Of a stretch of 64,000 nt of DNA, positions 1-64,000 are shown piece after piece. Both the position numbers and the translations under genes were made by a program. The notes beneath the pieces are model-generated. The model did not search any database and was not told where the DNA came from. It saw nothing but the letters and a program-made list of their open reading frames with translations. Positions within the stretch are counted from its first letter, which is position 1. The number at the start of each line of letters is the position of its first letter. The stretch is from Candidatus Sumerlaeota bacterium (lineage in GTDB: Bacteria > Sumerlaeota > Sumerlaeia > SLMS01 > JAHLLQ01): positions 18,566 through 82,565 of the forward strand of contig JASGMJ010000019.1 of NCBI GenBank assembly GCA_030156535.1, given 5' to 3'.

Positions 1-865
1 TGCGGTTGGCGCCGAAGTTCACGGTGATCTTGCGGCCGAGGACGAGTTTCTTCGGCGGCTCGACTTCGACCGGTTCCGCCGCTGGGGGAATCGGCTCGTC
101 GCGCTCGGCAACCGGTGTCGTCATCTTCCCCGTGGGGAAGGGCACCAGGGCGCAGTAATCGAAGATGTCGAGGTGGTAGATGATTTCGTCGCGCTCCCAG
201 CGGCGGCGGCGCTGGAGACGCAGCATGAATTCGGGAGGAAGCTGGCCGATGACCTTCAGGTCGTAGTTTTCGAGCGCGATGCCCTGGGGGCTGACGCTGC
301 CGTCGGGGCGCAGCAGATAGACGACTTCGTAGTCCTTGTCCTCGCGAATATCGCGATAGATGCCGATGCTGTTGTCCTCGAAGTGCAGGATTGTACCAAC
401 AGCAAAGGTGCCGTCGAGCCCGAGGACGGGGGTGTCCATGCGCTGGCGGCGTGCCACAGGGAGCGGAGTCATGCGGGCGCGCGGGTTCTGGGGCGGGGCC
501 GGCGTCTGGGGGTCGGGCTGGGGCTGGCTGACGGGCATCGGTGTGTGCCGCGTCGGCAGAGGGGTATGACGGGTTGGAAGCGGGGTATGCCGGGCGGGAA
601 GAGGGGTGTTTCGGGGAGGAGAAGGGAGATTTGTCTTGGGAGTGACGGGCAGCGGGGTGCCTGGGCCAACCGGTTGGCGATCGGACCCCGCGCGTCGTTC
701 CTTGTAGGGGAACGGTTCCTTCTTGAGCACCGAGTTGGCCAGTCGGCTGAGGTAGGCATCTTCCTCCGGAGAAGTCTGCTTCTCTTCCTCCACCGGCAGG
801 TTCTCCGGCTGGGAAGGTTGCCGTTCCGGCTCTTCGGGCTTGTCTTTCTTGAAGAATTTCTTCAT
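1..865 (-). CDS. Hypothetical protein with Pro-rich (TPLPxRH) linker; 3' end truncated by window start
   Basis: Reverse-strand reading from CAT at 863-865: MKKFFKKDKPEEPERQPSQPENLPVEEEK...NTPLPARHTPLPTRHTPLPTRHTPMP..., open to the window edge (not in the ORF track because it is incomplete). Confidence 0.7.
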   Translation of the reverse strand, partial: MKKFFKKDKPEEPERQPSQPENLPVEEEKQTSPEEDAYLSRLANSVLKKEPFPYKERRAGSDRQPVGPGTPLPVTPKTNLPSPPRNTPLPARHTPLPTRHTPLPTRHTPMPVSQPQPDPQTPAPPQNPRARMTPLPVARRQRMDTPVLGLDGTFAVGTILHFEDNSIGIYRDIREDKDYEVVYLLRPDGSVSPQGIALENYDLKVIGQLPPEFMLRLQRRRRWERDEIIYHLDIFDYCALVPFPTGKMTTPVAERDEPIPPAAEPVEVEPPKKLVLGRKITVNFGANR

Positions 866-1063
866 CGCGTCTTCAGTAACTCCACTCACTCAGTATGCTG
901 GACACGGATTCTCTTCTGGGCGTTTGTCACGCCGTATTAGGCAAGTGTGAGGCGAGCATGCCGCGGGAGGCAACAAAAGCCAGCATCACGACGATATCTC
1001 CTCACAAAATACTCACTTAGGAATGACGCGACATCTGGGCCAGTCATGCTCTCATCGCGATAC

Positions 1064-1771
1064 TCAAAATGCTCCCTGCTGCTTTTTCGGTGTACGATGG
1101 ATGGTCGCCTCGCGAAGATAGACGGGCAGCACGGCTGCCGGATCCTCGAAAAGGCCTTGTGTCGCGCGCTCCAAAGCGAGGAACGCCAATGATTCGGCGG
1201 ATGGAAGTCGGCGCTCGGGCCGTGCCCAAACGACCTGCCCTTTCCCGGCGCCTTCCCAAGCATCCGCGAACACCTGTGCCCCCGTGCCCGCCAGCAGGCA
1301 CCGCCCCGGCCAACGCGCCAGGACGTCCTCCGGAGTGAGCGCAAACTCCTCTCCTTCGGCTTCGCCAACGCCCGAGGCTCCCACGCGGAAGAAGGCACCA
1401 TAGACCTGGCCCTGGCGTGCGTTGAGCAGCGGCAGAACGTAGTCTGTTTGCTCGCCGCACCAGGCGCGATGCGCGAGCGCTTCGAGCGTGGAGACCGTCA
1501 GCAATCGGGGAGTGCCGCTGAGGCACAGCCCCTTGGCGAGCGACAAGCCCACCCGCACGCCCGTGAAGGCGCCGGGCCCCCGCGTTGCAGCCACAACGTC
1601 CAGGTCGCCGGGCCCAATGCCCGCCTCCTTCATCAGGGTCTCCATCGCGGGCAGAATGAGACGGCTGTGCCCGCGTTGCGACGTGATCGTCATGGAGCCG
1701 AGCAGCTGCCCGTCGGCGACGAGCGCGACTCCCCCCGTGGGCGTGGACGTTTCGATGGCCAGTAGATTCAC
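1064..1771 (-). CDS. tsaB: tRNA threonylcarbamoyladenosine biosynthesis protein TsaB
   Basis: MNLLAIETSTPTGGVAL..., GHSRLILPAMETLM, RGPGAFTGVRVGLSLAKGL typical of TsaB; start overlaps the stop of the upstream gene. Confidence 0.92.
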   Translation of the reverse strand: MNLLAIETSTPTGGVALVADGQLLGSMTITSQRGHSRLILPAMETLMKEAGIGPGDLDVVAATRGPGAFTGVRVGLSLAKGLCLSGTPRLLTVSTLEALAHRAWCGEQTDYVLPLLNARQGQVYGAFFRVGASGVGEAEGEEFALTPEDVLARWPGRCLLAGTGAQVFADAWEGAGKGQVVWARPERRLPSAESLAFLALERATQGLFEDPAAVLPVYLREATIHRTPKKQQGAF

Positions 1772-2793
1772 GCGGCGCCTCCCGGCAAATGTTGGAACAG
1801 AGCGGCGCGCAGGGCGAGCTGGCCTGCGGGAAACCGGCAGGAAATCCGGCGGCGGTCTCCGTCGGGATCAAGATGCAGCCAGACGGTCTGGCGTGCGGGA
1901 AGTTCCTCTGCAAACAGCCCCGCCCACTCAATGACATGGAGAGCCGGATCGGCCAGTCTGTCGTGAAAGGCCGTCGATTCGAGATCGCCGCCGCCCTCCA
2001 GGCGATAGAAGTCCCAGTGCAGGAACGGTCCCCGGAGCGTTTCGTACTCGCGGCACAGGGTGTACGTCGGGCTGGGGACGGGGCCTTCGATGCCCAATCC
2101 GCGGGCGATGCCGCGCGCCAGACAGCTCTTGCCGGCGCCCAGTGGTCCATCAAGCGCCACGATCAGTGGCGGCTGTGCTGCCCGGCCGAGGACCTCGCCC
2201 ACGGCCGAGGTCTCTTCCGGCGACTGGGTCGAGAAGGCACTCTCGCGTCCGACGGCCCGGAGCGGCCAGCCGGAGCGGCCGTCGAGGCGCGCCGTTTCGC
2301 CGTCGAGCGCCTCTCCTTCGGCGTTGAGCTGACCCTGCGGATGCCACGACGCGGGGACGGCAAGGCCAGCCGAGGCTTCTCGTAGCGGATGGCAGACGAA
2401 GGGGCGCGAACGAATGTGCGGATGTGGCACAACGAGCCGGGGGTTGCCCGAGATTGTAGCATCGTCATACAGGAGGAGATCGAGGTCGATGGCGCGCGGT
2501 CCCCACCGCCGGACGGGGCGTTTGCCCAGGGAGTCCTCGAGGGCGGCCATGCGGTCGAGCAACGCCTCCGCACTCATTGCCGTGCGGAGCACGACCACGG
2601 CGTTGCGGAATTCCGGCTGATCGCGGTCGCCCCAGGGCTCGCTGCGGTAGAGCGGGGAGGCGGCAAGCACGTCAACGCCTTCGAGCGCATCAAGGGCCAC
2701 ACGCGCGCGGGTAAGCATTGCCTCGGGGTCGTTGAGGTTCGACCCGAGGCCAACGGCGGCCCAGTGCGGAAAAGATGCGTCGGATGGCGGCAT
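1768..2793 (-). CDS. Fused FolK (HPPK) - TsaE protein
   Basis: One uninterrupted frame: N-terminal HPPK motifs (AAVGLGSNLNDPEAML, SPLYRSEPWG, RWGPRAIDLDLLLYDD, PHPHIRSRPFVCHPL), then TsaE P-loop (LDGPLGAGKSCLARGIARGLG, SPTYTLCREYE, LHWDFYRLE). Start placed at MPPSDASF. Confidence 0.85.
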   Translation of the reverse strand: MPPSDASFPHWAAVGLGSNLNDPEAMLTRARVALDALEGVDVLAASPLYRSEPWGDRDQPEFRNAVVVLRTAMSAEALLDRMAALEDSLGKRPVRRWGPRAIDLDLLLYDDATISGNPRLVVPHPHIRSRPFVCHPLREASAGLAVPASWHPQGQLNAEGEALDGETARLDGRSGWPLRAVGRESAFSTQSPEETSAVGEVLGRAAQPPLIVALDGPLGAGKSCLARGIARGLGIEGPVPSPTYTLCREYETLRGPFLHWDFYRLEGGGDLESTAFHDRLADPALHVIEWAGLFAEELPARQTVWLHLDPDGDRRRISCRFPAGQLALRAALFQHLPGGAA

Positions 2794-2824
2794 TGGAGTG
2801 GAAGTCCCGGGAGGCGTCGGCCTG

Positions 2825-3586
2825 CTAGACGAGGACGAAGGCCCCCTGTTCGGTTCGATAGAGCATTTGGAAAATCTCGTCGTCGCCTGGCTTCCAGCCC
2901 GGTGTTTCCTCGAAGTGGCGGGCCAGCGTTTCGATGCGCCGGGCGAGGATCGGCAGGCGGCACCGGGCGCACAAGTCCAACAGCGCGGGGAGGCCTTCGC
3001 CGCGCTGGAAGAAGGACTCCCAGAGGGCGTCGAGCTGGCTGAGGTTGGCATCGGCCCGCTCGTCACTGATCCGGCGGTATTCCGCCTGGAAGCGCTGCTG
3101 CCAGAACGGTTCGAGGTCCAGAAGCATGGCCTGCTCAATGACCCGACGGCTGTAGCTGCGTGCGCCTGCCTCGCTGTACACGGCGGTCAGGAGAAGAAAC
3201 GCCCGCGAGCAGCCATCGCGCACGAGGTCATGGCGCTCGAACCAAGTGGAGAGCCCGGCGGCGTGAATGCGGCTGAGATAGGCGCGCGCCTCGTTGGAGG
3301 CCTCGTCGATTCGCCCCTGCCAGATGAGGTGCTCGGCCCAGTCCACCTGGATGGGGTGCAGGGAGGCCGGGAAGTCTTCGAGAAAACGGGCTTGCAGAGT
3401 GGGCGCCCCGGCGAGGGAATTGCCGTGGGCGACGCTGGCGCACCAGGAGGCGAAGTCCTCCTCGTCGTGGTAGTCCTCGAAGGCTTGGCCGACGACGTCG
3501 GCAAGTTGCGCGTTGTCCTCGCGGTCCAGACAAGCCTGAATCTGGCGAATGTAGTCCTGTTTGGTGCGAATGTGCAGAGGGCGCAT
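2825..3586 (-). CDS. Hypothetical protein
   Basis: MRPLHIRTKQDYIRQIQACLDREDNAQLADVVGQ...; co-directional with folK-tsaE-tsaB. Confidence 0.65.
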   Translation of the reverse strand: MRPLHIRTKQDYIRQIQACLDREDNAQLADVVGQAFEDYHDEEDFASWCASVAHGNSLAGAPTLQARFLEDFPASLHPIQVDWAEHLIWQGRIDEASNEARAYLSRIHAAGLSTWFERHDLVRDGCSRAFLLLTAVYSEAGARSYSRRVIEQAMLLDLEPFWQQRFQAEYRRISDERADANLSQLDALWESFFQRGEGLPALLDLCARCRLPILARRIETLARHFEETPGWKPGDDEIFQMLYRTEQGAFVLV

Positions 3587-3682
3587 GGTATCCCGAAAAG
3601 ACCGCCGGACGGCGCGAATGTGTTTTGCCCTCGGCGCAGTCCTTCTGGCACAATCCACTGACTTGCCGACTTGAGGCGGACG

Positions 3683-5035
3683 ATGATGACGAGAAAGCCT
3701 GAGGGACTTTGGAACGGAGCCCGCGCCATGGCGCTGGCGTGCGTCGCGATTGCCGTGCTGGGCGCGGGATGTCAAGCGGGGAAGGGGGGTGCCGGAACGC
3801 ACACGATTCCCGACCTCCCGCGCTCCTCCGCGATGTTGGCGCCGGGTGAAACGGCGATCTACCGCGGTGACTCGTTCCGCTACATTTCGCTCGAAGAAGC
3901 GGAAGAGGGCGGCCCCATGATCCGCGTCGGCATCACCCGGGGGAAGGAACGGTCGGTTGAAACCTGGCCCGCCGAACAGTTCCGCCTGGAGGGAGAAACC
4001 CTGATCCGCACCGAGCTGCGCGAGCAGGTTTCGGCCACCGCAAGCGACGGCCGCCTCGCCCTGTTCTCCTTCGTCCATCTGCCGGCACTGACGGGGCCGG
4101 ACCAACTCGATCCCGCCGCCGCTCCTCTCACGCTGCGCGAAGGCGAAGTGCGTTTCTTCCAAGGGGGGTTCGTCTCTCTGGAGGAAGTCTACGACAATGA
4201 CTATCAACTCTACGACGACGACCGCGCCCGCCTGGTCTTCTCTCTCAACGGCGAGATGTATGACTGGAAGCTGACGGAGTACCACGCACGGGAAGCGAAG
4301 GACTGGCTCGTCGGGCTGCACGACGTGTTCACCGGCTACCTGCCAGGCGAAGGCGTCGCCGTCGTGACGCTGCGCCCGGCCACCAGCGCCTGGGACGGGG
4401 CCATCGAGACAGCCGAACGGCTCCTGCCTCCCGACGCGGAGTTGCAGTGGGGCGACGTGACTCTTGGGGGCGAGTATCTCCCCTTTGGCGAGGAACCCCT
4501 GGCCGTTCTGACCGTCCGGGAAGGGGAAAAGGATTTCAGCACGCTGGCCCGCGAGGGCGAGTACGTTCGGCTGGGGCCCCTGGAAGTTCAAGTTCGCAGT
4601 ATGGACGACGCCGGGGTCTTTGTGAAAGCCGCCCGCTTTGACGAAAGCCTGACGCCCATCCTGTCGCGCACGGCCCCCGATCCTCGCGCCACACCCGCAC
4701 AGACCGGAAATGATCCCACTGCCCCAACGGAATCCCAGTCGCAAACCCATCGCATGCACACGGGTGACTCCATTGATTTTTGGGGGGCGAAGATCGAGCT
4801 CCTGAAGGTCCACGAGGGAGACCCGACGAACTTGTCGGACGAGGAGGCGGAGTTCGTCGTGACCTGGGACAAGCGCTACCAGACCTTTGTCATCGGAGAA
4901 GGCCGGCGCGAGTCGATCGCCGGATCGCGCCGGTGGTGGCTGCTGCTCGTTGACGAGGCGTGGACTCTTGGCCCGGAGGGCGAAGGCGCCGTCGTCCTGC
5001 GCTTGCAGACGGGGCCGTATGCGAGTGACCGCTGA
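3683..5035 (+). CDS. Putative lipoprotein, unknown function
   Basis: Signal peptide with lipobox-like VLGAGC; about 450 aa. Confidence 0.75.
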   Translation: MMTRKPEGLWNGARAMALACVAIAVLGAGCQAGKGGAGTHTIPDLPRSSAMLAPGETAIYRGDSFRYISLEEAEEGGPMIRVGITRGKERSVETWPAEQFRLEGETLIRTELREQVSATASDGRLALFSFVHLPALTGPDQLDPAAAPLTLREGEVRFFQGGFVSLEEVYDNDYQLYDDDRARLVFSLNGEMYDWKLTEYHAREAKDWLVGLHDVFTGYLPGEGVAVVTLRPATSAWDGAIETAERLLPPDAELQWGDVTLGGEYLPFGEEPLAVLTVREGEKDFSTLAREGEYVRLGPLEVQVRSMDDAGVFVKAARFDESLTPILSRTAPDPRATPAQTGNDPTAPTESQSQTHRMHTGDSIDFWGAKIELLKVHEGDPTNLSDEEAEFVVTWDKRYQTFVIGEGRRESIAGSRRWWLLLVDEAWTLGPEGEGAVVLRLQTGPYASDR

Positions 5036-5150
5036 CCAAACCGAGGCCGCAGGCGCCCCCCCATCGAGGGAGGGCGGGCGGCCCGGAATATGCGTCGCCT
5101 GCCGAGGTTGATGGAAGGAAAACGCACCATTTCCGTGAGGATCAGCACCC

Positions 5151-5468
5151 ATGCCTGTTTATGAGTATCGCCATCTGGAGCAGCGCGGGGAAGGCTGCAC
5201 CGAAGTCTTCGAGATCTACCAGAAGATCACGGACGATCGGCTGCAGGTCTGCCCCGTGTGCGGCCACCCCGTCGAGCGGCTGCTGTTTGCCGCCGCCATC
5301 TCAACACCCCACACCAACGCCGAACTGAAGAATCTCGGCTTCACAAAACTTGTGAAGCGCGACGACGGCGTTTACGAGAACGTAACCCGCACCAAGGACG
5401 AGAAGCGCTACATGAAGCGCGACGACCCAACCTCGCTCCCCGACATCAAATCGAAGATCACCGACTGA
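5151..5468 (+). CDS. FmdB-type zinc-ribbon protein
   Basis: MPVYEYRHLE...CTEVFEIYQKITDDRLQVCPVCGHPVERLL. Confidence 0.8.
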   Translation: MPVYEYRHLEQRGEGCTEVFEIYQKITDDRLQVCPVCGHPVERLLFAAAISTPHTNAELKNLGFTKLVKRDDGVYENVTRTKDEKRYMKRDDPTSLPDIKSKITD

Positions 5469-5708
5469 TCCCTGCCCGCCTGAAGCCCCCGGCTGCGTCA
5501 ACATTTCGCGCGTCCTGAGGGGCACGGATGCGCGCGGGCTTTTCCCTTGCGGCAAGGACTGCATGCCCCCTTGAATCCGGCATGGCAGTTCTTGATGCAA
5601 GAGACTCGGGAGAGAGCCTGCCCGAGTGAGCAAACCGGGATCACGAGCGGGATGCCCCCCCGGTATGGGCAGGGCTCCTTCCATCATACGCTGGTTAGGA
5701 ATTTCGTC

Positions 5709-7001
5709 ATGGCAGATCATAGCGCCTACGCCATCCTCGGTCTGCAAAAAGGCGCTTCGGAACAGGAGATTAAGCACTCCTTTGTCAACCTCGTAAAGAA
5801 GTACGATCCGGAGATTCACACGGATCGTTTCATGGTGATTCAGGATGCCTACAATCGACTGAAGGACCCCAAGAAGCGCGCGAAGGAAGACATTCTCACC
5901 TTCAACATGATCAAGGGCGAGTTCCTCTTCAACAACGAGGAGACTCCCGAGGACGCCAACTCTCCCGACGAGAGCGGAATCGAGCAGGCGCGGGACCGGT
6001 ATCGCCAGATGGCCGGCGATCCCGCCGCCAAAGAGGCCTACCTCAGGCTGCTGATGCAGCGTTCCTACAACCTCGCGCGCCGCAAGCTCTGGATGGAAGC
6101 CATCCATCTCTGGGAAGAAGTTTCGACGGTGGACCCCAGCCACGTGCGCTCGCGCAACAACCTGATGTACGGCAGCATCATGCTGGGAACGTCGTACGCG
6201 CTGCACGAGTTGTACGAGGATGCCGTCGAACTCTGGGAGCGCGCCCTCGAACTCAACCCCGACAACGTCGACCTGGTCCACAACCTTGCCCTCGGCTGCG
6301 AGAAGGCCAAGCTCCCCGAGAAGGCCGCGCGCTACTGGGCCGAGGTCATCAATCGCTGGAAGGGCAAACTGAAGGCGAACAACGACGATGAGTACACCCG
6401 CGAGTGCATCGTCGAGGCGCATCGCCACCACGGCGAGACGATGCACCCCGAGGCGGGCGAAACCCGCGACACCCGCGTCGTGCGCCGCGAGCGCTACCGC
6501 GAAGTTCTCGAAATCAAACCCGACGACTTCGAGGCCAAGTTCCAGCTCGCCCAGTCGCTCGTCGAAGACCGCAAGTACGAGGAAGCGGTCTCCGAGCTTG
6601 AAGACTTGCAGCGCAAACATCCGAAGAACATCGAAGTCCTGAACGTTCTGGCCTGGGCCTATCTGCACCGGGGAAACGTCGACGAGGCGTTTCAGACCTG
6701 GCAGAAGAGCATGATGATCGACTCGAAGAACCCGGTGACCAGGGAGAACGTCGTCCGGGCCCACCTGACCCTCGGCAAGCAGTACCGCCAGAAGGGGATG
6801 TTCACCCCGGCACTGGTTCACCTCAAGAAGCTCTTGAAATATATGCCCAGGAGCGCCGAAGTCTACATGGAGATCGGCGCAACCTACGACATGAAGGGTG
6901 ATGTGCGCTCGGCCATGCAGGCGTACCAGCAGGTGATCACGCTGGACCCGAAGAACAAGTTGGCCCGCAAGGCGATCAACGACCTGCGGATGAAGCGGTA
7001 A
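5709..7001 (+). CDS. J-domain-like protein with TPR repeats (degenerate HPD)
   Basis: YAILGLQKGASEQEIKHSFVNLVKKYDPEIHTDRFMVIQDAYNRLKDPKKRAKED, then TPR-like repeats. Confidence 0.82.
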   Translation: MADHSAYAILGLQKGASEQEIKHSFVNLVKKYDPEIHTDRFMVIQDAYNRLKDPKKRAKEDILTFNMIKGEFLFNNEETPEDANSPDESGIEQARDRYRQMAGDPAAKEAYLRLLMQRSYNLARRKLWMEAIHLWEEVSTVDPSHVRSRNNLMYGSIMLGTSYALHELYEDAVELWERALELNPDNVDLVHNLALGCEKAKLPEKAARYWAEVINRWKGKLKANNDDEYTRECIVEAHRHHGETMHPEAGETRDTRVVRRERYREVLEIKPDDFEAKFQLAQSLVEDRKYEEAVSELEDLQRKHPKNIEVLNVLAWAYLHRGNVDEAFQTWQKSMMIDSKNPVTRENVVRAHLTLGKQYRQKGMFTPALVHLKKLLKYMPRSAEVYMEIGATYDMKGDVRSAMQAYQQVITLDPKNKLARKAINDLRMKR

Positions 7002-7013
7002 CGGGGGGGCACC

Positions 7014-7553
7014 ATGTCGCCCCTGAGGAAGTGGCTCTGGAAGGGAAGTTACGAGCCGGCGGGAAGCCGTCTGGAAGTCTGGGAGGGACCATCTTCCTCC
7101 CGGGAGGAGCCGGGCCTGCTGGAGCGGACGGCGGAATTCCTTGCGGAACTGGGACGGCTGGCCGAGCTTGCCCAGGAAATGGAGAGGCGGCAGGAGGTTT
7201 CCTCCGAGGAGGAAGTCCGCAACGTCGTCCGGTCAATGCTCCCAGTGCTTGACGCCCTTGATCGTGTTTTGGAGTATGCGGCCAGCAAGAGCGACTGTGA
7301 CGAAGAGTTTGCGAACTGGGTGAAGACGGTGGAAGCCGTCTCGGTAAAGCTGACGAGGAGCCTCGAGAAAGTGGGGCTGACGCCGCTGAGTGCGGTGGGA
7401 ACGCAAGTCGACCTTGATTTGCACGATGTAGTGGAAATGAGGCCCTCTCGGGAATACCCGGAGGGAACAGTCATCGAAGAACGTCAGAAGGGCTATTATT
7501 TCCGGGGGCGTTTGCTGCGAGACGCGAAAGTTGTCGTAGCGCTCCCCAGATGA
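7014..7553 (+). CDS. grpE: GrpE-like nucleotide exchange factor
   Basis: MLPVLDALDRVLEYA...DLHDVVEMRPSREYPEGTVIEERQKGYYFRGRLLRDAKVVVA. Confidence 0.85.
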   Translation: MSPLRKWLWKGSYEPAGSRLEVWEGPSSSREEPGLLERTAEFLAELGRLAELAQEMERRQEVSSEEEVRNVVRSMLPVLDALDRVLEYAASKSDCDEEFANWVKTVEAVSVKLTRSLEKVGLTPLSAVGTQVDLDLHDVVEMRPSREYPEGTVIEERQKGYYFRGRLLRDAKVVVALPR

Positions 7554-7565
7554 GAGGAATGGATC

Positions 7566-9323
7566 ATGTCACGCATTCTCGGGATCGATCTGGGCACCAC
7601 CAACTCGGTCATGTCCGTGATGGAAAAGAACGGACCATTCGTCGTCCCCAACAGCCTGGGTGAGCGCATCACGCCGTCGGTTGTCGGCTTTTCCAAGTCC
7701 GGGGAAATCCTGGTCGGCAAGAAGGCCAAACGCGGCGCCATCATGAACGTTGGCCGCACGGTTTTCTCCATCAAGCGCCAGATGGGCAGCAACCATCGCG
7801 TGCGCATTGAAGGCAAGGAGTACACGCCCCAGGAAATCTCGGGCATGATCCTGCAGAAAATGAAGTCCGACGCCGAGGACTACTTCGGCGAGGAAATCAC
7901 CCAGGCCGTCATCACCGTTCCCGCCTACTTCACCGACACCCAGCGCGCGGCCACCAAGGACGCGGGCGAAATCGCCGGCTTCAATGTCCGCCGCGTCATC
8001 GACGAGCCCACCGCCGCCGCTCTCGCCTATGGCCTCGACAACACCAAGGACCAGCGCCTGCTCGTCTACGACCTCGGCGGCGGCACGTTCGACGTTTCAA
8101 TCATCGAAATCCAGAGCGGCGTCTTCCAGGTCCAGGCCATCGCCGGTAACAACATGCTCGGCGGCGACGACTTCGACGATCGCGTGGCCAAGTTCCTGGT
8201 CGACGCCTTCCGCGAGCAGCACAACGTCGATCTCTCCGAAGACCCCATCGCCATGCAGCGTCTGCGCGAGGCGGCGGAAGAGGCGAAGATCGAGCTCTCC
8301 GAACTCAAGGAAACCCACGTCCTCGTCGAAGCCATCACGATGACGGACAGCGGCCCGCTGACGCTCGACACCACGCTGAGCCGCGACCGCTTCGAGGAAC
8401 TGACCAAGGACCTCGTCGAATCCACCATTCCGCCGATGGAAAAAGCCATCAAGGACGCCAATATCCAGATCAGCGACGTGGACACGATCCTGCTCGTCGG
8501 CGGCTGCACGCGCATCCCCGCCGTTCAGCGCTGCGTCCGCGAATTCACCAACAAGAACGCCAACCGCGACATCTCGCCCGAAGAAGTCGTCGCGATGGGC
8601 GCCGCCGTCCAGACCCTGGTTCTGGCACCGCTCGACGGCGACATCGAGCAGACTCTCGCCCAGAAGTACAACCGCGAGAAGCCCGTCATTATTCACATGA
8701 CGCCCTTCTCTCTCGGCGTCGGCCTGCAGGGCGATCAGTTCAGCCCCGTTATCGAACGCAACAGCACCTACCCCACCGAGGGGAAGGACATCTTCACCAC
8801 CACCCGGGACTTCCAGGAAGCCATCTCCTTCCCCATCTACGAAGGCGAGGAGACCACGGCCTCCGAGAACACGTTCCTTGACCTGCTGCGCATCGAAGGC
8901 ATCACGCCGGCGCCCAAGGGCGTGCCGCGCATCGAGGTCACTTTCCGCCTCAACCCCGACCGCATTCTCGAAGTGACGGCCGAGGACCTGGCGACCGGCG
9001 TGTCGAAGAAGGTCGTCATCGACGCCACCGACGAACGCCTCACCGACTCCGACAAGAACCGCATGATCCGCGAGGCAAAGGAACGCGTCTCCCGGATGCT
9101 GCGTTCGAAGATCAGCGAGTCGCGCCACGAGGAAGCCAAGAACATGCTCGAGCGCTCCAACGCGACGCTCTCGGCTCTTGGCGGCGACCACCCCATGGCG
9201 CCCGAACTCAAGGCCATGACGACGCGCCTGCGCGAAGCGCTCGACGAGGGCGACGAGTCCCTGCTCGACGACACGATCGACGATCTGCTCCGCCTGCTGG
9301 CCGAAATCGAAGCCAGCGCCTGA
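7566..9323 (+). CDS. dnaK: Hsp70-family chaperone DnaK
   Basis: ILGIDLGTTNSV, VITVPAYFTDTQRAATKDAGEIAG, RVIDEPTAAALAYG, VYDLGGGTFDVSI. Confidence 0.95.
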   Translation: MSRILGIDLGTTNSVMSVMEKNGPFVVPNSLGERITPSVVGFSKSGEILVGKKAKRGAIMNVGRTVFSIKRQMGSNHRVRIEGKEYTPQEISGMILQKMKSDAEDYFGEEITQAVITVPAYFTDTQRAATKDAGEIAGFNVRRVIDEPTAAALAYGLDNTKDQRLLVYDLGGGTFDVSIIEIQSGVFQVQAIAGNNMLGGDDFDDRVAKFLVDAFREQHNVDLSEDPIAMQRLREAAEEAKIELSELKETHVLVEAITMTDSGPLTLDTTLSRDRFEELTKDLVESTIPPMEKAIKDANIQISDVDTILLVGGCTRIPAVQRCVREFTNKNANRDISPEEVVAMGAAVQTLVLAPLDGDIEQTLAQKYNREKPVIIHMTPFSLGVGLQGDQFSPVIERNSTYPTEGKDIFTTTRDFQEAISFPIYEGEETTASENTFLDLLRIEGITPAPKGVPRIEVTFRLNPDRILEVTAEDLATGVSKKVVIDATDERLTDSDKNRMIREAKERVSRMLRSKISESRHEEAKNMLERSNATLSALGGDHPMAPELKAMTTRLREALDEGDESLLDDTIDDLLRLLAEIEASA

Positions 9324-9351
9324 GCCCGCCCCACACCGCACGTTTCAATCC

Positions 9352-9385
9352 CCGCCTCCGGTTTCCCCGGAGGCGGTTCTCTTTT
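9352..9385 (+). terminator. Rho-independent terminator after dnaK
   Basis: CCGCCTCCGG-tttcc-CCGGAGGCGG followed by TTCTCTTTT. Confidence 0.8.
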
Positions 9386-9392
9386 CAGCGCC

Positions 9393-10766
9393 TCACTCCC
9401 CCGTGGCCGACCACACATCGCCCACCACCGGCGGCGGCAGGGTGATGTCCAGGTAGATGGGATAGTCCTTCACGACGAAATCCGAGAGCGCCGTTACCCC
9501 ATTGGAGTGCGACCGGCTGAGGGTGAGGGGACTCCCCGTCAATCCGTCGTAGGCTTGAATCGACGCATTCGCTGGCAGATCGAGCGAGAGAGTCGTGGAG
9601 ACGCCAGCGTAACTATCGCTGAGCGGCCAGAGGGCCTGCCAGACCACCACGGTGGAGTGCAGGGAAGACCCGCGCTGAAAGACGGCCGAGCGGAAGGATG
9701 GTATCGTCCCCGTGCAACGCACCTGAAAGGGATCGTCCCCAACGGCAACCGGAGCCGCGAGGCGCTCGTTCACCGTCTTGAGCGCATAGTAACTCGGACG
9801 CGGAGCGAGCTCGTAGTCCACCAGCGCCCACTCGGGGTCGTCGCCCGTCTGGGCTTCCTTGAACGGATGCACCGAGAACCAGATCGAATTCTGAATGCCG
9901 ATGCTCAGGTTATTGACCATCATGCGGGCAAGGCACTTGGCCTGTCCCGTCGGTGTGACTTCCGTCCACGCCGTATTGTAGCCCCATTCGCCCGTCCAGA
10001 TCGGAATGTCCCGGGACGTGTGGTTCGCCATGCGGGCGCGCAGTTGGGCGACTTCCGTGTTGATCGACTCCGGAGCATTGATGCGGTAGGGGTGAATCGT
10101 CAGGACATCGATGTGATCGAGGAGCCCGTTCTGAAAGGCGGTCTCGAGGTAGGTCTGGTCGATGCCTGAAACGGCGCCGCCAGCGATGACGGCGTCGGGG
10201 TTTGCCGCCCGGATGCGGGGCGCCGCGGCGGCGACAAGACGGGCATAGTTGGCGGCATTGGGCGTCGTGGCCCAGAAGAACTCCAGATTCGGTTCGTTCC
10301 AGATTTCCCAGTAGTCCACGGAGTCCTTGTAGCGGCTGGCGGCAGCGTAGCAGTAGTTGCCGAATGCCGTGCGTCCGGCGTCCGTGTAGGGGCCCTGCTG
10401 GTTGTTGTAGTGGGGATTGCCATAGCAGAGGATCGGGAAGGGCTCGATGCCGCGTGCTCTCAGATCGGCGATGGCCGCGTCGGTGTCCCACCCTTCGTAG
10501 CCCGGGAAGTCGGGACTGGTGAAATCATATTCGCCCGGGACTTTCTCCGCCAGACTCCACCAGCAGAGATCGAAGCGGGCGAAGCCCACGCCGGTTTCCT
10601 GGAGGCGGGAGTTGAACGTGGTCAGATTGGGATCGACGGGCCAGACGGTCTGAGAACCGAAGGGATTGACGTCAACCCCCGGGACGGGCGCGGCGGCCAA
10701 AGCGACACTTGCCGCAGCGGCGAGACCTCCCGCCAGGCTCCATATTCTTATCGCATTCGTTTGCAT
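9393..10766 (-). CDS. Secreted clan-A-like glycoside hydrolase (GH39/GH5-like)
   Basis: Signal peptide; TIM-barrel-like sequence with WEIWNEPNLEF and IPIWTGEWGYNT acid motifs. Confidence 0.72.
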   Translation of the reverse strand: MQTNAIRIWSLAGGLAAAASVALAAAPVPGVDVNPFGSQTVWPVDPNLTTFNSRLQETGVGFARFDLCWWSLAEKVPGEYDFTSPDFPGYEGWDTDAAIADLRARGIEPFPILCYGNPHYNNQQGPYTDAGRTAFGNYCYAAASRYKDSVDYWEIWNEPNLEFFWATTPNAANYARLVAAAAPRIRAANPDAVIAGGAVSGIDQTYLETAFQNGLLDHIDVLTIHPYRINAPESINTEVAQLRARMANHTSRDIPIWTGEWGYNTAWTEVTPTGQAKCLARMMVNNLSIGIQNSIWFSVHPFKEAQTGDDPEWALVDYELAPRPSYYALKTVNERLAAPVAVGDDPFQVRCTGTIPSFRSAVFQRGSSLHSTVVVWQALWPLSDSYAGVSTTLSLDLPANASIQAYDGLTGSPLTLSRSHSNGVTALSDFVVKDYPIYLDITLPPPVVGDVWSATGE

Positions 10767-10842
10767 CTCTCTCCCTCTTACTGAGCGGATGGGGCAGAGG
10801 ATGGCAGGCGAAGTAAGCGGTTGCAAGGGGAAGCGGTGACGC

Positions 10843-10876
10843 GAAAAAAAGAGCCCCCTGGCCGAAGCCAAGGGGC
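10843..10876 (-). terminator. Rho-independent terminator of the secreted beta-propeller-like gene region
   Basis: Minus strand: CCCCTTGGC-TTCG-GCCAGGGGG followed by CTCTTTTTTTCG. Confidence 0.8.
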
Positions 10877-10908
10877 AGGTTGTCTTTCCGTACTGGTACG
10901 GAGGGAGC

Positions 10909-12354
10909 TTAGTAGCCGTTCAGGTTCCAGTCGCTGACACTGGCGGTGACGGACATGCTGACGCCCGTGGGGGCTTCCGTGACGAAGCTGTTGGCACCAC
11001 CAGGCGAGAAGACGTACATGTACTCAACGCTGTTGTTCATGACGTACACGTTGCCGGCGGCATCGACTTCGATGTCGCGGTTGGAATTCCCCGTCGTTGC
11101 GATGGTGCCGACATACGTGGGCGAAGCAGGGCCCGAGGAGATGTCAAACTCGGTGACGAACCCATAACCACCGACGTACATGCGGGTTCCGTCGGGGCTG
11201 AAGGCAAGGCCTGCACCGTAGTGCCTGTCCATGCGCTCTGCCGCTGTCGATCCAGTCAGGGTGTCCGAGGTGAAGTCCACGTTGCCCAGAGAGTCCACAT
11301 GCACAACACAAGGGTTAGCAGCCGACTGGGTGTAGCGATACTGGTTGAGCCACCAGCCGCCCGAGCCGTCGGGAACGGGGTTGTAGGCGCCACCGACGAA
11401 GCCGGGGGTAATCGCGCTCTCATCCACCACAGGGGTGGGAACCGTGTTGTAGCCGGAGACCGCCGTGCCGATGTCGTAGCGGAGCAGCGAGCCAGGGGTG
11501 GCGGTGCCCACGGTGATGTCCTCGTCCATCGTGAACAGGGCAGTCGAGGCACCGGAGCCGACGATCGAGAAGTCATAGATGCTGCCGGCGTAGTCGTCTG
11601 TACCGTTGTTGCGAACGCCATTCGCATCGGGCGCATCTGCGAACAGTTCGGTGGCTGGTGCCGACAGATCGCTTTCATCCATCACCCAGATACCGGCGTG
11701 GGCGTCGGACCAGTCGGAGATGTAGAGCTTGCCTTCATGCAGTTCGAGTCCGGCCGGGCTGGAGGTGCTGGTATCCCAAGCCACTCCGCCGTCGTACCCC
11801 GCGGTGCCCTGAGCCGTAATGTCGGTCAGGTCGTTGGAGAGAACGAAGATGCCGTCTACCGTGGTGTCGCGAACAGTGGTCTCGGCAATGTCGCCAGCGT
11901 TCTCGGCGATGTAAACACGCCCGAAGAGGGGGCTTGTCTGGTCCGTGTTGATGGCGATGCCCTTGGCCGAAAAGAAGTTGATCGCCTCGTTCGTTGTCTC
12001 ATCGCTGATCTTGGTCCATCCAGTATGACCGGTTGCCGCCGCTTCGACCTCGAAGGTGTACGTGTCGCTCGGCACGGGTGAGCTGGAGTCGTCGGTTCCG
12101 TCCCAAGCCACCGTGTTGGCGCCCTTGAGAAGGTTCCCGGCGGCGATGGTGCGGACAACGACATCACTGGAATTCTTGATGCGGACCGTAACGCCTGCCG
12201 TAGCATCCTCGTTCAAACGGAACGAGATGTCATAGGCATTTCCACCTGTGTTGACGGCGGCGAGTTCCGCCGCGTACACATTCGCATCCGCACGCTGATG
12301 TGCCGACATGGCAAGAACAGCGGCACATGCGACCGGAAACAGTTTCTTTCTCAT
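10909..12354 (-). CDS. Secreted protein with FlgD-Ig-like N-terminus and beta-propeller/NHL-like repeats
   Basis: Signal peptide MRKKLFPVACAAVLAMSA; VTVRIKNSSDVVVRTIAAGNLLKGANTVAWDGTDDSSSPVPSDTYTFEVEA; later YDGGVAW, GAGLAFSPDGTRMYVGGYG. Confidence 0.7.
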   Translation of the reverse strand: MRKKLFPVACAAVLAMSAHQRADANVYAAELAAVNTGGNAYDISFRLNEDATAGVTVRIKNSSDVVVRTIAAGNLLKGANTVAWDGTDDSSSPVPSDTYTFEVEAAATGHTGWTKISDETTNEAINFFSAKGIAINTDQTSPLFGRVYIAENAGDIAETTVRDTTVDGIFVLSNDLTDITAQGTAGYDGGVAWDTSTSSPAGLELHEGKLYISDWSDAHAGIWVMDESDLSAPATELFADAPDANGVRNNGTDDYAGSIYDFSIVGSGASTALFTMDEDITVGTATPGSLLRYDIGTAVSGYNTVPTPVVDESAITPGFVGGAYNPVPDGSGGWWLNQYRYTQSAANPCVVHVDSLGNVDFTSDTLTGSTAAERMDRHYGAGLAFSPDGTRMYVGGYGFVTEFDISSGPASPTYVGTIATTGNSNRDIEVDAAGNVYVMNNSVEYMYVFSPGGANSFVTEAPTGVSMSVTASVSDWNLNGY

Positions 12355-12611
12355 TCTGAAACCTCCGAAGTCAGATATGGGCACAGCACTGACAAGCACG
12401 ACAAACAGGCTATGCACAGGCTATGCAGGTGCCTGACGATAACATTGAGCCTGAATCCGTCAACCCGAAACCCCGTTCTCAAAAGCCTGTTGTTTGTTCA
12501 TTGCGAACATCCCGTTTGCGGAATTCTCGAAACGCACTCCGTCATTGTGCTGGCGCTCGGGGGGCACGCGCGTCGAGTCTTGGATTATCCCTTGAGTGAG
12601 GGCAACATCGG

Positions 12612-14105
12612 ATGACAGCGGAAGAACTGCAAATCCTTCTCCAAAATGCGGACAGCCATGTGCGCAAAGGCGAAATGGCCGAGGCACTCCAGCTCTATGC
12701 GAATGCCTGCCAGTCCGCGCCCACCAGCTATGCGGCCTTCATGGGCGCCGGATTCTGTTATTGGAATATGGGAAACCTGGTGGCTGCGCAGCGCTTCTAC
12801 CAGCGCGCCTGCGAGTTGAAGCCCGGGGCTTCCGAGGCGCATCACAATCTGGGCGAGGTCCTGCTGGGATTGCGCGTTGTCGAGAAGGCCGAGGAGCACT
12901 TTCGCCAGGCAGTGGAGACAGCTTCAGAGCGTGACGCAAGGTTTGCCGCCTCGCTTGTCAGTTGGGCGAGATGTTGCCGCTCGAAGGGCAATTTCGAGGA
13001 TGCCCGGTCGAAACTGACCGAGGCTCTGGCCGCCGATCCGAACAACGTCGAGGCGCTCTCCCTGCTGGTCTCCATGGGGCACACCGCGCCGGACTCTTCC
13101 CTGCTGCAAGAGCTGAGGGCACAGGCGTCGCGCGAGGATCTGCCCGAGAAGCTGCGATCCACTGCCTGGTTTACGTTGGGCAAGGCCAGCGAGGATGGTG
13201 AGCGGTATGCAGAGGCATTTGACTGCTATCGCCGTGCCCATGAAGCGCGGCACATGGAATTCCCGCGCGGAATGCACGAGCAGTTCGTGGCGCAACTGCG
13301 CGGCGTCTTTCGCTCCGAGCTGTTCGACGAACGCGAAGGATGGGGAACGACTGAATCGCCCACGCCTGTCTTTGTCGTGGGTATGCCTCGGTCTGGCACA
13401 TCGTTGGTCGAGCAGGTCCTCGCCTCCCATCCCGCTGTTCATGGAGCCGACGAGTTGATGTTGTTCGGCCTGCTGCTCCACCAGATGGAGAGCGGCGTCG
13501 GAGGGGCGACGGACTATTATCCGGCGGTTGTGACCCAAATGATTCCGCAGCATGCCAGGATGCTGGGATCGAAGTACCTCGCCGGGGTGCGCAGCCTTGC
13601 GCCGGACAAGGACTTTGTCGTCGACAAGATGCCGGCCAACTTCTTTCAGATCGGGATGATCAAGCTGGCGCTTCCCCATGCGCGCGTCATTCACTGCGTG
13701 AGGAACATGTGGGATATCGCCCTGTCCTGCTATGCGACGAACTTCGATGCCGTCCATCCATTCACATCGAACCTCGAATCACTCGGGGTTTATCTGCGAA
13801 CCTATGCCGAACTGATGAATCACTGGGATCGTGTGCTCCCCGGATTCGTTCACCATGTTTCCTACGAGGATCTTGTTGCCGAGCCTCAAAAGGAGATCGA
13901 CAAGCTGCTGGATTTCGTGGGCATCGATCATCACGAGGCGTGTTACACGCCTCATCGGACGAAGCGTCAGGTGATGACTGCGAGCGCGTGGCAGGTTCGC
14001 CAGCCCATCTACAATTCATCCGTGGCACGTTGGAAACGATTCGCCGCTCAACTGGAGCCGCTGTTCGCTGAGGTGCCCTCGGCGGACTGGCACGATTACC
14101 AGTAA
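12612..14105 (+). CDS. TPR-sulfotransferase family protein
   Basis: N-terminal TPR repeats, then PVFVVGMPRSGTSLVEQVLASHPAV (5'-PSB loop of sulfotransferases). Confidence 0.87.
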   Translation: MTAEELQILLQNADSHVRKGEMAEALQLYANACQSAPTSYAAFMGAGFCYWNMGNLVAAQRFYQRACELKPGASEAHHNLGEVLLGLRVVEKAEEHFRQAVETASERDARFAASLVSWARCCRSKGNFEDARSKLTEALAADPNNVEALSLLVSMGHTAPDSSLLQELRAQASREDLPEKLRSTAWFTLGKASEDGERYAEAFDCYRRAHEARHMEFPRGMHEQFVAQLRGVFRSELFDEREGWGTTESPTPVFVVGMPRSGTSLVEQVLASHPAVHGADELMLFGLLLHQMESGVGGATDYYPAVVTQMIPQHARMLGSKYLAGVRSLAPDKDFVVDKMPANFFQIGMIKLALPHARVIHCVRNMWDIALSCYATNFDAVHPFTSNLESLGVYLRTYAELMNHWDRVLPGFVHHVSYEDLVAEPQKEIDKLLDFVGIDHHEACYTPHRTKRQVMTASAWQVRQPIYNSSVARWKRFAAQLEPLFAEVPSADWHDYQ

Positions 14106-14124
14106 GCAAAGGGCTTTGCGATCG

Positions 14125-16107
14125 TCAGCTTTCGTAGCGGTACGTCCCCGCGCGGTACAGGCTCTCGCCCATCGCCAGCACGGAGAGCGCCTCGGCCAGC
14201 ATGTCGGGGTCCGTGGGCAGTTCCGTCTTCCCGACGCCGCCGGAGGGCACGTCGCCCAGATAGGCGAACGTCCGGGGACGGTGCTCGGGAGCCAGAATCA
14301 GCACCTTGCCGTCACGCACGAACGCATAGCTACCGTAGTAGTGCATCAGGGCGGAGCCGCGTTCGGCGGGCAGGTGGAGCAGGTCGCGGCCAAACGAGCA
14401 GTGCCGCCGTTCTCCCCCCAGCAGTCCCAGCAGCGTTGGCAGCACGTCGGTCTGCGAGCAGAGCGTCTCGACGCGGCGCCCCGCGACGGCTTCGATGCCC
14501 GGCGCAAGAATGAGGCAGGGGATGTGGAAGCGCTCGACGGGCACGAGGCTCTGGCCGTGGATGCACATGCCGTGGTCGGCCACAAAGACGAAAACGGTGT
14601 TTTCCCACGCGGCGGTCTTGCGGGCTTTTTCGATGAATTGCCCCATGGCATAGTCGGCGTACTGAAACGTGGAAGCGAGTTTTTCGGTGGGATGGACGGG
14701 GTCGATCTTTCCCTCGGGCCAGGTATAGGGGCGGTGGTTGGAAATGGTGAGGAAGAAGGAGAGCGAGGCGGCATCGGCGGGTTGGGCGGCGAGGTCGGCG
14801 AGAAGCCGGTCGTAAAGGTCTTCGTCGCACACGCCCCAGCTTGTCTGGAACGATGGGTTGGCAATGTCGCGCTGCTCGCAGACAGAATCGAAACCGCAGG
14901 AGAGCACGAACCCCCGGACGTTGTCGTAGGCGGCGTCGCCGCCATAGTAGAAGCGCGTCTGGTAGCCTTCGCGCTTGAGGCCGCTGGCGACGGTAAACAT
15001 GCGGCCGTGGGCGCCGGCGCGCTTCAGGGTGCTCATGCCCGGCAACGGCGGGAAGGAACTCAGCACGGCCTCGATGCCGCGGGCCGTGCGGTCGCCGTTC
15101 GCGTACATGCGGGTGAACAGCAGGCCTTCCTTGGCAAGGGCGTCGAAGTACGGCGTGACGCCCTTGGTGGAACCGAGCGCCCCGATGTAGGAGGCCGCGT
15201 GGCTTTCCATGAGAACGATGACGACGTTGGGGCGCCGCAGGGCTGCGGGGGTTGTGACGACGCGGTCGAGGGGATTGACGCCCCCGGAGACGAACTCGAC
15301 GCCCGGCGTGGCAACGCGCTCGCGCACGCGGGCGGCGGCATCGCCGGGTGCCTTGCCGAAGATCTTGCCGACTTTGCCACCGTGACGGCGCTCGTCGTAC
15401 ACGATGCGGATCACCTGGAAAATGCCGTTGGCGGCGAGTTGATTGACGAGCTGGGAGTTCGTGAACTCGTAGGCGTTGATGCCGATCGGCCGCCCCTTCA
15501 GACCGCGAATGCCGAAGAATGCGGCGGCAAGAAAGACGGGAAAGCACGCAAGCGTGGCGAGATAGGACATTTCCTCGCGGGCTGCGGCGTCGAGCAGGGG
15601 ATCAATCGCCAGCAGCGTCCCCCCCGTCAGGGTTCCCACGCCCAGGAACGTGGGCACCACGGGGTAGTCCTTCCAGATCATCCCGAGTACTTCGCGCGAG
15701 GGGCGCGCGTACTCCAGGAAGATGTGGTTGAACTTCGCACCGTACTCCTCGAAGTAGAAGTACTCTCCCCCGGCGGCCAGATACAGGGCGAAGAACATCA
15801 CTGCCAGATAAGCGAGCGCAGCATTGTGCAATACGTCGATGTCGAACGCGCCCGGCGGAAGGAGAAAAAAGACGAAGATCAGCGGCGCCAGCAGTAAACT
15901 GGCGGCAACGATGTCCATCCGGGTTCCGATGAGAAACGCACGGCGCAGGTCGGAACGAGGCGCTTCCTTGAATCGCTCGCGCAGACCCACGAACACCGCC
16001 AGACGGGCAAGCCCAAGGATCAGCAGCAGAAGAAGGTAGAGAGCAGCGAAAAGAAAGATGCGTTCAAACGGCAAGTGAGTCAGCCCTGAAGCCAAATCGG
16101 AATCCAT
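14125..16107 (-). CDS. LTA synthase/phosphoglycerol transferase-like membrane sulfatase-family protein
   Basis: N-terminal TM segments, then VVIVLMESHAASYIGALGSTKGVTPYFDALAKEGLLFTRMYANGDRTARGIEAVLSS and VADHGMCIHG. Confidence 0.87.
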   Translation of the reverse strand: MDSDLASGLTHLPFERIFLFAALYLLLLLILGLARLAVFVGLRERFKEAPRSDLRRAFLIGTRMDIVAASLLLAPLIFVFFLLPPGAFDIDVLHNAALAYLAVMFFALYLAAGGEYFYFEEYGAKFNHIFLEYARPSREVLGMIWKDYPVVPTFLGVGTLTGGTLLAIDPLLDAAAREEMSYLATLACFPVFLAAAFFGIRGLKGRPIGINAYEFTNSQLVNQLAANGIFQVIRIVYDERRHGGKVGKIFGKAPGDAAARVRERVATPGVEFVSGGVNPLDRVVTTPAALRRPNVVIVLMESHAASYIGALGSTKGVTPYFDALAKEGLLFTRMYANGDRTARGIEAVLSSFPPLPGMSTLKRAGAHGRMFTVASGLKREGYQTRFYYGGDAAYDNVRGFVLSCGFDSVCEQRDIANPSFQTSWGVCDEDLYDRLLADLAAQPADAASLSFFLTISNHRPYTWPEGKIDPVHPTEKLASTFQYADYAMGQFIEKARKTAAWENTVFVFVADHGMCIHGQSLVPVERFHIPCLILAPGIEAVAGRRVETLCSQTDVLPTLLGLLGGERRHCSFGRDLLHLPAERGSALMHYYGSYAFVRDGKVLILAPEHRPRTFAYLGDVPSGGVGKTELPTDPDMLAEALSVLAMGESLYRAGTYRYES

Positions 16108-16259
16108 CTCTCTATGAGAGGGGCCACTGCGCAAATACTCCACGCTCCCAGCAACAAACCACGTAGAAGAAACGCAATCACCACAGAGTGATGGAGAAGC
16201 TATGCTCCGAACGGGCACAAGAGCAAGCCGCGTGCTCGAGCGGGCGGCCGGTCGGGTTG

Positions 16260-16955
16260 TTAATAGATCATCCAGTCCCCCACTGATGCGGGGCCGGCTT
16301 CCTGGAAGACGGTGTGCTGCTCGTTGCCAAAAAGCAGGGTTCCCCGGCGGCACCCACCGTTGTTGGGCTCAACGACATAGGTCAGCGTGTCGTCGTTGTA
16401 TCCGTTGATCGTGATCCACGATTCCGCCGTATCGAGAAACGGCCAGCCCAGGCACTCGAACTCGTACCCGGGAGAGATGGAGTGGGTGATGCCGACCTGC
16501 TGCACTCCCCCGCCAGCGCCAACGGCGTTGCTGGCTTCGATGGTGGCGTAACACCACTGTTCCGTCACGCCGATGCCTGTGTTCACGGGAATCTCGAGGT
16601 CGTCGATCCACAGCGAGCCCATGGGCCACTGCCAGGGCGCAAGGTAGTCAACAGTGACGAGGACGCTCGCCGAGCCGGTGTACTCGCAGACGTCGGGCAC
16701 CAGGACCATCGGATTGGTCGAGACGGCCCTCCAGGTATGGTCATTGGGCGCCGTGACCTCGATGGTGGCCGTCATCACGTCGGGCACCGGGCTCTCGGAG
16801 AAGGGATCGAAGAAGAGGCCGTTCAGAGCGATGTCCTCGGGCACGGAGACGACGCTGGCCGGAGCGAACGAGCACAACGCGAGGGGGCAAGACAAGGCGG
16901 CGAGGAGAGCTCCCCACCGGGCGATTCGACGATGCGAACGGCAAGGGCTTTCCAT
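16260..16955 (-). CDS. Secreted hypothetical protein
   Basis: Signal peptide; single ORF of 231 aa; C-terminus ASVGDWMIY. Confidence 0.6.
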   Translation of the reverse strand: MESPCRSHRRIARWGALLAALSCPLALCSFAPASVVSVPEDIALNGLFFDPFSESPVPDVMTATIEVTAPNDHTWRAVSTNPMVLVPDVCEYTGSASVLVTVDYLAPWQWPMGSLWIDDLEIPVNTGIGVTEQWCYATIEASNAVGAGGGVQQVGITHSISPGYEFECLGWPFLDTAESWITINGYNDDTLTYVVEPNNGGCRRGTLLFGNEQHTVFQEAGPASVGDWMIY

Positions 16956-17031
16956 TGTTCCTCTCTCCAGATGATCTCAGTTCTACATGCAGCAAGAACG
17001 GGCAGCACACAAGGCGAAGAACGTTCATGTG

Positions 17032-17085
17032 CGTAAAAAAAGCGCCGGGCGCTCCGCTGTGATCGGAGCGCCCGGCGTGTATCAG
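17032..17085 (-). terminator. Rho-independent terminator downstream of rpoD
   Basis: Minus strand: CGCCGGGCGCTCCG-atcacag-CGGAGCGCCCGGCG followed by CTTTTTTT. Confidence 0.85.
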
Positions 17086-17108
17086 GCCGTTGCGACGAGT
17101 TCTGGCGC

Positions 17109-18932
17109 TTACTCCATGAACTCGATGAGCTGCTTGCGGCGGCTGGGGTGGCGGAGCTTGTTGAGGGCTTTCGTCTCGATCTGGCGCACGCGCTCGCGCG
17201 TGACGTTGAAGATCGTGCCGACTTCCTCAAGGGTGCGGGGGAAGTCGCTGCCGCCGATGCCGAAGCGCAGGCGCAGGACCTTCTGCTCGCGTTCGGTCAG
17301 CGTCGAGAGCACTTCCTCGATCTTCTCCTGCATCAGCTTGTAGGCGGTGGCCGTGACGGGTGACTGTGCATCCTCGTCGGGGATGAAGTCTCCGAAGTGG
17401 CTGTCGCCGTCCTCGCCGATGGGTGTTTCGAGGGAGATGGGCTGCATGGCGATCTTGAAGACCCTGCGGATCTTCTCGACGGGCATGCCCATCTTCTCGG
17501 CGATTTCGTCGGGTGTGGGTTCGCGGCCGAGTTCCTGAACGAGGAAGCGCTGGACGCGCGAGAGTTTGTTGATCGTCTCGATCATGTGGACGGGGATGCG
17601 GATCGTGCGTGCCTGGTCGGCGATGGCGCGTGTCACGGCCTGGCGGATCCACCACGTGGCATAGGTCGAGAACTTGTAGCCGCGCTGGTACTCGAACTTG
17701 TCGACGGCGCGCATGAGGCCGATGTTGCCTTCCTGGATGAGGTCCAGGAACTGGAGGCCGCGGTTGGTGTACTTCTTGGCGATGGAGACGACGAGGCGCA
17801 GGTTGGCTTCGACGACCTTCATCTTGGCTTCGTGAGCCTGTTTTTCGCCGCGCTTGATTTTCTCGACGATGTTCTTGAGTTCCTCGTACTTGTTGCCGCT
17901 CTCCTTTTCCAGGCGCTTGATGTTGCGCTGGGCCATGCGGAGCTGCTTGTCGAGGCGGATGAACTCGTCGAGGCCCTTGCCGTATTTCTTGAGCAGGGCC
18001 TTGGCCTCGGGGCTGTTCTTCTTGGTGCGGCGGACGACGCGGCGCAGCTCGTCCTCGCTCATCATGGCTTCAAGGATCGTGCGGCGGATTTCCTCGTGCG
18101 CCTTGTCGATCTGGATGAAGATGTCCTTCACGCGCTCGGCGATCTGCTCGACGATGGCGAAGTTGAGGTCGATCTTCTTGAGGAGGAGGTAAATTTCTTC
18201 GCGGCGTTGTTCGACGTCGGCGGTGGCATGCTCGCGTTCCTCGCCATCGAAGGTCGGGTCTTCGAGCATGTCGAGTTGGTCGGCGATGACCTCGAAGTGG
18301 TCGAGGACGGCCTTGAGGTTATCGAGGATGATCTTGATGATGCGGGCGCGTTCCTCGGGATCGGACTCGTCCACGTTGGCACGCAGGATGTCGTTGAGGT
18401 TGTACTGGCCGATTTCGATTTTCGAGTAGATGCGGCCGAGTTCCTGGGACGTGATGGAGGCGCGTGCGATGGCCGCCATGATTTCGTGGCGGCCCTTCTC
18501 GATTTGCTTGGCGAGGTAGACTTCCTCTTCGCGGGTCAGCAGGGGGACTTTGCCCATCTCCATAAGGTAGAGACGGACGGGGTCGTCGATGCGCTGGTTG
18601 TCAGCCTGGGTGTTGAGCAGGTCGCGGGCGCTGGTGGGGCCTGTGGTGGTGGAGCGGCCGGATTTTGTGGCGGCAGCGGATTTCGTGGCGGGCTTGGCGG
18701 TCTTGGCCGTTTTGGCCTTGGCTGTCTTGGCGGCCGCAGCTGCCTCGGAACTTTCGAGCACATCAATTTTGAGGCGTTCGAGTTCGGTGAGCAGGTCTTC
18801 CATCTCCTCGGAGGAGAAGTCCTGCGGCAGGTTGTCGTTGATTTCTTCGTAGGTGACGTGTCCGCGTTCCTTGCCAAGCTTGATGAGCTTCTTCAGGTCG
18901 GCGGGCAGTTGGCTGGTTTTTGTCTTGCTCAT
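17109..18932 (-). CDS. rpoD: RNA polymerase primary sigma factor (sigma-70)
   Basis: [106 protein letters not shown]. Confidence 0.97.
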
Positions 18933-19409
18933 GAGTTGGGTGTGAGTGTCTCCCGTTGAGTGTATGCTCTCGGTGGGTGGCCCCTGTGGCTAAGTAGTCT
19001 GTAAGACTTGCCCGAACGTGGCGCGCGCATCGGCGGCCCTCGGCAGCGGAGCTCTTAGGGCATACCTCTCCATTAAGCGGAAGTAGCAATTTGCAGGCCC
19101 AATGGCCAACGCAGACGGAACTGGCTGTCAATTACAAAGTGAATTCGACGTGAGAAACCAAGAGCGCCGGATCGCCGAGCCACTGAGATGAAAGGAGTTG
19201 CCGTGACTGGCATCAAGAAAAGGCTGGCAACCGGATGGAAACAAAAGAAATAAAGCGCCTGCTGCAAGGATCTTTGCGACTTGTGGGAACATCGTGCAGA
19301 CAGGCTGGGTCGGAGGCAACAGGTGTTGCATCTGAGCCGGATGGCGTCCCACTCTGACGCAATACCCGTCCCGCGCCGAGACACTCCACGCCCCCCGGAG
19401 GCAGGTGAG

Positions 19410-19817
19410 ATGACCAATTTTCCCCCTTCGCACAATCCCAAATCCCTGCTGGCCGAGATGAACGCGCGCATCAAGGTGCGCGACATTCGGGAATGGGACC
19501 GGCTGCGCCGTCAGGTTGAAGTCAAGTGGTGGGAGTCGGGGCTGGTGGCGCTGCTGTTCGTCAGCGGCGCGGGCCTGCTGGTGACGGTGGCAAAGCTGGC
19601 ACCGCGCCACAACGACCTGCTCTACTGGTTCATCATCGGCTGGTGCGGCCTTTTCATCCTGACGATGGTGGCGTGCATTGAGTTTCTGATCCTGAAGTTC
19701 CGGGCGCTGCGGCGCATGCACGAGGCGACGGCCAAGCACGACGAGGAGTTTCAGGCGGCCCTGAAGGCGATCCGCGATTACCTGGAGGCCCGCGAGGCGG
19801 CGGACGCGGAACGGTAA
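19410..19817 (+). CDS. Small membrane protein, unknown function
   Basis: MTNFPPSHNPKSLLAEM... with two TM segments and a coiled-coil tail. Confidence 0.6.
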   Translation: MTNFPPSHNPKSLLAEMNARIKVRDIREWDRLRRQVEVKWWESGLVALLFVSGAGLLVTVAKLAPRHNDLLYWFIIGWCGLFILTMVACIEFLILKFRALRRMHEATAKHDEEFQAALKAIRDYLEAREAADAER

Positions 19818-19972
19818 GCGGCATCTTACTTGCAGGGCCAGTGAAGTGCCGCTTGAGCGGCGCACAATGGCAGTCCCGGGGAGCCCATTCCATTTGGCTT
19901 GCGTTGCCGGAAATCGGATCGGCACGCTCCAGGACGATTGCCACACCCACCGGATTGAAGAAGGAGTGCAAG

Positions 19973-20473
19973 ATGCCGGATACCGTGACATTGAAGGGCA
20001 ACCCCGTGAAAGTGGCGGGGACGGAGGTGAAGGCCGGGGCAGCAGCGCCGGATGCGACGCTGAGCGTGAACCTGAAGGACACGGTCACGATTTCCAGCTT
20101 CAAGGGTAAGAAACTCGTCCTCGCCGTGGTTCCCTCCCTGGATACTCCGGTGTGCGATCTCGAAGCGCAGCGCTTCAACAAGGAAGCCGCATCGCTCGGC
20201 GACAACACGGTGGTGGCGGTTGTTTCGATGGACCTGCCGCCGGCGCAGGCGCGCTGGTGCGGCGCCAATTCGGCGACGAACATCAAGACGTTTTCCGATC
20301 ACCGCCTGCGCGACTTCGGCCAGAAGTACGGCGTGTACCTCCCCGACCTCGGCATCATGTGCCGCGCGGTCTTCGTCATCGACGAAACGGGAACGGTGAA
20401 GTACGCGGAGTACGTTCCCGAGATCGCGGACCAGCCGAACTTCGAGGCCGCCCTGGCAGCGCTGAAGGCCTGA
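19973..20473 (+). CDS. tpx: Thiol peroxidase (Tpx-type peroxiredoxin)
   Basis: VTLKGNPVKVAG, VVPSLDTPVCDLEAQRFN, SMDLPPAQARWCGA, RAVFVIDETGTVKYAEYVPEI. Confidence 0.92.
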   Translation: MPDTVTLKGNPVKVAGTEVKAGAAAPDATLSVNLKDTVTISSFKGKKLVLAVVPSLDTPVCDLEAQRFNKEAASLGDNTVVAVVSMDLPPAQARWCGANSATNIKTFSDHRLRDFGQKYGVYLPDLGIMCRAVFVIDETGTVKYAEYVPEIADQPNFEAALAALKA

Positions 20474-20508
20474 CCCCCACCCAACTTCCCCTTTGCCGGA
20501 GAATCTGA

Positions 20509-21291
20509 ATGGCGACGGAAACAATGACGCAAAGCACCACTCCCGCGGCGGCGCCGCCGCAGGGCAGACTCAAGGGCAAGGTTGCCCTCATCACGGGCTC
20601 CACCCGCGGGATCGGCCGCGCCATCGCCCATGCGTTTGCCGCCGAGGGCGCCAAAGTGGCCATCTGCGGCCGCTCGAAGGACGATCTGACCGCTGTGGCC
20701 GAGGAGATCAAACAGATCGGCGCGGAATGCTGTGCCGTGAAGATCGACCTCTCGGACTACAAGTCGGCCATTCGTCTCGTCGATGCCGTGCATCGCGCGT
20801 TCGGGCGGATCGACATCCTGGTCAACAACGCCAGCATTCTCGGCTCGCGCAGCACGCTGATGGAAACGCCCGCAGAGGAATGGGAGGAAGTCATCACGAC
20901 CAATCTCAACTCTGTGTTCTGGGTGACCAAGGAAGCCCTGGGCAAGATGGTGCCGCAGAACTCCGGCACCGTCATCAATGTCTCCTCGGGCGTCGGCCGG
21001 ACGGGACGGGCGAAGTGGGGCCCGTACTCGGTGTCGAAGTTCGCCATCGAGGGGATGACGCAGGTTCTCGCCGACGAAATGAAGCAGTACCGGGTGCGCG
21101 TGAACAGCGTGAATCCGGGGGGCACCCGCACGAAGATGCGCGCGGCAGCCTTTCCGGGCGAAGACCAGAAGACCCTGCCCAAGCCCGCAGATATCACCAA
21201 TGTGTTCGTCTATCTGGCAAGCGACGCAAGCGCCGGGGTGAACGGCGAGCAGTTCGACGCCCGCGAATGGATGCACCGCGCGGATTTCTGA
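20509..21291 (+). CDS. SDR-family oxidoreductase
   Basis: KVALITGSTRGIGRAIAHAFAAEGA, DILVNNAS, YSVSKFAIEGMTQVLADE. Confidence 0.93.
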   Translation: MATETMTQSTTPAAAPPQGRLKGKVALITGSTRGIGRAIAHAFAAEGAKVAICGRSKDDLTAVAEEIKQIGAECCAVKIDLSDYKSAIRLVDAVHRAFGRIDILVNNASILGSRSTLMETPAEEWEEVITTNLNSVFWVTKEALGKMVPQNSGTVINVSSGVGRTGRAKWGPYSVSKFAIEGMTQVLADEMKQYRVRVNSVNPGGTRTKMRAAAFPGEDQKTLPKPADITNVFVYLASDASAGVNGEQFDAREWMHRADF

Positions 21292-21329
21292 AACCCGCGT
21301 CCGGCAGTTGGCACCTCACACTATCACGA

Positions 21330-21361
21330 CGGCATCCGGGCAACCGGGTGCCGTTTTTTTG
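21330..21361 (+). terminator. Rho-independent terminator after the SDR gene
   Basis: CGGCATCCGG-gcaa-CCGGGTGCCG followed by TTTTTTTT. Confidence 0.87.
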
Positions 21362-21675
21362 GGAGCATCTCGGTGCTTCATCGCCGAAAGCACGCCTCGG
21401 AGATGGCTCGGGGTAATGAGGGACATGGGTGATAGTCGAAGGCGTACGGGACTGCCCCGAAGAGGCAGGATCACATAGCCCAGGGCCCCGTTGGTGCCAT
21501 TGCGGGCCGAACGCATCTTTGCTCAAGGCGACCTGCTTCCCGCGGATAATGGCTACGACTCTTCCGAAAACTCCATAGTCTCACCCCGCGACTGCACACC
21601 GTGAAATCCGTTCCTGTTGCCAGCCGGGGCTCGGTGGTGCATCCTCGGTACGTCGGCAGGAAAGTCATCTCATCC

Positions 21676-23649
21676 ATGAACACCACACCTTCCATCACGA
21701 TCCTTCCGTTCGCCTTTGCCAATTGGCAGGAGGAGAAGCGTGGCGTGGATTTCTGCCGGGGGCTGACGAGCCTGATCGAGGGGCGCCTGCGTCTGATTCC
21801 CGAGTGCGAGCTCCATGTCCAGCACCTCGTGGCCCGCCCGGCGGCGGAGGGCGAACCCCATCAGTATGTCCTGCGCACGCAGATGTGGCCGATCGATGAG
21901 GCCTTGGACCTGCCCGCGCCCGCAGGCACCGACCCCACGCATCTGGTGCAGGGCGAATTGGAATATGGCCCCACAATGGGGCTGATTCTGGAGGTAATCG
22001 ATCGCCGCGCGGGGTTCTGCTCGTTCCGCGAGCGCATCATGTGTCCGCGCGAGGAGTTTCTCGCGCGTCTCTTTCCGGCGCTGGGACGCCTTGCGGACGT
22101 GATCGACGACACGCTGCCCGCAGAGCGGCGGGTGCTGCTGGTGCGCCAGCCGACACGCTCGTACGAGGCGTTCGAATCGTATCTGACGGGGCTCTCGCAG
22201 CGCGTGGAGGTTCACGCCGGATCGCGTGCGCCAGGAGTCAGCGCGGCGTCGTTCCTTCCGTTCGAGACGGCGCTCGAAGCCGACCCGCAGTTTCTCGAAC
22301 CGTGCATCGCGATCGACTTGCTGGCGCAGGAATGCTTCCGCGCGGGGCATGCGGAGAGCATCGCGTGGAAGGCTCTCCAACGGGCGTCCGACATCGCACC
22401 GCACTTCGCCGGTTTTTCCCGGACGATGGGGATTTATTGCTTTGAGACCGGGCGGATCGACGACGCACGCCACCTGCTCGAGGACTTTCTGGAGCGCACC
22501 AGCGCCAAGGACCCCACCGCGCCTCCCGCGTACGTGCGCCTCGCCCGCATCTATCACGAAGAGCAGGGAGTCGAGAAGGCCATCGCCCTTTTGACAAAGG
22601 CGGCAGGGCTTTTCCCCGGCGAGCCGGAGCTGCTCGAGAGTCTGGGCGTTTGCCTGGCCGATGCCGGACGCACCGAGGAGGCCGAGAAGGTCTGGCGCCG
22701 GATTCTCGACCGCCAACCGGGGCGGGCGGCGACGCTCGCCAATCTGGCTTTCGTGAAGTGGAAGGAGAAGGACTACGAGCGCGCGCGCATTCTGTTCGAG
22801 CGGGCGATCGAGTCCCCTGACGCCACGGAGACCGCGTTCGCGCGCTATGTGGATTTCCTGATCGAACGCGGGCCGATGGAACGCGCCGACGACGTGGCGA
22901 CGGAGTGGGTGGAGAGGTACTCGGATTCGTGGAGAAACTGGCTGCAACTGGCGAAGATTCGCCGGCGCCTGGGCCAAACCACGGCCGCGGAGCATTGTCT
23001 GGACCGCGCGGAGGAACTGGCGGGCAGCGAGGATCTGGAGGGCGAAATCCTGATGGTGCGGTTCGCCGTGCGATTCCCCGCCGACTTCACCGTCTTCCAG
23101 CAGGCGTTGCGTGCGTCGGTTCGCGCAGCCAGGGAGCGCGGCAATACGGGAAAAAGCGAGGACGCGGCGAAAGCACTGGCGGAAGCCGTGGTGGTCTTTC
23201 GCCATTTGACGGCCCGGCACCCCGGCCTCCCCTTCCTTTGGCGGGCATTGGCCCAGAACTTCGTCCACACCGAGCAATACGAGGCCGCCGTTGATGCCCA
23301 AAGGCGTCTGGTGGAGTTGACCCCCCGGTCGGCAGGGGCACGAAACGCCCTGGGCATTCTGCTGCTGCGTTGCGGGCAAAGAAGAGAGGCGCTGGCGACG
23401 CTGCGTGAAGCCGTTGAGATGGCGCCCCGCACGGCGTCCTATCGGGCCAACCTGATCGCCGCGCTGCTGGAAAGCGGCAACACCGCTGGGGCACGAGAGG
23501 TGCTGGCAGAACTTGCAGACCGCGCGCCGAACGAGCCCATGGTGGCCGAAATCAGGCGCCGAATCGAGGCAATGGAGGCCCGCGAAGACGAGTCAAAACC
23601 CGCCCAGGGCCTAATGCGCCGCCTGCTGGGCTGGCTGCGCCGGCGCTGA
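21676..23649 (+). CDS. TPR-repeat protein
   Basis: MNTTPSITILPFAFANW... with multiple TPR-like repeats (e.g. EPELLESLGVCLADAGRTEEAEKVWRRILDRQP). Confidence 0.8.
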   Translation: MNTTPSITILPFAFANWQEEKRGVDFCRGLTSLIEGRLRLIPECELHVQHLVARPAAEGEPHQYVLRTQMWPIDEALDLPAPAGTDPTHLVQGELEYGPTMGLILEVIDRRAGFCSFRERIMCPREEFLARLFPALGRLADVIDDTLPAERRVLLVRQPTRSYEAFESYLTGLSQRVEVHAGSRAPGVSAASFLPFETALEADPQFLEPCIAIDLLAQECFRAGHAESIAWKALQRASDIAPHFAGFSRTMGIYCFETGRIDDARHLLEDFLERTSAKDPTAPPAYVRLARIYHEEQGVEKAIALLTKAAGLFPGEPELLESLGVCLADAGRTEEAEKVWRRILDRQPGRAATLANLAFVKWKEKDYERARILFERAIESPDATETAFARYVDFLIERGPMERADDVATEWVERYSDSWRNWLQLAKIRRRLGQTTAAEHCLDRAEELAGSEDLEGEILMVRFAVRFPADFTVFQQALRASVRAARERGNTGKSEDAAKALAEAVVVFRHLTARHPGLPFLWRALAQNFVHTEQYEAAVDAQRRLVELTPRSAGARNALGILLLRCGQRREALATLREAVEMAPRTASYRANLIAALLESGNTAGAREVLAELADRAPNEPMVAEIRRRIEAMEAREDESKPAQGLMRRLLGWLRRR

Positions 23650-23675
23650 TCCAATCCCCGAAACGAGAGATTCGC

Positions 23676-24488
23676 ATGACCAAACCGCCCGACGCCTCCC
23701 CCGCCGGGGGGGCATTGCACACGGACCTCGCAGCCCTGATGCGTCAAGTCGCCGAGGGGGGACTGGACCCCGCTGCCGCCGCCCAACGCGCCCACGGAAT
23801 GCTCGTGCGTGATCTGGGCTTTGCCCAGGTTGACACGCACCGCCAGGTTCGCCGCGGCAGACCGGAAGCCGTGTTCTGCCAGGGCAAGACCCCCGAGCAG
23901 ATCATCACCATCGCCCGCAGCATGAGAGACGCGGGCCAGAACGTTCTGATGACACGACTTGGCCATGACTGCTTCGAGCAGGTGGCGAAGGCGTTGGAGG
24001 GCCCGGACCTGCGGCGCCACCCGCTGGCACGGATGCTTTACCTGGAGGTCAGCCCCACTCCGCGCAAGACGGGGCGCGTGGGCATCGTCTGCGCGGGAAC
24101 GACGGACATTCCGGTGGCCGAGGAGGCCGCCGTGACGGCCGAGGCCCTGGGCAGTCCGGTGGACCGACTGTGGGATGCCGGGGTCGCGGGAATTCACCGC
24201 ATCCTGCGCCAACAGGAGAAGCTCGCCGGTTTCCGGGTGCTCGTCGTCGTCGCCGGCATGGAAGGGGCCCTGCCGTCCGTGGTGGCGGGATTGGTGAAAG
24301 CACCCGTGATCGCCGTTCCAACGAGCGTGGGTTATGGGGCTTCTTTCGGCGGGCTGGCGGCGCTGCTGGGGATGCTCAACTCTTGCGCCCCCGGGATTGG
24401 GGTCGTAAACATCGACAATGGCTATGGAGCAGGCTACCTTGCCGACGCCATGAACGAGTTGGGCGAGGTGGATGCAGGGTGCCCTTGA
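23676..24488 (+). CDS. larB: Nickel-pincer cofactor biosynthesis protein LarB
   Basis: VDTHRQVRRGRPEAVFCQGKTPEQI, VGIVCAGTTDIPVAEEAAVTAEALG, VAGMEGALPSVVAGLVKAPVIAVPTSVGYGASFGGLAALL. Confidence 0.9.
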   Translation: MTKPPDASPAGGALHTDLAALMRQVAEGGLDPAAAAQRAHGMLVRDLGFAQVDTHRQVRRGRPEAVFCQGKTPEQIITIARSMRDAGQNVLMTRLGHDCFEQVAKALEGPDLRRHPLARMLYLEVSPTPRKTGRVGIVCAGTTDIPVAEEAAVTAEALGSPVDRLWDAGVAGIHRILRQQEKLAGFRVLVVVAGMEGALPSVVAGLVKAPVIAVPTSVGYGASFGGLAALLGMLNSCAPGIGVVNIDNGYGAGYLADAMNELGEVDAGCP

Positions 24489-24569
24489 GGAGAGGAACCT
24501 CTGGCCGCATCAGCAGTCCGGAGAAGAACACGCAAGCGCGCAATCACTTCAGCATTTTGGATAACCGAC

Positions 24570-26177
24570 ATGGAATCAGTGGACGAGCGTCTGGAATTGC
24601 TCCGGACGCCGATGAGCAGGACCGCGGAAGCGGATGGAGGGATTCTTAATCGGGGGGGCATTGAATACATTCTCAATGCCCGCTGCCGTAAAGACAGCTT
24701 TGAATCCCTCGAAGACCAGAAACGCTTTCTTGCCCCCGGCGTGCAGTGGCGGCGGCGGCGCGTGGGCTGGCTGGACGATGCCTCGGGCGATGCCAAGGGA
24801 CTTTGTCTGAACGAGATCCGCGTCAGCCCCGATGCTGCGGGACGCGTGGAGCCGTGGGTCTCGATGGCCCAACCCGAGCTCGTGGATTTCGATGCAATCG
24901 AGCATGCCTATTGGCAGACCTACTGGGCAGGCGGTGCGCTGCGCGCCGAGCGCGGCGTGAAGGCTTCGCGTCTTTTTCTGAACATGCGCGAGCTGACCTG
25001 TGCGCGCCCCGGCGCCCCACGCGGACCGTGGGAGGATCTGGAAGCAGCTCAAAGGAAAGTCGCCGCCGGCGAAGGCAACCCCGAAGAGCTTGAGCTGTTG
25101 TCCTACATGAATCCTCTGCTGCGGACGGTGGAGGGGGACAACGATGTCCAGGTCGTCCGCTATCTTCCGGCGATTCCGCCCTCCTGGGGCGTGACGGGCC
25201 ATGCGCATGTTCTGGCCGCTACCAATGGCGGATACTTTCTGAACTTCCCCGAGGAATACGACGACGGCACTTCGGCCCTGCACCAGCCAATCGGTGCGCT
25301 GTTTGCCGATGGCCGCCTGCACATGCCGGCCTGGATCGAACGTCCCTGCGCGGTGGAATGGGAAGATGGGCGCCGGCGCATCGAACGTCTGGGCCCCGAG
25401 AACATGTTCCTGCACGTCAACGGCGAGGAGGCCTACGGGCTGGAGCGCGGCACGCGTGTGCCCACGGATTCGGCCACCGTCTGGCGCAGTTTCGACGGCC
25501 CCCTGCCCGCCGCCGAGCCCGGTGGCTACGTGGTCGATCTCGTGTTCTGCGGCGCGGGGCTGGTGAAAGTGGTCGAGCCCGGCACCGAGAAGCCCCCTAT
25601 CGGCGGCGCTCTCGTGCGTCTGCGCGGGCGGCTGGCGTTGCCGTGGCGCAACTGGCTGCGCGACCCGCGCAAACACGCCTTCCCGCAATGGAACATCGAG
25701 CTGCGCACGTCGCGCAACGAGCCGTTGCTGTGGGTGTTGGCATCGGGTCCGATACTGATCCACGACGGCACGATCCTGCGGGAGACGGAGATTTTCTCGC
25801 CGCTGGCAGCGGGCGAGATGTTTCCGGACGGCCCGCCCCCCACGCGCTTCCCCTACGACGCCACGAAGACCCGCGCGCCACGGACGGCCATCGGCCTGAC
25901 GCGCGCCGAGGAATGGGTGCTGCTGGTGGTGGACGGACGGGCGGACGACTCGCACAGTGTGGGCTGCACGCTTGAAGACCTTGCCCGCCTGATGCGGGAA
26001 ATCGGCTGCTATGCCGCGCTGAATCTCGATGGCGGTGGTTCCAGTGTCATGGCCGTCGAAGGTGTCAGCGGCTTCGACCAGTTGAAGCCCGGCCTGGCCG
26101 CCACAATCGCCAACATCCCGAGTGACCCGGGGCACCGCGAGCGCATTGTCCCGGTCGTCCTGAATGTGGTTCAGTAG
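24570..26177 (+). CDS. Phosphodiester glycosidase (NAGPA) domain protein
   Basis: C-terminal RTAIGLTRAEEWVLLVVDGR...GCTLEDLARLMREIGCYAALNLDGGGSSVMAV. Confidence 0.82.
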   Translation: MESVDERLELLRTPMSRTAEADGGILNRGGIEYILNARCRKDSFESLEDQKRFLAPGVQWRRRRVGWLDDASGDAKGLCLNEIRVSPDAAGRVEPWVSMAQPELVDFDAIEHAYWQTYWAGGALRAERGVKASRLFLNMRELTCARPGAPRGPWEDLEAAQRKVAAGEGNPEELELLSYMNPLLRTVEGDNDVQVVRYLPAIPPSWGVTGHAHVLAATNGGYFLNFPEEYDDGTSALHQPIGALFADGRLHMPAWIERPCAVEWEDGRRRIERLGPENMFLHVNGEEAYGLERGTRVPTDSATVWRSFDGPLPAAEPGGYVVDLVFCGAGLVKVVEPGTEKPPIGGALVRLRGRLALPWRNWLRDPRKHAFPQWNIELRTSRNEPLLWVLASGPILIHDGTILRETEIFSPLAAGEMFPDGPPPTRFPYDATKTRAPRTAIGLTRAEEWVLLVVDGRADDSHSVGCTLEDLARLMREIGCYAALNLDGGGSSVMAVEGVSGFDQLKPGLAATIANIPSDPGHRERIVPVVLNVVQ

Positions 26178-26189
26178 TCTCAAAAGGAG

Positions 26190-26287
26190 ACGAAGGTGCG
26201 TTTCTGCGCACTCCTTTCGTTGCCCTGTGCCGGTTTCGGGAGAGAATCCGGCTGTAAGTCCAGTGCGGGCCGGCCTGCGAGGTCGGC
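26190..26287 (+). promoter_or_regulatory. Structured leader upstream of asnS (three predicted hairpins)
   Basis: Inverted repeats at 26190-26220 (ACGAA/GTGCG arms), 26229-26252 (GCCGG/CCGGC), 26269-26287 (GCCGGCC-tgcga-GGTCGGC). Confidence 0.4.
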
Positions 26288-26314
26288 TCGAATTTCGCCT
26301 TTCTGGTGTTCTGT

Positions 26315-27754
26315 ATGACTTCCCTGTCCGCCAAAGATGATGGCCTCGTTGTTCGCCCGCAAGAGCGGGTGGCCGGGGTTCTTGCGCGCCGTGACTTCGG
26401 CGCAAAGGTGATCGTCCAGGGGTGGGTAAGAACCCGGCGGGATTCCAAAGGTGGCTTCTCGTTTCTGGCGATCAACGACGGCTCGTGTCTGGGCGACCTG
26501 CAAGTCGTCGTGCCCGGCGAGCTTGCCAATTATGCCGACGAAGTGAAACGCCTGACCACGGGTTGCAGCGTGCAGATCGAAGGCACGCTGGCCGAGTCAC
26601 CGGGCAAGGGCCAGCCCGTTGAAATTCAGGCGAACACGGTGCGCGTTCTGGGGTGGGTGGAAGACCCCGATTCCTACCCGATGGCCAAGAAGAAGCACAC
26701 TCTGGAGCACCTGCGCGAGGTGGCACATCTGAGGCCGCGCTCGAACACCATCGGGGCGATGATGAGGGTGCGCAACTGCCTGGCCGCCGCGACGCACGAG
26801 TTCTTCCAGGCGCGCGGTTTCCTGTACCTGCACACGCCGATCGTGACGACGAGTGATTGCGAAGGCGCGGGGAGCATGTTTGGCGTCACGACGTTGCTGG
26901 CGGGCGAGCAACTCCCCCGCCGCGACGACGGTGCCATCGACTTTGCCAAGGACTTCTTCGGCCGCCGGGCGCACCTGACGGTCAGCGGGCAGCTCGCGGG
27001 CGAGACCTACGCGTGCGCCCTGACGAACATCTACACGTTCGGCCCCACATTCCGGGCGGAGAACTCGAACACGTCGCGTCATCTCTCCGAGTTCTGGATG
27101 ATTGAACCGGAAATGGCGTTCTGCGACCTGGGGGGCGACATGGCACTCGCCCAGGAATACCTCCAGTATCTGATCCGCGCCGCACTCGAACGCTGCGGGG
27201 ACGACCTGCGGTTCTTCAACGAGCGTTACGACGAGACGCTGCTTGCGACGCTCGAGGGCATCGTGCAGGCGCAGTTCGAGCATCTTACCTATACCGAAGC
27301 CGTTTCGATCCTGCAGGCCTGCGGCCAGCCCTTCGAGTTCCCCGTGGAATGGGGATGCGACCTGCAAAGCGAACACGAACGCTATCTGACGGAGAAGCAC
27401 GTCCGGCGCCCGGTTATTGTGACGGATTATCCGAAGGCGATCAAGGCGTTCTACATGCGGCAGAACGACGACGCGAAGACTGTTGCGGCGATGGACGTGC
27501 TTGTGCCGAAGGTCGGCGAGATCATCGGAGGAAGCCAGCGCGAGGAGCGCCTGGACGTTCTGAAGGAACGGCTGCGCGAGAGCGGTCTGCGCGAAGAGGA
27601 CTACTGGTGGTATCTGGATCTTCGGCGCTATGGAACTGTGCCGCACGCGGGGTTCGGGCTGGGGTTCGAGCGGGCCGTGCAATTCGTGACGGGACTGGGC
27701 AACATCCGAGACACGATCCCCTATCCGCGGACCCCTGGGTCGGCGGACTTCTAA
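26315..27754 (+). CDS. asnS: Asparaginyl-tRNA synthetase
   Basis: [99 protein letters not shown]. Confidence 0.96.
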
Positions 27755-27763
27755 GGCTGAGTG

Positions 27764-28441
27764 ATGATAATGCAGTATGGCGAGCCGTTCTACCAGCAGG
27801 TGCTTCCCGGAATTGGGATCACCAATGTCCTGTCGGCCTCGGAAATCGACAAGGTGGTGGACCACGGCTATGGCGCGTGCCTGAACGCCAGCGAGTTCGA
27901 TTTCGAGGCGGACACGACGAACCGCGTGGCATACAGGTGGACGCCACTCGTCGATGGCACGGGCAACGACATTCAGGATTTCATCCGAGCGGTGGAGACG
28001 CTGCACGAGTTCCGCTCGAAGGGCCTGGTGACGCTGGTGAATTGCTACGCGGGCGTCAGCCGTTCGGCGTCGATCGTGGCCACCTACATGGTGAAATACG
28101 AGCAGGAGAACCTGAAATTGCTGGCGCAGGAGCGGCTTGTCGAGCCTCCTCCCTTGCAGTTCCGTGCGCTGCACGGGCATCTGAACGACAAGGCCCTGCA
28201 GGGCAAACACCCGCATGCAGACGATCCGCTGTTCGATCTGCTCTGGAAGGCGTTCCAGTGCATTGCCCATGTGAGGCCGGTGGTCTACATGCGTCCTTCC
28301 ATGTGGGAGGAACTTTTCCCGCAATTGCGTCCGTACCTTCTTGAGAACAGAGGGATTGAAGGAGGCGGTGCGCCTCCTGCGGGGGACGGACACAACGAAA
28401 CGCTTGCCCGGAATGGGCCGCAGGGTGTTGATGAGGGGTGA
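27764..28441 (+). CDS. Dual-specificity protein phosphatase-like protein
   Basis: CX5R signature in VTLVNCYAGVSRSASIVATYMVKY. Confidence 0.82.
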   Translation: MIMQYGEPFYQQVLPGIGITNVLSASEIDKVVDHGYGACLNASEFDFEADTTNRVAYRWTPLVDGTGNDIQDFIRAVETLHEFRSKGLVTLVNCYAGVSRSASIVATYMVKYEQENLKLLAQERLVEPPPLQFRALHGHLNDKALQGKHPHADDPLFDLLWKAFQCIAHVRPVVYMRPSMWEELFPQLRPYLLENRGIEGGGAPPAGDGHNETLARNGPQGVDEG

Positions 28442-28460
28442 CTGAAGGGAAGGCGCAGGC

Positions 28461-29159
28461 ATGAGAGTCGGGCAGTCATTGGGATTTACTTTGATCGAGT
28501 TGCTGATCGTCGTCGCGATCATTGCAATCCTGGCGGCAATCGCGGTGCCGAATTTCCTGGAAGCCCAAGTGAGAGCCAAGGTGGCGCGTGCACACTCGGA
28601 CATGCGCACCGTGGCGACGGCCGTGGAAGCCCGTGCCGTGGACCAGCGCGGCGGCAATGAACTGATGTATGTACGGATGCGCTATGCGAACGCCGCCTTT
28701 GCGCCGCCGCGCGCGCCCCATGATTTCATCGCAGACTCCACGGACCCGCGCACCTACGATCTGGCAACGGTGCCGCTGGAACTGACGTCGCCCATTGCCT
28801 ACATCACTTCCACGCTGCGTGATCCCTTCAAGACGACGAGTTCGTTCCGCAAGCAGACGACGGGTGGCAAGGCACTGGCTATCGACCTGCGCGACACCAC
28901 GACGTTTGATTACCGCTACGACAACGTGATGCAGTTGACGCGCATTCCCGGGGCAGGCTTTGATGACCGCGATCTTGCGGCGTTCGGGGAATGGCGCCTG
29001 GTGAGCATCGGCCCCGACGGCGAATACGCCGCGCGCATTGGCAGCACGCTGTACGACCCGTCGAACGGAACGGTGTCAGACGGCGATCTCGTTCGCTCCC
29101 AGCGAAGCAGCGACCCCGCCACAGCGCCCTCAACGAACGCCACGACACAAGTGCCGTAG
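28461..29159 (+). CDS. Type II secretion/type IV pilin-like (prepilin-type N-methylation) protein
   Basis: GFTLIELLIVVAIIAILAAIAVPNFLEAQVRAKVARAHSDMRTVATAVEAR. Confidence 0.9.
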   Translation: MRVGQSLGFTLIELLIVVAIIAILAAIAVPNFLEAQVRAKVARAHSDMRTVATAVEARAVDQRGGNELMYVRMRYANAAFAPPRAPHDFIADSTDPRTYDLATVPLELTSPIAYITSTLRDPFKTTSSFRKQTTGGKALAIDLRDTTTFDYRYDNVMQLTRIPGAGFDDRDLAAFGEWRLVSIGPDGEYAARIGSTLYDPSNGTVSDGDLVRSQRSSDPATAPSTNATTQVP

Positions 29160-29256
29160 AGAGCTTCCGGCTTGACAGCACCCGGCTTCGCGGTTGCCTT
29201 CACGAGCCACTGAACGACCCTTGTGCAACTTACTCCAACAGCCGGGCAGGACCAGT

Positions 29257-29550
29257 ATGAAGATCGATCCCAAGGATGGCCGCGTTTACCGCATCCACGT
29301 CTCAGGAGGGACGAACAATCTCTCCATGCTGATCTGTGTGTTCGCGCCCGATCCGCACGAGGTGCTCGACAAGTACCTGCACCATGCGGCGGTCGTCTCG
29401 TTGAGTGAGCCCGTTCTCGTTCCCACGATGGACGGCAACAGCAAGGGCATTGACGTCTTCATTACCCCGCAGGATCGCGCCCCTGGCTACCAGATTCTCA
29501 ATCGTCTGAAGCTGCATCCGATCGATCGCACGCTGATCAGCGCGGACTGA
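29257..29550 (+). CDS. Hypothetical protein
   Basis: MKIDPKDGRVYRIHVSGGTNNLSMLICVFAPDPHEVLDKY..., 97 aa. Confidence 0.6.
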   Translation: MKIDPKDGRVYRIHVSGGTNNLSMLICVFAPDPHEVLDKYLHHAAVVSLSEPVLVPTMDGNSKGIDVFITPQDRAPGYQILNRLKLHPIDRTLISAD

Positions 29551-30628
29551 CCTCCGCGTCGCAGGGCTCGGCGGAGACGGAGGCTTCGTCCGCTTCGCCC
29601 TCCTGTTCCCAATAGCCGCCAACATCTTTCGCTTCGCGCAAAATGCGCAGGTACTCGTCGATATCTGTCACGTCGAGCAGGCGTTTCTTGAGCTTGCGAG
29701 CCGACGGAAAGCCGCGCAGGTACTGGACGAGGTGCTTGCGGAACTCGACGATGCCGTGGGGGCCCTTGCGCTCGACCATGATGGCGGCGTGGCGTGCAAC
29801 GGTGTCGAGGCGCTCCTCGATGCGGGGCGGTGGCGGAGCCGGCTTGCCGGACAGGCGGGCGGCGACGGCGCCAAAGACCCAGGGATTCCCCATCGCGGCG
29901 CGGCCGATCATGACGCCATTGACGCCGGTTTCGCGGATCATGCGCTCGGCGTCGTCGGCGGTCTTGACGTCGCCGTTGCCGATGAGCGGCAGGGAAACTT
30001 CGTGACGAACGGCAGCCAGGATGGACCAGTCGGCCTCACCCTTGAACTTCTGCTCGCGCGTGCGCCCGTGGATACAGATCGCGTCGAGGCCTTCCTCTTC
30101 GGCCATGCGCGCCATCGCCAGAGCCTCTTCGCCATACTTTTCCCAACCGGCGCGAAACTTGACGGTGAAGGGAACGTCGTGCAGTTCGCGGCGCACGGCC
30201 TGGAAAATCCGGCGCACCAGGTCTGGCTCGCGCATGAGCGCGGAGCCCCCCTTGCTGCGCACGATCTTGTTCGCCGGGCATCCCATGTTGAGATCGACGA
30301 TGGTGGCTCCGGCGTCGGCCAGTTGCCGGGCACAGTGTGCGAGAGTCTCGGGGTCGGCGCCAAAAAGCTGGGCGATAATGGGCTGCTCGGCGCGCTCCAT
30401 ATCGAGCAGGCGCCAGCATTTGTCCGCGCCGCGGATCATGGCTTCGGAACTGACCATCTGGGTGGCGACGATGGGGCAGCCCTGCTCGCGGCTGAGGAGC
30501 CGCCAGGCGTAGTCGCTGATCCCACACATGGGAGCCGGGAGGACGGGGGGCCAGAACTCCAGCCCGCGAATGCGCAGGGGAGGCACGGAGAAGGGCGCGG
30601 GGGCGGGATTCGGCGTGTCGGCGGTCAT
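29537..30628 (-). CDS. dusB: tRNA-dihydrouridine synthase
   Basis: PVLPAPMCGISDYAWRLL, QLFGADPETLAHCARQLADAGATIVDLNMGCPANKIVRSKGGSALM. Confidence 0.92.
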   Translation of the reverse strand: MTADTPNPAPAPFSVPPLRIRGLEFWPPVLPAPMCGISDYAWRLLSREQGCPIVATQMVSSEAMIRGADKCWRLLDMERAEQPIIAQLFGADPETLAHCARQLADAGATIVDLNMGCPANKIVRSKGGSALMREPDLVRRIFQAVRRELHDVPFTVKFRAGWEKYGEEALAMARMAEEEGLDAICIHGRTREQKFKGEADWSILAAVRHEVSLPLIGNGDVKTADDAERMIRETGVNGVMIGRAAMGNPWVFGAVAARLSGKPAPPPPRIEERLDTVARHAAIMVERKGPHGIVEFRKHLVQYLRGFPSARKLKKRLLDVTDIDEYLRILREAKDVGGYWEQEGEADEASVSAEPCDAEVSPR

Positions 30629-30862
30629 GGGAAGGCACTCCTGTGCGGCGGCGCGAGACGGAACACAGGCAGGCGAATCCATGCAAGACGAGAGTTGAGG
30701 CATCCCGAGTAGAATCAGACTTGAAGAGACGGAGGGGCAGAGGGGAAAACAGCGCCGGGCTTTGACGTTGACACCTTGCGGCCTTGGGGAAAACGTCGGG
30801 GGTGCTTGTCCGGGGCGGTATCGTTTACCGTCTCTTCACGCCAACGAGCGAGAGGCTTGTCC

Positions 30863-31990
30863 ATGCGTCACGCGGTTCTTACCTTGGTGATGGCCATTCT
30901 GATGGCCATGGCGGCGCCTGCTTCCGCCTTCGTCCTGACCCCGCTGGATGAAGGGCGCGTGGTCGTCGAATTGACAACTCAGGGGGCGAGCCGCGAGGCA
31001 GCCATCGAGAAGGCCAAGACGGAGTCCGTTCTGGGCTCGGTCGGGCGTATCTTCCTGAGCGACAAGCTGCTTCTGGCCGACGACCTGCTGGTGAAGTACC
31101 TGACCAACTACAGCAATGATTTCGTCACGGCAGTGGAAGTGCTCGACGAGCAGTTCGTCGCCGGACACAGCGAGGTCAAGGCGCGCGTCTACGTCAATTT
31201 CGACAAGCTGCAGAACGATCTGGAACAGAAGAAGTTCCTCTACAAGCCCGCCTACAAGCCGCGCTTCACCACGTTCATGACCGAACGCCTCGAAGGCCGC
31301 ATCAGCTCGCAGGGCATGGCCCGCGAAGCGCTCACGGGCGCACTGAACAATCTGGGGATGCGCCCCTACGAAGGGGAACTGACAACGCCGCCGAGCACGA
31401 CGGACGTTGCAGGCGATGCCTTCCTGCTGAACGCCGCCATCATCAGCAGCCAGCGCGCCGGCGTCGAGGTCGTCGTCTCGGGCGAATGCCGCACCCGTCT
31501 GGCCGACAAGAAGAAGCTCTACTTCGACGACTTCTGGTTCTATGACAGCGAGATGACCGCGGCGATTATCCGCGTGGACACGGGCGAGGTGCTCTTCAAG
31601 GCCAAGGGCTACGGCTCTGCAAGCTCCAAGGACCAGGATGAAGCCATCAAGATCTCCATTGATCGCGCCGCAAACCAGGCGGCTGCGGCCCTGGTGACGG
31701 ACTTCGAGAAATTCTGGCCACTGGTCGTACAGAGCGGGGCGGATTTTGAAGTCCTGCTGATTGGCGTGAACGAGGAATTGTTGCGCATCATCACGCAAAA
31801 TATCGAGCGTCTGGGCCGCGAAACCAAAGTTCATGTACGCAAGAAGTTCGACCGCAGCGCGGTGCTGTCGATCGAATACGGGGGAGGAAAGCAGGACCTG
31901 ATCGACAACCTGAAGTCCTGCCCGTACCCGACCCTCGACATCCGCAACCCCGAGGCGGAACAACGGTTCGAGGTGCAAGTCTCGGGCTGA
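30863..31990 (+). CDS. Secreted/periplasmic protein, unknown function
   Basis: Signal peptide MRHAVLTLVMAILMAMAAPASA; periplasmic-type sequence. Confidence 0.7.
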   Translation: MRHAVLTLVMAILMAMAAPASAFVLTPLDEGRVVVELTTQGASREAAIEKAKTESVLGSVGRIFLSDKLLLADDLLVKYLTNYSNDFVTAVEVLDEQFVAGHSEVKARVYVNFDKLQNDLEQKKFLYKPAYKPRFTTFMTERLEGRISSQGMAREALTGALNNLGMRPYEGELTTPPSTTDVAGDAFLLNAAIISSQRAGVEVVVSGECRTRLADKKKLYFDDFWFYDSEMTAAIIRVDTGEVLFKAKGYGSASSKDQDEAIKISIDRAANQAAAALVTDFEKFWPLVVQSGADFEVLLIGVNEELLRIITQNIERLGRETKVHVRKKFDRSAVLSIEYGGGKQDLIDNLKSCPYPTLDIRNPEAEQRFEVQVSG

Positions 31991-32044
31991 CGCAACTCCG
32001 CCACATATTCAAGCAGTCTCTTGGAGAAGCAGCCTTTGCGAGGC

Positions 32045-33790
32045 ATGAGTCGTTTTCTATCGTGCCCCCTGACGTTGGGGGCGCTTGCGCTCGGTTCCAT
32101 TTTGACAGCACAACCGGCGCCCGACCCCGTGGCCACCACAGCAGCGGAGTCCACGGCAACGGCCAGGACATTCGCTCCCCCGCCCATGCTTGAGGTTCCC
32201 GGTCTGGCGGGCGAGCCGGTGCCCCTGACGATGCGCGAGGTCGTGATGACGACCCTCGCCCAGAACTTCAACATCCAGATTCAGCTGAAGAACCGCGACA
32301 TTGCCGCGGAATCCGTGTGGTCGGAGTACGGGATCTATGATCCGCTCGTCTCGGGCCAGGTGTCGCAGTCGCGGGTGGACCGCCCCAGCGTCGGGATTGA
32401 TGGCAACGGCAACTCCGTCAGGACAGCCCTGCAGAGCGACACACTCGGCAGCAGCGTTTCCATCGCGCAACTGACACCGCTGGGCTCCACGGTCACTGTC
32501 ACCGCCGGGGAATCGGCGATGTACGACCATCACGCCGGCAACGTCGGCGCGAGTTCCACCACTTCGTCGCTCTACAACCGCTCGTACTCCACGTCCGCAA
32601 GCATTGGCGTGCGCCAGCCACTGCTCAAGAATTTCGGCCCTCTGGTCACCAACGCGAACATCCGCATTTCCAAGCGCCAGCTCGAACAATCCAACGAGCA
32701 GTTTCGCGGCGAAGTGATGGACCGGCTGGCGGCGGTCATGGCTGCCTACTGGGACCTGGACTTCGCTCTGCGCAATCTCGACGTGCAGCGCAAGGCCATG
32801 GAATCCGCCCTGGAACTGGAGCGGGTGAATTCCAAGCGGGTGGAAGTCGGCAATCTCCCCCGCCTGTCTCTCCTGCAGGCCCAGGCACAGGTGGCCTCGC
32901 GCGAGGCATTTCTCGTTACCGCCGAATCCCAGGTCATCGAGGCGCAGGACCGCCTGCTGACGCTGATGAGCTGGGACATCAACAACGCGCGGTGGAACGA
33001 GCCGATCTTTCCGGCCGATCCGCTCTCGTACTACGAGGACATCGTGATCGACGATGCGAAGGCCATCGAGGTGGCGCTGGCCAGCCGCCCCGACCTTGTT
33101 CAGGCCCGTCTGGATTTCGAGATCGCGGAAATCAACCGCAACGTTTCGCGGCGCCAACGCCTTCCGAATCTCGATGCGTTTGCGAACTACACACTGTCAG
33201 GACTCGACGATGATCGCGGCCCCGCCTATGGAGACCTTGGGCAGGGTGACTACGGCGGCTACAGCTACGGCCTTGAGCTGCGCTACCCGCTCTTCAACCG
33301 CCGCGCCCGGGCAGCCTATCATCAGGCGCTCGACCGCGTGGATCAGGCAGACCTTCAAGTCGATAACAGTGAACTGCAGGCGATGCGGGAAGTGCGTGCC
33401 GCCACGCGCGCCATCCGCACGGCGCTCCAACGCATCGCCGCCACGACGCGCCAGGTCGCTGCGGACGAGGAGAAACTCGACGCCGAACGCAAGCGCCTCG
33501 ACGTGGGCGAACGCACGGTCTTTGACGTCCTCGATTTCCAGGACGATCTGGCCGAATCGCGCGCCAATCAATCGCGCGCGCTGGCGGACTACCAGATCGC
33601 GCTGATCGAACTGGCGCGCTCGACGGGAGTGCTGCTTGAAGTTCAGGGCATCACGGTCGCCCCGCAGGATGAACCGCGTGGCTGGGCGTATTCCTTCGAG
33701 CCGGAAAAGGAAAGCCCTATCACCACCGTCGATTCGCGCGAATGGGTGAGTTTCCTGCGCGATCTCGAAGGAAAGAAGACGGCGCCGTAA
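32045..33790 (+). CDS. TolC-family outer membrane efflux protein
   Basis: Long helical repeats, e.g. AYWDLDFALRNLDVQRKAMESALELERVNSKRVEVGNLPRLSLLQAQAQVASREA, SYGLELRYPLFNRRARAAYHQAL. Confidence 0.9.
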   Translation: MSRFLSCPLTLGALALGSILTAQPAPDPVATTAAESTATARTFAPPPMLEVPGLAGEPVPLTMREVVMTTLAQNFNIQIQLKNRDIAAESVWSEYGIYDPLVSGQVSQSRVDRPSVGIDGNGNSVRTALQSDTLGSSVSIAQLTPLGSTVTVTAGESAMYDHHAGNVGASSTTSSLYNRSYSTSASIGVRQPLLKNFGPLVTNANIRISKRQLEQSNEQFRGEVMDRLAAVMAAYWDLDFALRNLDVQRKAMESALELERVNSKRVEVGNLPRLSLLQAQAQVASREAFLVTAESQVIEAQDRLLTLMSWDINNARWNEPIFPADPLSYYEDIVIDDAKAIEVALASRPDLVQARLDFEIAEINRNVSRRQRLPNLDAFANYTLSGLDDDRGPAYGDLGQGDYGGYSYGLELRYPLFNRRARAAYHQALDRVDQADLQVDNSELQAMREVRAATRAIRTALQRIAATTRQVAADEEKLDAERKRLDVGERTVFDVLDFQDDLAESRANQSRALADYQIALIELARSTGVLLEVQGITVAPQDEPRGWAYSFEPEKESPITTVDSREWVSFLRDLEGKKTAP

Positions 33791-33870
33791 GGTGCTTCAC
33801 GCAACTGGGAAGCAATGCTGCGGGAGAATTCGGGCGGGCGCATGGCGTCCGCCTTTTCTTTTGCGTTCGT

Positions 33871-34356
33871 TCAGGCGCCGACGGGCTCGACAAACACGCG
33901 CATGAGCACACCGGCGGGCGGGTAGTTGAAGACGACGGCGTTGCCGATCAGGTCGTCAAACTCACGCAGTTGCACGGTGAAAAGGTCGCTCTGTTCCGGC
34001 TCGAGGCGCCGGGGGACGAATCCCGAGAGATCGTCGCGCTCGCGGTCGAACCCGTAGGGTTTGGCATGATCGGGAGTGATCAGGCGGAAGGCCTCGGGCT
34101 CCACGAGAATGGCGGTCTTCGTGCGGTTCTTGACCGAGATCATCAGAACGTCGCCGCGGGCAACGGCCCGAACGCCGATGCCCTTCTGCCAGTCCAGCGG
34201 CTCGTTATAGCCGGACATGCCCTGGCCGCGGCCGGGAACCTTCAGAATCGTGAGGTCGTCGAGTGACTCGCCGACTTCCGGCTTGTTGGCGCCACAGGCG
34301 GCAAGCGCGAGCATCAGACCCGCTGCCAATGGAAGGGTGAGGGAAGGGTAACGCAT
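33871..34356 (-). CDS. Small putative lipoprotein
   Basis: MRYPSLTLPLAAGLMLALAACGANKPEVG (lipobox LAAC). Confidence 0.7.
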   Translation of the reverse strand: MRYPSLTLPLAAGLMLALAACGANKPEVGESLDDLTILKVPGRGQGMSGYNEPLDWQKGIGVRAVARGDVLMISVKNRTKTAILVEPEAFRLITPDHAKPYGFDRERDDLSGFVPRRLEPEQSDLFTVQLREFDDLIGNAVVFNYPPAGVLMRVFVEPVGA

Positions 34357-34367
34357 CGGAGGTTGTA

Positions 34368-35846
34368 TCAGCTCCCAGGGATTTCGTCGTCGAGGGCGGC
34401 CTTCTCGCGAATCACGTCGTCGAGGATTTGCTGCTTTTGTTCGGTGATCGTCACGTTGGGATCGAGAACGAGGGGCTCCTCCGTCTTTCCCCGGTTCATG
34501 AGCGCGGCAATCGCGACAACGATGATGAGCACGACACCGAGCACGCCGGCCGCAATGGCGATACGTGGCCCGGTGGAGGGAGCGGAGTTCTCCGTTGCCG
34601 GTTTGGCTTCACCGGCTTTGCGGTGAGCAGCGGGAGGGTGCTCTTTCGTTTCAGTGGGTGCGGCTTCCTCGATGGAGCGCCTGGGAGTGGGTGTTGTGGG
34701 GGATGGGGGTGTACGGCGGTCACCAGGCACGGGCAGCGGCGTCAATTGGTGGAGCAGAGCCGAGGTGGAGATGGGACCGCTGTCGGGGATGTCGGCCCCC
34801 TTGACGGGCTTGGGCGACTTGGGCGCCTTGGGCGGTTTGCCACGTCCTTCGGACTTGATGCGCTTGGAGGATTGCTTCTCGGGGAGTTCGGGCGTGGGCT
34901 TGGGAGTGGCGCGGAAATCCGCTCCGGTGTAGAGAGCGCCGCCGGCCTTGCCACGCCGCGTGTTGAGCATCGAAACGATGCTGGTGCTCGTGTCACGCAG
35001 GGCCTTCATCATGTCGTCGCAGAAGAGCCGGACGTTCTCATAGCGGGCGTCGCGGTTCTTCTCGATGGCCTTGGCGATCACGCGGTCAACGGCCACGGGA
35101 ACGTCGCCGTTGACTTCCGAGGGCATGGGCATGTCGTCGCCCGCAGGAAGACGCCGCGCGAGCATCTTGTAGAACGTAACCCCGAGTGAGTAGATGTCCG
35201 CGCGATGATCGACGCTGGCGGGGTCGGAGGTCTGCTCAGGAGCCATGTAGTGGGCGGTGCCGATGGCCTTTGGCTTGGCCGTGGTGTCTTCGCCTTCGCC
35301 CTGAACGATGTGGGCGATTCCGAAGTCGCCGATCTTGATCAGGTTCTCACTGCCGACCAGGATGTTGGAGGGCTTGATGTCGCGATGGACGACGCCCCGG
35401 CGATGCACGTACTCGAGGCCCTCGCAGCAGGCCTGCACGACGCGGCGCCAATCGTTGATCGTAAGGGCGTTGCGGATGATGAGTTGGTCCAGCGTCTCGC
35501 CCTCGACGTACTCCATTACGAAATAGTAGCAGGTGCCGTCGTGGCCACGGTCGATGATATTGACGATATTGGGATGCGAGAGTGATGCGAGCGCGCCCGC
35601 CTCGGCCTCGAAACGCGAAATGAATTCGGAATCACGGGCAAAGCGATCGTGCAATGCTTTGATGGCAACGGGGCGGCTCAGACTTTTTTGGATGGCCCGG
35701 TAGACAATGGCCATTCCGCCCTGGCCGATGACCCCTTCGATCTCGAAGTTGCCAGCAAGGACCTCGCCCTTCTGCAAGATTTTCTGACCAACACGCGAAG
35801 GAGTCGCAACTTCCCCATGCTGGCCCGCCTGCTGCTCTCCTGTCAT
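34368..35846 (-). CDS. Ser/Thr protein kinase with C-terminal TM segment
   Basis: GVIGQGGMAIVYRAIQ, VAIKAL, VVHRDIKPSNILV, KIGDFGIAHI, GTAHYMAPEQ; C-terminal hydrophobic segment. Confidence 0.95.
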   Translation of the reverse strand: MTGEQQAGQHGEVATPSRVGQKILQKGEVLAGNFEIEGVIGQGGMAIVYRAIQKSLSRPVAIKALHDRFARDSEFISRFEAEAGALASLSHPNIVNIIDRGHDGTCYYFVMEYVEGETLDQLIIRNALTINDWRRVVQACCEGLEYVHRRGVVHRDIKPSNILVGSENLIKIGDFGIAHIVQGEGEDTTAKPKAIGTAHYMAPEQTSDPASVDHRADIYSLGVTFYKMLARRLPAGDDMPMPSEVNGDVPVAVDRVIAKAIEKNRDARYENVRLFCDDMMKALRDTSTSIVSMLNTRRGKAGGALYTGADFRATPKPTPELPEKQSSKRIKSEGRGKPPKAPKSPKPVKGADIPDSGPISTSALLHQLTPLPVPGDRRTPPSPTTPTPRRSIEEAAPTETKEHPPAAHRKAGEAKPATENSAPSTGPRIAIAAGVLGVVLIIVVAIAALMNRGKTEEPLVLDPNVTITEQKQQILDDVIREKAALDDEIPGS

Positions 35847-36175
35847 ACGTCACACCCTGTTGGACGTCCGCGACGCTTCGGCCTCGTGCCGCCTTGCGAG
35901 GGAAAACGGCACCCTTTTCACCCCCCCGGAGTCAAAACACTTTCGTATTTGTGCTCAACCCGGATTTGCAGGAGGCCCAGGGTGTTCGCGTAGCGCTCGA
36001 ACACCTCTGGAAGTCCCCGATTGTCAACACCCTGCACTATGAACGCAGTGCAGCTTCCCGGCCCCCACCGAACATGCTGACGAGGGCAAGAGTTAGCACT
36101 CGTTTTTTCGGTCTATCAATCCCAATCTCCTACGAATCGCATCGGGGTTCAAAGCTGCCCGCAACCCCATGAGAA

Positions 36176-37384
36176 TCACAGGTCCCGGATCGTCACCCCC
36201 ACTTGGGCAAGCAGTGCTGCGAGATCGCGCCCGGCGGCAGGAATGCTGGGGACGATGCGGTGGGCATTCACGCGCGTCCAGGACGATGCTGCCGGGCCCA
36301 CTTCGATCTGCTGTGGATCGAGCAGCGCCTGCCATTCGCGCCGCCGGCTGCTCGAATAGGCCAAGAGGATGTCTTCAGGAACGCTGTTGCGCAGAATCTC
36401 GAAGATCCGGCTGGCCAGATCGTGCCCCTCGTGGAAGGCGACGTTCATGCTGTGAACGCCCAGCGGGGAACTCAGGTGCGCGGCGTCACCCGTCAGCCAG
36501 ACGCGCCCGCTCCCGAAGGTGTCCAGACGGTAGGGCTCGAAGCGCACGCACGCGGCCCACCCAATCTCCAGAGGCAAGCCGCTGAACCAAGGGGCGCGCT
36601 CGCCAACAAGGCGCCGGAGCTGATCAAGCGAGGAGTTGTGCTCTCCGGGATTCGCAATCCCGAATGCCCAACGGCACCAGCCTCCCGGCAGCGGCCACAG
36701 GACGGAGAGCATCCCGTCGCTGGCGACGATCCGCATTTCGCTACCCACGTCCTGCGTGCTTTCAAACTCATAGAGGGAAAAGTACATCTTGTTGCCACAA
36801 GGCACCCGAGGAATCTCCAGAACCTTGCGCACAGTGGAGTGATAGCCGTCCGCGCCAATGACATAGCGCGCCTTCACCGTCCTGCGCCCCAGCACCATCG
36901 GCTGGATATCCAAGACCGGATAGCCCTGGGGCGCGTCGCCGGTGTGGTGGATGGTGGCCGTTGCGTGATCGGGCGAACCGAGGTCGAGTTCGATCAACTC
37001 GTGTTGCCAACGTACCTCGATCCCCTTTTGGCGCAGACGCTCTTCGAGCACTGCTTCCAGAGCGCTCTGCGGCAGAACGGCGATGTAGGGATGGCGGACA
37101 TCGAGCTTGTCGTAGTCGATGATCAAGCGCTCGGTGCTGCCCTCGTAAAAGGAGGTCCTGCGCAGAAGGTTGGCCTGCTTCAGGACGGGCTCCAACAGGC
37201 CGATGTCGTCGAGCATGCGCAACGTCTGGGGATGAAGGGCGAGGGCGTAGCTGCGGACATTGGTTCGGCGGGCACGATCGATGATCCAGCAATCGACTCC
37301 CCGTTCGGCCAGCATGACGGCCGTGAGAAGTCCAACGGGACCGGCTCCCACCACCAGCACCTCGGTTTTCTGTGCGAATGCCAT
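36176..37384 (-). CDS. FAD-dependent monooxygenase (PheA/TfdB-like)
   Basis: TEVLVVGAGPVGLLTAVMLAERGVDCWIIDRA, YVIGADGYHSTVRKVL, RVWLTGDAAHLSSPLGVHSMNVAFHEGHDLASRI. Confidence 0.92.
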   Translation of the reverse strand: MAFAQKTEVLVVGAGPVGLLTAVMLAERGVDCWIIDRARRTNVRSYALALHPQTLRMLDDIGLLEPVLKQANLLRRTSFYEGSTERLIIDYDKLDVRHPYIAVLPQSALEAVLEERLRQKGIEVRWQHELIELDLGSPDHATATIHHTGDAPQGYPVLDIQPMVLGRRTVKARYVIGADGYHSTVRKVLEIPRVPCGNKMYFSLYEFESTQDVGSEMRIVASDGMLSVLWPLPGGWCRWAFGIANPGEHNSSLDQLRRLVGERAPWFSGLPLEIGWAACVRFEPYRLDTFGSGRVWLTGDAAHLSSPLGVHSMNVAFHEGHDLASRIFEILRNSVPEDILLAYSSSRRREWQALLDPQQIEVGPAASSWTRVNAHRIVPSIPAAGRDLAALLAQVGVTIRDL

Positions 37385-37531
37385 GGTACTTCTCCCAATG
37401 CGTGCCTTGCCGACAGGAGAAACGATCCCTGGTCATCGGCAAGAATGAAATCATCCTGAACACGTCGAAGGGTTCACCACCCTCTGGTTCACCGATCATC
37501 TTTCCGCAAGAGAGCATTCAGACGCAATCGG

Positions 37532-40228
37532 TTAGTGTCCGCCAACGGAGAACCAGTCGAGTTCGACGGGAACGGAGCCCGGCGCCGCCATGTTGTCGAG
37601 GGTGAGGACGAATGTCCCCGGCGCCGTCGAAGGAGAGGGCTCGCCCACTGCAACGTACCAGCCGATGATTTCATCCAGTTCCACCAAGCCATCGCCGGTG
37701 CCGTACAACCCCTGCGCGAACCAGGTGCTGCCGATGGCACTCTGGGAAAGCGGGGCGGACGACGTGAGCGTCGTGAAGGCCACGGAGGAGGGGAGTGCAA
37801 CGCCATATCCCCAGGAGTCGCCGTCGAGCTCGATGAGGGCGACGATGAGTTGCTGGCCGCCCCCGGAGGGATTGGCGGCGTCGGCGGCAACGTCGAGCGA
37901 GACCATCGAGTGTCCCGTGATGTCCAGCGGCGCGATGAAACGATGCAGGAACGCGGCGCGCCCAAATGCCGTTGAGCCCGTCGTGAAGGCCACTTTCATT
38001 CCTGCCCCACCGCCGTTGCCCACGGCAGCCTGGCGCACGGTGGAGAAGCCCGAGGTGCTGGCGTCGCGGGTGCGGGCAGCGGCGGCGGCATTGGTCGGAT
38101 AAAGATCGAAGGTATCGAGAACGGGGGCGGCTGCCGCGCCGGAATCGGTGGCAAGCTTGTAGGCGAACGGGCCGACCACGTCTCCGGCACCCGCATTGTC
38201 GTCGCCGTAGAGGAAGCGAATCGTGGAGCCCAGAGCGCCCGGGAAAGCCGTGGCGATGTCGGCCCCCGCAGGCAATGCCGTGGACAAGCTGAGCGCGAAC
38301 TCGATGTCGGTTGTCGCCGAGGAAGGTCCCCAGGCAATCGTCGATGGAACGGCGGCGCCTTCGTTGAAAGCGCCGGCGGATTCTCCGTAGACGCTCTCCC
38401 CCGCCACCAGGGTGTCGGAGCCCATCGCCTGCCCGAAGATGTCAAAGCCGGTGGCGTTGTTGTTGTCGCCATCAATGGCGGCGAACTCGGCGCCGTCGAA
38501 GGCATCGGCATCGGCACTCTGGAGGCGGACGTAGAGAGAGGTGGCGTCGTTCGCGAGATAGACGGCGATCACATCGCGCCCCGTGCCGCCGTCGCCCGCC
38601 GGGTCGAGCATCAGCGCGGGTGCCTGGCCTTCCCATTCGTCCATGCTGCCATCGATCAGAATACCCGGCGCCCAGACGCCGTCGGCGCGGGGAGTCGCTT
38701 CGAGTTCCACTGTGTTCGCTTCTTCGAGAGGCACCGCGAGACTGTCCTCCGCGCGCACGGCGAACTTGTACGTTGTCCCGTTCGTGAGCCCGGTGACCGT
38801 GTATTCGTAGGGAAAACGATTCGTGCCCGTGCCCCGCGCGTAGTCATCGGGTTGGGTGGGAACGGCGTGGGCGATCTTCGTTGCCGTGCCGAAATCCAAC
38901 GCAGCCTCGTCCGTGTAGTAGATGTTGTAGCGCACCGGTTGCGTCTGGTCGCGCGCCACGTCCCAGCGCACCGTCACCTGCCCGTCGCCCGGCTCGGCCT
39001 CCTGAATCCCGGTGCGCGGGGTGGGGGCCTGATTGCCCGGCGTCACGGAATCGGAGTCCGCCGAGGTAGCGGCCGTGCTGTCCCACACGGGGGCGGAGAC
39101 GTCGGGGTTGGCGGCATTCCAAGCGGCCTGGTCGGTGTGAATCTGGTCGAGGGTGACGACGCTGCGATAAGCCAGCCAGCCTTGCTCGCCCTGCATCTCC
39201 GTGTAGTCCTGTTCGATTTCTGCGGGCGTCAGGTCGGCCGGGTTGTCGTAGCCCAGCGCGATGAGAGTGAAGCCGTCGGCGTACCCGGCCTCGGCATTGA
39301 GCTTCGGCGCGTACTCGTGCTTGTTGGAATCGAATCCCGGAGTGATGCGGTTGGCGTTGCTGCTGTCGGTGTGGTAGCTCTCGAACATCAGTGCGCTGAG
39401 TTCCGAGCGGAAGTTGTAGTCGTAGTTCTTCAGGTTGGGATTGAAGAAGAACAGCCCCCGGTTGCCGATCAGGAGCGCGCCGGGATAATCCAAAGCGATG
39501 TTGCGGACGAGGTCCTGCATCCCCGGAGCAGTCCACTCGTAAGCCGTTCCAAAGGAGTTCGGGGCCGCCGTGTCGAGCGTATCGAGAAACAGGCCGTCGC
39601 ACCCGAGTCCCCGGCCGACCGTGGTCGTCAGAATCTCGTCGATGCCCGCCTGCCCGTCGGTGGCGTAGACCATCGACTTGAGCACGGCATACCACGCCGG
39701 ATCGCCCGCGTTGACGTAGTAGGCGCCGAAGATGGAATTCTGGTCCGGGTTGCCGTCCGAATCGCTGTCATCGAGGTAGTAGGAGGCGTACGCCGTCCCG
39801 CCGGGTGACGGATCGCCCAGCCAGGCGTTGTTGTCTTCGATGTAAGCGAGCGGGGTGGAGTCCGAGGGGCGCGGATCAACGCGGGGCCCCGTGCCTCCAC
39901 CCGCAACTGGCGCCGCAGGCCGGTCGTCCTCGCCAACCGACAGGTAGGCCACGACAAGGACGTCGTCCGCGGTTCCGGCAATGGCATCCGGCCCTGCCTT
40001 GATCGCGGCGACGTGGGCCGCCGTCAGGTTGGACTGCGGGTGCAGGATCACGAGATCGTAGTTGTTGCGGGCCGTGTTCACCTTTGCCGCGTCCCAGTTC
40101 CCATAGTAGACAAGGTAGGCATCCGAGGCATCGAGGCCGGCGATGGGCCCCGCAGCCGCCAGAAGTTCCGGGAAGGCGGCGGCGCAAAGGAGTGCGGGGA
40201 GAACAAGGCAGCGGGAGATCGAAGTCAT
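37532..40228 (-). CDS. Secreted multidomain glycosidase: GH114-like TIM barrel + FN3 + CBM9/DOMON-like domain
   Basis: Signal peptide; VVAYLSVGEDD, LGCDGLFLDTLDTA (GH114-like); FN3-like VRYNIYYT...VTGLTNGTTYKFAVRAED; ILIDGSMDEWEG. Confidence 0.75.
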   Translation of the reverse strand: MTSISRCLVLPALLCAAAFPELLAAAGPIAGLDASDAYLVYYGNWDAAKVNTARNNYDLVILHPQSNLTAAHVAAIKAGPDAIAGTADDVLVVAYLSVGEDDRPAAPVAGGGTGPRVDPRPSDSTPLAYIEDNNAWLGDPSPGGTAYASYYLDDSDSDGNPDQNSIFGAYYVNAGDPAWYAVLKSMVYATDGQAGIDEILTTTVGRGLGCDGLFLDTLDTAAPNSFGTAYEWTAPGMQDLVRNIALDYPGALLIGNRGLFFFNPNLKNYDYNFRSELSALMFESYHTDSSNANRITPGFDSNKHEYAPKLNAEAGYADGFTLIALGYDNPADLTPAEIEQDYTEMQGEQGWLAYRSVVTLDQIHTDQAAWNAANPDVSAPVWDSTAATSADSDSVTPGNQAPTPRTGIQEAEPGDGQVTVRWDVARDQTQPVRYNIYYTDEAALDFGTATKIAHAVPTQPDDYARGTGTNRFPYEYTVTGLTNGTTYKFAVRAEDSLAVPLEEANTVELEATPRADGVWAPGILIDGSMDEWEGQAPALMLDPAGDGGTGRDVIAVYLANDATSLYVRLQSADADAFDGAEFAAIDGDNNNATGFDIFGQAMGSDTLVAGESVYGESAGAFNEGAAVPSTIAWGPSSATTDIEFALSLSTALPAGADIATAFPGALGSTIRFLYGDDNAGAGDVVGPFAYKLATDSGAAAAPVLDTFDLYPTNAAAAARTRDASTSGFSTVRQAAVGNGGGAGMKVAFTTGSTAFGRAAFLHRFIAPLDITGHSMVSLDVAADAANPSGGGQQLIVALIELDGDSWGYGVALPSSVAFTTLTSSAPLSQSAIGSTWFAQGLYGTGDGLVELDEIIGWYVAVGEPSPSTAPGTFVLTLDNMAAPGSVPVELDWFSVGGH

Positions 40229-40398
40229 GGGAAAACCCCTGTTTATTTCAGTACTAAATTTAAGACAAAACTGAAAAGATTGGGCGAGGCAGTCAATCCA
40301 AATGCAGCGGGCAGGCCAAAGCAGGCACTCGCTGCGATTGACCTATTCCGCCGGGTAGGGCGAAGACTCTGCCTATCCTGCAGCCAAGGAAGCCGCCG

Positions 40399-41166
40399 TT
40401 GAACATCGAAGAGTACGAAAAGATGTACGTCCTTGAGAATTCCTACTGGTGGTTTCAAGGGCGGCTGTGCATGATCGAGGCGATCCTGGAATCGTGCCTG
40501 CCGGAGTTGCCGCGCCCCGGACGCGTGCTCGACGTGGGTTGCGGCACCGGGCTCATGCTCAAGCGCTTTGCCCATTGGAAGCCGATTGGTGCGGACTTTT
40601 CGCATCTTGCCCTGAAGTACAGCGGGGAACGCGGCATCGAGAATCTGGTGCGCGCGGATGTGGTCCATCTCCCCTTCAAGGACAACTCGCTGGACCTGAT
40701 CCTGGCGCTCGATATGATGGAGCACGTCGAGCGCGATGACCTGTTGATCGAGGAGTTCAACCGTGTGCTGCGCCCCGGCGGTTTCCTGATGGCGACGGTG
40801 CCGGCGCATCCCAATCTGTGGAGCGGGCACGACATCGCGCTCCACCACTTCCGGCGCTATACGGCGGAGTCGCTGCGCAAGGTGTTGCGCCACGGCAAGT
40901 TCAAGCCGCTGCGCTTCACCTATGGGATTTGCTTTCTGCATCCGGTGATTGTGCTCTTCCGGTTGTTGCAGCGGCTCTGGCAGCGTTCCACCGGTGTGGG
41001 CAATCCCCAGCCCAGGACGCATCTGATTCCCCTGCCCAAGCCGATTAATGCCCTGCTGATCGCAATCCTGCATTTCGAGGCTTTTCTGCTGCGGCGCTTT
41101 GATCTTCCGATGGGAACGTCGCTCGTCGTTCTCGCCCAGAAGAAGCAGCCCCTCGCAGGAAAGTAA
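40399..41166 (+). CDS. Class I SAM-dependent methyltransferase
   Basis: GRVLDVGCGTGLMLKRFAHWKPIGADFS, LILALDMMEHVERDDLLIEEFNRVLRPGG. Confidence 0.9.
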   Translation: MNIEEYEKMYVLENSYWWFQGRLCMIEAILESCLPELPRPGRVLDVGCGTGLMLKRFAHWKPIGADFSHLALKYSGERGIENLVRADVVHLPFKDNSLDLILALDMMEHVERDDLLIEEFNRVLRPGGFLMATVPAHPNLWSGHDIALHHFRRYTAESLRKVLRHGKFKPLRFTYGICFLHPVIVLFRLLQRLWQRSTGVGNPQPRTHLIPLPKPINALLIAILHFEAFLLRRFDLPMGTSLVVLAQKKQPLAGK

Positions 41167-41184
41167 GCCGGCCGGAGACTTCCC

Positions 41185-41754
41185 GTGGACGTGATCGTTT
41201 ACCGCCATCCTTCCCACACCGCCCGCACGATTTCCATCGTGGAGGGCGACATCACGCGCGAAGACGCCGACGTCATCGTCAATGCGGCCAACCGGCATCT
41301 GGCCGGGGGTGGCGGCGTGGACGGCGCGATCCATCGCGCGGGGGGGCCGGCGTTGCTGGAGGAGTGCCGAAAGTTCATCGAGGAGCACGGCCCCCTGGTG
41401 CGCGGCGAAGCGATGAGCACCACGGGCGGCCGCCTGAAGGCTCGCCACGTCATCCACACGGCAGGTCCGGTCTACCGCGACGGCGGCTCGGGCGAAGAGG
41501 AGCACCTGCGGGGCAACTATGCGAACTCGCTGCGTCTGGCCGCCGAACTGGGCGCGGGCAGCGTCGCATTCCCCGCCATCAGTTGCGGGGTGTACGGCTA
41601 TCCTTTTGAGGAGGCCGCCGCGATTGCGCTGGAAGAGATGCACGCCTTTCTGGTAGGCGATGAGGCACCCGATGCCTTCGCCATCCGGTTCGTTCTTTTC
41701 AGCGGCAAGCAGGCCCGCGAGGCGTTGAGGATCGCCGAAGAGGTGCTCGGGTAG
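41185..41754 (+). CDS. Macro-domain (ADP-ribose-binding/hydrolase) protein
   Basis: [65 protein letters not shown]. Confidence 0.95.
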
Positions 41755-41942
41755 AGGCGCGGGAATGCCTTGGGAGAGCCGGACAAAAGTTATCCACAAG
41801 ACAACACGGCACCTTTTCTGTTGCAGGCCTTTCGGCCCGGTCGCTATCAGGCGGGACTCTTGGGGCGGGAACGCTCTCGGTTTCCCCGATCCCCCTTGTG
41901 TTCACGCGATTAACCTCACTCCCCAGGGAGGCACGACCATCC

Positions 41943-42182
41943 ATGGCGTCCGTTGAAGAAAAAGTCAAAGAATGCATCGTTTCACAGCTCGGCGTGAATG
42001 AAGAGGAAGTCACGACAGAAGCGTCGTTCATCGACGATCTGGGTGCTGACTCGTTGGACATCGTCGAACTCGTGATGGCGTTCGAAGAAAAGTTCGGCAT
42101 CGAGATTCCCGATGACGACGCGGAGAAGATCCGCACTGTGGGCGATGCCGTGAAGTACATCACGGAGAAGGGCGGGTCCTGA
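41943..42182 (+). CDS. acpP: Acyl carrier protein
   Basis: [35 protein letters not shown]. Confidence 0.97.
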
Positions 42183-42259
42183 GCCGGTTTTCCCGGCTCA
42201 CTGTCCCCCCCTTCATCCGTGACCTTCGGCCATTCTCTCTGTAAGGCGACGTCGCAAGC

Positions 42260-43516
42260 ATGACTCTCAAGCGCGTGGTAGTCACTGGTCTTGGAACGAT
42301 CACCCCGATCGGCAACACCGTCGGCGAGTTCTGGTCGAACCTGACGACAGGTAAGTCGGGGGCGGGTCCTATCACCCGTTTTGACCCCGTCAATCATAAG
42401 ACAAAGTTCGCCTGCGAGGTGAAGAACTTCAATCCGGAGGATTTCGTTCCCGCCAAGGAACTGCGCCGGCTTGATACGTTCGTTGTCTACGCCATCGCTA
42501 CGGCGGAAGAGGCCCTGAAGGATTCAGGGCTGGAACTGGACAAGGAAGACCTCACGGAGATTGGTGTTGTCGTGGGGTCGGGGATCGGTGGGCTCCAAGT
42601 GATGGAGGAGCAACACACCGTGCTGATGGCTCAGGGGCCGCACCGCATCAGCCCGTTCCTGATCCCCCGCCTGATCTGCAACATGGCTGCTGGTCAGATC
42701 TCCATGCGATTTGGCCTGAAGGGGCCGAACAGTTGCCCCGTTACGGCGTGCGCAACCGGCACGCATGCGATCGGCGACGCGTTCAAGATCATCCAGCGCG
42801 GCCAGGCCGTTGCGATCCTGAGCGGCGGCACCGAATCCGCCATCACGCCTCTGGGCGTTGGTGGCTTCGAGAACATGAAGGCACTCTCCAGCCGCAACGA
42901 TTCGCCGGAAACGGCGAGCCGCCCGTTCGATCTCGAACGCGACGGTTTCGTGATGGGCGAGGGAGCCGGTATTCTTGTTCTTGAGGAATACGAGCATGCC
43001 AAGGCACGCGGCGCCCGCATCTATTGCGAGGTCGTTGGCTATGGCATGACGGCTGATGCGCATCACATCACGGCACCTGCGCCGGAAGGCGAAGGCGCGG
43101 CGCGCTCGATGAGGATGGCTCTGAAAGACGCGGGCCTTTCCCCCAAGGACATCGACCACATCAACGCGCACGGCACCAGTACGCCGATGAACGACAAGAA
43201 CGAGACGGCAGCGGTCAAGACGGTGTTCGGCGAACACGCGCACACGGTTGCCATCAGCTCGAACAAGTCGATGGTCGGGCACCTGCTCGGAGCCGCCGGT
43301 GGCGTCGAGGGCGTGGCAATGGCCAAGTCCATCCACCACGACATCGTTCCGCCGACGATGAACTACACGACCCCTGATCCCGATTGCGATCTCGACTATA
43401 CGCCAAACAAGGCGAGGAAGCTCGTCATTAATGCGGCGATGTCCAATTCGCTCGGGTTTGGTGGGCACAATACGACCGTGATCTTCAAGAAGCTGGACTG
43501 GTCGCCCGGGGCTTGA
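42260..43516 (+). CDS. fabF: Beta-ketoacyl-ACP synthase II
   Basis: [73 protein letters not shown]. Confidence 0.97.
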
Positions 43517-43518
43517 GC

Positions 43519-44319
43519 ATGGGGTCGCCCGCAGCAAGGGAGGAGTTGACGGCCGCGATCGTGGCTCTTCTGAATCGTATGGAATTGCCTCCTCCGCCCG
43601 AGGAGGCAATTCCTCTTCTCCGTCAGGCGTTCGTCCATCGTTCCTGGGCTGCCGAGCATCCCGGTGAGGCAGACAATGAACGGTTGGAGTTTCTCGGGGA
43701 CTCGGTGATCGGCGTGGTGACGTCTCGTTTTCTGTACGACACGTGTCCGGCCAAGGACGAGGGTGAGCTCTCGAAACTGCGGGCGAGCATGGTGAGCAGG
43801 AGGATTCTGGGCAAATTGGGCCAGGAGCTGGGGATTGGGCGTCTCCTTTTGCTCGGGGTGGGCGAGGAAGCAAGCGGAGGCCGCAAGAGAAGCTCCATCG
43901 TCGGCTCCGCTCTGGAAGCCTTCTGCGGCGCTCTCTCCCAAGTTTATCCGTTCGAGACTTGCGCTCAGGCCCTTCGCACGCATATCGTTGCACCGGCCCG
44001 CCTGATGGCGGGGAAGCGAGGCGAAACAGATTTCAAGTCTCGCCTCCAGGAATGGGTTCAAAGGCAGACCCGCGGAGTTCCGGAGTACCGCGTTGTCGAT
44101 GAGCAAGGCCCCCATCACGACCGCCACTTCACCGTGGAAGTCTGGATCGAAGGACAACGGCAAGCCAGCGGGACGGGAGCACGTATCAAGTGGGCAGAAA
44201 ACGACGCGGCGCGCCGCGTCTTGGAACAGATTGAGCTGCAATCCAGATCGCAAGGGACGTCATCGGCGCCCAACGGGGATTCAGACCCGACGCCGAACCC
44301 CGGTGAGGTAAAAACGTGA
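43519..44319 (+). CDS. rnc: Ribonuclease III
   Basis: AFVHRSWAAEHP...NERLEFLGDSVIGVV (RNase III signature) plus C-terminal dsRBD-like region. Confidence 0.93.
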   Translation: MGSPAAREELTAAIVALLNRMELPPPPEEAIPLLRQAFVHRSWAAEHPGEADNERLEFLGDSVIGVVTSRFLYDTCPAKDEGELSKLRASMVSRRILGKLGQELGIGRLLLLGVGEEASGGRKRSSIVGSALEAFCGALSQVYPFETCAQALRTHIVAPARLMAGKRGETDFKSRLQEWVQRQTRGVPEYRVVDEQGPHHDRHFTVEVWIEGQRQASGTGARIKWAENDAARRVLEQIELQSRSQGTSSAPNGDSDPTPNPGEVKT

Positions 44320-45236
44320 AGGATGTTCTGATTACCGGTTCGGAAGGAATGCTCGGCAGCGAGGTGGTCCGCCATCTCAAGCGCCGGACGGACGTTCGCG
44401 TCATCCGCGGCACCCAGGCATCCCTGGACATCACGAACGTGGCCGCCGTAAAGGCCCTGTTCGAGGTGCAGCGGCCCACCCACGTAGTCCACTGCGCGGC
44501 CTTCACCCAGGTCGATACGGCCGAGAAGGACCCGCTCACGGCCTACATGGTCAACTCCGAGGGGACCAAGAACCTGGCGTTCTTTGCCCGCGAATTCGAC
44601 TCGGAATTCCTTTACGTTTCAACGGATTACGTCTTCGACGGCGACAAGGGCGAGCCGTACCTGGAAACCGACGAGACCAACCCGATCAATGTGTATGGCG
44701 ACTCGAAGCTGCGCGGCGAGCAGTACGTACAGACGCTGTGCGAGCGCCACAAGATCGTCCGCACGTCCTGGCTCAACGGCCTTGCCGGAATGACCAATCG
44801 CAACTTCATCGAGACGATGCTGCGTTTCTCGGAGACGCGCGACCAGTTGTCCGTCGTCAACGACCAGACGGGACGCCCGACGTTCACCTTCGACCTCGCC
44901 CCTGCCATCGCGCTGCTGCTCGATATGAAAGCGTACGGAACGTTTCACGTGACTGGCGAGGGAAGTTGCACGTGGTTCGACCTCGCAACGAAGGTCTTCG
45001 AAATCGCGGGGAAAGAGGTGACGCTGAAGCCGGTCACTTCCGATCAGTTCCGCAGCCTCGCGCGACGCCCCCGCCACTCGGTGCTCCTGAACACGCGCTT
45101 CAAGGCGCTCGGCCTGCCGCTGCTCCCCGAGTGGGAGGACAGCCTGCGCGAGTATTTCCGCCGCCGCCGTCTGGCCGAGAGCGTGCGCCGTCCCGAATCG
45201 CGCGGGCCCAGCCGAGACGCCCAGTACGCTTCCTGA
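44316..45236 (+). CDS. rfbD: dTDP-4-dehydrorhamnose reductase-family protein
   Basis: VLITGSEGMLGSEVVRHL, DITNVAAVKALFEVQRPTHVVHCAAFTQVDTAEKDP, YVSTDYVFDG. Confidence 0.88.
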   Translation: MKDVLITGSEGMLGSEVVRHLKRRTDVRVIRGTQASLDITNVAAVKALFEVQRPTHVVHCAAFTQVDTAEKDPLTAYMVNSEGTKNLAFFAREFDSEFLYVSTDYVFDGDKGEPYLETDETNPINVYGDSKLRGEQYVQTLCERHKIVRTSWLNGLAGMTNRNFIETMLRFSETRDQLSVVNDQTGRPTFTFDLAPAIALLLDMKAYGTFHVTGEGSCTWFDLATKVFEIAGKEVTLKPVTSDQFRSLARRPRHSVLLNTRFKALGLPLLPEWEDSLREYFRRRRLAESVRRPESRGPSRDAQYAS

Positions 45237-45266
45237 GGCGCACCCTTTCTGCCCGGGGGGCATCCC

Positions 45267-46166
45267 ATGCCCGCGCTGGAAATCGAAGGCGTCACCAAAG
45301 TCTATCCGAACCTGCGCAAGGCGCTCGACGGCGTTTCCTTCTCCTGCCATGAAGGGGTCTTCGGACTGCTCGGCCCCAATGGCGCGGGCAAGTCCACCCT
45401 GATGCGGATTCTGGCCGGATCGCTCGACTTCGAGTCGGGCAGGGTCTCGCTGGACGGCCAACACGACGTCCGCCGCCATCCCGCCGAGTGGCGCCGCCGC
45501 CTGGGCTTCATGCCCCAGTCCTTCGATTTCGTCCCGCACCTGACGGCGCTGGAATACCTCGATCAGTGCGCGTTGCTCGGCGGGTTTGCGCCGCGCGCGC
45601 TGCGCCCCCGGATGATGGAACTGCTTGAGCGCGTAAACCTGACGGATGCCGCGCACCGCCGGGGCGCCGACTTCTCGCGCGGAATGAAGCAGCGCCTGGC
45701 CGCCGCCGCCGCATTTCTGTGCGACCCGCTTCTCGTGCTCCTCGACGAGCCCACCGCGGGGCTCGACCCCCGCGAGCGCATCCTGTTTCGCGAGCTCGTC
45801 ACCGACCTCTCGCGCGGACGGGTGGTACTTCTCTCGACGCACATCGTGCCCGACGTGGAGCGCTGCTGCGAGCAGGTTGCCGTCATCCGCGAAGGACGCC
45901 TGCTGTTTCACGGCCGGGCGGAGCAGCTCGCCCGCCGGGCTGAAGGGAACGTCTGGGAGTGCGCCGTGGACGAGCAGACGGCGGCCGCTCTGGAGCAGGA
46001 GCGCCGCCTGGTGCGGCTGCGTCCCTCCGGCGGCGCCGCCATTGCCCGCGCCGTGGGCGAGGTTTCTCCCCTGCCGGAAGCAAAGCCCGTTGAGCCGACG
46101 CTCGAAGATGGCTACGTGTTGCTGGTGAATGCGGCGGCAACTCCGCCAGAAGCCCTTTCGCCATGA
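45267..46166 (+). CDS. ABC transporter ATP-binding protein
   Basis: GLLGPNGAGKSTLMRILAG, SRGMKQRLAAAAAFLCDPLLVLLDEPTAGLDP. Confidence 0.95.
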   Translation: MPALEIEGVTKVYPNLRKALDGVSFSCHEGVFGLLGPNGAGKSTLMRILAGSLDFESGRVSLDGQHDVRRHPAEWRRRLGFMPQSFDFVPHLTALEYLDQCALLGGFAPRALRPRMMELLERVNLTDAAHRRGADFSRGMKQRLAAAAAFLCDPLLVLLDEPTAGLDPRERILFRELVTDLSRGRVVLLSTHIVPDVERCCEQVAVIREGRLLFHGRAEQLARRAEGNVWECAVDEQTAAALEQERRLVRLRPSGGAAIARAVGEVSPLPEAKPVEPTLEDGYVLLVNAAATPPEALSP

Positions 46167-46954
46167 GCAGCACTCACTCCGAGACAACCGGTCAACTCCC
46201 GCTCGCGCTCTGGATCGCGCGCACGCGCAGCTCGCTGGCGCTGTGGCGCGACGACGAGTTCCGGCGCAACGGCTACCGATTGGCTCTGACGGCGTTGCGG
46301 GGGCTCGTTGGCCTGCGGCCGCTCATGGCGCTGGCGGTCGCCGCCTGCGCCGGCGCCTGGCTGTTTCATTCGGAAGTGGGAACGGCTGCCGAGGCGTTCC
46401 GCTTCCTGCTGCTCTTCACGGGAATTGTTTCGATGCTGGCGTCGGCCACGATGTTTGCGTCCGAGCAGCGTCAGGGAACTCTGGAGTTGCTTTGGCTGGC
46501 GCGCGGCTCGGCCGCCTCGCTCGTGCGTTTCAAGGCCATGACGTTGCTCGGCGGACTGGTGGCGCTGATGATTCCGGCGCTGCTGATCGTGGCATGGTTT
46601 CTTGAGGGCCGCTTTCCCGTTCTCCAGGCGTTTGTGTTCCTCGCAACAAATGCGCTGCTGATTGTTGCGGTGATGGCGTTTGCCTCGACGCTCGTGCCGC
46701 ATCCATGGGCGGGAGGGCTGCTGGGGGCCTTTTGCCTGGCAGCGTTGTATGCGTCGCTGGGCGATGGCGTTTCGTTTTTCAACCCGTTCATGAATCCCGT
46801 GGTGGAGCAGGCCCGGCTGACCACGGGCGGCGGTGCGTTCCGCAAAGAGGTGGACATGGGAACCGCTGCCGTGGTGAATCGAATCGTGGTACTTGTCGTC
46901 TCGATGGTGCTGCTGTCGATGGCGGGGAAACGGCTGCGCCGGCTCTTCCGTTAG
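46163..46954 (+). CDS. ABC transporter permease
   Basis: Multiple hydrophobic segments; overlaps the ATPase stop by 4 nt. Confidence 0.8.
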   Translation: MSSTHSETTGQLPLALWIARTRSSLALWRDDEFRRNGYRLALTALRGLVGLRPLMALAVAACAGAWLFHSEVGTAAEAFRFLLLFTGIVSMLASATMFASEQRQGTLELLWLARGSAASLVRFKAMTLLGGLVALMIPALLIVAWFLEGRFPVLQAFVFLATNALLIVAVMAFASTLVPHPWAGGLLGAFCLAALYASLGDGVSFFNPFMNPVVEQARLTTGGGAFRKEVDMGTAAVVNRIVVLVVSMVLLSMAGKRLRRLFR

Positions 46955-46982
46955 CATCGAATTCCGCGGCGAGGGCGTGCGA

Positions 46983-47858
46983 ATGGGCAAGGAACGGCTG
47001 AACGACCAGAAGCTGCTTGGGTGGCTGCAAGGGGGCGGCCATGTGACGGCGGCCCAGGCGGCGCGCATCGAGGAAGCCCTGGACCAGGGGCTGCGTCTGA
47101 GCGAGGCCATCGGCCGGGTTCCGCTGGTCGATGCAGCGACCATGCAGGCAGCACGCGTGGCGCTGGGATTGAGCGGTGCAGGAGAAGCCGAAGCGCCCAC
47201 CCCGCCACTTCCCTCCAGTCAGCTCCGCGCCAGCAACGCCGCCATTGCCATCAAAGGATTGCAGCGCGATGCCGACGGCGTTGCGGTGCTGGACTTCGCG
47301 GACTCCGGCGAGGAGTTCCCCGACCCCGTCCGCCCCGATGGCGAACCGGTTTCCGGCGTGGAGCCACCCCGGCGCCCGGTGAAACGCAAGGTCGCCAAGG
47401 AACCGCCTCCCCCACCAGGCGAAATCGCTTCCCCCGAACTTCCTGCGATGCCCGCTGCCAGAGCCACGTCCCCGGCCGACGGACTGCCGACGCATGATCT
47501 GACTCAGGACGAAGGCATTCCCCTCGTCATGGAGTTGTACGGCTATCTGGTGGGCGCGGTGATGGGAGGAGTGGGCGCGCTGCAACTGGCCTATACACCG
47601 GCGGCGGGTGCGTTGGCCGAGTACGAGCGCTCGGGCCTGCGCACTTCAGTGGCGCCGTTGGATGCCATTACGGCCGATCGCATGGCGGCGCGGCTGAAGG
47701 TGATGGCGCGCCTGTCGCCCTGGGTGATGGACGGCAAGGAGGCGGCGATGGTGCTGACGCGCAAGAAGATCGGCTTTGAGGTGAAGCTGAAGGTTGAAGA
47801 AGCAGAGGGCGTGCGGCGCGTGACGCTGCACTTTGTGTCGGAAGGGCCGATGAACTGA
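46983..47858 (+). CDS. GspE N-terminal-like protein lacking the ATPase core
   Basis: MGKERLNDQKLLGWLQGGGHVTAAQAARIEEALDQGLRLSEAIG; C-terminus resembles the GspE N2 domain (GALQLAY...ADRMAARLKVMARLSPWVMDGKEAAMVLTRKKIGFEVKLKVEE). Confidence 0.5.
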   Translation: MGKERLNDQKLLGWLQGGGHVTAAQAARIEEALDQGLRLSEAIGRVPLVDAATMQAARVALGLSGAGEAEAPTPPLPSSQLRASNAAIAIKGLQRDADGVAVLDFADSGEEFPDPVRPDGEPVSGVEPPRRPVKRKVAKEPPPPPGEIASPELPAMPAARATSPADGLPTHDLTQDEGIPLVMELYGYLVGAVMGGVGALQLAYTPAAGALAEYERSGLRTSVAPLDAITADRMAARLKVMARLSPWVMDGKEAAMVLTRKKIGFEVKLKVEEAEGVRRVTLHFVSEGPMN

Positions 47859-47874
47859 GGCGAGACGCCGGCCG

Positions 47875-48282
47875 TCAGGCGTGTTCGGCGACCTGCTCGG
47901 CCTCGGCCAGATGGCGCAAGGCGGCTTCTGCATCGGGGTAGACGGGGAGCAGACGCTGGATGTGGGCGGAGCGCAGGGAGCGCTCGACCGATGTCTGGAG
48001 CCCGGCAAGGAGCAGGGTGAAGCCTTTCGGCAGCAGGCGCGCCGTCAGCACCAGCACTCCCATGCAATGCGAGTCGATGCATTCGACGTGTGAAAAGTCG
48101 AGAACAAGCGAGCCGTGTGCCCTGCCGATGGCAGCCAGCAGTTCCGACCGAAATTCGGAGCCAACCGACAAAGTTAATGACCGGTGCCCCACGTGATGCA
48201 CAGTGTTCGGGCCGACCATGAACACATCCAATCTGTTCGATGTCGTCCCTGCTCCTGCACCAAGATTCGGACCATGCCGCAA
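47875..48282 (-). CDS. STAS-domain protein (anti-sigma antagonist-like)
   Basis: LVLDFSHVECIDSHCMGVLVLTARLLPKGFTLLLAGLQTSVERSLRSAHIQRLLPVYPDAEAAL. Confidence 0.8.
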   Translation of the reverse strand: MRHGPNLGAGAGTTSNRLDVFMVGPNTVHHVGHRSLTLSVGSEFRSELLAAIGRAHGSLVLDFSHVECIDSHCMGVLVLTARLLPKGFTLLLAGLQTSVERSLRSAHIQRLLPVYPDAEAALRHLAEAEQVAEHA

Positions 48283-48466
48283 GGCGCATGTCCCTCAAGC
48301 AAGCCCTTCATTTTCAATCATTCGCCTTCTGATTCAATCGCCAAATGAGCAAGCCTTTCTCTCTCGGAATCCCGGGCAGAGACACGTTCGCACTGCTGCA
48401 CCAGAGACAGGGGCTCCGGCACCAACAAAGCAGGCAAGGAATCGGGGAGTCTGGGGCGGAAAACGA

Positions 48467-49924
48467 TCAGGGACGGGCGGGAATCTGCTCGACCGAATCG
48501 AGGCGCGGGAAGGTCTCAACCGCGAAGAGGGAGCGTGGCAGAGACTGCCCTCCGTCGTCGCCCGCCTGACCGGAGGCGCCAAAGGGGTTGAAGGGCTCGG
48601 GGAGCACGGCGACCTCAAGAAGCGGCTTCGTGAGCGACTGATTGCCCGTCATCAGCTCGAAACCGAAGGTCTGGACAGACGTGCGATTGGCCAGGCCGGG
48701 GCGGCCCGAGAGCAATTCGATGGTGGTGCCGGCAACGGGAGCTTTGGCGCGGAAGTGAATGCGCGCAAAAGGACCGGTGGGAAGGCTGAGCCCCTCGCCG
48801 AGGGCAACCGCGTAGTTGATATAGCCACGGCGATTGTCCACGTCGTTTCGCTTGTGGAAGTCGAACGGATAGTCGAGCCGGAACGGGCCATCGTGAACAT
48901 TGACGCCGCGCTTGATCCAGTTGCCCCGATCCTGGTCGATCACTTCGAGCACTTCGGGATCAAACCGGATGAAGAACATCAAGCTGTCGATCAAGGCGCC
49001 GCTGGGGTTGTTGAGGACGACATCGACGGTGAATTCCTGGTCGACGGCGGGGGGAATGGCAGGGCCTTCCAGCGCGAGGCCAACGCGGGCCTTTGAGGCA
49101 ACGGCTCCGAGATAGATGTCGCGAAGCTCCGATGCCTTGCCCTGCAGGATTTCGGGTTTGGTGTTGTTGGGATCGAAGGGTTTGAGCACGAGAATCGACC
49201 CGCCCAGAACGCCGTCGATCGGATCGTCGGGGTTGCCGAGGACATTGGCTCCCCTGTAGTAGACGGCGGTATGGGGCACCTTCTCCGTGTCGCCGGATGC
49301 GAAGGTGAATTGCAGGCCGGTGTATTCGGTGGGACGCAGGGCTTCCCAGACGATTTTCAGGACGGGGAGTTCCTTGCTGATGCGCGGACGTTCGAGCACG
49401 GCGTCGTAGAGAATGATGCTGTCGCGCTCGATGACCTCGAAAGCGGGGTCGTCCTTGAGGCCTTCGCGCATGTCGGCGTCGAAAATGCGCACGGGACGCA
49501 GGAATCGCTTGTCGTACTGCAGGGCGATACGCACGCGGTCGAAGGGATTGGCGGCCTCGTTGTGCAGGCGGATCTCGGAGACGAAACGGCTCCCCGCGCG
49601 TACGACGGTGTCGAGCTGCACTTCTTCCTCTTCGTCGGGAATGCGGAAGACATTGTAGAGCAGCATGTTTCCGAGGGAGATGGCGGACTGCGTTTCGCCC
49701 TTTTCCTCGATGATCGGCTCGACGGGCTGGTTGGCTTGTTCGCCCTCTTTCTGGCCAAGCCGTTCCTGACGGCGCTTTTCAATAATCTGGCGGACGCGTT
49801 CTTCGTGCTGGCGAAGGCGTTCCTCGCGTGCGGCATCATCCTCCTGCGCCATGGCTCCAGGCGTGGCCGCAAGCACAAGGGCGGCAAGAAGGAATCGGGC
49901 AAGGTGGCGGGCAAGTCGTTGCAT
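48467..49924 (-). CDS. Secreted protein with cohesin-like beta-sandwich domains
   Basis: Signal peptide ending GAMAQ; coiled-coil region; two VDVVLNNPSGALIDSLMFFIRFDPEVLEVID-type segments. Confidence 0.65.
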   Translation of the reverse strand: MQRLARHLARFLLAALVLAATPGAMAQEDDAAREERLRQHEERVRQIIEKRRQERLGQKEGEQANQPVEPIIEEKGETQSAISLGNMLLYNVFRIPDEEEEVQLDTVVRAGSRFVSEIRLHNEAANPFDRVRIALQYDKRFLRPVRIFDADMREGLKDDPAFEVIERDSIILYDAVLERPRISKELPVLKIVWEALRPTEYTGLQFTFASGDTEKVPHTAVYYRGANVLGNPDDPIDGVLGGSILVLKPFDPNNTKPEILQGKASELRDIYLGAVASKARVGLALEGPAIPPAVDQEFTVDVVLNNPSGALIDSLMFFIRFDPEVLEVIDQDRGNWIKRGVNVHDGPFRLDYPFDFHKRNDVDNRRGYINYAVALGEGLSLPTGPFARIHFRAKAPVAGTTIELLSGRPGLANRTSVQTFGFELMTGNQSLTKPLLEVAVLPEPFNPFGASGQAGDDGGQSLPRSLFAVETFPRLDSVEQIPARP

Positions 49925-49998
49925 GAGGTCCCCGTACGATCAGACTGCGACTGTGCCGCTCGGGTTGGGCGGAATCAAGGGCGAGTTGGGACGGATTG

Positions 49999-50448
49999 TT
50001 ACTTTCCGGCCGGAGGGACGGGGACTTCGGCAGGTGGGGATGCCTTTGGGTCTTCAGGCTGAAGAGGAAGCAGGACGCGGGCAGGTGCAACTTCAGTGAC
50101 TTTGGCTGTCCGGCCCGTGGAATCAACGCTCTCCAGATAATAGTAATACGTGGCACCAAGGGGAAGGCCGCGATCAACGTGGAGGGTTACGATTTTGCTG
50201 GACTTGCGGGAGGGCAGGGAGACCGGCTTGGCCGTGATTCGCTCGAAGGGGCCCGAGGCGCTCTCGGCGCGATAAACGTGGAAGCGGAGCCCGGCGGGCG
50301 TGTCTTCGGGAACCTGATAGCGGATGGGAATTTTACCGGTTCCGGGCTCGGCGGTGGGCGTGGAAGAACCGGCGCAACCGGCCAGAGCGCACAGAGCAAG
50401 CGGAAGCAGGAAGAGCAGGCGGGCAAGCAAGCGGCCGAATGCCGTCAT
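49999..50448 (-). CDS. Lipoprotein with FN3-like domain
   Basis: LPLALCALAGCAGSS lipobox; FHVYRAESASGPFERIT...ATYYYYLESVDSTGR. Confidence 0.75.
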   Translation of the reverse strand: MTAFGRLLARLLFLLPLALCALAGCAGSSTPTAEPGTGKIPIRYQVPEDTPAGLRFHVYRAESASGPFERITAKPVSLPSRKSSKIVTLHVDRGLPLGATYYYYLESVDSTGRTAKVTEVAPARVLLPLQPEDPKASPPAEVPVPPAGK

Positions 50449-51146
50449 GATCGATTTCGGACCCGGCGGAAGATGATGTCGTCGATCCAGTAGGCGATAA
50501 TCGCCCAGGCAGACCATAGGAGCATGAAGATCAAGACCTGCTCGAAGGTGTCGTATTCAAGCTCGCGGTAGGCCTTCTGGAACTCACGGTTGTAGAGCAG
50601 TGCCAGAATGAAGGTGCCGATGGGCACGAAGCAGACAAGTGGAAGGGTGATGAAGGAAACGAAACGGAGCAGGAACCCGGCCTTCTTGGGCTCGGGGGCG
50701 GGTTCATCCTCGGGGAGGCGCTCGATGACGTTTTCGATGTCCGCGAGTTTGGCCAGGAAAGGACGGACGGGACGCTCGACCAAATGCTCGATCGCATTGA
50801 TGGTGCGGCTGTCGGTGGGATCGTCCATTGCCAGGACGAGCTCGCCCTTCTCAATCCGGACGGGGACAACCTTGTACTTTTCGCAGTCTCGGCGTGGTAT
50901 GAGCGCCACGGCGTCGGGACGCGGGGCGATTTGATCCAGCGTGAGCAGCTTGCAGTTGCAGCGTTTCTGGAGGACACCGATCTTGACGCCTTCGGTGATG
51001 GCGCCCATTTCAACAAAGATGCGCGAGAGCGGCCGTTCACTTGTATCGTAATCGCGCCGTCCCTGATCGTACTGTTCCTGGGTGATCAGGCCCTCTCGCA
51101 ACAGGATTTCCCCCAAGTTGTGAGAGGACGATGCTGTATAGGCCAT
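50445..51146 (-). CDS. Stand-alone MshEN/GspE N-terminal-domain membrane protein
   Basis: LGEILLREGLITQEQYDQG...DAVALIPRRDCEKYKVVPVRIEKGELVLAMDDPTDSRTINAIEHLVERPVRPFLA, then two TM segments, no Walker motifs. Confidence 0.8.
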   Translation of the reverse strand: MAYTASSSHNLGEILLREGLITQEQYDQGRRDYDTSERPLSRIFVEMGAITEGVKIGVLQKRCNCKLLTLDQIAPRPDAVALIPRRDCEKYKVVPVRIEKGELVLAMDDPTDSRTINAIEHLVERPVRPFLAKLADIENVIERLPEDEPAPEPKKAGFLLRFVSFITLPLVCFVPIGTFILALLYNREFQKAYRELEYDTFEQVLIFMLLWSAWAIIAYWIDDIIFRRVRNRS

Positions 51147-51321
51147 GCGTCGAGCCTCGCCTCGTTCTCCGGCGCTATGCCGCGAGTGCGCAGTGCGCCG
51201 TGATCAGCCGCCCAAAGGCGGATTACCTTTCTCGATGCTTCAGGAGAATGATCACGGTCCCGCAAGGACATGGTCAATTCAAATACGATTACCATGGGGG
51301 ATGGTTTTTATTTTGTGCCCG

Positions 51322-53442
51322 TCACTCTCTTGCGGGGTCTTCTTCCTGAGTCGTTTGTTCACCGAAGTACTCAAGCTGGCTGCTCTCGCTGGCGTTGCCG
51401 TCCTCCTCCTCGGAGGCGTACTCCCCGGCATCGGCGCCAGGAGTCTCGACGACTTCGGGCACGCCGAATCCTTCGTGTCCGGCTTCCTCGATTTCGTCGG
51501 CATTGTCTTCGGCTTCGCGGCGGCGGCGCGCCTCGTCGATGCGCTCCATGGCGCGGCGTGCGAGAGCCATTTCGGCGCGTGCGGTTTCCTCGTCCTCGCG
51601 CGGGGTCTGGCGCGAGACTTCCTCGAAGGTCGTCACCCCGAGGCAGATTTTCAGCCAGCCGTCGCTGCGCATTGTCTCCATGCCCTGATGCAGAGCCAGG
51701 GCGTGGATTTCGTCCGTCGAGGCGCGCTGGAGAATGAGTTCGTTGAGTTCCTCGGAGATGCACATCAACTCATAGATGCCGAGACGTCCCTTGTAGCCCG
51801 TGAAGTTGCAGTTGTCGCATCCGTGGCCGTGGAAGAAGGTGATTTCCTCGACTTCCTCGCGCGTCACGGCGAATTCCTCGAGTTCCAGGTCGGAGGGAAT
51901 GTACGGTTCCTTGCAGCTTGGGCAGATCGTACGAATGAGGCGCTGGCCGACGACGGCACGCAGCGTCGAAGTGAGCAGGAACGGCTCGATGCCCATGTCG
52001 ACAAGGCGCGTCACCGTGGCGGCGGCCGAGTTCGTGTGCAGCGTCGAGAACACCATGTGGCCGGTCAGGGCGGCCTGAATGGAGATCTGCGCCGTTTCAA
52101 CGTCGCGAATCTCGCCGACGAGAATCACGTCCGGGTCCTGGCGGAGAATAGCGCGAAGGCAGGCCGCGAACGTCAGGTTCACCTTGGGGTTGATGTTGAC
52201 CTGAATAATCCCCGGCAGCTCGTACTCAACGGGGTCTTCGGTGGTGATGAACTTGAGCCCTGAGTCGAAGACCTCGGCGAGAACGGCGTACAGCGTGGTC
52301 GTCTTGCCGCTGCCCGTGGGGCCCGTGACGAGCACGATGCCGTTGGGCTTGCGGGCTTCATTGAGAAGCTTTTCCAGGATTTCCTGCTGGAAGCCAAGTT
52401 GGCGGACACCGATCATCATCGCGCTCTTGTCGAGCACGCGCATCACGATGGATTCACCGTAGACCGTTGGAATATCGGAAACGCGAAGGTCGACTTCCTT
52501 GCCGGAAATGGAGAGGCGGATACGGCCGTCCTGGGGGATGCGGTTTTCCGCGATGTTCATTCCGGCCATGACCTTGATACGGCTGAGCAGGCCGACCTGG
52601 AGGCTCTTGGGCGGCGAGGGGATCTCGCGCAGCACACCGTCCACGCGGTAGCGAATGCGCAGGCTGCCGGAGAACGGCTCGATGTGAAGGTCGGAGGCGC
52701 GGTCCTGAATCGCGTTCACCAGCAACAGGTTGACGAGCTTGATGACGGGGGGATCGTTCGCCAGCGATTCGAGATCGATCTCGAGTTCGCCCTGGCGCTT
52801 CATTGTTGCCTCGTCATCGACTTCCTGGTTCAGCGATTCGATGATGTTGTCGAGGGACTCGTCCCCCATGCCGTAGTAGCGGTCGATCGAATCGACGATG
52901 TCTTCCTCGTCAACAACGACGGCCTCGACTTCATGCTCGGGGAGGAGAAGGCGGAGATCGTCGACGATGGTGATGTTGAGGGGGTCGCTGATGGCGATGG
53001 TGAGGATGGGCTTGCCGCCCCCCTCGACCCGCTCCATCAGGGGAAAGATGCGGCGATCGCGTGCCAGCGAGGAAGGAATGTAGCTGCGGGCCTTCACGGC
53101 GAGGGGGTCTTCGAGCTTGTACTGGTCCAGGCTGACGTAGGGAAGGCCCACCTTTTCCGTCAGCGAGCGGATGATTTCCTGCTCGGAGGGGAGCTCGAAC
53201 TCCTGGTCGAAATTGATTTCGCCGGAGGATGGGCTGGGAGCGAGGCCGCTCTGGGAAACCCAAGTGGCCGTCTCGTCAATATTGAAGAGATTCGACTTCT
53301 TCTTGATGCCCGATTTGGTGGCCGACTCGCCCCTGGGGATATACCCCTTGGACCGTCTGTCCTCGGGAGACATCGCCGCTTCTTCGCGAATGAGGAGTTC
53401 CATCTCCTTCTTCGCGTTCGCATACGGGTCCTTGGGAGCCAT
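51322..53442 (-). CDS. gspE: Type II secretion/type IV pilus assembly ATPase GspE/PilB
   Basis: SDLHIEPFSGSLRIRYRVDGVL, LVTGPTGSGKTTTLYAVL, DPDVILVGEIRDVETAQISIQAALTGHMVFSTLHTNSAA, CPSCKEPY...CDNCNFTGYKGRLGIYELM. Confidence 0.95.
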   Translation of the reverse strand: MAPKDPYANAKKEMELLIREEAAMSPEDRRSKGYIPRGESATKSGIKKKSNLFNIDETATWVSQSGLAPSPSSGEINFDQEFELPSEQEIIRSLTEKVGLPYVSLDQYKLEDPLAVKARSYIPSSLARDRRIFPLMERVEGGGKPILTIAISDPLNITIVDDLRLLLPEHEVEAVVVDEEDIVDSIDRYYGMGDESLDNIIESLNQEVDDEATMKRQGELEIDLESLANDPPVIKLVNLLLVNAIQDRASDLHIEPFSGSLRIRYRVDGVLREIPSPPKSLQVGLLSRIKVMAGMNIAENRIPQDGRIRLSISGKEVDLRVSDIPTVYGESIVMRVLDKSAMMIGVRQLGFQQEILEKLLNEARKPNGIVLVTGPTGSGKTTTLYAVLAEVFDSGLKFITTEDPVEYELPGIIQVNINPKVNLTFAACLRAILRQDPDVILVGEIRDVETAQISIQAALTGHMVFSTLHTNSAAATVTRLVDMGIEPFLLTSTLRAVVGQRLIRTICPSCKEPYIPSDLELEEFAVTREEVEEITFFHGHGCDNCNFTGYKGRLGIYELMCISEELNELILQRASTDEIHALALHQGMETMRSDGWLKICLGVTTFEEVSRQTPREDEETARAEMALARRAMERIDEARRRREAEDNADEIEEAGHEGFGVPEVVETPGADAGEYASEEEDGNASESSQLEYFGEQTTQEEDPARE

Positions 53443-53603
53443 GCGTACCACCTTGTAGGGTTGTAATCTTACGGGTTATCCGCCGAGGCTTTATGCGCCT
53501 TCCGCATCCCGTCTTCCACCGGCGAAAACGTAGGGCAGGCAGGGCCGGGATGCAAATCGGATTTTTCCACTCGCGTCACTCGTGCCAGACTCGCGCCTGG
53601 CTT

Positions 53604-54944
53604 TCACCGGGCGCGCGGGTTTGGCGTGATCGCATCGAGCAATGCCGCGATGCGGCGGGCTTGGGCGGAGCGGTCGAACGCTGCCACCTGCCCGGGGTCC
53701 GGGGCAGGATGGCGGGCGTCCTCGACGGCCTGCAGGAAGCGCAGCAGACTCTTTGCTGCCGCCTGAACGTTGCGCGATGTCTCGACGGTCGCGCCTCCCG
53801 TCGCCGCCAAGACTTCCGCAGCTGCCCCTTCGGGCACCAGCGCAAAGACCGGGCGCCCCGCCGCCAGATACTCGAAAACCTTCTGGCTCACCATGATGTC
53901 GGCGCCGGGGCCGTGTTCGAGAATCAGCAGGCAGGCGTCGGCGCGGAGCTGCTCGCGAACAATCTCCGCAAAAGAAACGGGCGGATGGAGGCGAACGACG
54001 TCGAGCAGGTCCCACTTCTCGATCAGACCCAGCGACCGGTCGTCGAGGGCGCAGCGCATTCGGACACGAAGGCGTTCGCGCCAGTGGGGATGACGGCGCA
54101 ACAGGATGCGCAGGGCGCCGAAGAAGAGGTCCGGGCGCCGCCGGCCAAAAAACGTCCCGGCATAGAGCAACGTGATCAGCCCGGGATTCAGCGGCTGTGC
54201 GGAACCGGATTCGGCGCGGGCGCTCTCCCACTCCCCGGGCTCGAAGCCGTTGAAAATCGTTTCGGCGGGAAGGGACTGCGGGGTGCGCATCGCCTGAAGG
54301 TGACGCGTGATCGGGGGCGAAACCGTCGTGATCGCAGTGGCGTCGCGGGCCACGCGGCGCTCGCCGTATTGCTGGAGCCACGCGAGAGCCGTATTCGCCG
54401 GGCGATGAAACGCGGGGTTCTGGGTCCAACCGTCGCGGAAATCCGCCAGCCAGGGCAGACCCGTCAGCCGATGGACGATCCACGCAGCGGCGTGGGTGCT
54501 CTGCGGGTAGTTGCTGGAATACAACGCGTCGATGCGGCGCCGACGCACCTCGACGAGCGCCGCCGCCACGGCAAACGGAATCCATCCGCAACGGTCGTCG
54601 GGAAAAAACAGATGCCGGCGCAGCGTTTCCATGAGGCGCTTGCCCCGTGGGGCTCCGGCGGCGGTGCCATCTCCCCCGCCGCCCGGCTGCCCGGGACGAA
54701 GAACCTGCATCAGGCGATAAGGGTCCACCGACCCGCACCGCACGACGGGAGCGTCCGCCACCGCAGGATCGGCGAGCGGCCCGGGGTCGTGTCCCTGGCC
54801 GCGAACGGGCTTGCACGCCAAAACGACCGGCTCCCAGCCGTTCGCGGGCAGGTGACGCACCAGGGACGTGACACGCCGCACCCCCGTCGCCGCCGGGGGA
54901 AAGAAGTAGGAAAAAAGGAGAACGCGCTTGTGCGTCGGTGCCAT
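53604..54944 (-). CDS. Glycosyltransferase family 4/1-like
   Basis: MAPTHKRVLLFSYFFPPAATGVRRVTSLVRHLPANGWEPVVL...; start placed at M72 of the listed ORF because the upstream part is tRNA read-through. Confidence 0.82.
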   Translation of the reverse strand: MAPTHKRVLLFSYFFPPAATGVRRVTSLVRHLPANGWEPVVLACKPVRGQGHDPGPLADPAVADAPVVRCGSVDPYRLMQVLRPGQPGGGGDGTAAGAPRGKRLMETLRRHLFFPDDRCGWIPFAVAAALVEVRRRRIDALYSSNYPQSTHAAAWIVHRLTGLPWLADFRDGWTQNPAFHRPANTALAWLQQYGERRVARDATAITTVSPPITRHLQAMRTPQSLPAETIFNGFEPGEWESARAESGSAQPLNPGLITLLYAGTFFGRRRPDLFFGALRILLRRHPHWRERLRVRMRCALDDRSLGLIEKWDLLDVVRLHPPVSFAEIVREQLRADACLLILEHGPGADIMVSQKVFEYLAAGRPVFALVPEGAAAEVLAATGGATVETSRNVQAAAKSLLRFLQAVEDARHPAPDPGQVAAFDRSAQARRIAALLDAITPNPRAR

Positions 54945-55079
54945 ACCCCCAAAGACGCCACGTGCCGCCACGAGGCAAGCCGATCCCGGGGAGAGCGGCG
55001 CGTAATAATCCTTCACGCACGAGAGTCTTTCGCCCTTGACCTGCCCCCGGACCTGAGGGACACAGGCGCCCCCTTGGGT

Positions 55080-55156
55080 CGGGGCGTAGCGCAGCCTGGT
55101 AGCGCACTCGCTTGGGGTGCGAGAGGTCGCTGGTTCAAATCCAGTCGCCCCGACCA
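55080..55156 (+). tRNA. tRNA-Pro (anticodon GGG), CCA encoded
   Basis: Acceptor stem CGGGGCG/CGCCCCG, anticodon arm CTCGC-TTGGGGT-GCGAG, T arm GGTTCAAATCC, 3' ACCA. Confidence 0.95.
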
Positions 55157-55165
55157 TTTTCTTCT

Positions 55166-56515
55166 CTACACAACTGCTTTCAGATCAACGATCCGGGCGC
55201 TGCAACGCTCGGGTCGTTCTTCTTTGTCACTGCAATTTTGTGCAGAAACGGGCTGTTTTGAGGCCTTCCAGCGGTCGACGACCTGGTCGATCTTGTCGGT
55301 CACTTCGCGGCGAAGATCGGCCACGATCTCTTCCAGTTCATACCCGACGTAGTGGCGATCTGTGATGCCCTTCGCTGCATGCCCGATGAAGAGTTCGACG
55401 TAGAAATCGTTCCATCGTTCAGCCACTCGGTGGCGACGAGCATGGGTGGGGATCGTCCTGCGGAGGCCCTTGGGTTCGATGTGCCCCTTCTTCTTCCAGT
55501 CTTCGATCGCACCTTCCAGCGCCTTGCCCAAGGCCTTCCACGTCGGGATATGGCCCAAGACTCTGCCGCCGGTCCTTGCTCGACTGCGAAGGTCGTCCCA
55601 GACGACACGGGGCAAAGGAACGCGCCGCACGGACTCGTTCGTCTTCACCGAGTGGTCGTCCACATCTTCGATGTCCAGGACACCGCTCTCCAGATCGACC
55701 TGCTTCCAGCGAAGGAAGAAGGCCTCCTGGACCCTCATGCCGACCAGAGCCTGAAGGTAGACCGCAGTGACCAGCTTCTGCCTGTAGGGCTCCTGGTCAT
55801 GAAGCCAACCGGCGAATTCCAGGACGTCTTGGATTGAGAGCGCCCGCCGGGTGGCCTTGTCGGCAACCGTACGCGCCTTCGTGGCGAGATCCCTGGGAAA
55901 TCCCGCCAGCTTCGTCACGTGCTGGTAGTGTGCCGGGTGGCGAAGAGACATCTTCGCCGACGTCATGTTGATGGGCTCCCAGTAGTGCTTCAGCGTGTAG
56001 ATGCTGACGCGACCCTTCTTCTCCAACAGGCGTGCTTTCACATCCTTCATGTAGGAGGTCACCGTCGTATCCGTAACTTCCTCCCAGAACGCCAGACCTT
56101 GCTCATCACACCAGTCGATGAAGTATCCAGCGTTCTTCTGAAGGCGAAGCTGGCGGGGTTTGCTGCGCCCCGCCTTTTCCAGTCCGGAGATGAAGGCACC
56201 AGCGATGGTCTTGTTCGGCTTCTTGACCAACTTCCGAGTGGCCTCATGGGCTGGGTCGATGAGGCCATGAAGACGCTCGACGGCGTCGAGAGCCGCCGAC
56301 CCGGCATCAAGAGCTGAGATCGTCAGCCTCCTGTACGAGCCGCTCGAACTCTTCCCGCTGGCTTTCCAATCGCCCGACTCCTGCCTGGCGAGGGTGAGAT
56401 TGATTCCGTTGGGACCGTGCACCTTGTACCTTCCTTCTCCTTTCGCGGTGATGGTCAGGGCACCGATCTGGATGATCGACGCCCCTGTCTTCTTCCTGTC
56501 GTTCGATTCGCTCAT
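55166..56515 (-). CDS. int: Tyrosine recombinase (phage-type integrase)
   Basis: ALVGMRVQEAFFLRWKQVD (R-I), THARRHR (HxxR), FIGHAAKGITDRHYVGYELEE (H and catalytic Y); adjacent to tRNA 3' end. Confidence 0.92.
   Translation of the reverse strand: MSESNDRKKTGASIIQIGALTITAKGEGRYKVHGPNGINLTLARQESGDWKASGKSSSGSYRRLTISALDAGSAALDAVERLHGLIDPAHEATRKLVKKPNKTIAGAFISGLEKAGRSKPRQLRLQKNAGYFIDWCDEQGLAFWEEVTDTTVTSYMKDVKARLLEKKGRVSIYTLKHYWEPINMTSAKMSLRHPAHYQHVTKLAGFPRDLATKARTVADKATRRALSIQDVLEFAGWLHDQEPYRQKLVTAVYLQALVGMRVQEAFFLRWKQVDLESGVLDIEDVDDHSVKTNESVRRVPLPRVVWDDLRSRARTGGRVLGHIPTWKALGKALEGAIEDWKKKGHIEPKGLRRTIPTHARRHRVAERWNDFYVELFIGHAAKGITDRHYVGYELEEIVADLRREVTDKIDQVVDRWKASKQPVSAQNCSDKEERPERCSARIVDLKAVV
55187..55227 (+). 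terminator. Hairpin plus T-rich tail downstream of tRNA-Pro, inside the integrase 3' end
   Basis: AACGATCCGGGCG-ctgcaa-CGCTCGGGTCGTT followed by CTTCTTTGT. Confidence 0.6.
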
Positions 56516-56753
56516 GGTGTTGCTCCTCGTTCACATCGGAGCCACCACCACGCTGACGCTTCTTGTCCTCGCACAGGGTGCGGAGGGCGTCGAGTACGTT
56601 CGCGCCGAAATACCCACGAGCAAGCCCCACGAGTCCATGGGTCCGCAGGGTCTCGATCTTCACGGCCCCGCCGAGGATCTCTTCGAGTTCCTGGGTCTCG
56701 TACAGGGCGTTGGGGTCGATGCTTCGGGGCATGGCGGTGATCTCCACCGCCAT
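56307..56753 (-). CDS. Excisionase-like/HTH small protein overlapping int
   Basis: MAVEITAMPRSIDPNALYETQELEEILGGAVKIETLRTHGLVGLARGYFGANVLDALRTL; overlaps the int start by about 209 nt in another frame, so the 3' part may not be meaningful. Confidence 0.45.
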   Translation of the reverse strand: MAVEITAMPRSIDPNALYETQELEEILGGAVKIETLRTHGLVGLARGYFGANVLDALRTLCEDKKRQRGGGSDVNEEQHHERIERQEEDRGVDHPDRCPDHHRERRRKVQGARSQRNQSHPRQAGVGRLESQREEFERLVQEADDLSS

Positions 56754-56886
56754 AGTAGACCAGATCGTCTTCTGCGAGACCGACCTCTGATGATCGAGAA
56801 GAAGGGAATATCGGGAGTCCAACAGGGTCGGAAGTCCGGATTCGCGCCCTACTGTCATAGATATGATGTTACAGGAGGTGTCGTAG

Positions 56887-57069
56887 ATGAAGATCATGAG
56901 CACGATGGAAGTGGCAAAAGCCCTCGGCGTCAGGCGAGGCACCCTCGCCGTCTGGCGGTGGAGAAGGCGCGGGCCGCGCTGGCAGAAGCTGCCGGGCGGA
57001 AGATCTTCGGCGGTCTACTACCTCCAAGCCGACGTCGAAGAGTGGCTGGCACAGAAGACCAAAAGGTAG
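56887..57069 (+). CDS. HTH (MerR/excisionase-like) DNA-binding protein
   Basis: MKIMSTMEVAKALGVRRGTLAVWRWRRRGPRWQKLPGGRSSAVYYLQADVEEWLAQKTKR. Confidence 0.78.
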   Translation: MKIMSTMEVAKALGVRRGTLAVWRWRRRGPRWQKLPGGRSSAVYYLQADVEEWLAQKTKR

Positions 57070-57083
57070 ACCGCAATGAAGAA

Positions 57084-57106
57084 GGCCCTGGGTGCGAACC
57101 AGGGCC
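57084..57106. repeat. Perfect 8-bp inverted repeat just upstream of the Rep-like gene
   Basis: GGCCCTGG-gtgcgaa-CCAGGGCC. Confidence 0.7.
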
Positions 57107-57118
57107 GACGGAGAGAAG

Positions 57119-58738
57119 ATGATGGAACAACACCTCGCCCCCTATCTACCGCCACAGGCCGGGAGTTTTTTCTGGGCGCACCGCGGCGGTGCTCGGCTGC
57201 CACGCAATGCTGACGGCTCCCTTCTGCTTCCCGACGTCTGTCTCGATCTCCGCGAAGGCCGGGGTGATCAATACGACTTCGTACTCACGGGACGCGGGTC
57301 GACCATTACGGGGACGGCAACTCCGAAGCCTTGTACCGAGGCGAATGCGAAGCGCCGGGACCGGAAGGCTCGGATGCAAGGGGCCGTAGAGAAGAAGAGG
57401 CGGTCGAGGCGTCACCTTGTTCACGTCGAGTGGAAATTCGATCCGGACGCCGAAATCCCCATGGAAGAAGAGCACATCCCCGGCGGCATCACACGCACTC
57501 ACTACCATCTGCGCTTTCGTGATACGGGTTCATGGCACGGGTTGCCGAGCGCGGAAACTTTGCGGACGGCACAAACCGGCCCCCCGGAAGAGACCGTGCT
57601 CATCATCGACATCGATGAAGACGAAGCCAGACACATCGAAGGCGCGACGTTTGAGGTTTCCCGTGGCGAGATCGAGTGGATCCTTACGAAGTTTAGCCCA
57701 GCGAACATCCGTCAGGCCTTCGAGATGGCCTGGATCACCGAAGACAACGAGAAGCTTTCGGCGGTCTTTGATCGTTTCGTGCACCGACACGAACGCCTGA
57801 TCCGAGACCATGCCACGGGAAGACGCTACACTCCCGTAGAAGTGTGGGAGGACCGCGATTCACTGAGCCAAGGTCGCACAGACAGGCCGATCAAGCACCG
57901 AACCCCCAAGGTCACCGCTGCGCTCCGCGAGGCCCTCTCTGCCATCAATCTGGATCACTGGTATCGATGTCTGTTCGTGACCGCTGCCCCGCCCCCGGAC
58001 GTCAACGACGTGCAGTTCCTCCGCGATGCCGAGGAGATTCTCAAGAGGCTGGCACTGGGCCCGGAGCCTTTCTACTGGCTGCGTTCGACTGAAACCCGAG
58101 CCTGGCGACCGAAGGGGCCATACGATCGCCCTGCGCCCCTGAGGCTCCACGATCACACTCTGTTGACGTCTTGGAGGGACATTCGGCCCGAAGAACGGGA
58201 CGACTGGGCGAATTCAATCGAAGGGCAGCTCATCGTCGAGATGAAGAGGAATTACCCCTCGATGTCCTCCCGCGCTATTCATGTCCAGAGGGTTCACAAC
58301 CGTCGACACATGAGCCGTCTTGTGCGGGGACAGAAGGGCGGTCCTCCCTATATGTGCAAGGACGTTGACTACCCTGGCCGAGCAATCGGTCGTCGTTGGT
58401 GGAACGACGGCAATGAAGACCCCGGCCTCGCAGCCAGCTTTGGTGAAGAACTCGTGCTGAATCAAGTTCAGGTATCCGGCGATCGATGGCGCGTTCAAGT
58501 TGATCAGAACACTTTTCAACGCGTGCGGCAGTCGATCCTCGAATATCTTGATCGCCCTACCCCCGCCCATGCCGTCCAGTTCGCCTTCTACGCTTTGGAG
58601 CGCCCTACTATCTTCGGTGTCCTGGTCGATGCGGGCGTCGACGTGAGCGCTGTGCCTCAATCGTGGCGGTTCCGGAGGTCGGTGATCTTGGACTTCATCC
58701 CGGCCAGCCTTGGCACATGGCGGGCGCGTTCCCCCTGA
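57119..58738 (+). CDS. Mobile-element protein of unknown family, possibly divergent HUH/rolling-circle Rep-like
   Basis: WYRCLFVTAAPPPD, FYWLRSTETRAWR...LRLHDHTLLTSW, PPYMCKDVDYPGRAIGRRWWN resemble in order the Rep core beta-strand, HxH and YxxK...GRxW motifs; weak, motif-level only. Start at ATGATG after GGAGAGAAG. Confidence 0.5.
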   Translation: MMEQHLAPYLPPQAGSFFWAHRGGARLPRNADGSLLLPDVCLDLREGRGDQYDFVLTGRGSTITGTATPKPCTEANAKRRDRKARMQGAVEKKRRSRRHLVHVEWKFDPDAEIPMEEEHIPGGITRTHYHLRFRDTGSWHGLPSAETLRTAQTGPPEETVLIIDIDEDEARHIEGATFEVSRGEIEWILTKFSPANIRQAFEMAWITEDNEKLSAVFDRFVHRHERLIRDHATGRRYTPVEVWEDRDSLSQGRTDRPIKHRTPKVTAALREALSAINLDHWYRCLFVTAAPPPDVNDVQFLRDAEEILKRLALGPEPFYWLRSTETRAWRPKGPYDRPAPLRLHDHTLLTSWRDIRPEERDDWANSIEGQLIVEMKRNYPSMSSRAIHVQRVHNRRHMSRLVRGQKGGPPYMCKDVDYPGRAIGRRWWNDGNEDPGLAASFGEELVLNQVQVSGDRWRVQVDQNTFQRVRQSILEYLDRPTPAHAVQFAFYALERPTIFGVLVDAGVDVSAVPQSWRFRRSVILDFIPASLGTWRARSP

Positions 58739-58960
58739 CTGAACGGTTCTCTTCTCCGAAAACCGATCCATCAACCCACACTCGCGCAAGCGGGGCTCTT
58801 CGTGCTGGAAGAGGGGAACATTTGGCCCCAAAATCTCAACCCGTCGGAGCGAAATTGAGACGAAACCGACGCGGGGAGACCTTCTCTCCCACCCGAAGTC
58901 GTCGCGATCTCGATCAATCACCCCCATACTTGGTAAAGACTTATACCTAAATTGCCTGAC

Positions 58961-59383
58961 TCATTCCTGAAGGTTCAACTCGATGCCGAACTCCGCCCTG
59001 AGGTCGTCCAGCACATTGTCGATGCATGGGCTGATCTCAACGATCTCTGGGGAAAGAGGCCCAGGGTCCACCAGGCATTGCCGTAAATGAAGACCCTCAA
59101 GCAAGGCAGCGAAGAAGGCCTGGGCCTCGTGGGCGAGGACCCCCTCCAAGCTCACCTTCGACGCTTCTCCTACACGTTCCTCCCGGCAGAAGAGCCAGGC
59201 AGACGACCCGCTCAATCCCAGGCCCAACCACAGGGCCGTCTCCTTACCACGGGCATTGCGAATTCTGACCCCAACGGGGATCTCGCGCCCCTCTTGCAGA
59301 AGACGATTCCTCTCTTCTTCTGCCTGTTCACCTTCGAGAACGATGCCGACCATTGTGGGCTCCTTCCTGATGATGGATTCCAC
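58961..59383 (-). CDS. Small protein of unknown function, fourth gene of putative defence cassette
   Basis: MESIIRKEPTMVGIVLEGEQAEEERNRLLQEGREIPVGVRI...; 4-nt gap from the helicase stop. Confidence 0.6.
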   Translation of the reverse strand: MESIIRKEPTMVGIVLEGEQAEEERNRLLQEGREIPVGVRIRNARGKETALWLGLGLSGSSAWLFCREERVGEASKVSLEGVLAHEAQAFFAALLEGLHLRQCLVDPGPLSPEIVEISPCIDNVLDDLRAEFGIELNLQE

Positions 59384-59387
59384 ATAT

Positions 59388-62111
59388 CTACCGTCTTCTA
59401 CTGTCCCAGCCCTGCTGGAGGAAGGCTCTTCTATCCACCGCGTTCAGGACCGCTGCGCAAGATTCCCAGGGAACGGGCTCGGGCTTCTGGTATCGCTCAT
59501 CGAAGGCGTGCTTCTTCGGCACCGCCGCGATGATCTTCTTGGCCTTCTCGACCTCGCCTTCCGCAACCTGCACCCATACGTCTTCCAGAACATCGGGGAC
59601 CTGGCCGAAGAGCCTGAAGATCTCCTGAAGACGAGAAGACAGGAGCTGGTGGACGCGGTCTTCTACCGAGTCCTTGTACCGCATGTTGTAAACGTACACC
59701 GTGTCGCGGACCTGCCCGATGCGTTGAATCCTGCCCTTCCGCTGCTCAAGCCGGGTAGGGTTCCACGGTAAGTCCAAGTTTATCAGAGTCCCCAGGCGCT
59801 GAAGGTTGAGGCCTTCACTGGCGGCGTCGGTACCCAGGATCAGCCGTAGTTCACCTCTTCTCACCATCCTCTTCAGTTCTTCTCGCTCTTCTCGCTGAAG
59901 AAGACCCCCCTTCATGATGGCTGATCTTCCGGAGCCCGCGTAGATCCCGATAGGCTCTTCGGGAATGTCTTCTGCGGAGAGCTTCTTCGCGAGCCAGATG
60001 ATGGAATCGAAGTACGCAGAGAAGACAATGCAGCCTTGTTCCAGCCACGGCCCCGTCGCCCCCTGACCTTCGAGAAGAAGGCGCTTTACGACAGCGTACT
60101 TGGGGTCTTCACCGGGGAATGCCCTCAGGGCATCGACAAAGGCCTGGAGGAGCTTCCGCTCAGAAGGCGTCAGCGACTTCAGGGCCTCTTCTTCTGCCTT
60201 CCCGACCTCCTCTTCGTAATCGACCTCATCGATGTCCTCCCAGGTGCCCAGCATCTTCTCGGCGGTCAGCCTTCCCGCCTCGATCGTACTACCCACACGC
60301 CGGAGCAACATGGTCTTCAGGAACCCCGCGCCACCCATCCGCTGTTTGAGAAGTCCGCAAAACTCCTCTGCATGCCCGTAGGCGTCCTTCAGGTAGCTGG
60401 GCAGCAGGATGGCCTCCGCATCTTCCTCACCGAAGAGCTGGACCTTCACGGGCTTCAGGAAGGGCTCGTTGGTCTCGGGGTTGATCGTCTTCTCCAGGTA
60501 CTCCCTGGTCCTTCTGACGATGTGGCGAATGAAGGGGCTGTGGTGGGTGCCGAAGCTCTTCCTGAGCCGCCTGACCCGATCCCGTGTGGGCGGGGTGAGC
60601 TTCTCCCACGCGTCGCCCGATACGACCGCCTGCTTGTCCTTCGCCTTCAGGGCTCTCCGGATCTCTACGAAGTCCCGGTCTTCGATTCGAGAGGTGGCCG
60701 GGGGCAGTGGATTGCGCACCCACTCCCACAGCTCCCGATCGTCTTCAGGCAGGTCTTCTCGTCCCTGAACGACTGGAAGACATCGCTCGGCCTTTCGCCA
60801 TTCACTCCACATATTCCCAAGGACGCTCTCTTCTCCATACCCCAGGGCGCTCAGGAGGTCCCATGCCTCCACCGGGTACATCTGCACCGGGGTTGCCGTC
60901 GCGAGAAGAAGGCTTTTCGTATTCCCGGCGATGTCGTACAGGAACTGAAGAAGATTGTTGGGATCCGGCTTCTCGCCCTCACGATCCTCGCCGAGGTTCC
61001 TTCTCCGCGCCCGGTGGCTTTCGTCGATGATCACCACCTCCCAGTTCATCTTCTTCACGAACTCCGTGGCCTGGGTTCCCGCGGTGATCTGTCCCTGCGA
61101 GATGATCCCGATCCGACGCGGGCACTTCCTCACTCCCTCTGGGCCGATCGCCGGGTACTCGATGCCCTGCTCGTCCACCCATTGCTTGCCGTTCCATACC
61201 GCCGTGGGCATGTCCAGAAGGTCGCGCAGTTCATCCTGCCACTGCCACATCAGCGTTTTGGGCACGATGATCAGGCCCGGTCCACCGCCCTGTAGTACCA
61301 TCAGCATCGCGCTCAGGGCCAGTTGCAGGGTCTTCCCCAGGCCCACCTGGTCCGCGAGCACCAGACGGGCTCCGTGGGGCCCACGATGGGCGTCAAAGGC
61401 CATTTGAACGAAGAATTTCTGGTGCTCCCAGAGACCATACTCTTGTCGGTATACAGGCAACTCGATGATGGGGGACGCCTGATTCGGATCTTCGCGCCAT
61501 GATTCAACGGATGGCACGATCTTCCGGTGGGCCAGCCTTCCCGCGTCCTCGATCACGAACTCGGCCAGAGGGATGCCCAGGGCCCAGAGGGCATCGAACT
61601 CTTCCTGGACCCAGGTCACCGCCTCTACTGAGGCATCTTCCCAGACCAGCTCGTAATTCAACTGCCAGGCGTTCTGGGTTTCGTTGGCACTGCCGATGAA
61701 GCTCGTCTTCGTACCGTCAGCCAGAGTGACCACCCCGGCCTTGCCGTGGATCAGGCCGAACTTCTTCGTCGGCAGGACGCGCACCTCCATGCGGCCATCG
61801 CGCAAGAAATCATGAAGGCGTTGAAAGCGTGGCTTGGCCGCCTCTCCCCACTTCTCTGGCTTCCAGGAACACCATTCCCTCCGCATCGCCATGTTGGCCG
61901 CCTGGGCCGTGATAACATCCCGCTCGTCCAGCTCGCTGTTGCAGACGATGCGAACCTTGCCCTGCATCGATTCCAGCGCTTCCCCGGCCACCTCCATGAT
62001 GGATGACGAAAAATACCCGGCCACGCGATCGTAAGCGAGCGCCCCCTTCAGCCGTTCGTTCAGGAACGACGAATCCAAAGGCTGGCGGCGGGAGGAGAAG
62101 CGGTTGATCAC
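59388..62111 (-). CDS. PLD-family nuclease domain fused to SNF2-type helicase
   Basis: PLD-like LIHGKAGVVTLADGTKTSFIGSANETQNAWQLNYELVWED; helicase LADQVGLGKTLQLAL, WEVVIIDESHRARRR, LILGTDAASEGLNLQ, QRKGRIQRIGQVRDTVYVY. Confidence 0.92.
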   Translation of the reverse strand: MINRFSSRRQPLDSSFLNERLKGALAYDRVAGYFSSSIMEVAGEALESMQGKVRIVCNSELDERDVITAQAANMAMRREWCSWKPEKWGEAAKPRFQRLHDFLRDGRMEVRVLPTKKFGLIHGKAGVVTLADGTKTSFIGSANETQNAWQLNYELVWEDASVEAVTWVQEEFDALWALGIPLAEFVIEDAGRLAHRKIVPSVESWREDPNQASPIIELPVYRQEYGLWEHQKFFVQMAFDAHRGPHGARLVLADQVGLGKTLQLALSAMLMVLQGGGPGLIIVPKTLMWQWQDELRDLLDMPTAVWNGKQWVDEQGIEYPAIGPEGVRKCPRRIGIISQGQITAGTQATEFVKKMNWEVVIIDESHRARRRNLGEDREGEKPDPNNLLQFLYDIAGNTKSLLLATATPVQMYPVEAWDLLSALGYGEESVLGNMWSEWRKAERCLPVVQGREDLPEDDRELWEWVRNPLPPATSRIEDRDFVEIRRALKAKDKQAVVSGDAWEKLTPPTRDRVRRLRKSFGTHHSPFIRHIVRRTREYLEKTINPETNEPFLKPVKVQLFGEEDAEAILLPSYLKDAYGHAEEFCGLLKQRMGGAGFLKTMLLRRVGSTIEAGRLTAEKMLGTWEDIDEVDYEEEVGKAEEEALKSLTPSERKLLQAFVDALRAFPGEDPKYAVVKRLLLEGQGATGPWLEQGCIVFSAYFDSIIWLAKKLSAEDIPEEPIGIYAGSGRSAIMKGGLLQREEREELKRMVRRGELRLILGTDAASEGLNLQRLGTLINLDLPWNPTRLEQRKGRIQRIGQVRDTVYVYNMRYKDSVEDRVHQLLSSRLQEIFRLFGQVPDVLEDVWVQVAEGEVEKAKKIIAAVPKKHAFDERYQKPEPVPWESCAAVLNAVDRRAFLQQGWDSRRR

Positions 62112-62794
62112 GGGCGTAGAAGATCTCCAGTTTGACGATGGAGGTCATGGATGTAGCTTTCGAGGGCTTCTACTACATCTTCCTCGGAGCTGCCGAGCCC
62201 ACGACTGAAGACGATGGACAGCATTTTGTCGCGTTTATCTTCGGGCTGATCTGTCAGCAAACCTCTTACGACACTCTCACGGACGCGCTCGAATCCGACG
62301 GTCGAGCTTTCGATCAGCATCTTCAAGAGCGCCTCGAAGCAAAGTACATGGCCCGCAAGGGATTTCCTCAAATCGAGGTTCTTAGTCGGTTCTTTGCAAA
62401 GCTGTATCAGAGATCGCTTGTCGCCGGTTGCAAGGAGGCTGTCGGGACGAATCGAAGCCGCGGTCATCAGAAGGGCTTCACCCTCATCGATGCCAGGTGA
62501 CACCAGTTGCTGTGCCCTGTTGAGCAAGTCATGATCCTCTATGATTCTACAGGATTGCACGAACTCAAGGGCGCGAGCTACTCCCCCCTCGCCGTATCGA
62601 ACCAGGAGCTTCTTGTCCTTTCGGATCTTGAATCGGGCCGTGGGCAGAAGGAGAATGCTGTCGTGGGAGGTTCCAAGGACGATAAGTAGCTCATCCAGAA
62701 GGTTGCACGCCGCGAACTTCAGGACGATGTCGTTATCCGCCAAGACGATCAGATTTGAACTTGGACAGGCGCTTCCGTCAGTCGAAGAAGCCAC
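62108..62794 (-). CDS. PIN-like domain protein (putative RNase)
   Basis: LIVLADNDIVLKFAACNLLDELL, SPGIDEGEALLMTAA, SLLATGDKRSLIQL: spaced acidic residues as in PIN folds; overlaps neighbours at both ends. Confidence 0.7.
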   Translation of the reverse strand: MASSTDGSACPSSNLIVLADNDIVLKFAACNLLDELLIVLGTSHDSILLLPTARFKIRKDKKLLVRYGEGGVARALEFVQSCRIIEDHDLLNRAQQLVSPGIDEGEALLMTAASIRPDSLLATGDKRSLIQLCKEPTKNLDLRKSLAGHVLCFEALLKMLIESSTVGFERVRESVVRGLLTDQPEDKRDKMLSIVFSRGLGSSEEDVVEALESYIHDLHRQTGDLLRP

Positions 62795-63762
62795 TCATAA
62801 GCCTCCGTCGGCATCAGTTCCTCAGTGAGATTCTGGACCATTCGCTGCCTCACGATCTGAACTGAGTGTTCGTTGGGTTCCAAGATCTTGAGCGCGGCGA
62901 ATGCGACAGGAAAGAACTTTCTCGTCCATCCATAATTCAGCGCAACAACGCCGGGGGCGATGCCGTTCTTCTCCCCGAAGCGCCTTGAGGCGGCGGCTAG
63001 CTCGTCACCGGTGAGTTTTCTCTCGGCAGTGAATCTTGGATCCTCCATGCCAGTAAGAACTTGGGCGGCGAATGTGTTCGCTGCCTGCTCCTCATGATCG
63101 TTTTCATTCCGCTCCCATGATTGATCAAGCAGGATATCCGTATCTTCAGGAAGGTGCCCCAGAGCCAGATGGCCGAGTTCGTGAGCAAGGATGAAAGCCA
63201 TCGCCGACTTACTTGTAATGTTCTTCGACAACACGATTGCCGGTCTGCCATCAATCCTCGCTGAAAGACCGTCCATCTTTTTCGTTCCAGGAGGGAACTC
63301 GCCGATGTGAATGACTGGAATTCCATGAGCCCAGCAGTAGTCGAGGAGCCCTTCCAGCGTGACGCACTTCGCACCAGTCTTGAGGATTTCCTCTCGTAAA
63401 GGACCAGGGGCAGTGGGCAAAGGAACAGGACCAGTGTTGCACCCAAGCACGGCTACTCTGGCGGCTCGGAATGCGATCATCTTCGCAAGTCGCAGGTCGT
63501 CCTCGTTGGTGTCGGAACGCTTCTTGAACTTGGCGCTGACCTGAGTGAATCGAAGCTCACCTCCAGATTGGAGTGAATCGATTGTAAGTCCCAATCGATT
63601 TGCCACATAGAGCTGGGCCTCGCTGAATCCAGCCGGATTCAATGCTGCTTCATCGTCCCACCATTCTGGCAGGATGCACGCGTTGAGATACTTCCTTTTT
63701 ACGCCCGCCGCTGAAAGCCTCTGACGGAGGGTGGTCATGGGATTTGTTCGCGTCGTGGTCAT
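62749..63762 (-). CDS. ImmA/IrrE-family metallopeptidase
   Basis: HExxH motif in AMAFILAHELGHLALGHLPED with downstream DHEEQAANTFAAQVL. Confidence 0.9.
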   Translation of the reverse strand: MTTTRTNPMTTLRQRLSAAGVKRKYLNACILPEWWDDEAALNPAGFSEAQLYVANRLGLTIDSLQSGGELRFTQVSAKFKKRSDTNEDDLRLAKMIAFRAARVAVLGCNTGPVPLPTAPGPLREEILKTGAKCVTLEGLLDYCWAHGIPVIHIGEFPPGTKKMDGLSARIDGRPAIVLSKNITSKSAMAFILAHELGHLALGHLPEDTDILLDQSWERNENDHEEQAANTFAAQVLTGMEDPRFTAERKLTGDELAAASRRFGEKNGIAPGVVALNYGWTRKFFPVAFAALKILEPNEHSVQIVRQRMVQNLTEELMPTEAYEWLLRLTEAPVQVQI

Positions 63763-64000
63763 GAACAGCCTCCTTTCACGCTCACATGCGCTCTTAGCTG
63801 CCGCAGGGTACGAAGGCCAACATCAGAGACCATCGGAAACGAGCGCTTTTGGGATCACTACCGCATCGGCACTACCGGTGCAGTAAAGCAGAATCCTTCA
63901 TCGCGTGTCAAACCCCTACTCACGCATGATCGTTCTCCACGGCGCCCGCGAGCACCTTCGCGCTGGCGGCGTCTTCTCCCCAATGACCCAGGGTCACGTT

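Follow-up and report, generated by a model that had tools for sequence, protein, structure and literature searches.

A probable Type-2 BREX-related operon on a tRNA-Pro island with an embedded ImmA-PIN gene pair

The window analysed here, a stretch of 64,000 nucleotides from a Candidatus Sumerlaeota bacterium (C48:18566-82565 of its assembly), closes with four tightly packed genes that belong to the tail of a larger defence operon. In the reading that we consider probable, this is a Type-2 BREX-related (BR) operon lying on a tRNA-Pro island, into which a toxin-antitoxin-like pair, consisting of an ImmA/IrrE metallopeptidase and a predicted PIN nuclease, is embedded, either to abort infection as a back-up or to act as an addiction module. 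The restriction-like core has already been described, and the part worth pursuing is the ImmA-PIN pair, which is compact and mobile, occurs in a prophage defence hotspot of laboratory-tractable E. coli and has been recruited at least twice into BR operons, at different positions. The features on which this reading rests, in the window and on a second contig of the assembly (C51), are the following.

55080-55156, plus strand: tRNA-Pro(GGG), the integration site (ARAGORN)
55134-55159, plus strand: att repeat of 26 bp at the tRNA-Pro 3' end, TTCAAATCCAGTCGCCCCGACCATTT
55166-56515, minus strand: tyrosine integrase of the operon-bearing island, adjoining tRNA-Pro (PF00589, E=8e-7)
58961-59383, minus strand: 140-aa open reading frame, with a likelier start at the ATG at 59353
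59388-62111, minus strand: PLD (HKD-type) nuclease and SNF2 helicase in one protein of 907 aa, the fourth core gene
62108-62794, minus strand: predicted PIN-fold nuclease, 228 aa from a GTG start, predicted toxin of the pair
62749-63762, minus strand: ImmA/IrrE (M78) metallopeptidase, 337 aa, with a small helical N-terminal domain
63920-64000, minus strand: C-terminus of a DUF1156 DNA methyltransferase, 26 codons and stop, cut by the contig end
G000:C51:4272-4937: stand-alone DUF3780 (PF12635, 172.5 bits; detected by tblastn)
G000:C51:4934-8029: DUF499 ATPase (PF04465, 103 bits against a cut-off of 23)

The end of the window coincides with the end of its contig, so the four genes form the 3' part of a longer, truncated operon. 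The last 81 nucleotides (63920-64000) show 92% identity to residues 970-995 of a 995-aa methyltransferase from a same-genus genome, and the N-terminal 43 residues of the same enzyme are located at G000:C51:3-131, with 91% identity to the protein of the same-genus relative. Residues 44-969, corresponding to about 2.8 kb, are absent from the assembly, the two ends being seen on C48 and C51, and because this portion is unassembled, we infer both the join between the contigs and the intactness of the methyltransferase. In operon order, C51 carries DUF499, DUF3780, a 970-aa AAA/SMC-like ATPase with a seemingly PHP-like N-terminus, judged by eye, and a Schlafen AlbA_2 protein. The DUF499 protein additionally presents an Fn3_assoc match near its C-terminus, which fits the FnIII-like domains reported for Type-2 BR. 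The full operon would then read DUF499, DUF3780, AAA/SMC-like ATPase and Schlafen, DUF1156 N6-methyltransferase, ImmA and PIN, and PLD/SNF2.

An exact second copy of the TTCAAATCCAGTCGCCCCGACCATTT repeat, in the same orientation, lies past the other end of the operon at G000:C51:9124-9149 (blastn of the window against C51). Since the 26-bp repeats flank the whole stretch and a tyrosine integrase stands beside the tRNA gene, the operon lies on an island, roughly 21 kb in size by our own estimate with the unassembled gap included. In a same-genus genome (G001), the same operon carries other inserts and is found between apparent serine recombinases, assigned by eye, rather than next to an integrase. 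Between DUF3780 and DUF1156 it holds a Gabija-like pair of OLD-TOPRIM and UvrD helicase genes (L055:2599-6305), and its DUF1156-PLD/SNF2 interval is occupied by YaaC, AbiGi-like and Abi-alpha-like genes.

The 140-aa open reading frame has no family match in Pfam, NCBIfam, PADLOC or PHROG, and across 147 genomes a single homologue (51%) was found, which closes an unrelated DEAD/SNF2 helicase cluster. We rejected it as a system component, since this lone homologue adjoins the unrelated cluster and not PLD/SNF2; it is probably island-associated. The island also holds, on the plus strand at 57092-58738 of the window, a 548-aa open reading frame for which Pfam, NCBIfam, PADLOC, PHROG and plasmid searches gave no homologue. 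On C51, DUF499 is preceded by a small HTH gene of excisionase-like type (G000:C51:8026-8292, minus strand, L058). Genes resembling it occupy this position in E. coli (L084) and in the same-genus genome too, and in another genome (G002, L208) a homologue of the C51 gene, at 51%, is found ahead of an unrelated DEAD/SNF2 helicase cluster.

The 907-aa protein presents PLDc_2, SNF2 and Helicase_C matches in Pfam and scores 1247.7 bits against NCBIfam NF042964 (“phospholipase D-like ... anti-phage protein”), above the curated cut-off of 1100. It is also matched by the PADLOC PLD_Helicase model at E=4e-239; for the PIN and 140-aa proteins PADLOC, a check that the preliminary description of the locus had proposed, returned no match above a cut-off. 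Residues H122/K124/N143/E154, together with the GxGKT and DE(SH) helicase motifs, are kept across 23 homologues. In annotated plasmids and E. coli chromosomes, PLD/SNF2 homologues close a DUF499-DUF3780-DUF1156-PLD/SNF2 operon, an arrangement published as the DUF499-centred Type-2 BR system, for which the main text of the description proposes the HKD-helicase as primary effector and reports Schlafen and PIN auxiliary effectors (Rakesh & Krishnan 2026, PMC12839542). The 907-aa protein is likely the effector of such a system. The present locus shares with it DUF499, DUF3780, the DUF1156 methyltransferase, seen by its ends only, and the HKD/PLD-SNF2 helicase, in the order of the annotated loci, and differs from it by the ImmA-PIN pair between methyltransferase and helicase and by the AAA/SMC-like ATPase and Schlafen genes between DUF3780 and methyltransferase; ImmA is not mentioned in the main text of PMC12839542. 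DISARM was considered and rejected, as the 907-aa protein reaches 146 bits for DrmD against a cut-off of 610. PLD and SNF2 modules are common to both, but what DISARM divides between DrmC (PLD) and DrmD (SNF2) is fused here in one protein of another family.

The metallopeptidase carries HELGH at residues 194-198 and matches Peptidase_M78 (PF06114, E=1e-9), and both the HExxH motif and a downstream E225 are invariant in the homologue alignment. It belongs to phrog_18577 (E=2e-70), a PHROG of unassigned function; its AlphaFold model has a pLDDT of 86.6, with CapP (7t5t, E=1e-4) as the best PDB match in Foldseek, and its N-terminal domain is, by eye, possibly a distant relative of XRE. The protein is predicted to be the antitoxin or regulator of the pair. 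RosmerTA (RmrA/RmrT), the spr1629-family antitoxins and CapH/CapP of CBASS resemble the pair in the ImmA domain only. The ImmA protein matches the PADLOC RmrA and capP models at E values of 1e-9 to 1e-8 and gives 27 bits against NF052239, far under the cut-off of 335. RosmerTA was rejected because neither the window PIN nor its 11 aligned homologues matched RmrT; the only match, in one member, was to PDC-S70 at E=0.02. CBASS genes did not turn up in the region covered.

The PIN protein has no match above cut-off in Pfam, NCBIfam or PADLOC and belongs to phrog_15597 (E=1e-32), likewise of unassigned function. Residues D20, N21, D22, D103, E106, D125, E154 and D189 (A1 numbering) are invariant, and an AlphaFold model built with 23 homologues reaches a pLDDT of 90.7. 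Nearly all of its confident Foldseek matches are PIN/VapC structures, with probabilities up to 0.99 and E values of about 0.1, so that the fold match hints at a PIN identity rather than proving it. A profile search against PDB sequences gave no match. Since homologues lack the first 13-14 residues and the model is disordered there, the true start probably lies about 14 codons after the GTG.

Much of the preliminary description is upheld at the level of single genes. Its four minus-strand reading frames are all present, in a tightly packed, defence-related locus, and the 4-nt GTGA overlap between PIN and helicase and the 4-nt gap before the 140-aa frame are as described, while the 46-nt overlap between ImmA and PIN may be an artefact, given the doubtful PIN start. 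The HELGH metallopeptidase is borne out by the M78 match and the PLD-SNF2 fusion as an anti-phage helicase-nuclease by its NF042964 score; the PIN-like nuclease, first guessed by eye, is supported by the predicted fold and the invariant acidic residues.

ImmA-PIN is an autonomous, mobile two-gene module. When PIN homologues were grouped at 80% identity, before cyanobacteria were searched, 22 clusters were obtained, of which 7 are P2-type, 2 lie in BR operons and 13 elsewhere; in 20 of the 22, the pair occurs without PLD/SNF2. The P2-type clusters adjoin P2-type replication endonuclease, portal and terminase genes, placing ImmA-PIN between genes A and Q of P2-like prophages, a slot known as the old/tin defence hotspot that encodes diverse anti-phage systems (PMC9122126, PMC9519451). 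Outside this slot and the BR operons, copies are found on plasmids or solitary on chromosomes, some among housekeeping genes. ImmA stands immediately 5' of PIN in every locus surveyed before the cyanobacterial search in which both genes are complete, with a reading-frame gap that ranges from -154 to +14 nt and is 2 to 5 nt in most. ImmA is probably paired with PIN in toxin-antitoxin-like fashion, as had been proposed from the window alone; the sole exception seen to the tandem order is a cyanobacterial locus in which the two genes are divergent (L242:5271-7304). The distribution is patchy, with the pair present in 25 of 5,426 E. coli genomes and 12 of 386 cyanobacteria, as well as on plasmids and viral contigs. 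Among the same 386 cyanobacterial genomes, NF042964 was detected in 8, and the two occur together in a single genome, that of Pseudanabaena, within one operon. Scanning viral sequences for PIN with an alignment as query recovered copies, whereas a single-sequence query found nothing, and the Enterobacter ImmA had no match in the phage collection.

Operons of Xre-COG2856 and PIN genes have been predicted as toxin-antitoxin systems (Makarova 2009, PMC2701414). The present pair resembles these in combining a Zn-peptidase HExxH (ImmA/IrrE) protein with a PIN-type nuclease in one mobile prophage or plasmid operon; it differs in that the N-terminal domain of the phrog_18577/phrog_15597 subfamily is, by eye, only distantly XRE-like and in that its PIN proteins are longer (about 203-259 aa) and have no Pfam PIN match. 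No curated name for the subfamily was found in PADLOC, NCBIfam or PHROGs, and a literature search for the pair in phage defence returned general prior art only, with no phage test. In the 157-nt gap upstream of the pair in the window, a search for a promoter of its own found weak inverted repeats and nothing resembling a sigma-70 site.

To place the pair within BR operons, we compared about 31 Type-2 BR loci, a non-random sample counted by hand, for which the counts are raw and carry no background rate. In most of them, DUF1156 and PLD/SNF2 are separated by no more than 100 nt. Internal cargo is present in 13 of the ~31, and in 9 of these 13 it includes toxin-antitoxin-type genes. ImmA-PIN occurs in two, the window and L008 of Pseudanabaena biceps; in the latter it is inserted between DUF3780 and DUF1156, a slot that differs from the one occupied in the window. 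The remaining toxin-antitoxin-type cargo comprises a PIN pair (L015), Phd-VapC (L048), VapBC (L082), YhaV with DUF433-DUF5615 (L236), DUF5615 (L238), HEPN-MNT (L239) and a lone MNT (L235). In the window and in L006, L015, L048, L082 and L209, the last cargo gene overlaps the start of PLD/SNF2 by exactly 4 nt, so their expression is probably coupled.

In the back-up-module reading that we favour, the DUF1156 methyltransferase would mark self DNA and PLD/SNF2 would unwind and cut unmarked DNA, both roles being taken over from the published model, while PIN would act as an RNase toxin kept silent by ImmA and released once the core system suffers damage or can no longer cope. CapP is triggered by ssDNA, and ImmA could sense DNA damage or ssDNA in a CapP-like manner. 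The closest competitor holds that ImmA-PIN is a selfish toxin-antitoxin passenger, which entered by chance or through island mobility and stabilises the island by addiction, with no link to restriction. We regard this as a real possibility that falls somewhat short of even chances: in the majority of genomes, plasmids and prophages the pair stands by itself, few BR loci carry it, in differing slots, 11 of its 12 cyanobacterial carriers lack PLD/SNF2, and the slots in question are filled by many unrelated toxin-antitoxin families. The exactness of the 4-nt overlap in the window and five further loci, however, speaks against loose insertion, and its location in the P2 A-Q slot hints that ImmA-PIN itself serves in defence. 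That location, where seven PIN clusters sit between replication endonuclease and portal genes, is also what recommends taking the pair as a two-gene anti-phage system in its own right, placed alongside BR in ordinary defence-island style. This we consider conceivable, if rather doubtful, as the hotspot may hold non-defence cargo too and solitary copies among housekeeping genes fit plain toxin-antitoxin biology equally well. The back-up-module, passenger and stacked-system readings are not mutually exclusive.

The preliminary description had instead proposed a self-contained new system of four genes, ImmA, PIN, PLD/SNF2 and the 140-aa protein, in a combination that it could not match to a named system. 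The tight packing and the overlaps favoured that proposal, which now appears highly improbable: the contig ends inside the methyltransferase, the PLD/SNF2 protein belongs to NF042964 and the named Type-2 BR core, and the genes are not co-inherited, ImmA-PIN occurring mostly without PLD/SNF2 and most PLD/SNF2 loci without ImmA-PIN. Both outcomes that the description had itself named as counting against it, homologues that do not co-occur and a match to a known system, are thus largely what we find. When a window stops at a contig end, what is left of a known operon can look like a new system.

Beyond the back-up role in this one locus, Type-2 BR operons might generally host guard pairs that abort infection once a phage hits the restriction machinery, with ImmA-PIN as a new defence system, a broader proposal that we judge unlikely at present. 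Such pairs would be ImmA-PIN here and VapBC, HEPN-MNT or DUF433-DUF5615 elsewhere, and translational coupling to the helicase would tie control of the toxin to the core. If ImmA-PIN does guard its operon, the locus would offer a direct way of testing why toxin-antitoxin genes gather in defence operons.

Two neighbourhoods of the pair outside BR operons are also recorded. On Rhizobiaceae plasmids (L068, L070, L067), ImmA-PIN adjoins a conserved trio consisting of a hypothetical protein, a bis-aminopropyl spermidine synthase family protein and an ATP-binding protein. In a cyanobacterial locus (L247:1727-6603), the pair divergently adjoins a 1046-aa SNF2 helicase that belongs to another family and matches PLD weakly, which may be a third case of ImmA-PIN associated with a PLD/SNF2 protein.
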